NCBI GenBank assembly: GCA_015665275.1
Contig: JADFAL010000102.1
Coordinates: forward strand, 1-35,208
DNA length: 35,208 bases
Source: Flavobacteriales bacterium
GTDB lineage: Bacteria > Bacteroidota > Bacteroidia > Flavobacteriales_D > Crocinitomicaceae
Direction of reading: 5' to 3'
The position numbers and the translations under genes were made by a program. The notes under the pieces were generated by a model. The model made no database searches. It was given only the letters and a program-made list of their open reading frames with translations, and was not told the origin of the DNA. This document shows positions 1 through 35,208 of this stretch, piece after piece (the first letter of the stretch is position 1; each line of letters starts with the position of its first letter).

Positions 1-1143
1 CGAACGAGACCTGTGTTTTTCGATGTCTGATAATTCTTGAATTGCCGCTGTCAGCCTTGTTTCAAACTGAGGTTTCGAAAATGCACTGCTGAGGATCTGC
101 CTTCCCTTCTGTTGCGCTTCATTCCAAAGCTGTTCGTTCTGATAAAACTCGGCAGCAGCTTGCGCAAATTTATGGGCGTCCTCTACAATATTTCCAGGCC
201 ACAATTCAGGGGTTGCGATTCCCTCTGCACCATAAGGAGTCGTTATCGAAGGCGTTCCAACGGCCATCGACTCTAAAAGTTTCCCTTTTATACCCGCCCC
301 AAAACGTATTGGGGCCAATGAAACCCGCACATTCATAACAACGTGTCGCGCATCCGTAGCCCTTCCGTGTACTATAAATCGATCTTCTTTGTTTGTTAAT
401 TGATACACCTTTTCACTGCAATACGCTCCGTAAACATGCATCTTCGCTTTAGGTACCTTTATCTTAATAAGTGGCCATAGCGTCGACTTCAAATAGCGCA
501 CGGCATCTAGATTCGGTTCGTGCCAAAAGTTTCCAATAAAGAGGAATCCTTCTCTATCCTTAAAAGATGTTGTGGAAGCTTCTACTGGCTCACAGTAAAA
601 AGGCAAATGCACTAATTTCTCTGGTGAAATTCCGTAGGCATTTTGAAGCAGTTCAACTTCGTAATCTGAAACCATCAAGGAAACATCGCTTCTGTGAATT
701 GACGCTAACTCTCTCAGCATCAAATCCGATCGATACATGTCCAAGGAAAGTTCAATTCCTGTTTTGACGGCTTCTTGTCGTGCTTTCCGTAAAAAATGAA
801 GATCTTCCGTGTTCAAAATGCGCAATGCGCTAGGACATTGATCCATCACTCTCCAGCCAAACTGTTCTTCGGTCATGAAACGGTCAAAAATCACGATTTG
901 TGGATTCAACTCTTTGATGCGCTCATCAAACGCACTGCTATTAACTTCTACGGAATCAATGGAGATTGGCAATTGCGACAAGTCCTCTTGAAAGTCTGTT
1001 TGCTTCGCGTGCGATAGAAACGTGACTTGATAATTCTCCTTCTTGAAATAGTGAATTAACTGCAACATGCGCGTGCCTGCAGCAGAAGAATTCGGTTCTG
1101 GCCAAACTTTCCCAATGATGAGTACGGATTTATTGTGTTTCAT
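1..1143 (-). CDS. Glycosyltransferase, family 4-like (3' end outside window)
   Basis: The reading frame is open from an ATG at 1143 down to base 1 (381 codons, no stop), so the C-terminus is missing. The N-terminus begins MKHNKSVLIIGKVWPEPNSS, the Rossmann-type beta strand and glycine-containing loop of GT-B enzymes, followed by AAGTRM. The second half has FLFIGNFWHEPNLDAVRYLK, and then the donor-site region of GT4 enzymes: APIRFGAGIKGKLLESMAVG followed by TPSITTPYGAEG, where the lysine and the Glu of the E(x)7E-like segment bind nucleotide sugar. It probably transfers a sugar during surface polysaccharide or glycan assembly; donor and acceptor cannot be read from sequence. No signal peptide is seen, so it should act in the cytoplasm. 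A perfect -7 box lies 17 bases upstream of the start. Confidence 0.85.
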   Translation of the reverse strand, partial: MKHNKSVLIIGKVWPEPNSSAAGTRMLQLIHYFKKENYQVTFLSHAKQTDFQEDLSQLPISIDSVEVNSSAFDERIKELNPQIVIFDRFMTEEQFGWRVMDQCPSALRILNTEDLHFLRKARQEAVKTGIELSLDMYRSDLMLRELASIHRSDVSLMVSDYEVELLQNAYGISPEKLVHLPFYCEPVEASTTSFKDREGFLFIGNFWHEPNLDAVRYLKSTLWPLIKIKVPKAKMHVYGAYCSEKVYQLTNKEDRFIVHGRATDARHVVMNVRVSLAPIRFGAGIKGKLLESMAVGTPSITTPYGAEGIATPELWPGNIVEDAHKFAQAAAEFYQNEQLWNEAQQKGRQILSSAFSKPQFETRLTAAIQELSDIEKHRSRS

Positions 1144-1159
1144 GAATTGGTTTCAGATG

Positions 1160-1167
1160 CAAAAGTA
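1160..1167 (-). promoter_or_regulatory. Candidate -7 box for the glycosyltransferase
   Basis: Read on the minus strand the bases are TACTTTTG, matching the Bacteroidota primary-sigma -7 consensus TAnnTTTG. Transcription would start near 1156, giving a leader of about 13 bases. No convincing TTG -33 element is found at the usual 19-21 base spacing, so this is a partial promoter match. Confidence 0.4.
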
Positions 1168-1337
1168 ATGCGGATTTATAGGCTCGTATTCATCCTTTTG
1201 TTTCCAAGTAAGAAGCAAAAGAAGCTAATTTATATAATTGATCCTATGATCTATGAAACGTGTGTCTTTTTATTGGTCCCCACCGTTGATAGTAATGAAC
1301 GTAAATAGATTACGTAGTTAAGACGCTTATTTGATGT

Positions 1338-1547
1338 ATGAAAAATTTAATTGGCGCAATGGACGGAACAGACAGAGGACAACTAAAAGTTCGCGTATTC
1401 TCTTTTTTAAATCGGCTAGATGTTTCTAGGAATGCCGAACAGGAACAGTTACAACAATGCGTTTCTAGTGTGTTTAAAAGTTCCGATGCATCTGGAATGG
1501 TTACGGATTGGGTCCAGCAGCGAAAGGTGGATGGGCACTACGACTAA
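1338..1547 (+). CDS. Small hypothetical protein (doubtful)
   Basis: A 69-codon frame from ATG 1338 to TAA 1547 fills most of the space between the divergent glycosyltransferase and mnmE. The product is hydrophilic, with charged and Gln-rich segments and no signal peptide or membrane helix. I recognise no family. It is not antisense to a known gene, which favours it over the shadow frames, but there is no clear ribosome-binding site or -7 box upstream. If it is not a gene, 1144-1573 is a 430-base non-coding stretch in which I see nothing but the glycosyltransferase promoter. Confidence 0.35.
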   Translation: MKNLIGAMDGTDRGQLKVRVFSFLNRLDVSRNAEQEQLQQCVSSVFKSSDASGMVTDWVQQRKVDGHYD

Positions 1548-1573
1548 TTTTGGGTTAGTATCACGTTAAGCGC

Positions 1574-2920
1574 TTACTTTCCGATACAAAACTTAGCAAA
1601 AATATTCCCCAACAAGTCATCCGTTGATATATCTCCCGTAATTTGGCCCAATTCGTACATCGCCTGACGGATGTCCATCGCTACGAAATCTCCGGTAATT
1701 CCCGTTTCCAATCCTTCGAGGGCCTTTTGCAAGGCGTCAGAAGTTCGAAGCAAGGCATCGTAGTGACGTGCGTTGGATACAATGGTTTCTTCTGCCAAGT
1801 CGAAATCGCCCTGAACAGCGGAAACGAGTTCCTTTTTGAGCGCTTCGATTCCTGTTCCCTCCATGGCCGAAATCTGCAACCAATCACGGGAGATTTCCGC
1901 AACATCTACCTTATTGATCACAGGCAAGATTATCTTCTCAGGATACGCGGCATTCAAATCTTCCACCCAACTTGCTACACGATCTACTTCGTTTTCTACC
2001 GTTGCATCCGCCATACACAAAACAACTGTTGCTTTACGCATCATGTCTTTCGAGCGCTCAATTCCCAATGCTTCGATTTCCTCTGCGTTTTCGCGAATCC
2101 CCGCCGTGTCAATCAAGCGAAACAACAAACCTTCGATGTTCAAGGTTTCTTCAATGACATCTCTCGTAGTTCCAGCGATGTTGCTCACAATAGCCCTGTC
2201 GTCCTCCAATAACTGGTTGAGCAACGTACTTTTTCCGGTATTCGGTGCGCCCACAATAGCTACCGGGACTCCATTTTTAATCGCATTGCCTAATTCGAAT
2301 GACTGTGCCAACCGTTTGATGTACGCCAATACATCGGAAACAAGTGTTTTTAGTTCTGTACGGTCTGCGAACTCCACATCTTCTTCCGCAAAATCCAATT
2401 CCAACTCCACCAAAGAGGCAAAATGAATCAGTTTTTCACGCAGCTCCTTTAACTTGTTCGAAAAGTTTCCACGAAGTTGTTTGATGGCAATGTTGTGCGC
2501 TCCACGCGATTGAGCCGCGATCAGATCTGCTACAGCTTCTGCCTGAGACAAATCCATTTGACCATTCAAAAAGGCACGTTGTGTGAACTCTCCCGGTTGC
2601 GCCATTCGGCATCCAGAACTCAAAAGCAATTGAATTACTTGCTGCTGAATATACGGTGATCCATGACATCCAATTTCTACGCTTTCTTCACCCGTGAAAC
2701 TCTTTCCTTCATCGAAAACAGTGACCAACACCTCATCGACTAGTGCACCTTCTTCATTCTTAATGGTTCCGAAATGAGAAGTATGCGAAACCGTGCCCTC
2801 CAGAGATTTGGAAAAGACGTTGGATGTAATCGCCTTTGCTTCTTTTCCGGAAACACGAATCACTCCAATTGCACCTATTCCATTGGGGGTTGCTAATGCA
2901 CAAATTGTATCGTTGGTCAT
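1574..2920 (-). CDS. mnmE: tRNA uridine-5-carboxymethylaminomethyl(34) synthesis GTPase MnmE
   Basis: MnmE works with MnmG in the cytoplasm to install the (carboxymethyl)aminomethyl group at C5 of wobble uridine in several tRNAs. The 448-residue product has the normal family length. The N-terminal tetrahydrofolate-binding domain starts with the typical DTICALATPNGIGAIGVIRVSG segment, which fixes the start at 2920. The GTPase domain is inserted in the helical domain, with G1 GAPNTGKS (224-231), TTRD (251-254), DTAG (271-274) and NKVD (336-339). The C-terminus is the invariant CIGK, whose Cys is essential for modification. It sits downstream of a convincing promoter that overlaps the terminator of the upstream T9SS gene, and the predicted mRNA has almost no leader. 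Its partner gene mnmG lies elsewhere in this window. Confidence 0.97.
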   Translation of the reverse strand: MTNDTICALATPNGIGAIGVIRVSGKEAKAITSNVFSKSLEGTVSHTSHFGTIKNEEGALVDEVLVTVFDEGKSFTGEESVEIGCHGSPYIQQQVIQLLLSSGCRMAQPGEFTQRAFLNGQMDLSQAEAVADLIAAQSRGAHNIAIKQLRGNFSNKLKELREKLIHFASLVELELDFAEEDVEFADRTELKTLVSDVLAYIKRLAQSFELGNAIKNGVPVAIVGAPNTGKSTLLNQLLEDDRAIVSNIAGTTRDVIEETLNIEGLLFRLIDTAGIRENAEEIEALGIERSKDMMRKATVVLCMADATVENEVDRVASWVEDLNAAYPEKIILPVINKVDVAEISRDWLQISAMEGTGIEALKKELVSAVQGDFDLAEETIVSNARHYDALLRTSDALQKALEGLETGITGDFVAMDIRQAMYELGQITGDISTDDLLGNIFAKFCIGK

Positions 2921-2924
2921 GCCG

Positions 2925-2955
2925 CAAAATTAGGAAACAAAAAAGACCACCCAAA
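2925..2955 (-). promoter_or_regulatory. Promoter of mnmE (TTTG-N19-TAATTTTG)
   Basis: On the minus strand TTTG (2955-2952) is followed after exactly 19 bases by TAATTTTG (2932-2925). Both elements and the spacing match the Bacteroidota consensus TTTG-N19-21-TAnnTTTG. The expected start point is about 2921, immediately next to the ATG at 2920, so the transcript would be leaderless or nearly so. The -33 element lies in the loop of the preceding terminator hairpin. Confidence 0.7.
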
Positions 2956-2966
2956 CTGGGCGGTCT
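2935..2966 (-). terminator. Intrinsic terminator of the 2990-4645 gene
   Basis: On the minus strand AGACCGCCC (2966-2958), loop AGTTT, GGGTGGTCT (2952-2944) form a 9-bp stem containing one G-U pair, followed by a U-rich run. It begins 24 bases after the stop codon of the T9SS gene. The loop carries the -33 element of the mnmE promoter. Confidence 0.85.
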
Positions 2967-2989
2967 CTTTGTTGAGTGTAGTTTGTAGA

Positions 2990-4645
2990 TTATTGCTTTA
3001 TTAATCGCTGATCTTGCAGCAAACCTTCAGCTTTAATGCGGACCATATATACTCCTGAAGGAAGTTCCTGAACGGAGTATGTAGTTGTGCTTCCTTCGAA
3101 TTCTTTGATTACGCGGCCACTCATGTCCAAAAGCAGAACAAGATCTATTGCAGACTCACTCGCGATCTGGAACGTATTGTTCGTTGGATTCGGTGAGATG
3201 GCGAATGAAATAACGTTTTCTTCATTCAAGCTAGCACAGTTGTTCACCGTGATAGTTTCGTTTGCTGTGGCATCACAACCGTTTGCATCCGTAAATGTGT
3301 ATGTGATTGTGTGGGTTCCAATTCCAGCCGCTGAAGGATCAAAAACTCCTCCCGTTACTCCCGGTCCACTGTAGGTACCATTTGAAGGTGTTCCTCCTGT
3401 AATTGTGAAAAAAGGATCGGTATCGCATACGTTACTGAACGAATTAAGCGTCACAGTTGGGCTTTGAACGACTGTAATTGATTCTACTGCCGAATTTGTA
3501 CACCCGTTTCCGTCCGTGTAGGTATAGGTAAGCGGAAATGATCCAAGACCTGAAACTGCCGGGTCAAATTGCGTACCGCTGGCTCCTGTTCCGGAATAAG
3601 TTCCTCCCGAAGGAGATCCACCTACAAGGTTTATAGCACCTCCCGCAGAACAAGCATCTGAAAAGGCTGCTTGCGTTACATTTGGAAGCGCATTAATGCT
3701 AAGATCTGAACCGTTATCCGATCCCGTTACTACTGGGTTATCCGAAACCACGCGCACTCGGTATCCGTTTCCTGCAGGCGTTGATCCTGGAACTACCGCT
3801 ACAATCGCCCCTGAGTTCGCAGTAGAAACCAATGTTCCTATTACAGTTGGCGCAGCAAATGAACCTGCAGCATCTGAAAGCTGTGCAGAGTAGGTATTAC
3901 CTACGTTGAATGTTCCCGTAGAAGTGAAATCCACCTGAAGCGTTGTTGTGTTTCCTTCACACCATGAAGACGGTGTCACAGATGTTCCTGTTGTAATCGA
4001 GTTGGTTCCACCCCCTCCAGTAGTTCCTTCTACAAGAACATCATCGATAGAGAATGATGGGTCTGTACCCGAACCAGAAGATGTGTTTTGCCATCTGTAA
4101 CGGAAGGTCAATGCTGTCGTGTTATCCCATGCTGGCAATGAAACCGATTCTTGTGTCCAAACGCCTGTATTTTGATACACAGTCCCGGTTGGTGTCCAAG
4201 TTGCTCCACCGTCCACAGAATACTCTAAGGTTCCAAAGGCTGTTCCTGTCAGGCCTTGACATAAGTACCAAAAAGAAAGAGTAATATTGGTTACATTCGA
4301 CGCGTCGATTGACGTTGTGATCTGCGTGTAAAAATCAGATGTTCCTCCAGCATCGTAATTGGCATTACACACCGAAAGACCACCACACACTGTAGTGTTG
4401 GTAATGTGCATATAGGTGGATTGAGGAGAGTTGGTGATTCCTCCGGGTTGGTTGGGGGTGTCAGGAATAAGACCTGCAAAACCAAGGTGTGCATTGTTCA
4501 CTACCCAGTTGTTTGTTCCTGAACCGGATGAATTCAAACTCCATTGCCCGCTTCCCGACTCAAAATCATCAGAGAACAATGTAGTTTGTGAATAGCTGAA
4601 TGATCCGAGTAGGAGTCCAGCAAGAAGCATGGTAATTTTTTTCAA
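2990..4645 (-). CDS. Secreted multidomain protein with T9SS type A sorting domain
   Basis: The 551-residue product has a Sec signal peptide (MKKITMLLAGLLLGSFSYS, cut near residue 19). A MAM/jelly-roll-like region follows (about 20-210), opening with LFSDDFESGSGQWSLNSSGS. Then comes an Ig-like segment (about 215-315) and two tandem repeats of about 75 residues, each with GGxPSxGTYSG followed by TDxNGC. The C-terminal 75 residues form a T9SS type A domain: SPNPTNNTF, LLLDMSGRVIKEFEG and SGVYMVRI. The protein should be exported by Sec, carried across the outer membrane by T9SS and attached to the surface or released. The repeats resemble PKD/HYR-type adhesive modules; binding partner and catalytic activity are unknown. 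It is transcribed alone and ends in a terminator. Confidence 0.88.
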   Translation of the reverse strand: MKKITMLLAGLLLGSFSYSQTTLFSDDFESGSGQWSLNSSGSGTNNWVVNNAHLGFAGLIPDTPNQPGGITNSPQSTYMHITNTTVCGGLSVCNANYDAGGTSDFYTQITTSIDASNVTNITLSFWYLCQGLTGTAFGTLEYSVDGGATWTPTGTVYQNTGVWTQESVSLPAWDNTTALTFRYRWQNTSSGSGTDPSFSIDDVLVEGTTGGGGTNSITTGTSVTPSSWCEGNTTTLQVDFTSTGTFNVGNTYSAQLSDAAGSFAAPTVIGTLVSTANSGAIVAVVPGSTPAGNGYRVRVVSDNPVVTGSDNGSDLSINALPNVTQAAFSDACSAGGAINLVGGSPSGGTYSGTGASGTQFDPAVSGLGSFPLTYTYTDGNGCTNSAVESITVVQSPTVTLNSFSNVCDTDPFFTITGGTPSNGTYSGPGVTGGVFDPSAAGIGTHTITYTFTDANGCDATANETITVNNCASLNEENVISFAISPNPTNNTFQIASESAIDLVLLLDMSGRVIKEFEGSTTTYSVQELPSGVYMVRIKAEGLLQDQRLIKQ

Positions 4646-4867
4646 AGCGTGTAGTTTAGAAGTTCTTCAATAGTTCTTTCCTAATTCCTTAAAGTAAACG
4701 GAGCGATGCGTAAGAAAGAATTTGTTTAGTATTTGGCTGCTCTTAATTAGTAAGTGGCACCCTACGGTGGTGAGAATGTAGTAGTAGTTGAATCATAGTT
4801 TTTGTTTAGCGTGTCTCAATGTAAGACGTTTTCAGCATTATTCCTAAAACAATACTATGTGCGAAAA

Positions 4868-5308
4868 TCACCGCTTTGATCGAAAAAACTCTTGGATTAT
4901 TGCTTGACATTCACTCTCCATGATTCCGTGCACCACTTCTGATTTTGGGTGGTACAAGTTTCCAACGGTACTGGCTCCTCTTTTCTCATCTCTGGCGCCA
5001 AAAACTATTTTGTCAAGTTGCGACCAGTACAGCGCTCCTCCGCACATTACGCAAGGTTCTAGCGTAACGTACAACGTACATCCTTTCAAGTATTTTCCAC
5101 CAAGGAAACCTGCCGCAGCGGTAATTGCCTGCATTTCGGCATGTGCGGTAACATCATTCAATTGTTCGGTGAGGTTATGTGCTCTTGCAATCACCCGTTG
5201 ATTTGCCACGACCACTGCTCCAACTGGAACTTCGCCCAATTCAAAAGCCTTTTCCGCCTCTTGGTATGCTTGTTTCATGAAATAGTTATCGTCAAACGGG
5301 TCAATCAT
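4868..5308 (-). CDS. tadA: tRNA adenosine(34) deaminase / nucleoside deaminase
   Basis: A 146-residue zinc-dependent cytidine-deaminase-fold protein. The active site is visible: HAE (His56, proton-shuttling Glu58) and PCVMC (Cys86, Cys89), the zinc ligands of the TadA family. TadA converts A34 of tRNA-Arg(ACG) to inosine so the tRNA can read CGU, CGC and CGA. The residues around PCVMCGGALYWSQLDKIVFGARDEKRGA fit TadA better than guanine or cytosine deaminases, but close paralogues acting on free purines cannot be excluded. The start at 5308 gives a short extra N-terminus; Met11 (5278) is an alternative. It is divergent from the LD-carboxypeptidase gene with only 69 bases between them. Confidence 0.88.
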   Translation of the reverse strand: MIDPFDDNYFMKQAYQEAEKAFELGEVPVGAVVVANQRVIARAHNLTEQLNDVTAHAEMQAITAAAGFLGGKYLKGCTLYVTLEPCVMCGGALYWSQLDKIVFGARDEKRGASTVGNLYHPKSEVVHGIMESECQAIIQEFFRSKR

Positions 5309-5364
5309 ATCGTCGATTTGCCTCGAAATTAGGCAAAATTCTAGCGTCTGGAAGGCAATTCTGC

Positions 5365-5372
5365 TACATTTG
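5365..5372 (+). promoter_or_regulatory. Candidate -7 box of ldcA
   Basis: TACATTTG matches TAnnTTTG exactly and lies 5 bases before the ATG at 5378. The predicted start point (about 5376) would give a leaderless transcript. No clear TTG -33 element is seen 19-21 bases upstream. Confidence 0.45.
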
Positions 5373-5377
5373 CTTCC

Positions 5378-6277
5378 ATGATGCGACTTCCAAAACCTCT
5401 ACAAAAAGGCGATCACATTCAAATCGTAACTCCAGCCAAAAGGATTGATGCTTCACATGTGCATTTGGCCCAAAAAACCTTGGAGCAATTAGGGTTTGAA
5501 GTAAGCATCAGCAAACATTGTTTCGGAAGTCATCATTACTTTTCAGGAACCATTCTTGAACGTCTTTCTGATCTACAGGCCGCATTAAACAACCCGGAAG
5601 TTAACGCCATTTTGTGCGCAAGGGGCGGATATGGATGCGTTCAACTGGTGGATCAATTGGATTGGTCCGCTTTTAATGCAAACCCAAAGTGGATTGTAGG
5701 GTTTAGCGATGTCACTGTATTGCACCAACACCTTCAATCAACAAAAAGGGGAAGTATTCACGGAACAATGCCGTTGAATTTTGGCGATCATTCTGCTGAG
5801 GCTTTAACCACGTTGGTTTCAGCACTGGAAGGCACACCTTATTCGATTGAAGCCCCAGCTTCTACATACAATATGGAAGGAAATGCAGAAGGTGTTTTTC
5901 TGGGTGGAAACCTGGCCATCATTGCTAGTCTCATCGGAACGAATAGCCAACCGAATTATGCGGATAGTATTCTCTTCATAGAAGAAGTGGGCGAGCCGTT
6001 GTATAGTGTTGATCGGATGTTTTACCATCTGAAAAAGGCAGGAATTCTATCCAAAATTAAGGGGCTTGTTGTAGGTGGAATGACCTCGATGAAAGATTCT
6101 GAAATACCTTACGGCGCGCGTCTTGAGGAAATCATTTTAGCGCACACGAAGGAATTAAATATTCCCGTTGGATTTAATTTCCCTGCAGGCCATATCGATG
6201 ATAACCGTGCATTGGTATTTGGCGCGACTGTTCAGTTGAATGTAGGTCCAGATTCAACAAAAGTTTTGTTCGATTAG
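5378..6277 (+). CDS. LD-carboxypeptidase (muramoyltetrapeptide carboxypeptidase, peptidase S66)
   Basis: The 299-residue product matches the S66 family, which removes the terminal D-Ala from muropeptide tetrapeptides during peptidoglycan recycling. The nucleophile elbow is GFSDVT with Ser110, preceded by ARGGYG (81-86). The catalytic Glu lies in FIEEVGEPLYSVDRMFYHL, and the catalytic His in NFPAGHIDDNRAL near the C-terminus. No signal peptide is present, consistent with a cytoplasmic enzyme. Two adjacent ATG codons (5378 and 5381) could start translation. Its stop codon is two bases from the stop of the convergent dehydrogenase gene, so the two 3' ends abut with no hairpin between them. Confidence 0.92.
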   Translation: MMRLPKPLQKGDHIQIVTPAKRIDASHVHLAQKTLEQLGFEVSISKHCFGSHHYFSGTILERLSDLQAALNNPEVNAILCARGGYGCVQLVDQLDWSAFNANPKWIVGFSDVTVLHQHLQSTKRGSIHGTMPLNFGDHSAEALTTLVSALEGTPYSIEAPASTYNMEGNAEGVFLGGNLAIIASLIGTNSQPNYADSILFIEEVGEPLYSVDRMFYHLKKAGILSKIKGLVVGGMTSMKDSEIPYGARLEEIILAHTKELNIPVGFNFPAGHIDDNRALVFGATVQLNVGPDSTKVLFD

Positions 6278-6279
6278 CC

Positions 6280-7212
6280 TTATTCCTCGAGAAAATCCTG
6301 ATACTCTAATAGCATTTGTGCTGATCGTTTCAATGCACTCAATTCTCCATTTTTCAATTCTGGAGGATCTGGAACAACCAACCCTTTTGACGAAAGAAGG
6401 ACAGGAACGCTCAAGCAAATCGGATGCTTTAACTCCAAATATCCTGTCCAAACCTCGTTTAACAAAACCGAAACCGGAATACGGTGTTCACTATCGTCTT
6501 GCAAATACTCCATAATTCTGAGTGCACAGTGAGATACTGCCATGGAGGTTCCGGGCTCGGTTTTTCGAATTTCGAACGCTGCATGATGGGTTTGATACAA
6601 TGCCTTGTCTGTTAATTCAGCCGTAAAAATGTCTGATTTCAGCAAGGGCTTGTTTTGAAAAAAGCTTTGTGATAAAATGGGCGCACACGATTCTCCATGC
6701 TCTCCTAAAATCAAGGCTTTCACATCACGATAATCTGTTCCACCCAACTGTGCTAAATGATACGAAAATCGCTGGGAGTCCAGGTAGGTTCCCGTTCCTA
6801 TAATCTGATTCCATTGCAATCCAGAGTATTTGTATATGGCAGCCGTAATAACATCCACCGGGTTGGTAATGGCAATGATGTGCATGCTGGGGTTAAACTG
6901 TTTCCAAAAAAAGATGTCCTTTACCAATTGGGTGTTGTCGGCTACGGTCGTCAATCGCGACGTTCCATGTTTACTCGGGAGTCCAGCTGTGAAAAAGACA
7001 AAATCCGATGCTTCGAAAAGTTTGTGATCATTATAAAACACACGTTTCTTCGGCTGCATTCCCAGCGCATGTTTCAGGTCTAGAAATGCACCTGAAATCC
7101 AATCCGCTGGGTCCATAATGTTTAGCTCAAGGTGTTGATTCGACCCCAAAAGCATACTGGTCAACACACGGCCCACATTTCCATATCCAATAACCGTAAC
7201 CTTGACGCTCAT
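6280..7212 (-). CDS. Lactate/malate dehydrogenase family protein, unclear substrate
   Basis: The 310-residue product follows the LDH/MDH fold throughout. It has an NAD-binding loop GYGNVG (9-14), an acidic residue near the end of the second strand (Asp34), TNPVD, the proton-relay Asp145 and substrate Arg148 in LDSQRF, and the catalytic His172 in GEHGES. The mobile substrate loop reads AGLPSKHGTSR. Arg86 corresponds to the catalytic Arg109 of LDH, but the specificity position (Gln102 in LDH, Arg in MDH) is Ser80. It is therefore neither a canonical lactate nor a canonical malate dehydrogenase, and may act on another 2-oxo/2-hydroxy acid. It may be co-transcribed with the small T9SS gene 52 bases upstream. 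Confidence 0.85.
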   Translation of the reverse strand: MSVKVTVIGYGNVGRVLTSMLLGSNQHLELNIMDPADWISGAFLDLKHALGMQPKKRVFYNDHKLFEASDFVFFTAGLPSKHGTSRLTTVADNTQLVKDIFFWKQFNPSMHIIAITNPVDVITAAIYKYSGLQWNQIIGTGTYLDSQRFSYHLAQLGGTDYRDVKALILGEHGESCAPILSQSFFQNKPLLKSDIFTAELTDKALYQTHHAAFEIRKTEPGTSMAVSHCALRIMEYLQDDSEHRIPVSVLLNEVWTGYLELKHPICLSVPVLLSSKGLVVPDPPELKNGELSALKRSAQMLLEYQDFLEE

Positions 7213-7264
7213 GTACCGAAATTACTACTCGATAGGCGTCAAAAAAATGACTTTGCTCAGAAAA

Positions 7265-7633
7265 TCAGTCCAGTATAACGATTCTTGAAGTACGTTTAAC
7301 ACCATTGTAAGTTACCGCCGCGATGAAAATACCTGTAGAAAGATCTACTAAATCCAATCCATTTTCACCCACTTCCCACGTTCCTACATAAGTTCCGGTA
7401 GTAGAATAAATCATGCACAAAGCTCCTTTTGGTGCTTCAATGTGTACTGGTCCATTAGATGGATTTGGATAAACATCCACCTTACAAAGGGATCTTTCTA
7501 CACAGTCTGCCCGTAGTTGAGCCGTCTGAAGTATTTCATTTTCAGAAGATTGTGCGTGAGTGGATAGCGATACGCCGAAAAGCGCAAAGAACAAGAAATA
7601 ATACATAACAGGAGATTTTAAACAGTTCTGCAC
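7265..7633 (-). CDS. Very small T9SS type A sorting-domain protein
   Basis: A 122-residue protein with a hydrophobic N-terminal signal (cut probably after THAQ near residue 28), a short polar segment with two Cys residues (DCVERSLCK), and then directly a T9SS type A sorting domain: VDVYPNPSNGPVHIE, MIYSTTGTYVGTWEV and LSTGIFIAAVTYNG. Essentially no mature cargo domain lies between signal and sorting domain. Met10 (7606) is a plausible alternative start, giving a more standard signal peptide. It should reach the cell surface or remain as a periplasmic sorting domain. Function is unknown. The dehydrogenase-like gene follows 52 bases downstream on the same strand with no terminator between. Confidence 0.75.
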   Translation of the reverse strand: MQNCLKSPVMYYFLFFALFGVSLSTHAQSSENEILQTAQLRADCVERSLCKVDVYPNPSNGPVHIEAPKGALCMIYSTTGTYVGTWEVGENGLDLVDLSTGIFIAAVTYNGVKRTSRIVILD

Positions 7634-7705
7634 GCATAACGTTTCCCTAAACGATTTGTTACACGTTTAACCTTCTTATTTAAACAGAATCTAAATAAGA
7701 GTATA

Positions 7706-7738
7706 TTTCCCATCAAACTCAACGAACTGTTAAATTTG
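7706..7738 (+). promoter_or_regulatory. Promoter of the sdhCAB operon
   Basis: TAAATTTG at 7731-7738 fits TAnnTTTG exactly. A weak -33 match (TTTC starting at 7706) lies about 21 bases upstream. Transcription would start near 7742, leaving a leader of about 31 bases before sdhC. Confidence 0.5.
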
Positions 7739-7773
7739 TAATCGTCACAATTATTTTAAGATAAATCGGTAAA

Positions 7774-8700
7774 ATGAGCAAATCAGCGATTCTCAAATCT
7801 TCCATAGCAAAAAAGTGGTGGATGGCCCTTACAGGACTTTTCCTCTGTCTCTTTCTTGTTGGGCACCTTCTTGGTAACTTACAGTTAATCTTTATCACAG
7901 GGGACGAAGGAGCACGTGCGTTTAACGAATATGCTTACTTCATGACACACAACCCGTTCGTTAAGGTGTTGTCATATGTAACCTACTTCTCCATCCTGTT
8001 CCATGCAATAGATGGTATCTGGTTAACCATCCAAAACAAGAAGGCTCGACCAATCAACTACGCTTACAACAAGCCAGAGCGTAATTCGAAATTACCAGCC
8101 AGATACATGGCGATTTTAGGTTCTGCCATTTTGATCTTTATCATCATGCACATGGCTAGTTTCTGGGCAGTGATGCACTTCGATGAGGACATGCCTTTGT
8201 ATCAATCGGTGAACATTGTTGAAAATGATGGGGCGCCCGGAATCATGGGAGGACCTGAAGGATCTGTGGATACCACGAGACAATATCTCACAACCAACGG
8301 TCTTTACATCGATGCGCGATTTACTGATGAGGATTTGATGGGTGGAAAAGCACCTTACCGAATTGAAGACGCATATGTTATCGACAACAACACGGATTTG
8401 AAAACATTCGAGTTGTACAAGGACTTGCACGCCGTTACGATGGCGTACTTCGGTCACGACAAAACTATGGAAGCAAATATTCCAGCGAACAAATATGCAC
8501 TTATTGCAGTGCTGTTATATGTGTTAGCGATGGCAGTTTTGGCCTTCCACCTGTGGCACGGATTTGCTTCTGCATTCCAAACACTTGGTTTGAACAACGA
8601 AAAATACACGCCACTACTTTCAGGGTTTGGTAAGATTTTCTCTGTAGTAATCCCACTTGGATTCGCGGTCATTCCTGTTATCATTTTCCTAACGAAATAG
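7774..8700 (+). CDS. sdhC: Succinate dehydrogenase cytochrome b subunit
   Basis: This is the membrane anchor of complex II, which passes electrons from succinate to menaquinone through haem b. The N-terminus (SSIAKKWWMALTGLFLCLFL) and five hydrophobic helices (about 15-40, 63-87, 110-135, 240-262, 284-305) match the single-chain b558-type subunit of Bacteroidota. Candidate haem ligands are His31, His77, His126 and His259. At 308 residues it is longer than the roughly 220-230 usual for this group, because of an extra hydrophilic stretch (about residues 141-236) between helices 3 and 4. It leads the operon sdhC-sdhA-sdhB with 21 bases to the next gene. Confidence 0.93.
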   Translation: MSKSAILKSSIAKKWWMALTGLFLCLFLVGHLLGNLQLIFITGDEGARAFNEYAYFMTHNPFVKVLSYVTYFSILFHAIDGIWLTIQNKKARPINYAYNKPERNSKLPARYMAILGSAILIFIIMHMASFWAVMHFDEDMPLYQSVNIVENDGAPGIMGGPEGSVDTTRQYLTTNGLYIDARFTDEDLMGGKAPYRIEDAYVIDNNTDLKTFELYKDLHAVTMAYFGHDKTMEANIPANKYALIAVLLYVLAMAVLAFHLWHGFASAFQTLGLNNEKYTPLLSGFGKIFSVVIPLGFAVIPVIIFLTK

Positions 8701-8721
8701 AACTTAGAAATACTCGAGAAT

Positions 8722-10737
8722 ATGTCAGTATTAGATGCAAAAATTCCAGAAGGTCCAATTAAGGACAAATGGACAAATCATAAAAACAAAATCAACCTTG
8801 TTAACCCAGCTAACAAGCGTCTTATCGACGTGATTGTGGTAGGTACAGGATTGGCTGGTGGATCTGCCGCGGCCTCTCTTTCCGAAATGGGGTACAACGT
8901 AAAGGCGTTTTGTTTTCAGGATTCTCCTCGTCGTGCACACTCTATTGCAGCACAAGGAGGAATCAACGCAGCAAAGAATTATCAAAACGACGGTGACTCT
9001 ACGTACCGCTTGTTTTATGACACCGTAAAAGGAGGAGATTACCGATCTCGTGAAGCGAACGTATACCGTTTGGCTGAAGTTTCCGCGAACATTATTGATC
9101 AGTGTGTGGCGCAAGGAGTTCCATTCGCCCGTGAGTACGGAGGTCTTTTGGACAACCGTTCATTCGGAGGTGTATTGGTCTCTCGTACGTTCTATGCAAA
9201 GGGTCAAACCGGACAGCAGTTGTTGTTGGGTGCATACTCAGCAATGAACCGCCAAATTGGTAAAGGAAAGATCAAAATGTATAACCGCCACGAAATGCTT
9301 GAATTGGTAAAAGTGGACGGTAAAGCGCGTGGAATTATTGCTCGAAACCTGGTAACAGGCGAAATTGAGCGTCACTCTGCACACGCAGTTGTAATTGCAT
9401 CAGGAGGATATGGAAACGTTTTCTTCCTATCGACCAATGCAATGGGGTCGAACGTAACTGCGGCATGGCGTGTTCACAAGAAAGGGGCTTACTTCGCAAA
9501 CCCATGTTACACGCAAATTCACCCAACGTGTATTCCTCGTTCGGGAGATTACCAATCGAAATTGACATTGATGTCAGAGTCGTTGCGTAACGATGGACGA
9601 ATTTGGGTTCCTAAGAACATGGAAGACGTTCAAGCAATCCGAAAAGGAACGAAAAAACCAACGGAACTTACTGAAGACGAGCGTGATTACTATTTGGAAC
9701 GTCGCTACCCAGCGTTTGGTAACCTTGTTCCTCGTGATGTTGCATCTCGTGCAGCAAAGGAACGATGTGATGCAGGTTACGGAGTAAATGAAACGGGTGA
9801 AGCTGTTTACTTAGACTTTTCTGCTGCAATCATGCGTTACGGAAAAGAAAAAGCAACGGTAGAAGGTGAATATGATGCTTCCGAAGCACGTATCCGAGAA
9901 CTTGGAGAAGGCGTTATTGAAGCGAAATACGGGAACTTGTTCCAGATGTATCAAAAGATCACGGACGACAACCCTTACAAAACACCCATGAGAATTTATC
10001 CAGCAGTTCACTATACCATGGGAGGTGTTTGGGTTGATTATAACCTAATGACTACGGTGCCAGGATGTTACGCAGCTGGTGAGGCGAACTTCTCGGATCA
10101 CGGAGCCAACCGACTAGGAGCTTCTGCATTGATGCAAGGATTGGCCGATGGATACTTTGTACTTCCTTATACCATTGGAGATTACCTTTCTGATGACATT
10201 CGAACAGGTGAGATTCCAACGAATACACCGGAGTTTGAAGCAGCAGAAAAAGAGGTAAAAGACCGATTGGAAAGCTTCATCAACAACAAAGGAACGAAGT
10301 CAGTAGATCATTTCCACCGTCGCCTAGGAAAGGTAATGTGGGACAAAGTTGGAATGTCTCGTAACGAAACAGGATTGAAAGAGGCGATTGCTGAAATTCA
10401 ACAAATTCGCGAAGAGTTCTACAAAGATGTTTTCGTTCCTGGAGGAATGGACGAACTGAATCCAGAATTAGAAAAAGCATGTCGCGTAGCCGATTTCATT
10501 GAACTGGGTGAATTATTCGCTGTTGATGCATTGCACCGAACAGAGTCTTGTGGAGGACATTTCCGCGAAGAGTCGGCAGAAGAAGACGGACCACAAAAAG
10601 GTGAAGCAAAACGTGATGACAAAAACTTTGCATACGTAGCTGCATGGGAATGGACAGGAAACCCGAGCGAAGCGAAACTACACAAAGAAGAATTAACGTT
10701 TAACGATATTGAGCTGAAACAACGCTCGTACAAATAA
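8722..10737 (+). CDS. sdhA: Succinate dehydrogenase/fumarate reductase flavoprotein subunit
   Basis: The 671-residue product is the catalytic subunit that oxidises succinate to fumarate in the citric acid cycle. The FAD-binding motif [12 protein letters not shown] starts near residue 39. The flavin-linked His is His73 in [14 protein letters not shown]. The capping-domain and active-site segments [25 protein letters not shown] and LGASALMQG are present, and the C-terminal [13 protein letters not shown] is typical of the menaquinone-linked (type B) enzymes. It lies in the cytoplasm bound to SdhB and SdhC. The gene sits between sdhC and sdhB, only 8 bases before sdhB, in the order usual for Bacteroidota. 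Confidence 0.97.
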
Positions 10738-10745
10738 GAAGGATC

Positions 10746-11495
10746 ATGAAATTAACACTTAAGATCTGGAGACAGAAAGACAGCAACGACAAGGGCGGAA
10801 TCAAAACATACCCTCTTGATAACGTTTCAGAGCACATGTCATTTCTTGAAATGATGGATGTTTTGAACGAAGAACTTGTCGCAAAGGGTGAGGTGCCCGT
10901 TGCATTTGATCACGATTGTCGCGAAGGAATTTGTGGTAGCTGCTCGATGCATATTAACGGACAGCCGCACGGACCAGATAATGCGATTACAACGTGTCAA
11001 TTGCACATGCGTAGCTTCAACGACGGTGATACCATCTACATTGAACCATGGAGAGCGAAAGGGTTCCCGGTAATCAAAGATTTGGTTGTGGATCGTTCGG
11101 CTTTTGACCGCATTCAACATGCAGGGGGGTTTGTTTCCGTAGGAACTTCAGGGAATACACAGGACGCCAACGCTATTCCCATTCCAAAAGCAGACGCAGA
11201 CAAAGCATTTGACGCTGCAACATGTATTGGGTGTGGAGCCTGTGTAGCAGCGTGTAAAAATGCTTCCGCAATGCTTTTCGTTTCGGCGAAAGTATCGCAA
11301 TTCGCATTATTGCCACAAGGTAAAGTAGAAGCAAAACGCCGTGTATTGAGCATGGTGGAACAAATGGATAAAGAAGGGTTCGGAAACTGTACGAACACAG
11401 GAGCTTGTTCGGTGGAATGTCCGAAAGAGATTTCTCTTGAGAACATTGCCCGAATGAATAGGGAATACTTGAAAGCATCCGTTTCAGGAGAATAA
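10746..11495 (+). CDS. sdhB: Succinate dehydrogenase/fumarate reductase iron-sulfur subunit
   Basis: The 249-residue subunit carries electrons from the flavin to the membrane subunit. The [2Fe-2S] ligands are Cys58, Cys63, Cys66 (CREGICGSC) and Cys84. The C-terminal ferredoxin domain has [11 protein letters not shown] and [12 protein letters not shown] for the [4Fe-4S] and [3Fe-4S] clusters. It is the last gene of sdhCAB and is followed 21 bases later by a strong intrinsic terminator, which marks the operon end. Confidence 0.97.
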
Positions 11496-11516
11496 TTGAG
11501 TATGCCGAAATAGTCG

Positions 11517-11546
11517 AAAGAGCCCCCACGTGAGGGCTCTTTTTGT
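11517..11546 (+). terminator. Intrinsic terminator of sdhCAB
   Basis: AAAGAGCCC (11517-11525) and GGGCTCTTT (11534-11542) form a perfect 9-bp stem around loop CCACGTGA, followed by a T run. The CACGTG in the loop is coincidental to the hairpin and lacks parS flanks. Confidence 0.9.
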
Positions 11547-11722
11547 TTGTGCGATATTATTTAGCATAGATTATTGTGTTGATTTTCTGAACTCTCCTTA
11601 AACCGAAACACCAATTCACAACTCAATATTGATAATCAAACCAATAAAAATGCCCTAAACCCCAACCTTATAGGGCAAACCTTCGTACTTTTACGGTACA
11701 GAACATCTAAAAATTAGTACTT

Positions 11723-13510
11723 ATGAAAAAACTTCTACTTTCGCTTACAGCGGTAGTTGCAGGCTTTGCGGTTTACGGCCAAGTGGTTGTAGCCGGAGTT
11801 AGCCCAGCAGCTATTCAAGGAAATTATGATTATTCCAATCAAGCCAATTGTGGTTCGTGGCCAGGTGAAACGGACGACGGAACATGGGGTGTAATCAACA
11901 ACCTTGATTTCAACGTAGCCGGAACATTTATTCAGGATACTTTGAGATTGGTTGAAGACGGAACACCAGGAACTAACCCTCAAGGGAACCCAATTTCTCA
12001 GGAAGGTTGTGATACGTTGACTAACGATCTTACTAGCTTCATCGCTGTTATCTACCGTAACTCATGTAACTTTACAACGAAATTGTTGAACGCTCAGAAT
12101 GCTGGTGCGGTTGCTGCAATTATCGTAAACCGTGAAGACGCATTGTTAGGAATGTTGGGAGATGCCGTTGAAGGTATTCAAGTAACTATTCCTGCAGTGT
12201 TCATTTCGAACATTGACGGTGCTGCTTTGATCAGTGAAATGGCAAACGGACCCGTTGAAATGTTCATCGGAAACAAAATCGGTGCGTTTAACCACGACTT
12301 AGGTGCTGTTAAAGGTGAGTTCTTAATTGCTCCTTACGGAGGAAACAACTCTCAATTGTTTGGAGGATTCACTCCAGGTTTGCAGGCATACAACTACGGT
12401 GTAAACGACTTGCCAAACGCAACAATTACTGCTGACATCGACGGACCAAATGGAAACTACTATTCTGAAACATTGAACTTCAATATACTTTCAGGTGACA
12501 CAGTATTCCCATTCCCTGGAAATGGTACTGAATTCCCAGCATGGACGGAAACAGCATACGACAACGGTGATTACACATTGACGTATACTTTGGACGCTGG
12601 TGCTACTGATGATTTCCCATTCGATAACATATACACAGCAGGATTCTCAATCAATGATGACGTCTTGTCTGCTTCTCGTTTGGACAACAACGGAGGTCAG
12701 TTTACTCCTACGTTTAGCAACTACCCAAGTAATGCAACTACTGAATACCAATCTTGTTGGATGGTTCAGGAGTCAAACATGAACGGAATGATTGTTGACG
12801 GTATGTGGATTGTTGGTCACGCGGATACATCTGTAAACGGATACGCTGGACAAGAAATCTTCGTTAACGCGTACCAATGGGACGACGGTTGGGTTGATTT
12901 GAATGATCCTAACTACGATTTCGCTGCGACTACAACAGACGCATTCAACAACTTGAACTTGCTTACTTTCGGAACATACTACCCTGCTTCTGACAACGAT
13001 GTTGATCAGCCATCATGGGTTCAGTTCCAAACAGCAATTACACTTCAGAACGACGTACGTTACTTGTTCTGTGCTCAGACATTCTCTCCTGACGTTGTAT
13101 CTTTCGGATATGATAACGGGTTGGATTACGGAGCGAACTACAGCATCTTTGCACAACCAGTATCTCCGGTAAACACGGACGGAACATGGTACGTTGCAGG
13201 ATGGAACGGTTCTTCTGCTCCTTCAATGGCATTGACACAAACGTATGCAGGATTCGAAGATCCAGCAATTTTAGAAGGGTCTGCATTCCCTAACCCAGCG
13301 AACGATCAGGTTACTGTATCTGTAAACGCTTCAGGAGATGCTAACTTGGAAATCGTTGACATTACAGGAAAAGTAGTATTCAGTGCTCCAGTTACTTTGG
13401 AGAACGGACAGTCTACTGTAAACATCGATGGATTCGATTCAGGAGTTTACGTAATCAACGTAACTACAAACGAAGGTCAAACTGGAACTTTCAGTGTAGT
13501 AAAAAAATAA
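11723..13510 (+). CDS. PA-domain T9SS-secreted protein, paralogue 1 of 3
   Basis: A 595-residue secreted protein: Sec signal peptide (1-19, ending VYGQ), a protease-associated (PA) domain at about 85-190 (FIAVIYRNSCNFTTKLLNAQ, AGAVAAIIVNRED, IPAVFISNIDGAALI), a beta-rich middle part (about 200-510) with TEYQSCWMVQE and NAYQWDDGWVDLNDPNY, and a T9SS type A sorting domain (about 515-595: AFPNPANDQVTVSV, DITGKVVF, SGVYVINV, ending FSVVKK). No protease or other catalytic domain accompanies the PA domain, so it is probably a binding or structural surface protein. Codon choice looks strongly biased to a few codons, suggesting high expression. The product is clearly homologous along its length to those of the next two genes. 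Confidence 0.88.
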   Translation: MKKLLLSLTAVVAGFAVYGQVVVAGVSPAAIQGNYDYSNQANCGSWPGETDDGTWGVINNLDFNVAGTFIQDTLRLVEDGTPGTNPQGNPISQEGCDTLTNDLTSFIAVIYRNSCNFTTKLLNAQNAGAVAAIIVNREDALLGMLGDAVEGIQVTIPAVFISNIDGAALISEMANGPVEMFIGNKIGAFNHDLGAVKGEFLIAPYGGNNSQLFGGFTPGLQAYNYGVNDLPNATITADIDGPNGNYYSETLNFNILSGDTVFPFPGNGTEFPAWTETAYDNGDYTLTYTLDAGATDDFPFDNIYTAGFSINDDVLSASRLDNNGGQFTPTFSNYPSNATTEYQSCWMVQESNMNGMIVDGMWIVGHADTSVNGYAGQEIFVNAYQWDDGWVDLNDPNYDFAATTTDAFNNLNLLTFGTYYPASDNDVDQPSWVQFQTAITLQNDVRYLFCAQTFSPDVVSFGYDNGLDYGANYSIFAQPVSPVNTDGTWYVAGWNGSSAPSMALTQTYAGFEDPAILEGSAFPNPANDQVTVSVNASGDANLEIVDITGKVVFSAPVTLENGQSTVNIDGFDSGVYVINVTTNEGQTGTFSVVKK

Positions 13511-13532
13511 GATAACGACTTGTTATTGAGAA

Positions 13533-13559
13533 GGGAGGGCTTTGGCTCTCCCTTTTTTG
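13533..13559 (+). terminator. Intrinsic terminator after PA paralogue 1
   Basis: GGGAGGGC (13533-13540), loop TTTG, GCTCTCCC (13545-13552) make a stem containing one G-T wobble, followed by TTTTTT. It lies 22 bases after the stop codon and 44 bases before the next start. Confidence 0.88.
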
Positions 13560-13603
13560 TTTCCGCTACATTTCATACCTTTCCAAAAACTTTATAACGC
13601 ACT

Positions 13604-15397
13604 ATGAAAAAAATTATACTATCAATAGCCGCTATGGCTATGGGATTCGCTGTAAATGCCCAGGTAGTTGTTTCAGGAATCTCACCTGCTGCAATCCAGG
13701 GAAATTACGATTACACAACTCAAGCGAACTGCGGGCAATGGCCGGGCGAAACTGACGACGGTACCTGGGGAGTATGGAGTGGTGGTTTGAACTTCAACAA
13801 TGCCGGAGACTTCATTCAAGGGGAGTTGATGTTGGCAGAAGACGGAACACCAGGAACCAACCCACAAGGAAACCCAATGTCTCAAGAGGCATGTGATTCC
13901 GTAATCAATGATCTTACAGGGAAAATCGCTGTGGTTTATCGCAATACATGTTGGTTCTCCTCTAAAATCTATTATGCTCAACAAGCTGGAGCTATCGGTG
14001 TAATCATCGTAAACCGTGAGCCAGGAGCCATCGGAATGTTGGGGAATACTGATCCATTAAATGGACCTCTTGGAGTGGATTGTCTTATCCCTGCGGTTAT
14101 GGTATCTGATCTTGACGGGTCACTATTGGTAGCTGAAATGGCTAACGGACCTGTTGAAATGTTCATTGGAAACAAATTAGGAGCATTCAACGACGATATC
14201 GGAGCAGTTAAAGGAGAGTTCACTATTTCTCCATTTGCAACAGCTATTGAGTCGATGTACGATGGGTTCACACCGGGAATTCAGGTATACAACTACGGAA
14301 TTAACGATTTGCCGAACGGATCTGTTCAGGCAACAATCGACGGACCAAACGGTAACTACTACGACGAGACGGTTGCATTGAACTTGAGCTCAGGAGATAC
14401 AGCATTTGTTTTCGCGGGTAACGCAACAGAGTTCACAGCGTGGTCAGAAACGGCTTACGATTTGGGAGACTACACGTTGACGTACACCATCTCTACAGGG
14501 GCAACGGACGATTTCCCATTTGATAACGTGTACACTGCAGAATTCAAAATTACAGACCAGTGGATTTCGTTGGCGCGTGCAGGAACAAACAATACAGGGA
14601 TTTCTAACAGCTTCCCTAGTAACTCAACAACAGAGTACCAATCATGTATGATGTTCCAGGAAGCAAATGCAAATGGATTGATTGATGGAATGTACATCAC
14701 TCCTCACACAGATACATCGGTAAATACATTGGCCGGAGCTGAGATTTTTGTGAATGCATACCAGTGGGATGACGGATGGGTTGATTTAAATGATCCAAAC
14801 TATACGTTTGATCCAACTACGAATGACGCATTCCAAAACTTGAATTTGCTTTCATTTGGAACACACTACCCAGCATCAGAAAACGACGTTGATCAACCAG
14901 CATGGGTTCCTTTCCAAACGGCGGTTACCCTTCAGCCAAACGTTCGTTACCTGTTCTGTATTCAAACGTTTGAGTCAGCTACAATATCATTTGGATACGA
15001 CAACTCATTGGACTACGGTGCGAACTACAGCATCGATGCGCAGCCCGTTTCACCTGTACACGTGGACGGAGAGTGGTACACAGCAGGGTGGGCAGGTGTT
15101 TCTGCGGCTTCAATTGTATTGCATCAAACGAACCTTGGTGTTGATGAAACAAACACACTTCAAGGAAATGCATTCCCGAACCCCGCCGAAGACCGCGTAA
15201 CGATTTCGGTTAATACTTCAGGAGACGCACAGTTGCAGATTACGGACATCACAGGAAAGGTTATCTACAATGATAATGTTGTGATTTACAACGGTCAGGT
15301 TGATGTTAACATCTCTGGTTTCGCAACTGGTGCTTACGTACTTATTTTGAAAGATGAAAATGGACAATCTGCACAGTTTAGTATTGTGAAGAAATAA
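13604..15397 (+). CDS. PA-domain T9SS-secreted protein, paralogue 2 of 3
   Basis: A 597-residue protein with the same plan as its neighbours: signal peptide (MKKIILSIAAMAMGFAVNAQ), PA domain (KIAVVYRNTCWFSSKIYYAQ, AGAIGVIIVNREPGA, IPAVMVSDLDGSLLV), beta-rich middle and a T9SS type A C-terminus (AFPNPAEDRVTISV, DITGKVIY, ending FSIVKK). The first 60 residues track paralogue 1 (both have NCG, WPGETDDGTWGV), while the block around TTNDAFQNLNLLSFGTHYPAS and QTFESA matches paralogue 3 almost exactly. The synonymous sites differ, so this is not a recent DNA copy. Surface location is expected; molecular function is unknown. Confidence 0.88.
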   Translation: MKKIILSIAAMAMGFAVNAQVVVSGISPAAIQGNYDYTTQANCGQWPGETDDGTWGVWSGGLNFNNAGDFIQGELMLAEDGTPGTNPQGNPMSQEACDSVINDLTGKIAVVYRNTCWFSSKIYYAQQAGAIGVIIVNREPGAIGMLGNTDPLNGPLGVDCLIPAVMVSDLDGSLLVAEMANGPVEMFIGNKLGAFNDDIGAVKGEFTISPFATAIESMYDGFTPGIQVYNYGINDLPNGSVQATIDGPNGNYYDETVALNLSSGDTAFVFAGNATEFTAWSETAYDLGDYTLTYTISTGATDDFPFDNVYTAEFKITDQWISLARAGTNNTGISNSFPSNSTTEYQSCMMFQEANANGLIDGMYITPHTDTSVNTLAGAEIFVNAYQWDDGWVDLNDPNYTFDPTTNDAFQNLNLLSFGTHYPASENDVDQPAWVPFQTAVTLQPNVRYLFCIQTFESATISFGYDNSLDYGANYSIDAQPVSPVHVDGEWYTAGWAGVSAASIVLHQTNLGVDETNTLQGNAFPNPAEDRVTISVNTSGDAQLQITDITGKVIYNDNVVIYNGQVDVNISGFATGAYVLILKDENGQSAQFSIVKK

Positions 15398-15421
15398 GAA
15401 TCCATCAATATATCTGAAAAT

Positions 15422-15448
15422 AAGGGGGCTCTCGGGCTCCCTTTTTTG
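15422..15448 (+). terminator. Intrinsic terminator after PA paralogue 2
   Basis: GGGGGC (15424-15429), loop TCTCGG, GCTCCC (15436-15441) form a 6-bp stem with one wobble, extended by flanking A-T pairs and followed by TTTTTTG. The last TTG of the T run sits where a -33 element for the next gene is expected. Confidence 0.85.
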
Positions 15449-15476
15449 TGTTAACAGTTTTTTTACATTAATTTAG
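15446..15476 (+). promoter_or_regulatory. Candidate promoter of PA paralogue 3, overlapping a terminator
   Basis: TTG (15446-15448, end of the preceding terminator T run) and TAATTTAG (15469-15476) are 20 bases apart. The -7 box differs from TAnnTTTG at one position. A transcript would start near 15480, 19 bases before the ATG. Confidence 0.4.
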
Positions 15477-15498
15477 CATCGTCTAAAATTTTAATCTT

Positions 15499-17262
15499 AT
15501 GAAAAAACTCTTACTCTCGATCGCAGTAATTGCGAGCGGATTCGCTGCGAACGCACAAGTTGTAGTTGCAGGTGTTGCTCCAACTGCCATCCAAGGAAAC
15601 TATGAATTCTCTTGGGCTGAACCAGGGACCGATTGGTCTACTCCTGATTTCTTAATTGCCGGAACCTTTGTTGAAGATACACTTCAAATTGCTGATGACG
15701 GAACACCAGGAACAAACCCACAGGGTAACCCTATGTCTGCAGAAGCATGTAACCCAATTCCAGCTGGTCAGTTGGACGGGAAAATTGCAGTAATCTACCG
15801 TAACACATGTGAGTTTGGTACGAAAGCATTGAACGCGGAAAATGCGGGTGCTGTAGCTGTTATTATTATCAACCGCGAAGACGAAGTAATCGCAATGGGT
15901 GGTGGTGCTGACGGTGTTAGCGTAACTATTCCAGTTGTGTTCTTGTCAAGTGTTACAGGAGCTCAGTTGGTTGCAGAAATGCAAAACGGACCTGTTGTAA
16001 TGTTCTTAGGGAACAAGGTTGGTGCATTTGCTAACGATATCGGTGCTAACAGCGGTGAAATGTTGGTTTCTCCTTACGGTGGTGCTAACTCTCGTCAGTT
16101 TGACGGATTCAGCCTTGGTATTCAGTTGTACAACTTCGGAATTAACGATCAAGCTTCTGTTGACGTAACAGCAACAATCGATGGACCAAACGGTAACTAT
16201 TACTCTGAAACTGTAAACATCCAGAACATGTTAGCTGGTGATACTGTTTCTATATTTGATGGTAACCCACTAGAATTCACTCCATGGACTGAAGGAGGTG
16301 TTGGTAACTATGACAACGGGTTGTACACTTTAACATACACAATGGATTTCGGAGGTACTGATGATTCAGATTTCGATAATATTTTGTCTTCTACATTCTC
16401 TATTCAGGATGACGTATTGTCTTCTTCGAATCTCACTGTTGCTGGTCAGCCATTGGCAAACACGTACCCAAGCAACTCAACTACTGAGTACCAATCTTGT
16501 ATGATGGTTCAGGAAGATAACGCTTCTACTATGGCAACTAACGGTGTGTGGATCGTTCCTCATGTTGATACTGCAGCAGGTGAAGTTTTAGCGGGAGCTG
16601 AAATCTTCGTTAACGCTTACCAGTGGGATGACGGTTGGGTAGATTTGGATGATCCAAACTACACATTCGATCCAACAACGAATGATGCATTCCAAAACTT
16701 GAACTTGTTGTCTTTCGGAACGCACTACCCAGCTTCAGATAACGAAGTTGAGCAGCCAGTTCTTGTTCCTTTCCAGACACAATTCCAATTGCAAGATGCT
16801 GTACGTTACTTGTTCTGTATTCAAACGTTTGAGTCTGCTACAGTTTCTTTCGGATACGATAACACAATTAACTACGACGGTAACCAAGGAATCTTCCGTC
16901 AGCCAGTATCACCAGTTCACGTAGATGGTGAGTGGTATGCTGCAGGATGGGCAGGTGTTTCTGCTCCTTCAATGGCGTTGAACATCTTCGATCCAGCTGA
17001 GCTTGGATTGGAAGAAAATACGCTTGGTGGAACTGCATTCCCTAACCCAGCAAACAACAAAGTTAAAGTTACTTTGAATGCTGATGGTGATGCAATGTTG
17101 ACTGTTGCTGACGTAACAGGAAAAGTAGCATTCGTTGCTCCAGTTACTCTGGTGAACGGATCTACTACTGTAGATATCTCTTCTTTGGCGTCTGGTGTTT
17201 ACACGTTCAACGTGGCACTTGAGTCAGGAGCTTCTTCTACATTCAGCGTAGTAAAAAAATAA
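15499..17262 (+). CDS. PA-domain T9SS-secreted protein, paralogue 3 of 3
   Basis: A 587-residue protein with signal peptide (MKKLLLSIAVIASGFAANAQ), PA domain (KIAVIYRNTCEFGTKALNAE, AGAVAVIIINREDEV, IPVVFLSSVTGAQLV), a beta-rich middle region and a T9SS type A sorting domain (AFPNPANNKVKVTL, DVTGKVAF, SGVYTFNV, ending FSVVKK). It lacks the roughly ten-residue N-terminal segment with NCG and WPGETDDG that paralogues 1 and 2 share. Strong codon bias suggests abundant synthesis. Its own candidate promoter and a UUCG-capped terminator indicate a separate transcript. Confidence 0.88.
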   Translation: MKKLLLSIAVIASGFAANAQVVVAGVAPTAIQGNYEFSWAEPGTDWSTPDFLIAGTFVEDTLQIADDGTPGTNPQGNPMSAEACNPIPAGQLDGKIAVIYRNTCEFGTKALNAENAGAVAVIIINREDEVIAMGGGADGVSVTIPVVFLSSVTGAQLVAEMQNGPVVMFLGNKVGAFANDIGANSGEMLVSPYGGANSRQFDGFSLGIQLYNFGINDQASVDVTATIDGPNGNYYSETVNIQNMLAGDTVSIFDGNPLEFTPWTEGGVGNYDNGLYTLTYTMDFGGTDDSDFDNILSSTFSIQDDVLSSSNLTVAGQPLANTYPSNSTTEYQSCMMVQEDNASTMATNGVWIVPHVDTAAGEVLAGAEIFVNAYQWDDGWVDLDDPNYTFDPTTNDAFQNLNLLSFGTHYPASDNEVEQPVLVPFQTQFQLQDAVRYLFCIQTFESATVSFGYDNTINYDGNQGIFRQPVSPVHVDGEWYAAGWAGVSAPSMALNIFDPAELGLEENTLGGTAFPNPANNKVKVTLNADGDAMLTVADVTGKVAFVAPVTLVNGSTTVDISSLASGVYTFNVALESGASSTFSVVKK

Positions 17263-17282
17263 GTCTATTATAGATTTTCTGG

Positions 17283-17311
17283 AAAAGGGGGTGCTTCGGC
17301 ACCCCTTTTTT
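17283..17311 (+). terminator. Intrinsic terminator after PA paralogue 3 (UUCG tetraloop)
   Basis: GGGGTGC (17288-17294), TTCG, GCACCCC (17299-17305) form a perfect 7-bp stem with the very stable UUCG loop, extended by A-T pairs into the T run. It begins about 21 bases after the stop codon. Confidence 0.93.
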
Positions 17312-17359
17312 CGTTTATACGGGCCGTTCTTATGATTTACTAAACCGTCTATACATTTT

Positions 17360-17390
17360 TTGAGAAAGAGCCTTAAAACGCTTAATTTTG
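17360..17390 (+). promoter_or_regulatory. Promoter of the GNAT / membrane protein gene pair
   Basis: TTG (17360-17362) and TAATTTTG (17383-17390) lie 20 bases apart, a full match to the Bacteroidota promoter. The start point would be near 17394. This places an upstream in-frame ATG at 17360 outside the transcript and supports translation from 17414. Confidence 0.65.
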
Positions 17391-17413
17391 CTCATGAATC
17401 GGATTGTATACAT

Positions 17414-17917
17414 ATGAGACAAGTTATATCGGAAACGGAAAGGTTGATTATTCGTAACTGGAGCGAAGAAGACATTGCTCCATACGCTAAAATTATAGGC
17501 GATCCCGATGTAATGAAATATATCGGAGATGGTCAACCACGACTTTACGAAGAAGCCGTTCGTGCTTTTGAAAAATACAACGGACAAATTCAAGAACAGG
17601 GCTGGGCAAGGTTTGCCGTGGAACTAAAGAAAAACAACTCCATTATTGGGTTCTGCGGGTACGACCATTACAATGGCGAGTTGGATTTTGGTTGGCGCTT
17701 GGGAAAACAGCATTGGGGTAACGGGTACGCTACTGAAGCGGCGCAGGAAGTGCTACGACTAGGCGTAGAACAATTTCAGTTTCCACGCATTGTGTGTATC
17801 TCCTTTAAAGAGAATCTTGGGTCCCTGAATGTGATGAAAAAATTGGGTCTGAAGTTCGAAAAGGAGTTTGAATTCTTGGACCGCGGAACTGTACTTCAAT
17901 ATATTCATGAATTATGA
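17414..17917 (+). CDS. GNAT family N-acetyltransferase (RimJ/RimL-like)
   Basis: A 167-residue cytoplasmic acetyltransferase. The N-terminus reads SETERLIIRNWSEEDIAPYA, the characteristic opening of the RimJ/RimL-type branch (Acetyltransf_3). The acetyl-CoA-binding region is GWRLGKQHWGNGYATEAAQE, whose GNGYAT corresponds to the Q/RxxGxG/A loop, and SFKENLGSLNVMKKLGLKFE follows as motif B. These enzymes acetylate N-terminal amines of proteins or small molecules; the substrate here is not readable. The start at 17414 is preferred over in-frame ATG 17360 because the promoter lies between them and because family members begin close to TERLxxR. The stop overlaps the next start by four bases (ATGA), so the two are translationally coupled. 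Confidence 0.9.
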   Translation: MRQVISETERLIIRNWSEEDIAPYAKIIGDPDVMKYIGDGQPRLYEEAVRAFEKYNGQIQEQGWARFAVELKKNNSIIGFCGYDHYNGELDFGWRLGKQHWGNGYATEAAQEVLRLGVEQFQFPRIVCISFKENLGSLNVMKKLGLKFEKEFEFLDRGTVLQYIHEL

Positions 17918-18309
17918 GTACTCTCATTTCCAAGATCAATAGGCAAAACATCTTTCTCATAGATGGTATTGGGGCAATGGCCACGGCCGCTCTTCTATTT
18001 TTTCTTCTTGGTGGTTTTCCCTCTTTTTTCGGTATGCCTGACTACATACTTATGGTGCTTTCTGGAATTGCCCTCACTTTTGCTCTTTATTCATTTACCT
18101 GCCATATTTTAATCCGCTCTGAACGCCTGAAACGTAACCGGGAAGCACTGCGGATCATTGCATTAATGAATATCGGTTATTGTATACTTACGATTGTTTC
18201 CATGATAGAACTTCGGTCTACAATTTCTGTATGGGGAATGCTTTACTTTATTGGGGAAATCATGTTAATTCTTGTGATTGCCTTTACAGAGATTCGTTTG
18301 GCCAAATAA
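17914..18309 (+). CDS. Small four-helix membrane protein
   Basis: A 131-residue hydrophobic protein with four predicted transmembrane segments (about 15-35, 42-68, 82-100, 106-127) separated by short charged loops such as RSERLKRNREALR. It overlaps the acetyltransferase stop by four bases and is probably made from the same mRNA. I do not recognise a named family. It should lie in the inner membrane. No catalytic motif is visible. Confidence 0.75.
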   Translation: MSTLISKINRQNIFLIDGIGAMATAALLFFLLGGFPSFFGMPDYILMVLSGIALTFALYSFTCHILIRSERLKRNREALRIIALMNIGYCILTIVSMIELRSTISVWGMLYFIGEIMLILVIAFTEIRLAK

Positions 18310-18341
18310 CCTGGCGCTCTTTCCGGCCTATATATAAATAC

Positions 18342-18370
18342 AAAAAAGAGGAACCCTCTCGAGTTCCTCC
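18342..18370 (-). terminator. Intrinsic terminator of the beta-barrel protein gene
   Basis: On the minus strand GAGGAAC (18369-18363), an 8-base loop, and GTTCCTC (18354-18348) form a 7-bp stem followed by a run of six U. It begins 25 bases after the stop codon. Confidence 0.85.
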
Positions 18371-18394
18371 TTCTTACTTATTGTTACTTGCTAC

Positions 18395-19273
18395 TTAAAA
18401 ATTCAATGACAATCCGAAGGTTAGTGGATAAACAGGAACTGTTGCTCCTTCGTCAAATAATGGCAATAGGCTGTAGTTTGCAAATACTCCCCAACTACCA
18501 TACCCCAGTCTTGCTGCTGCATCTAATTTGAATGAGTTCAAGTTGTAATCTGCCTTCACACGATTCTCGAATTCAGTTCCGTTTACTTCACCGTCTTGCT
18601 TCAATCTTGATGTCAAACGAACACCTCCCACAACTCCTGCTGCTAAATAAAAGCTACGATCCGAGTCTGCATTTGTGTTGAATTCCAACATCAATGGTAC
18701 CGTTAAATACGTGGATTTCATCTTGTTTTTAGTGTACGTTGTTAGCGTGTCCATAACAGCAAACGTAGTGTCCATGCTAGGCTGAACTAGGTAGTTATTA
18801 CGCAATGCTACAGACGTAAAGCTAAACCCAAGTCCTGTTGTTAATCCTACATATGGCGTTCCGAAGTTGAATTTATGCTCCATCAAGTTCAGATTCCAAA
18901 CTTGAGATCGGGCTGCATCATTGTTCCAGTAGGGGTTGTCGTTAAAGCTGTTGTACTCGAAGTTCTCATTCATCAACATCGTCACTCCAAAATCTACACC
19001 TGCCCAGTGTGCTTCACTTTTCTTTTTACGCCTTGGTTCTTCGTCGCTGTCAAAATCCAAATCAATTTCGTCTGAATCTCCATCGCTTTTAGTGATGATT
19101 AAGAATTCGCTGCCTCCAAAATTCATTCGTGTTGTATCCGGCTCACCCGATCCTTCCTCTTCAAAAACTACATTTTCTTCCGTTCCTTCTTCAGATCCTG
19201 TCTCTACTTCTTCTTGTGCGAACACTGGCACCGCGAAGAGTAATGCTGCTAGTAATGTATTCCATTTATTCAT
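18395..19273 (-). CDS. Outer-membrane beta-barrel protein
   Basis: A 292-residue protein with a signal peptide (MNKWNTLLAALLFAVPVFAQ), a very acidic segment (EEVETGSEEGTEEN to DFDSDEEPRRKKK, about 20-85) and then a small beta-barrel of alternating strands: WAGVDFGVTMLMNENFEYN, HKFNFGTPYVGLTTGLGFSF, YLTVPLMLEFNTN, FYLAAGVVGGVRLTSRLKQD, AAARLGYGSWGVFANYSLLP and the terminal strand VYPLTFGLSLNF, which ends in Phe as in BAM substrates. It resembles the OMP_b-brl_2/PorT-like porin group. The acidic stretch could lie in the periplasm and bind cations or peptidoglycan; that is a guess. It stands alone with its own terminator. Confidence 0.82.
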   Translation of the reverse strand: MNKWNTLLAALLFAVPVFAQEEVETGSEEGTEENVVFEEEGSGEPDTTRMNFGGSEFLIITKSDGDSDEIDLDFDSDEEPRRKKKSEAHWAGVDFGVTMLMNENFEYNSFNDNPYWNNDAARSQVWNLNLMEHKFNFGTPYVGLTTGLGFSFTSVALRNNYLVQPSMDTTFAVMDTLTTYTKNKMKSTYLTVPLMLEFNTNADSDRSFYLAAGVVGGVRLTSRLKQDGEVNGTEFENRVKADYNLNSFKLDAAARLGYGSWGVFANYSLLPLFDEGATVPVYPLTFGLSLNF

Positions 19274-19338
19274 AACGCTGTGTGTTTTCTTGTTTGTTTA
19301 TCCGTAAGACTGAACCGTCTACAAAAAGTTACAACAGA

Positions 19339-19713
19339 TTACCAATTTTCCAGAAAATCATCTAAATCGCGGCGATCCTTTTTTGTTGGTTTGCCCGTAC
19401 CGTGGTGTCTGTAGGATTTTTGAGAAAGTTGGAACATTTTTAATTTTTCTATCTCCTCTTCAGGAGTAATGTCCAATAAATAGTCCGGAACTAGCTTTGC
19501 TCCCACCCTTCTGTCGAGCAGTTGAAGCACTTTAAAGGTAAATACAGAGGTGTGTTTATAAATGTTGATTTCGTCGCCTACCTTCACGTATTTGGCCGGC
19601 TTGATATTTTCACCGTTCAATTTTACCCTACCTTTTGATATAGCATCTGCAGCTTGTGAGCGTGTTTTAGCCAAACGAACGCTCCAAACGTATTTATCCA
19701 AGCGCGTACTCAC
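19339..19713 (-). CDS. S4-domain RNA-binding protein (Hsp15-like)
   Basis: The 124-residue product begins with an S4 domain: RLDKYVWSVRLAKTRSQAADAI followed by GRVKLNGENIKPAKYVKVGDEI. A basic C-terminus follows (SYRHHGTGKPTKKDRRDLDDF). Length and layout match the heat-shock protein Hsp15 (HslR), which binds the 50S subunit carrying a nascent chain released by premature dissociation and helps to recycle it. Assignment to a ribosome-quality-control role is by family. It is the third gene of a minus-strand operon and overlaps the MmcQ/YjbR gene by 20 bases. Confidence 0.85.
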   Translation of the reverse strand: MSTRLDKYVWSVRLAKTRSQAADAISKGRVKLNGENIKPAKYVKVGDEINIYKHTSVFTFKVLQLLDRRVGAKLVPDYLLDITPEEEIEKLKMFQLSQKSYRHHGTGKPTKKDRRDLDDFLENW

Positions 19714-20047
19714 TGCGTACTTTTTTAGTTAGGGAAGCAACGATGAGATCGTAAGAGTGATCAATGAGTTCATAGACCAATGCGTCAGGCACATCCTCTT
19801 CTAGATACACAGAGTTCCAAAGCTTCTTATTCATGTGGTACCCCGGACGAACACCATTACAGGTTTCACGAAGCTCAACCGCACGTTCGGGGTCGCATTT
19901 TAAATTGATGTAATTGAAGGTGTCCACACCAGTAAGGGCGAACATTTTATTGGCAACCTTAAATACTAGGGTGTTTTTATCAAAAGGAAATGATTCTGTA
20001 ACAGCCTTTTTGGCCGTACAGTAATCGCGATATTCCTCAATATTCAT
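19694..20047 (-). CDS. MmcQ/YjbR family protein
   Basis: A 117-residue protein with the hallmarks of the MmcQ/YjbR family: an N-terminal helix (MNIEEYRDYCTAKKAVTESF), FDKNTLVFKVANKMFAL, CDPERAVELRE, then PGYHMNKKLWNSVYLEE and LIDHSYDLIVASL. The fold resembles double-wing DNA-binding domains, but in vivo function is not established. It lies two bases downstream of the desaturase gene and overlaps the S4 gene, so all three are probably one transcript. Confidence 0.88.
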   Translation of the reverse strand: MNIEEYRDYCTAKKAVTESFPFDKNTLVFKVANKMFALTGVDTFNYINLKCDPERAVELRETCNGVRPGYHMNKKLWNSVYLEEDVPDALVYELIDHSYDLIVASLTKKVRSEYALG

Positions 20048-20049
20048 TA

Positions 20050-21156
20050 TTAGTGAATTGCTGGAGCGTCTTCGTATTTCCCAAGCTTATACAACATCTT
20101 CGCGTGTCCCTTTAGCGCATCCAAGAAGGTTGCGTATGAGTGGTACGGCAGGTTGTATTCAAAGGCTGTTTCACGAACGATGTGTGATATTTTACGGTAG
20201 TGAACATGACAAATATTCGGGAACAAATGATGCTCTATCTGATAATTCAACCCTCCAACGTACCAAGAGAACAAACGTGATTTGTTCGCAAAGTTTGCTG
20301 TGTTTAATAATTGATTAGCAGCCCAGTCCAACTCAATCTTTCCTTGTTCATCTGGCTCTTGAAAAGTAGATGTAGGAACAACGTGTGCTGGTTGGAAAAT
20401 TGCTGCAAGTGTTAATCCTGCTACAAAATGCATAATAACGAAACCTAGCACGGTTCCCCACCATGGCAAAGCAGAAAAAATGAGTGGCAACCCAAGCGTT
20501 AATAACAAGTATACCACTTTGGTTGAGATTAATGTCCACAAAAATGCACGCGGTGAAATGTTCTGAGTGGAGATCAAATCTTTCTTCTTATAACGTTTCC
20601 ACTGCGCATAATCCTTTGTTGTTGCCCACATCAACGTCATCATTCCATACAGGAACCAAGCGTAAATAAATTGAAACCTGTGCCCTTTCAATAGCTTCTG
20701 CGATGGTGAAAAGCGCATCAATGGATCAATTTCAATATCCTCGTCCATTCCTTTCACGTTTGTGTAAGTATGGTGTAAAACATTGTGCTGAATACGCCAG
20801 TTAACATCACTTCCTCCAACTAACCAAATAAGTTTTCCGAGTGCATTATTGATATACTTATTTTTTGAATACGCTCCGTGGTTCGCGTCGTGCATGATCG
20901 ATAGTCCAATGCCTGCCATTCCGAAGCCCATAACGATCCACATCAAAATAATCACCCAAGTCGACTCAAAAAAGGTGAGCATTAATGTAAAAGGAACTAA
21001 ATACAGTGAAATCATGAAGATTGTCTTCATTACCATATTAAAGTTCGCATAGCGGGAAATGTTGTTTTCCTTGAAATATTTCGAAACTCTTTTACGAAGT
21101 TCTTTATGAAAATCGTCTTTTTCGTTTTGGAGAAACTTTACTTTTTGAAACTGCAT
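20050..21156 (-). CDS. Membrane fatty acid (acyl-CoA/acyl-lipid) desaturase
   Basis: A 368-residue di-iron desaturase with the three histidine boxes of the front-end type: HDANH (89-93), HNVLHH (124-129) and QIEHH near residue 305. The Gln in the third box is typical of delta-5/delta-6-like desaturases, although no cytochrome b5 domain is fused. Hydrophobic segments (about 42-62, 65-88, 165-180, 205-250) anchor it in the inner membrane with the boxes facing the cytoplasm. It introduces a double bond in an acyl chain, which could help membrane fluidity in the cold. It leads the operon with the MmcQ/YjbR and S4 genes and has an exact -7 box about 30 bases upstream. Confidence 0.9.
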   Translation of the reverse strand: MQFQKVKFLQNEKDDFHKELRKRVSKYFKENNISRYANFNMVMKTIFMISLYLVPFTLMLTFFESTWVIILMWIVMGFGMAGIGLSIMHDANHGAYSKNKYINNALGKLIWLVGGSDVNWRIQHNVLHHTYTNVKGMDEDIEIDPLMRFSPSQKLLKGHRFQFIYAWFLYGMMTLMWATTKDYAQWKRYKKKDLISTQNISPRAFLWTLISTKVVYLLLTLGLPLIFSALPWWGTVLGFVIMHFVAGLTLAAIFQPAHVVPTSTFQEPDEQGKIELDWAANQLLNTANFANKSRLFSWYVGGLNYQIEHHLFPNICHVHYRKISHIVRETAFEYNLPYHSYATFLDALKGHAKMLYKLGKYEDAPAIH

Positions 21157-21187
21157 GGTTTTATTCTAGTCTGGGTGTTATCAACTA

Positions 21188-21195
21188 CAAAGTTA
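21188..21195 (-). promoter_or_regulatory. Candidate -7 box of the desaturase operon
   Basis: On the minus strand the bases read TAACTTTG, an exact TAnnTTTG match, giving a leader of about 28 bases. A TTG at standard spacing is not evident. Confidence 0.45.
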
Positions 21196-21409
21196 CGGCA
21201 AAAAGAGCATTTTGGTTTCACTTACCGTTTATTTAACAGGGATTAACGTATGACCCTTCGTATGTATGCTTTTGATCTTCAGTAAAATAATCACGTGTTT
21301 CTCCCTTTTTTCAACCTCAAAATACCTTTTTTGCGGTATCCCGATGAAATTTCTACCGTTTTTGCCCTATCTGACAAGTGTTCCACGCTATATTTTTACA
21401 ATTTCCTGC

Positions 21410-21417
21410 TAACTTTG
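21410..21417 (+). promoter_or_regulatory. Candidate -7 box of ispG
   Basis: TAACTTTG matches TAnnTTTG exactly and would start transcription near 21421, 18 bases before the ATG at 21439. This excludes the longer in-frame reading from 21295 as the protein start. The -33 region is not clear. Confidence 0.5.
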
Positions 21418-21438
21418 TTTGTATACCAAATCAGGATT

Positions 21439-23361
21439 ATGTCAGAGAAAATGCCGCCGTATTGCAATGATTATTTAAATCGTTCAAGGTTTGCGACAAG
21501 AGAGGTGAAAATAGGGAATGTGGGGGTTGGCGGATCCAATCCGGTTAGAATTCAGTCCATGACAACAACCGACACCATGGATACGGAGGCTTCCGTAGAG
21601 CAATCTATTCGAATGATTGACGCCGGTTGTGAGTTGGTTCGATTAACGGCTCCTAGTAAAAAAGACGCTGAAAACCTCTTAAATATTAAGAGTGCACTTG
21701 TGGAGAGGGGTTATGAAACACCTTTGGTTGCTGACATTCATTTCACACCGAATGCTGCAGAAATTGCTGCAAAAATTGTAGAAAAAGTTCGTGTCAACCC
21801 CGGGAATTACGCGGATAAAAAGCGCTTCGAGGAGATTGATTATACAAATGAAAGCTATCAGGCAGAGTTGGATCGTATTGAGAAAAAGTTCACACCGCTC
21901 GTGCTATTATGTAAAGAGGAGGGGACGGCCATGCGCATCGGCACCAATCACGGATCTCTTTCTGATCGAATTTTGAGCAGATACGGCGATACTCCTGAAG
22001 GCATGGTAGAATCTGCGATGGAGTTCTTGAATATCTGTAGAAAACACGATTTTCATGACATTGTTCTCTCCATGAAGGCAAGTAATACCCTAGTCATGGT
22101 GCAAGCGTATCGTCTTTTAATGGCAACAATGGCCAAACATGGGATGAATTACCCAATTCACCTCGGTGTTACTGAAGCCGGTGATGGAGAAGACGGCCGT
22201 ATTAAATCTGCGGTGGGCATTGGTGCATTGCTTGAAGATGGTATTGGCGATACTGTACGTGTTTCCTTAACCGAGGCTCCGGAAGCTGAAATACCTGTAG
22301 CGCAAAAACTTGTAGATAAGTTCAGCAAAGCGAACAATCTTACAATCGATTACAAAATAACAGACCTTCCATACAACCCGTACGCGTATCGAAGATACAA
22401 TACGAACAATGTAGGTAAAGTTGGATCGGGAAATGTGCCAGTTGTTATTGCCGATGTTAGCGAAATCAACGAAGTAAAACCCTCACATTTATTCGGGTAT
22501 GGCTATATGTATTCTGTACCTCTTGACAAGTGGAATTTAACCGACTCTGCAGCCGACTTTGTTTATATCGGAAACAAGGTTTTGAATTTCGAGGTTCCCG
22601 GAACCTTGCAAGTGCTTTGTGACTTGGAGATTTGGCAATCCGACTATCAAAGCCGAGATGGATTCTTTCCCATTATTGACGGAGATAGCATCGACAAAAT
22701 GGATTCAAATCAGGTCTTTTTCTTACGTCACAATGCTGTTAATAGTGATGTTACTTTCTTGGAAAATTATCCGAATTGCGTTGTTATTCTGGAAAGCGAA
22801 CATGCAAATAAAGCACAACTTTATCGGAACATCTATTTGAAATTTGCGGAAAACGGAGTTAAAAGCCCTGTTATTCTCTCAAGCCGACATGATTCTGAAG
22901 ACGTGGAAACCTTCCAACTTTGGACCTCTTCTGACCTTGGGGTAAGTCTTATTGATGGGTTTGGAGATGGTGTGTGGTTGCAAGGAAAAGTAAGCTCTCA
23001 AATTATTAATGCGACCAGTTTTGGAATTCTTCAGGCGACACGCACAAGAATCTCGAAAACGGAATACATCAGCTGTCCATCTTGTGGAAGAACTCTTTTC
23101 GATTTACAAGAAACGACCGCAAAAATTCGTGCTAAAACCTCTCATTTGAAAGGGGTGAAAATCGGTATTATGGGATGTATTGTAAACGGCCCTGGAGAGA
23201 TGGCTGATGCAGATTACGGATATGTGGGAACCGGCCCTGGAAAAATCCATTTATACAAGGAGAAAGAAGTCGTACGAAAAAATGTTCCCGAAGACGAGGC
23301 GGTTGATGCATTGATCGATCTTATTCGTGAACACGGTGATTGGTTGGAGCCCGTTTCTTAG
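21439..23361 (+). CDS. ispG: 4-hydroxy-3-methylbut-2-enyl-diphosphate synthase (long form)
   Basis: IspG (GcpE) reduces and opens methylerythritol cyclodiphosphate to HMBPP, the penultimate step of the MEP isoprenoid pathway. The N-terminal TIM barrel carries NPVRIQSMTTTDT, DAGCELVRLTAPS, PLVADIHFTP and VRVNPGNYADK. The C-terminal domain binds a [4Fe-4S] cluster through Cys546 and Cys549 (SCPSC) and Cys580 (MGC), with the catalytic Glu in NGPGEMADADYGYVG. The 640-residue length reflects the extra domain between the two parts, found in Bacteroidota, Chlamydiae and plants. The start at 21439 is chosen over an in-frame ATG at 21295 because the -7 box lies between them and the added residues look like untranslated sequence. 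It forms a single-gene unit. Confidence 0.96.
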   Translation: MSEKMPPYCNDYLNRSRFATREVKIGNVGVGGSNPVRIQSMTTTDTMDTEASVEQSIRMIDAGCELVRLTAPSKKDAENLLNIKSALVERGYETPLVADIHFTPNAAEIAAKIVEKVRVNPGNYADKKRFEEIDYTNESYQAELDRIEKKFTPLVLLCKEEGTAMRIGTNHGSLSDRILSRYGDTPEGMVESAMEFLNICRKHDFHDIVLSMKASNTLVMVQAYRLLMATMAKHGMNYPIHLGVTEAGDGEDGRIKSAVGIGALLEDGIGDTVRVSLTEAPEAEIPVAQKLVDKFSKANNLTIDYKITDLPYNPYAYRRYNTNNVGKVGSGNVPVVIADVSEINEVKPSHLFGYGYMYSVPLDKWNLTDSAADFVYIGNKVLNFEVPGTLQVLCDLEIWQSDYQSRDGFFPIIDGDSIDKMDSNQVFFLRHNAVNSDVTFLENYPNCVVILESEHANKAQLYRNIYLKFAENGVKSPVILSSRHDSEDVETFQLWTSSDLGVSLIDGFGDGVWLQGKVSSQIINATSFGILQATRTRISKTEYISCPSCGRTLFDLQETTAKIRAKTSHLKGVKIGIMGCIVNGPGEMADADYGYVGTGPGKIHLYKEKEVVRKNVPEDEAVDALIDLIREHGDWLEPVS

Positions 23362-23380
23362 TTTGTTCTCTTATTCGTAC

Positions 23381-23400
23381 CTCTCGACTCCGCTCGAGGC
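23381..23400. repeat. Short CTCGA...TCGAG intergenic hairpin
   Basis: CTCGA (23383-23387), loop CTCCGC, TCGAG (23394-23398). From memory, sequences of the form CTCGAC-TnCGCTCGAG are scattered in intergenic DNA of many Flavobacteriia. Only one copy is seen here, so the repeat nature is not shown by this window. Confidence 0.35.
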
Positions 23401-23505
23401 ACCATTCAGGCTTTAACATTCACAACCCGAACGAAATTCTCAGTTCATTTAATTCAAACCCTAAAACCGCGGGCTGAGGCTCTCAAAGCCCAATATCCAG
23501 CACAA

Positions 23506-23521
23506 CATTTCACGTGAAACA
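23506..23521. promoter_or_regulatory. parS-like site, 14/16 match
   Basis: CATTTCACGTGAAACA differs from the parS consensus TGTTTCACGTGAAACA only at the first two positions and keeps the full TTTCACGTGAAA core. It is non-coding, in the gap downstream of mnmG. Together with two sites upstream of mnmG it suggests a ParB-binding cluster. Confidence 0.7.
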
Positions 23522-23541
23522 TTGTAAACAACTGAATAACA

Positions 23542-23579
23542 GGTGTTTATTTTAAACTTTTTAGCTTTAAAAAAACACC
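23542..23579. repeat. AT-rich inverted repeat, 14-bp arms
   Basis: GGTGTTT-A-TTTTAAA (23542-23556) pairs with TTTAAAA-AAACACC (23566-23579) across a 9-base loop CTTTTTAGC; the only flaw is one unpaired A. It lacks the GC-rich stem of a standard terminator, but it lies 21 bases from a parS-like site. It could be a weak bidirectional terminator for the convergent genes or a structural/protein-binding site. Confidence 0.65.
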
Positions 23580-23715
23580 CGCTCTATTCAACGATCTCAC
23601 AAGCACCAAGGTGATTCTGTTTAAAAACAACCAAAACGTTCTTAAATCGCATTAAAATGCATTTCTCGTGTCGATATTAGGAAAATTTAGAGACGAAATA
23701 GCGACTCTTCACCAA

Positions 23716-25587
23716 CTAGCGGCCGAGGTACACCATAAGCACCGAAACATCACTTGGCGACACTCCGCTAATTCGTGATGCCTGACCAATAGTTGCAGGA
23801 CGAATTTCATTCAACTTTTCACGAGCTTCAGCACTAACACTTCCCAATTTAGAATAGTCAATATCAGTCGGAACTTTTACTTCTTCCAAACGATTCATCT
23901 TTTGAGCTACATCTTGCTCGCGTGAAATGTATCCATCATATTTCAATTGAATCTCTGTTTGCGAAACAATATCAGAATGTTCCGCTTGAAGATCCGCTGC
24001 AACCTTTTTCGAGTCCGTACTCATATCTAAGACATCTTCAATAAGAATGTTCGGGCGTGTAATTAATGAACTCAGTTTTACTTGTTGATTAATTGGAGAA
24101 CTTGATTTCATTTCAAGAATCTTATTAGCAACTGCTGGCGCCACCCCTTCTTTTCGAAGTGACTTCTTCAACTGCTCCGTTCCTTGCACCTTCATATTTA
24201 CACGCTCCATTGCTTCATCCGAAGCCAAACCAATAGCGTGGCCAATTGGAGTTAAACGAATATCTGCATTGTCCTGACGCAGGAGAATACGATACTCTGC
24301 CCTGCTCGTAAACATTCGATACGGCTCATCCGTTCCTTTGGTAATAAGGTCATCAATTAAAACACCTATATAAGCGTCACTTCTGGTTAGAATAAAATCT
24401 CCTTGCTCGTGAACTTTCCGGTGCGCATTAATTCCAGCCATCAATCCTTGACAGGCTGCTTCTTCATATCCTGTTGTTCCATTAATCTGCCCAGCAAAAT
24501 ACAGGTTTTCCACTCTTTTTGTCTCTAGTGTATGCTTCAACTGTGTTGGCGGGAAGTAATCGTACTCAATTGCATACCCCGGACGAAACATTTTGACGTT
24601 CTCAAATCCAGGAATCATTTGCATCGCGGCGTACTGAATTTCTTCCGGCAACGAAGTGCTGAATCCATTCACGTAGATTTCCACGGTATTCCATCCCTCC
24701 GGTTCCACAAAGATCTGATGGCGGTCACGGTCTGCAAATCGATTAATTTTATCCTCTATGCTGGGACAATATCTCGGACCCGTACTTTTTATTGCTCCGT
24801 TAAACATTGGCGAGCGATCAAACCCGGACCGAAGTAACTCGTGCGTTTCTGTATTTGTATAAGTAACATAACAAGAACGCTGTTTTTTCAGTGCAGTTGT
24901 ATTTGAATAACTAAACTTAGATGGGTTTTCGTCTCCGCACTGTTCTTCCATTTTAGTGTAATCCAACGACCGCCCATCTACTCGTGGTGGTGTTCCCGTC
25001 TTCATTCTTCCAGCTTCAAAACCAAGCTGGATTAACTCTTCCGTGATTCCCGTAGCAGCTCTTTCACCGGCACGACCTCCACCGAATTGTTTTTCTCCAA
25101 GGTGAATCAACCCGTTCAAAAAGGTTCCATTCGTCAGGACAACACTCTTTGCATTCACCTCAACGCCAATAGATGTTTTCACACCAACCACTTTATCTCC
25201 ATAAATCAAAAGACCAGTGCACATGTCCTGCCAGAAATCCACCTTTGGATTTCGCTCTAACAACAATCGCCATTCTTCTGCAAAACGCATTCGGTCGTTT
25301 TGTGTTCTTGGCGACCACATTGCTGGTCCTTTCGATCGGTTCAGCATTCGAAACTGAATCGCACTCAAATCCGAAACAACTCCTGAACCGCCACCCAGCG
25401 CATCAATTTCACGAACAATTTGTCCTTTCGCAACACCACCCATTGCTGGATTACAACTCATCTGAGCAATGGTGTTCATATTCATTGTGATCAACAACAC
25501 AGAACTCCCCAGCTTCGCAGCAGCGTTCGCAGCCTCACAACCTGCATGACCAGCACCCACTACTATCACATCATATTCATTCAACAT
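23716..25587 (-). CDS. mnmG: tRNA uridine-5-carboxymethylaminomethyl(34) synthesis enzyme MnmG (GidA)
   Basis: MnmG is the FAD-dependent partner of MnmE, inserting an aminomethyl-type group at C5 of wobble uridine with methylene-tetrahydrofolate and NADH. The 623-residue product has the FAD motif [12 protein letters not shown] (residues 9-20), [44 protein letters not shown] with [17 protein letters not shown] (the active-site region), and [20 protein letters not shown], plus the C-terminal helical MnmE- and tRNA-binding domain ([17 protein letters not shown]). It is the last gene of the DUF4175 - ATPase - ybeY - mnmG cluster. Six bases upstream of the ATG lies a perfect parS site, and beyond it a hairpin, so ParB binding may affect its transcription. 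Proximity of gidA to parS and the origin is well known in other bacteria. Confidence 0.97.
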
Positions 25588-25593
25588 AATTAA

Positions 25594-25609
25594 TGTTTCA
25601 CGTGAAACA
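25594..25609. promoter_or_regulatory. parS centromere site, perfect 16-bp palindrome
   Basis: TGTTTCACGTGAAACA is a perfect palindrome identical to the canonical ParB-binding site of chromosomal parABS systems (TGTTnCACGTGAAACA). It lies 6 bases upstream of the mnmG start codon. ParB would load here, spread as a CTP clamp and recruit SMC to segregate the origin region. The parA and parB genes are not in this window. Confidence 0.93.
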
Positions 25610-25631
25610 CATCTTGGCTTCGCCAGATGTG
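25608..25631 (-). repeat. Hairpin in the ybeY-mnmG spacer, abutting parS
   Basis: CACATC-T-TGGC (25608-25618) pairs with GCCA-GATGTG (25622-25631) around a 3-base loop: ten pairs with a one-base bulge. Its last two bases at the left overlap parS. Read on the minus strand the stem is followed by only three U residues, so it could be a weak ybeY terminator, an mRNA end-stabiliser or part of the mnmG leader. Confidence 0.7.
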
Positions 25632-25668
25632 CTACTACAAAACTACAACAGAAATACTTATTTGGGAA

Positions 25669-25684
25669 TGTTTCAGGTGAAACC
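25669..25684. promoter_or_regulatory. parS-like site, 14/16 match, overlapping ybeY stop
   Basis: TGTTTCAGGTGAAACC differs from the consensus at position 8 (C to G) and position 16 (A to C). It overlaps the last four codons of ybeY and lies 75 bases from the perfect site (start to start). The changed central base may weaken ParB binding. Confidence 0.5.
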
Positions 25685-26083
25685 TAGATACAAATCTTCC
25701 TTTTCACGCATCACTCTTTCCTCTTCACTCGATTTATCTTTATACCCAATAATATGAAGCACCCCATGCACCACAACCCGGTTTAGCTCGTTTTTCCAGT
25801 CTACTTGCAAATCACCAGCATTCTCCTTCACCCTATCTACACTGATTAACAAATCTCCAGAGATACGATCTCCCTCTCTATAATCAAAGGTTATGATGTC
25901 CGTATAATAATCATGGTTCAAATACTGCTTATTCGCTTCCAATATAAACGCGTCGGAGCAAAACACAATTCCTATTTCACCAAGTTCACATCCCTCTTTC
26001 TTACAAACATCGCTCAGCCATGAAACAAAAAATTCCGGATTTTCATGCAGAATTTCAATATCCTCGAATTGTATCGAAACCAT
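25673..26083 (-). CDS. ybeY: Endoribonuclease YbeY (16S rRNA maturation)
   Basis: YbeY is a single-strand RNase that matures the 3' end of 16S rRNA and takes part in ribosome quality control. The 136-residue product has [28 protein letters not shown] and the metal site [17 protein letters not shown]. His106 and His110 match the first two zinc ligands, but the third, usually His in GYDH, is Asp116. From memory the GYKDK variant is common in Bacteroidota, so this is probably a lineage form rather than a dead enzyme. The start codon shares one base with the stop of the upstream ATPase gene (TAATG), indicating coupling. mnmG follows 85 bases downstream. Confidence 0.93.
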
Positions 26084-26496
26084 TATTTGCTAAAATAGAT
26101 CGTTACGTTCCGACCATTATCTTGAAACTCTACCTCTTCGGCTAGGGAGCGCATCAAGAAAATACCCCGACCATGTTCTTTTTCGATGTTCTCTGGTGCG
26201 GTAGGGTCCGGTAAATTATCATAATTAAACCCCTTTCCTTGATCTTGAATACTAAAACAGAAGTCTGTTTCCTTGTCTCCAACTGCTACATCAACAACTA
26301 AACTTGCGTCCTGATTGTTCCCGTGCAATATTGCGTTGTTCACAGCCTCGGTAACCGCGATTAACACATTTCCGTAATAATCTTCTTTGATACTTAATTT
26401 CGAACATGTAGAATCAATTAGCAACTCTACTATATTAATAGATCCAAAATCTGACGGAATCGAAATTTTATCCACTACCACGTAACCATCCTTCAT
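26083..26496 (-). CDS. ATP-binding protein, RsbW/SpoIIAB-like (HATPase_c_2)
   Basis: The 137-residue product is a single GHKL ATPase domain without a histidine-kinase dimerisation domain. The N box is LIAVTEAVNNAILHGN (Glu-Asn-His), the G1 box is FSIQDQGKGFNYDNLPDP, and the G2 region is GRGIFLMRSLAEEVEF. This is the plan of anti-sigma serine kinases that phosphorylate STAS-domain antagonists. No STAS protein or SigB-like factor is adjacent. It lies 14 bases downstream of the DUF4175 gene and overlaps ybeY by one base, an arrangement I recall from many Bacteroidota. Partner and target are unknown. Confidence 0.9.
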   Translation of the reverse strand: MKDGYVVVDKISIPSDFGSINIVELLIDSTCSKLSIKEDYYGNVLIAVTEAVNNAILHGNNQDASLVVDVAVGDKETDFCFSIQDQGKGFNYDNLPDPTAPENIEKEHGRGIFLMRSLAEEVEFQDNGRNVTIYFSK

Positions 26497-26510
26497 ATTA
26501 ACATTTGATC

Positions 26511-29500
26511 TTAAAAGACACTATTGAAGTATTCATTTGCCCTGTCCTTATAATACTTACTATAAGCCGGATCTACAGCGCGTAATAATTCAATTTGCCT
26601 TAGTTTTTCCTTGTTATACTCGTCAAATCGAATTTGGTTACTATAATTTTCATTTTTCGGTGATTTCGATTCTCTTTTCACATCGAAACCTCTCTCCATC
26701 ATTGCCTTTTCGCTCTCCAGTAAACGCGTTAAAATTTCTCTTTGGCGTTTCACAGAGTTATTATCAAGTCTTTTGTTTATCACGTCCTTTTCCTGCTCCT
26801 CAAGTTCCTTGATTAACTCATTCAATTTGTTTCCCTGACCTGAACCGTCTTTGTTCAACTCCTTATGAAGTTGTTCCAAACGACGTCGAATCGCTCCTTG
26901 CTCAGCAGCCATTTTCGCCATTTGCTTGCTTCCCATACCAAGTTGGCCCATTCCACCTTTTCCTCCCTTTCCTGGTTTCTGTCCCGGTTTCTCACCTGGC
27001 TTACTTCCTCCTTCATTCTGGCCTTTCTTCATAGCGTCCAATTGCTTCTGAAGCAATTTCTTCATGGAATCAGAGCTCATTCCTTCTCCCGGTTTCGGCA
27101 TTCCTTTACCACCTGGCTTATTACAACTCCCACTCCCGGGCTTCTGGCTTCGCATTGCACTTTGCATCTGCTGCAGACTTTCATTTAACATCAATGCCAA
27201 GTTGTTATAACTCGTCATTACATACTGCTGATGTATTGTTAGATCACGTCTTCGTCGTTCGTCAATGTCTTCTAACGAAAGACCGTGGTTCGCCCTTATT
27301 TGATTCAACTCGTCGTCGATAAATTTAGCAATTTTCGGTTGACGCTTTGCTAGTTCGTATAGACTGTCGGACACAATTTTTGTGTCATCCACGATGCGTC
27401 TTTGTCTGCGAGAATGAGTTTTGAACGCCGGATCTGTATCCGCTACGCGCTCTAAATTGAACATTGTTTCTTCCTGATCAAAACTAAGGCTGACCAAGCT
27501 TTCCAAAATATTACGCAGCATGGTCATGTCTTCTTCCTGCTGTTCCTGATTTGACTCCTGCTGCATCTGGTCCATTTGCTCGGCCATCTGCTCCATCTTA
27601 TCTGAAGCACCTTGTTGACTTTCACCGGCCTTTCCAGACTTTCCTTTATCTAGGTTCTGTTGCGCATCGTTCAAGTCTTCTTGCACCTCCTCAGCATTTT
27701 GTTGCTGATCCCCCATATCCATTGGGCGGGATAGATCGTTATTAAGACTATCCATCTCTTTGATATCCTCTTTGATCTTTTCGAACTTCTCGTCTATTTC
27801 CTTTTGTGCCTCCTTCTGTTCCTCAGTTACATCCTTGGAGTCCTTGGTTTCTTCAGCTAGCTTTTCCTGCTCCTCTGCCAATTCTTTTAACTGCTCTTCA
27901 ATAGCGTCGATCTTCTCATCCACCTGCATTTTCTTGAGCATTTCCATGGTACGGTCCAACTGCTTGTTCATGTCTTCCGTATTCATCTCCAATTCCTCCA
28001 TGTTCTCCTCAAGCATTTCCTTGTTCTGCTCCTTCATGAGTTCCTCCAACTGATCTAAAAGATCGCGCAACTCATCATCCATGAGTTCCTCCAGAAGGTC
28101 TTCGATTGCCTCCTGCTTTTCCATCAACTCCTCATCCATTTCAGACAGCTGATTCTTCTCCTCCATACTATACTTCATCTCCTCTTGAAGGTTCTGAATA
28201 TCCTCAATCAAGGATTTATGATCTTCCTGAAGCTGGTCTACTTGGTTTTCTTGATTCCAATTTGAACGATTGGAATTCATCGTTTCTTTGCGCAACTTCT
28301 CAAGGTTTTTCTTGAATTCTGCAGCCTTGTCCACCACGTTTGAGAGATCCTTTTTTGCTTTTTCCTGTTCTTCTTCCCGCTTTTCATTCAATTCTTCTAG
28401 ATTGGGAAGTTTGTACACAAAAGATCTGCTGCTTGTCGCTTTACTACCGTTAACACCATCGTTATCATAGACTACAAATCGATATTCTATTCGATCGTTC
28501 AGTTTTACTTCTTCTCTACGGAAGTCTACCGCAAAATTGAATGGTGATTCCGTGCCGAGTACATTCCCAACATTCATTGATTCTTCTCTCGTTGCACCAT
28601 CTTCAGAAGTTATCGTGTACACAAAGCGAAGACCATTTAGGCCATAATCATCTCCAACAACTCCAGAGAAGTAACGTATTCCATCTTTAATAGAATCCTG
28701 TACCTCTTCAACTTCAATGCGTGGATACTCATCTTTGATTACATCAATCGACAGCGCCGTAGAGTCTAATTTTCCAGATGTTTTATTCTTTAGTACAATG
28801 CGAGCGTTCGCATCATTCAAAAAGCGCTTATTAACACTAAACCCCTGTTTATTAAACCTTTGCGATTTTTCATTGATCCAAAAATGGACTTCATCACTGT
28901 TCTTTGTTAGGATACTCCAGTTCACGATGGTGCCCTCTGGGATGATTAAATCACCCGCATTCTCAACCACTTCACTTTCCTTTCCTAAATACTTCGGATA
29001 GGTTAGCGTCGCTTGAAGTTTACCAATCGCCGTTTTCGCGATTACATCAATATGGTAGTCCTTACTGGAGTACTTCTCGTTATCATGAGATGCTACGAAC
29101 TGAAAGTCCATATCCTCGCGAACTTGCACCAATTTTCCTGCAAATCGATTCTTCGCTACCTTTTCCAAAAGGAAGGTTCCTTGCTTCGATTTAACATAAA
29201 CCTTCTTTGGAACAACAGCACCTGATAAGGATACTTCAAACATCACATCTTCCCCCTCCTCTACTGACTCCAAATCTGAAACTAACTTGTATTCAAATGG
29301 TGCCTTTTCTTTGAATTCCTTCGAGAAGTTTACCACGCGGTCTGTTCCTGAAACGAATATATCTGGATTGAATATTCCGAGACTAAACATGACTACAACG
29401 ATTGGCATTACCCAAACCGCATAGCGCTTGTTATCACTAAGGTTGATTGCTTCTGCAAAAGGAACCACATTAAGTTTCGAACTTCTTTGTTGGACACTTG

Positions 29501-29888
29501 CCTGAATCAATTCGTAATCACGTGAATTAGGGTCCATGCGATCGCTTAATTGCAATGTATTCAGCAATCGATCTGAAATCTTTGGGAAAAAGCGCCCAAT
29601 AATAATGGATGCCTGATACCTGTTAATCCGCTTACCAAAAGATTTCAATTTTAATAATGGAATAATCACGAAGCGAATCATGATCAACGCATTCAAGAAA
29701 ATGAAACCGAAGAACAAGCTTGCACGCACCACCGTATTAAAACGACCGACGTATTCAAGCGTAATTACTGTTAGGTACGTGAACAACAAAACGCCAACGA
29801 AAAGGATGACTCCTTTCACTATTTGGTTCTTGTAATACTTTCGAATGAAAGCATCAATTTGGTTTAATAAACGATCAAAACTACTCAT
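26511..29888 (-). CDS. DUF4175-type large membrane protein with coiled coil
   Basis: The 1125-residue protein has three N-terminal membrane helices (about 24-46, 53-80, 155-173) and a beta-rich region (about 180-490; for example FEYKLVSDLESVEEGEDVMF and TLTYPKYLGKESEVV). A long Glu/Lys/Gln-rich coiled coil follows (about 495-790, with many Met-Glu-Glu-Leu units) and a helical part (about 790-960). A Gly/Lys/Pro-rich low-complexity tract (KPGEKPGQKPGKGGKGGMGQ) and a short charged C-terminus ending YYKDRANEYFNSVF complete it. This layout fits DUF4175 proteins of Bacteroidota, whose function is not established. It probably sits in the inner membrane with a large soluble portion. It heads the operon with the RsbW-like ATPase, ybeY and mnmG and is divergent from gltX. 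Confidence 0.85.
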   Translation of the reverse strand: MSSFDRLLNQIDAFIRKYYKNQIVKGVILFVGVLLFTYLTVITLEYVGRFNTVVRASLFFGFIFLNALIMIRFVIIPLLKLKSFGKRINRYQASIIIGRFFPKISDRLLNTLQLSDRMDPNSRDYELIQASVQQRSSKLNVVPFAEAINLSDNKRYAVWVMPIVVVMFSLGIFNPDIFVSGTDRVVNFSKEFKEKAPFEYKLVSDLESVEEGEDVMFEVSLSGAVVPKKVYVKSKQGTFLLEKVAKNRFAGKLVQVREDMDFQFVASHDNEKYSSKDYHIDVIAKTAIGKLQATLTYPKYLGKESEVVENAGDLIIPEGTIVNWSILTKNSDEVHFWINEKSQRFNKQGFSVNKRFLNDANARIVLKNKTSGKLDSTALSIDVIKDEYPRIEVEEVQDSIKDGIRYFSGVVGDDYGLNGLRFVYTITSEDGATREESMNVGNVLGTESPFNFAVDFRREEVKLNDRIEYRFVVYDNDGVNGSKATSSRSFVYKLPNLEELNEKREEEQEKAKKDLSNVVDKAAEFKKNLEKLRKETMNSNRSNWNQENQVDQLQEDHKSLIEDIQNLQEEMKYSMEEKNQLSEMDEELMEKQEAIEDLLEELMDDELRDLLDQLEELMKEQNKEMLEENMEELEMNTEDMNKQLDRTMEMLKKMQVDEKIDAIEEQLKELAEEQEKLAEETKDSKDVTEEQKEAQKEIDEKFEKIKEDIKEMDSLNNDLSRPMDMGDQQQNAEEVQEDLNDAQQNLDKGKSGKAGESQQGASDKMEQMAEQMDQMQQESNQEQQEEDMTMLRNILESLVSLSFDQEETMFNLERVADTDPAFKTHSRRQRRIVDDTKIVSDSLYELAKRQPKIAKFIDDELNQIRANHGLSLEDIDERRRRDLTIHQQYVMTSYNNLALMLNESLQQMQSAMRSQKPGSGSCNKPGGKGMPKPGEGMSSDSMKKLLQKQLDAMKKGQNEGGSKPGEKPGQKPGKGGKGGMGQLGMGSKQMAKMAAEQGAIRRRLEQLHKELNKDGSGQGNKLNELIKELEEQEKDVINKRLDNNSVKRQREILTRLLESEKAMMERGFDVKRESKSPKNENYSNQIRFDEYNKEKLRQIELLRAVDPAYSKYYKDRANEYFNSVF

Positions 29889-30015
29889 AGTGACAACTCG
29901 AACTACCGAAGATACAACAATACGCTATTGATCTCCACATAATAAACGTTAATTAACAGTACATTCTTGTGTTCGGTTCGTTCAATGAAATCGCCCACCA
30001 TTACTATTCATTCCG

Positions 30016-30023
30016 TATCTTTG
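30016..30023 (+). promoter_or_regulatory. Candidate -7 box of gltX-folB
   Basis: TATCTTTG is an exact TAnnTTTG match. Transcription would start near 30027 and give a leader of about 19 bases. The -33 element is not recognisable. Confidence 0.5.
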
Positions 30024-30045
30024 CCCTCAAATTAAAGTTTGAGTT

Positions 30046-31569
30046 ATGTCACAACCCGTTCGTGTACGATTCGCACCATCTCCAACAGGACCTCTTCATA
30101 TGGGAGGAGTTCGTACGGCACTTTATAACTATTTGTTTGCTAAAAAACACAATGGAACCTTTGTCATTCGTATTGAAGATACAGATCAAACGCGTTTTGT
30201 GGAGGGTGCACAAGATTACATTCTTGACGCTTTAAACTGGTGTGGAATTATGCCAACGGAAGGACCGGGAATCGGAGGTGATTACGGACCCTATGTACAA
30301 TCAGAACGGAAGGACATGTACCGCCCCTATGCCGAACAATTGGTGAAGGCCGATAATGCTTACTATGCTTTCGATACACCGGAAGAATTGGATGCCATGC
30401 GCGATCAGGCAAAACAAATGGGAATGCCTAACTGGCAATACAATAGTGTGACACGGAGCAATATGAAGAACTCTTTGACTTTGCCTTCGGATGAAGTTCA
30501 AAAGCGATTGGATTCTGGCGACCCTTATACCATTCGTTTTAAAATGCCGCGTAATGAAGATGTTCGATTTGAGGATGAGATTCGTGGATGGGTGGTAGTG
30601 AATACCAACAATTTGGACGACAAGGTTTTATTCAAATCGGATGGTATGCCTACCTATCACCTTGCAAACATTGTCGATGATCATACAATGGAAATCTCTC
30701 ACGTAATTCGTGGTGAAGAATGGTTGCCGTCTGCTCCACTCCATGTTTTGTTGTACAAAGCCTTTGAGTGGGATTCTCCTAAATTTGCTCACTTGCCATT
30801 GATCCTGAAGCCAAATGGAAACGGAAAGCTATCAAAACGCGACGGTGATAAAGGTGGATTTCCTGTGTTTCCTACGAATTGGCAAACATCTGAGGGAGAA
30901 ACATTCCCTGGATACAGAGAGCAAGGGTATTATTCGGAAGCATTCGTGAACATGCTAGCCTTCTTGGGTTGGAACCCTGGAACGGCTCAGGAGATTTTTT
31001 CTTTGGAAGCATTGTGCGAGGCGTTCTCATTAGAGCGCGTTTCAAAAGCAGGTGCAAAATTCGATCCTGACAAAACGAAATGGTTCCAGCAGCAACATTT
31101 GCGCATGCGCGATGATAAAACATTGGCAAAAGAGTTAAAATCCGTTGTGGATACTGACTTGTCTATAGATGCACTTACTACGGTTGGTGGTTTGATGAAA
31201 GAACGCGCCACCTTCATTCAGGATATCCAAACAGAGGGTGATTTCTTATTCGCAGCACCAACCTCATACGATGAGAAAACAGTTCGTAAGAAATGGAAAG
31301 AAGAAGCTCCAGAATTAATGTCTGAATGGATGACAGTTTTGGAAGGTCTTTCCTCGTTTGATGCAGCAACTATCGAAACAGAATTTAAATCGATGCTAGA
31401 AGCGAAAGAGTTAGGAATTGGACGCGTGCTTCCTTTGTTCCGATTGCTTTTGACGGGTAAAGGAATGGGACCAAGTATGTTCGAAATTGCTGAGTTCCTC
31501 GGAAAAGAAGAAACCGTAAGTCGAATGAAGTCTGGTATCGACGCCATCGCTCAAGTTCAACAAGCATGA
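30046..31569 (+). CDS. gltX: Glutamate--tRNA ligase
   Basis: The 507-residue class I synthetase charges tRNA-Glu with glutamate. The start VRVRFAPSPTGPLHMGGVRTAL contains the HIGH-type signature as HMGG (18-21), and the second signature is KLSKRDGD near residue 265, replacing KMSKS as is normal for GluRS. NYLFAKKHNGTFVIRIEDTDQTR is the conserved amino-acid-binding segment. The C-terminal anticodon-binding domain ends GPSMFEIAEFLGKEETVSRM. The stop overlaps the folB start by four bases, so the two are coupled. Whether it also mischarges tRNA-Gln (non-discriminating) cannot be told here. Confidence 0.97.
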   Translation: MSQPVRVRFAPSPTGPLHMGGVRTALYNYLFAKKHNGTFVIRIEDTDQTRFVEGAQDYILDALNWCGIMPTEGPGIGGDYGPYVQSERKDMYRPYAEQLVKADNAYYAFDTPEELDAMRDQAKQMGMPNWQYNSVTRSNMKNSLTLPSDEVQKRLDSGDPYTIRFKMPRNEDVRFEDEIRGWVVVNTNNLDDKVLFKSDGMPTYHLANIVDDHTMEISHVIRGEEWLPSAPLHVLLYKAFEWDSPKFAHLPLILKPNGNGKLSKRDGDKGGFPVFPTNWQTSEGETFPGYREQGYYSEAFVNMLAFLGWNPGTAQEIFSLEALCEAFSLERVSKAGAKFDPDKTKWFQQQHLRMRDDKTLAKELKSVVDTDLSIDALTTVGGLMKERATFIQDIQTEGDFLFAAPTSYDEKTVRKKWKEEAPELMSEWMTVLEGLSSFDAATIETEFKSMLEAKELGIGRVLPLFRLLLTGKGMGPSMFEIAEFLGKEETVSRMKSGIDAIAQVQQA

Positions 31570-31919
31570 AACATACCATCGAGGTCAATGGAATAAAGCT
31601 ATATGCTCACCACGGATGTCTTCCTGAAGAGGAGGCTATTGGCGGGCATTACATTGTTGATGTGAGCATAACCACGGACTTTTCTTCTGCAATGCACAGC
31701 GACGACCTCGGTGCTACGGTAGATTATGTCGATGTCAATCGAATTGTTGCCCGAGAAATGGCCATTCGATCTAAATTGATTGAACATGTAGGATACCGCA
31801 TTCATGAAGCTTTAAAAAAGGAAGTTTTCGGAATTCATAAAGCTCAAGTCAAAATAACCAAGCTAACCCCTCCTATTAACGGAGATGTGGATAATGTTGC
31901 TATTGTTATTGAGGGGTAA
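31566..31919 (+). CDS. folB: Dihydroneopterin aldolase
   Basis: FolB splits dihydroneopterin into hydroxymethyl-dihydropterin and glycolaldehyde in folate synthesis. The 117-residue length is typical. IKLYAHHGCLPEEEAIGGHY holds the conserved substrate-binding Glu region, ATVDYVDVNRIV the YxxL-like segment and KAQVKITKLTPPI the catalytic Lys near residue 100. The enzyme forms cytoplasmic octamers. It is translated from the same mRNA as gltX with a four-base overlap (ATGA). Confidence 0.93.
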   Translation: MKHTIEVNGIKLYAHHGCLPEEEAIGGHYIVDVSITTDFSSAMHSDDLGATVDYVDVNRIVAREMAIRSKLIEHVGYRIHEALKKEVFGIHKAQVKITKLTPPINGDVDNVAIVIEG

Positions 31920-32159
31920 AAGACGTTAGATCGCTTGACTTCAAGAGCCTCAGTCTTCGCTTTTAAACAAAAGATTCTGGACTTTATTTCGGTTGTGATA
32001 ACGAAAGGTATTCCTTTGAGTCGAAATAGTAAGAGAAGATTTATCTCCCCTTTGGATGGGGATTCAAGGGTGCGGATAATAGGGATTAAACTATATTTTT
32101 TCCTAACTTTCACCTATGTTTCCAAGGTATTACGTAACTTTGGCGACCAACTAAAAAAT
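31920..32159. other. folB to tRNA-Cys spacer
   Basis: No credible gene is seen. The only clear signal is the tRNA promoter box near the right end. An open frame crossing this spacer runs through the tRNA and is not a gene. Confidence 0.5.
32135..32142 (+). promoter_or_regulatory. Candidate -7 box of tRNA-Cys
   Basis: TAACTTTG matches TAnnTTTG exactly. Transcription would start about 32146, 14 bases before the mature tRNA 5' end. Confidence 0.5.
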
Positions 32160-32231
32160 GGTCCTGTGGCCGAGTGGCTTAGGCACTGGTCTGCAAAACC
32201 AGTTACAGCGGTTCGAATCCGCTCGGGACCT
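32160..32231 (+). tRNA. tRNA-Cys (anticodon GCA)
   Basis: The acceptor arm GGTCCTG pairs with CGGGACC with one G-T pair, leaving a U discriminator at 32231 as is standard for tRNA-Cys. The anticodon stem CTGGT/ACCAG encloses CTGCAAA with GCA at 32193-32195. The T arm is AGCGG-TTCGAAT-CCGCT. CCA is not encoded. A terminator follows directly. Confidence 0.96.
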
Positions 32232-32237
32232 CAAAGA

Positions 32238-32269
32238 CTCCCTCTGATTTTATCAGGGGGTTTCTTTTT
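32238..32269 (+). terminator. Intrinsic terminator of tRNA-Cys
   Basis: CCCTCTGAT (32240-32248), loop TTT, ATCAGGGGG (32252-32260) form a 9-bp stem with one wobble, followed by a T-rich tract TTTCTTTTT. Confidence 0.9.
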
Positions 32270-32307
32270 ATACAAGCAATATGAGAATTGGAAGCGATTT
32301 TGATAAA

Positions 32308-33003
32308 ATGGAATTTTCGTGGTTCGGTTTAGACCTCTTAGAACCAAATGCGCTCGTTTCTGACGGCCTTATTACCATCATTGCATTTATCTTTGCCGCT
32401 ATTGTAATTCGCAAATTTCCATCAAATAAAGCGTTTTACAAGTATTGGAAGTGGTTATTTATTATTCAAGGGCTCTGTTTTCTTGTGGGTGGAATGGGCC
32501 ATGTTCTCTATAACTATACAGGCGTTTGGGGGAAATTCGTGCCGACTGTTTTCGCAACTTTAATGGTAATGACGGCAGAACATGCCATGCTGACGTTAAT
32601 TCCCGAAAGCAAACAGAAACTCTTTATGGGCCTTTCGAAAATCAAGGCGGCCATTACAGTGTCTATTGTGTTGGTTTTGATGTTTACAATTGACGTTGAA
32701 AACAATCTCCCAAAATTAATTTTGGCTCCTAGTGTTAATTCTACTATTGGGTATTTTGCTACGCTCTTCTTCTTGGGAACGCGTTATGGAAAACGCGTTT
32801 CAAAAGCGCTCTACTTATTTCCTATTAGTGTTCTAATTTTAGTTCCCGCAGGAATCCTTCAGATGATGAAAATCAACATTCACCCATGGTTTGATCGAAA
32901 CGACGCTGGTCATTTACTCATCATTATATCATTGTTCTTGTATTATTACGCGATCAAAGGATATCATCGCGATACGGAAGAGGTCGTTACTGCTGAATCG
33001 TAA
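32308..33003 (+). CDS. Multi-pass membrane protein, DUF6962-like
   Basis: About seven hydrophobic segments are seen in 231 residues, so it is an inner-membrane protein. Conserved-looking polar residues lie at helix ends: GGMGHVLYN, TAEHAMLT, HPWFDRNDAGHLL and YYAIKGYHR. Scattered His and Asp in membrane helices recall the CREST/ceramidase-like hydrolases, but I cannot show homology. I tentatively relate it to DUF6962 proteins of Flavobacteriia. An in-frame ATG at 32281 would add nine residues but lies only about 12 bases beyond the tRNA terminator; Met at 32308 precedes EFSWFGLDLLEPN and seems the likelier start. Its 3' end overlaps the convergent anti-sigma gene by 17 bases. Confidence 0.75.
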   Translation: MEFSWFGLDLLEPNALVSDGLITIIAFIFAAIVIRKFPSNKAFYKYWKWLFIIQGLCFLVGGMGHVLYNYTGVWGKFVPTVFATLMVMTAEHAMLTLIPESKQKLFMGLSKIKAAITVSIVLVLMFTIDVENNLPKLILAPSVNSTIGYFATLFFLGTRYGKRVSKALYLFPISVLILVPAGILQMMKINIHPWFDRNDAGHLLIIISLFLYYYAIKGYHRDTEEVVTAES

Positions 33004-33943
33004 TTACATCTGATGCCGTAAATCCACGGCCATCTTCTGTGGTTGCAGTAATAAAGTAAACAAACAATCCTCGGCCGTTATCCAACTGAACATACTCTCC
33101 GGATCTTTGATCACGTCCATCCCATATAAAGTCTGGATCTGTTGTTTTGTATACTTCTTCTCGACGGCTGTTGTACACAATAAACTCAAATGAATTAAAT
33201 GTGACATTACTACTTTTCATGAAGTAGTCGTCATTTCGACGGTCACCATTTGGTGTAAATATGTTCGGCATTACCACACGAATATCAGGTCGTGTTTCTG
33301 GTGATTCAACTAATTCAATTGGTTTGTTCACACGAATTGGTTCATCCTCTTTAGTAACATTCTCTTCTGGAAGAATTGGGAATGTGTTTTGAAAAATACT
33401 AGGATTCGCTTGAATCACAGGATCCGTAGTTGATACAATTGGATCTGGTTTCGGCGGATTATTTACCAATGCCGGATCTTCTATGTTAAGTCGTTGTGGA
33501 GTAACATCCGGATCGATATTTTGTGCATTGTATTGATCTGGGTCCACTGCCGGGTTAACAGGAACTACTGGAGACTCAATATTATTTTGTCCATTTTCAT
33601 TTGATGTGTTGTTTTCAACAACAAATGTTTTTGGATCCTGCTTTAATGTTTCATTTGCTTTCTCTTGAGAAGGAGAATCTAATGCAACAGCTGTTTCTTT
33701 TGTTTTCGGTTCAAGAGTTTCAGAATCGGTACTTGTGTAGAGAACTACAGCTGTAGTAACCACTGCAGCACCAGAAATACCAATAATTGCTTTGGTTAAT
33801 AAAGACATACCACCTGTTGCAGCAGTGCTAGAAGCGGCCCCCACTTGAGAAGCTAAGTTCGCCCATAACTCAGGGTTTACCTTTGCTTCAAAACTCCCCA
33901 ATTTCTCAGAGAACAAGTCCTTTATTTGGTCTTTATCGCTCAA
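32987..33943 (-). CDS. Membrane-anchored anti-sigma-like protein with gliding-motility (CHU_C) C-terminal domain
   Basis: The 318-residue protein has an N-terminal helical part (DLFSEKLGSFEAKVNPELW) like the cytoplasmic sigma-binding segment of Bacteroidota anti-sigma factors. One membrane helix follows (about 48-69), then a Pro/Asn/Thr-rich linker (about 75-220). The C-terminus (about 222-318) is a gliding-motility-associated domain: VVMPNIFTPNGDRRNDDYF, FEFIVYNSRREEVYKT, FIWDGRDQRSGEYV and GLFVYFITATTEDG. This domain normally serves as a type B T9SS sorting signal on secreted proteins with Sec signal peptides. Here it would hang in the periplasm from an inner-membrane anchor. The gene overlaps the ECF sigma gene by 11 bases, so the two are coupled and probably form a sigma/anti-sigma pair. 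No zinc-binding ZAS motif (HxxxCxxC) is present. Confidence 0.82.
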   Translation of the reverse strand: MSDKDQIKDLFSEKLGSFEAKVNPELWANLASQVGAASSTAATGGMSLLTKAIIGISGAAVVTTAVVLYTSTDSETLEPKTKETAVALDSPSQEKANETLKQDPKTFVVENNTSNENGQNNIESPVVPVNPAVDPDQYNAQNIDPDVTPQRLNIEDPALVNNPPKPDPIVSTTDPVIQANPSIFQNTFPILPEENVTKEDEPIRVNKPIELVESPETRPDIRVVMPNIFTPNGDRRNDDYFMKSSNVTFNSFEFIVYNSRREEVYKTTDPDFIWDGRDQRSGEYVQLDNGRGLFVYFITATTEDGRGFTASDVITIQQ

Positions 33944-34469
33944 TTCCTAATTCTTCTAATTTCACTTTTAAGTATGCCCTTGCACGGGAGTACTGACTCT
34001 TAGACGTATTTTCTGATATGTTTAGTTGCACGGCGATCTCTTTATGTGAATATCCTTCGATTGCAAACATGTTAAAAACAACTCTGTATCCATCCGGTAA
34101 ATCATTCACTATCTTCATGAGATCCTCCGCAGCTAAACCTTCCACAATGTGGTTGTTCAGTTCTAATTTGTAATCGACATCATCTACGTTTACATTGTCT
34201 TTAAACTTGACGTTTCGTCGTATTTCATCCAATGCCGTATTCACAATAATTCTTCGAATCCAACCTTCCAATGAGCCATTTCCTGAGTAATTGGAAAGCT
34301 TAGTGAATACTTTTACAAATCCATCTTGCAGTACATCCTCCGCTTGCTCGGTATTTTTCGCATAACGCATACAAACACCCAGCATCTTCGGAGCAAACTT
34401 TTCAAATAACGCACGCTGTGCTCTGGCATCGCCCTTCAAACACTTTTTCACCAAAGCCGATTCCTCCAT
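33933..34469 (-). CDS. ECF RNA polymerase sigma factor (sigma-70 family)
   Basis: The 178-residue product has region 2 (LFEKFAPKMLGVCMRYAKNTEQAEDVLQDGFVKVF, with the DVLQDGF core-binding signature and GWIRRI) and region 4 (LPDGYRVVFNMFAIEGYSHKEIAVQLNIS, then SQYSRARAYLKVKL, a helix-turn-helix for the -35 element), with no regions 1 or 3. It directs RNA polymerase to a special promoter set. The overlapping downstream gene is its likely anti-sigma factor. An ECF-type promoter motif (GCAACC-N16-GGTCTT) upstream suggests that it activates its own operon. Confidence 0.93.
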   Translation of the reverse strand: MEESALVKKCLKGDARAQRALFEKFAPKMLGVCMRYAKNTEQAEDVLQDGFVKVFTKLSNYSGNGSLEGWIRRIIVNTALDEIRRNVKFKDNVNVDDVDYKLELNNHIVEGLAAEDLMKIVNDLPDGYRVVFNMFAIEGYSHKEIAVQLNISENTSKSQYSRARAYLKVKLEELGIER

Positions 34470-34487
34470 AAACAGCGCTTATTCTTG

Positions 34488-34516
34488 AAGACCTAAAAAT
34501 GGTAAAAAAGGTTGCA
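34488..34516 (-). promoter_or_regulatory. Candidate autoregulated ECF promoter
   Basis: On the minus strand TGCAACC (34516-34510) and GGTCTT (34493-34488) are 16 bases apart. The AAC of the first and GTC of the second match the general ECF -35 (AAC) and -10 (CGTC-like) pattern. Transcription would start near 34481, 12 bases before the sigma gene. No TAnnTTTG box is found there. Confidence 0.5.
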
Positions 34517-34520
34517 TCCA

Positions 34521-34537
34521 CCCGAAAATATGTCGGG
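34521..34537. repeat. Small inverted repeat between sigma gene and TlpA-like gene
   Basis: CCCGA (34521-34525) and TCGGG (34533-34537) flank a 7-base AT-rich spacer, just upstream of the ECF-type -35 element. It could be an operator for either divergent gene, but it is short. Confidence 0.35.
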
Positions 34538-34580
34538 AAATGGGGCAATTATCTTATTTTCGTGACTCCAAAAACTGTAC

Positions 34581-35208
34581 ATGAAATATCAGGCGATCCT
34601 ATTACTCACCTTTGTCACAACATTTGGATTCGCGCAAGAAACGGCATTTCCCAAACTAAAAAAAGGGCGATGGGTTGCTGGATTGCGACTAAATGAGAAA
34701 GATGTTCTTCCTTTTGAAATGGAAGTGCAAAAAATCGATGATAGCTACGAATTTTATGTTGTGAATGGTGATGAAATGATTAAAATGCAATCACCTGAAT
34801 TAAAAAATGATAGCTTACACGTTCGCTTTCCCTACTTCAATTCCGTACTTGTATTCGCAGCTGACGGTAAGAAGGATATCAAAGGGTATTGGCAGAACTT
34901 CAATAAAAAAAATTATACCATTCCTTTTGCCGCTAAAAGATCAAAGAAGAATTCACGCTTCTCTGAAACGAAGAAAAAGGCAGATATGCTTACTCAAGTT
35001 GGCGGGAAATGGGAAGTTACTTTCGGAGAAGGGTCTGATTCAGAATATCCGGCAGTAGGAATTTTTAATCAGGAAGAAGAAGTAGTGAACGGAACCTTCC
35101 TAACAGAAACAGGCGATTATCGTTATTTGGCGGGAAATGTAACCGAAGATAGCCTCTTCCTTTCTTGTTTTGATGGATCACATGCCTTCTTATTTAAAGC
35201 AAAGAAAA
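34581..35208 (+). CDS. TlpA-family thiol-disulfide reductase, N-terminal part (3' end outside window)
   Basis: The frame opens at ATG 34581 and stays open for 209 codons to the window edge. The N-terminus is a signal peptide (MKYQAILLLTFVTTFGFAQ). The visible region has GRWVAGLRLNEKDVLPFEME, TQVGGKWEVTFGEG, and NGTFLTETGDYRYLAGNVTE with LFLSCFDGSHAFLFKAKK. I recognise the last segment from the N-terminal domain that precedes the thioredoxin fold in TlpA-like proteins of Bacteroidota. The CxxC active site would lie beyond the edge and was not seen. Expected location is the periplasm, perhaps lipid-anchored or soluble. It is divergent from the sigma gene with a 111-base spacer. Confidence 0.7.
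   Translation, partial: MKYQAILLLTFVTTFGFAQETAFPKLKKGRWVAGLRLNEKDVLPFEMEVQKIDDSYEFYVVNGDEMIKMQSPELKNDSLHVRFPYFNSVLVFAADGKKDIKGYWQNFNKKNYTIPFAAKRSKKNSRFSETKKKADMLTQVGGKWEVTFGEGSDSEYPAVGIFNQEEEVVNGTFLTETGDYRYLAGNVTEDSLFLSCFDGSHAFLFKAKK

Follow-up and report, generated by a model that had tools for sequence, protein, structure and literature searches.

A parS cluster surrounds mnmG

The locus described here is an ordinary, well-supported chromosomal parS beside a likely replication origin, and the interesting part of it is the wide and tight docking of parS at mnmG. Within the window (the whole stretch of DNA analysed, 35,208 nucleotides), three 16-bp sites lie around this gene, and very probably form an origin-proximal, chromosomal parS cluster of a ParABS system, to which ParB is predicted to bind. 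The first-pass annotation had proposed a main ParB-loading locus near oriC, a reading that gains support from the conservation of the sites at mnmG, from the skew of related chromosomes and from the presence of parAB in the genome.

The mnmG gene (gidA; 23716..25587, minus strand, 623 aa) encodes a tRNA uridine-modification enzyme (Pfam GIDA, 1.9e-163; TIGR00136). The perfect site, TGTTTCACGTGAAACA, occupies 25594..25609 on the mnmG strand with 0 mismatches, leaving 6 bp between its end and the start codon of the gene. A second site, TGTTTCAGGTGAAACC (25669..25684, plus strand), lies 59 bp upstream of the perfect one in the mnmG direction, matches at 14 of 16 positions (2 mismatches) and overlaps the stop codon of ybeY, the endoribonuclease gene upstream of mnmG (25673..26083, minus strand, 136 aa; Pfam YbeY, 1e-26). 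The third, CATTTCACGTGAAACA (23506..23521, plus strand; again 14/16, 2 mismatches), is placed 194 bp downstream of mnmG, between it and the convergent ispG (GcpE; 21439..23361, plus strand; Pfam GcpE, 9.1e-126; context only), and keeps the core TTTCACGTGAAA unbroken. All three are the same 16-bp palindrome or a near variant of it, the chromosomal consensus reportedly described for ParABS systems by Livny et al. in 2007; their sequences suggest one perfect site, one that has probably decayed and one that is atypical.

Scanning the window at up to 3 mismatches revealed no places other than these three, a threshold at which 1 of 100 shuffles of the window also gave three matches. Under a first-order Markov model, 0.045 sites at up to 2 mismatches are expected per window (200 simulations, maximum 1), and none of the 200 simulated windows held an exact or one-mismatch parS. 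Three sites within 2 mismatches, one of them exact, in 2.2 kb is far beyond chance. The first-pass annotation had located the canonical palindrome at 25594–25609, where we find it without mismatch, and had correctly assigned 14 of 16 matching bases to each outer site; its description of these as near-perfect was overstated, given the rare or unseen variants that they carry (see below). Its arithmetic (1129 of 4^16 16-mers within two mismatches, that is 1 + 48 + 1080) is right and its conclusion of non-random clustering stands, while its expectation of 0.01 sites, which assumes uniform base composition, is too low against the Markov value.

parS is conserved at mnmG in relatives and across the phylum

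Conservation of the sites at mnmG in related genomes had been suggested as a check, and it is borne out. We took the 80 best named mnmG loci, which by their labels come from Fluviicola, Brumimicrobium, other Crocinitomicaceae and, in a few cases, more distant Bacteroidota. These labels are a rough guide, as many of the loci belong to MAGs and unrelated genera are named for some. A parS at up to 2 mismatches lies less than 1 kb from mnmG in 78 of the 80 loci; at L112 and L114 none was found within this threshold. Sites near mnmG number 182, compared with 7 in 722 kb of flank, and parS has 189 matches in the 1.03 Mb of these loci, where 40 palindromes made by shuffling its bases averaged 0.4 (maximum 3).

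The placement of these sites is tight. In 70 of the 80 loci a start-proximal parS lies no more than 20 bp before the ATG, with a gap of 6–9 bp in 61 of those 70, and in 70 of 80 there is a parS further upstream; in 29 of 80 a parS coincides with the mnmG stop or follows it closely, and in 18 of 80 one overlaps the stop codon. A second site containing the ybeY stop, as seen in the window, does not hold as a general rule (6/80 loci).

Such placement invites the idea that the palindrome serves as an operator through which a transcription factor regulates mnmG or ybeY, and not as a centromere, since a protein bound 6–9 bp before the start codon would affect expression. We consider this very unlikely: the sequence is the parS consensus, sites recur after the mnmG stop, and the locus sits at the skew origin in three genomes with dnaA elsewhere (described below). 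The copy number of the palindrome argues the same way. In whole-genome searches of 80 relatives, parS at up to 1 mismatch was present in 61 (a reversed control in 5 of 80), relatives with matches hold 1–4 sites per genome, and 72 of the 75 sites listed (37 relatives) fall within 1 kb of mnmG. Among the 19 relatives without a site at this threshold, mnmG is missing or partial in 7, and two others (G066 and G056) have mnmG sites at 2 mismatches.

A different proposal adds to the parS reading and is not its opposite, namely that ParB bound at the mnmG start represses the gene or sets the timing of its expression, so that tRNA modification would be coupled to segregation. The frequency of start-proximal sites and their narrow range of gaps speak for such a role, but the placement may just reflect free non-coding room, and 8 of the 78 loci with a parS have none at the start codon; we hold this additional function to be unlikely.

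The association recurs in many other Bacteroidota. Exact TGTTYCACGTGRAACA occurs in 66 of 90 genomes drawn from the phylum and is absent from 24 (reversed control, 1/90), with 70 of the 75 sites listed (45 phylum genomes) within 1 kb of mnmG. Of these 45, 42 have a parS near mnmG, on both sides of the gene in 15, and in the other three (G142, G150 and G104) the sole site among those listed is away from it.

Base-level variation of the sites

We next compared the window sites with the 182 sites of the relatives, all of which were selected at up to 2 mismatches from the consensus, such that more divergent sites may have been missed. Positions 2–4, 6, 7, 9, 11, 13 and 14 are invariant in this set, and a single site departs from the consensus at position 10; the inner substitutions seen most often are T to C at position 5 and A to G at position 12. 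Variation at these two positions bears on whether the palindrome might act as an mRNA hairpin controlling mnmG translation, for which the location of an inverted repeat within the mnmG leader would be suitable. Symmetry is not kept: position 5 or 12 departs from the consensus in 81 sites, of which 73 have the change on one side only and 8 on both, so pairing would be broken without compensation, and sites are also found downstream of mnmG. We therefore regard a hairpin as the least credible of the alternatives, with next to no likelihood of being correct.

In the 70 start-proximal sites (L037–L116), the position-5 T-to-C change occurs alone in 34 and its mirror change at position 12 alone in 1, an asymmetry which indicates that the imperfect half of a start-proximal parS faces a fixed direction.

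Judged against this set, and read in the mnmG direction, the outer sites of the window are unusual. The 25669 site has C at position 9, seen in 0 of the 182 relatives' sites, and G at position 1, seen in 4; it aligns with a site at the ybeY/mnmG junction of the close relative G020 (MnmG 94% identical), from which one central base differs. At position 15 the 23506 site carries T, shared with 1 of 182 (at L041, where the site is likewise downstream of mnmG), and at position 16 it carries G, shared with 7. The outer sites are thus atypical in sequence, 25669 above all, and we treat both as weak; for this reason the window may hold one strong parS.

In the Noc-binding site, ATTTCCCGGGAAAT, positions 7 and 10 of the palindrome are C and G. 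The three window sites instead carry A and T there, and the genome has a single ParB-family match with no additional Noc paralogue, so the locus does not fit a Noc-binding site.

ParABS machinery in the genome

The genome to which the window belongs (G000) is a draft of 3.64 Mb in 115 contigs, 96% complete. It contains four places within 2 mismatches of parS, three of them at the mnmG locus, compared with one for a reversed-pattern control. The fourth, GGTTTCGCGTGAAACA at C32:12649 (between a frame ending at 1462 and a frame possibly starting at 1509 of L002), is single, and because the reversed control also yields one place we take it as a chance match. Sites of equal quality spread all over the genome, which the first-pass annotation had named as evidence against its reading, are therefore not what we see (3 of 4 lie here). 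The same holds for the absence of parB: one ParB exceeds the family cut-off, a protein of 307 aa on contig C34 with ParB_N, HTH_ParB and ParB_C domains (N-terminal, helix-turn-helix and C-terminal) that matches solved ParB/Noc/Spo0J chains, and ParA is encoded upstream of it, giving a cognate pair. Three separate contigs carry dnaA (C15), parAB (C34) and the parS/origin locus (C39/C7).

ParB loading, sliding and segregation are known for the ParABS family, and by analogy we infer that they take place at the window sites. ParB made from the parAB operon would have its main loading point at the perfect site before mnmG; loading at the two atypical neighbors would be weaker or would not occur. 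As a CTP clamp, the loaded protein would then slide along the DNA, and the resulting nucleoprotein complex would be moved by ParA such that the origin region, marked by the parS sites, is segregated first after replication.

We make no claim that these sites load Smc, since no protein of the genome exceeded the cut-off of the SMC_prok_B profile (best match 24 bits over 43 positions). The two Bacteroidetes among the OMM12 strains studied by Hi-C are reported to have no known condensin (PMC10197239).

GC skew places the locus beside the origin in relatives

The first-pass annotation had also pointed to GC skew as a means of placing the locus relative to oriC. Gene orientation swamped the per-gene skew of the window alone, from which no origin could be read, and longer stretches of sequence were needed. 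We took skew at fourfold degenerate codon positions, treating each gene strand apart. In G037 (one contig, 4.37 Mb), the minus-to-plus switch falls at 2.73–2.75 Mb and the opposite switch half a chromosome away, at 0.51–0.55 Mb; mnmG lies with its parS at 2.72 Mb, dnaA is at 0.00 and parB at 0.81. In G050 (single contig, 3.98 Mb), the switch lies between 3.81 and 0.01 Mb, with mnmG at 0.016, dnaA at 0.46 and parB at 2.88. For G066 (single contig), first coarse tiles gave 3.09–3.31 Mb and the best fit after five added tiles is 3.61–3.63 Mb, with mnmG at 3.64; dnaA (1.98 Mb) and parB (1.97 Mb) are 0.2–0.4 Mb from the terminus switch. The same-genus contig G016:C158 has its skew break at 268–270 kb and mnmG at 288 kb, whereas the profile of G020:C3 is weak (single-break fit at 187 kb versus mnmG at 141 kb). 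All three single-contig relatives have the switch next to mnmG, and in G016:C158 about 20 kb at most separates the two; the fits in these four genomes place parS close to the origin. Across the single-contig genomes sampled, the distance between dnaA and the skew origin is about 0.45–1.65 Mb.

Our own genome offers a shorter view: over the 134.8 kb of the joined contigs, a clear replication component of the skew is confined to 24–96 kb. This component amounts to +0.02 and −0.04 at 0–24 kb, −0.21 at 24–36 kb, +0.08 to +0.17 at 36–96 kb and about zero beyond 96 kb. The best break lies at 36–41.6 kb, a flat optimum for which 34–35 kb is just 0.6 log units worse.

A candidate oriC beside rpiB

The last 127 bp of the window (35082..35208) are identical to the start of contig C7, a join found by searching our own genome with the corresponding stretch of G020. 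On C7, rpiB is separated from a sensor histidine kinase gene by a gap (~1175–1851, 677 bp) that is 70% A+T, against 58% in the window, and contains two exact DnaA boxes, TTATCCACA, at C7 1496 and 1551, 55 bp apart. In carried-on window coordinates these correspond to 36577 and 36632, 11 kb from the perfect parS; a third exact box is at 31886 in the window. G016 (271.9–272.3 kb) and G020 (129.8–130.2 kb) each have four TTWTNCACA boxes between rpiB and the sensor histidine kinase gene, and we propose the rpiB/kinase gap with its boxes as a candidate for the working oriC.

In G016, G037, G050 and G066 the skew switch falls at rpiB or next to it, and in all 50 relatives with both genes on one contig (66 with both genes were counted) rpiB lies less than 40 kb from mnmG, at a median of 10 kb. 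The precise oriC remains a candidate, because the kinase relative is not a direct neighbor of rpiB in G037 and G066 and because no exact DnaA boxes were found near rpiB in G037, G050 or G066 (nor any DnaA-box cluster near rpiB in G037). The first-pass annotation had stated that neither parAB nor oriC is present in the window; parAB is indeed absent, and oriC is literally outside, but the candidate lies some 1.4 kb past the right end, and oriC is probably closer than had been supposed.

In the 50 relatives (G001–G079, both genes on one contig), rpiB is upstream of mnmG in 32 and downstream in 18, which implies rearrangements of a block whose genes have nonetheless stayed close to each other.

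Comparison with known systems

The origin cluster gidAB-parAB of Bacillus and Pseudomonas keeps mnmG, parS and the origin close together. That proximity is shared by our locus, but its genome carries parAB and dnaA on other contigs. A similar comparison can be made with the chromosomal parS of ParABS systems: the window has the same 16-bp palindrome in few copies, as an origin-proximal cluster, with ParA and ParB in the genome, and differs in that the sites are packed around the ends of mnmG and that parAB and dnaA, separate here, are far from the sites in single-contig relatives.

Within the phylum, a parS cluster at an origin away from dnaA is to be expected from two published accounts. A Hi-C study of the twelve OMM12 strains, Bacteroides caecimuris and Muribaculum intestinale included, describes parS clusters that mark the skew origin and origins not always coincident with dnaA (PMC10197239); the evidence there is Hi-C and here it is sequence, and the accessible part of that study mentions no link with mnmG. 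In Prevotella intermedia OMA14, oriC is placed at the skew transition, away from dnaA, an arrangement that its authors call common in Bacteroidetes (PMC4755523); parS, gidA and mnmG have 0 occurrences in the text of that paper. We found no report of a parS–mnmG link in Bacteroidota in the open-licence literature, and one may be published elsewhere.

The mnmG neighborhood as an origin marker

The presence of parS beside mnmG (with rpiB nearby in the same-order relatives examined) provides a simple marker of the origin for Bacteroidota contigs and MAGs. As such a marker dnaA misleads, being off by the distances given above in three single-contig genomes and, in one of them, close to the terminus. 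The locus also points to the mnmG neighborhood as the part of the chromosome where the centromere stays, parAB and dnaA lying elsewhere. A broader conjecture, which we think improbable as a whole, is that across Bacteroidota the centromere is tied to mnmG, with parS in the start-codon leader and often at the stop, the mnmG–parS–origin–rpiB block kept together apart from dnaA and parAB, and ParB loading perhaps also tuning mnmG so as to link tRNA modification to segregation.

Other genes of the window also recur in relatives. A sigma-70 family gene of ECF type (33933..34469, minus strand; Pfam Sigma70_r2, Sigma70_r4_2, Sigma70_ECF) serves as an anchor of synteny in G020 and G016, where it lies between mnmG and the oriC candidate, and has a homologue near the skew switch in G037. 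The minus-strand gene at 26511–29888 encodes a 1125-aa protein with a weak DUF4175 match as its sole domain match; it is upstream of a small kinase-like ATPase gene and ybeY, and homologues stand in the same order in G020, G016 and G037.
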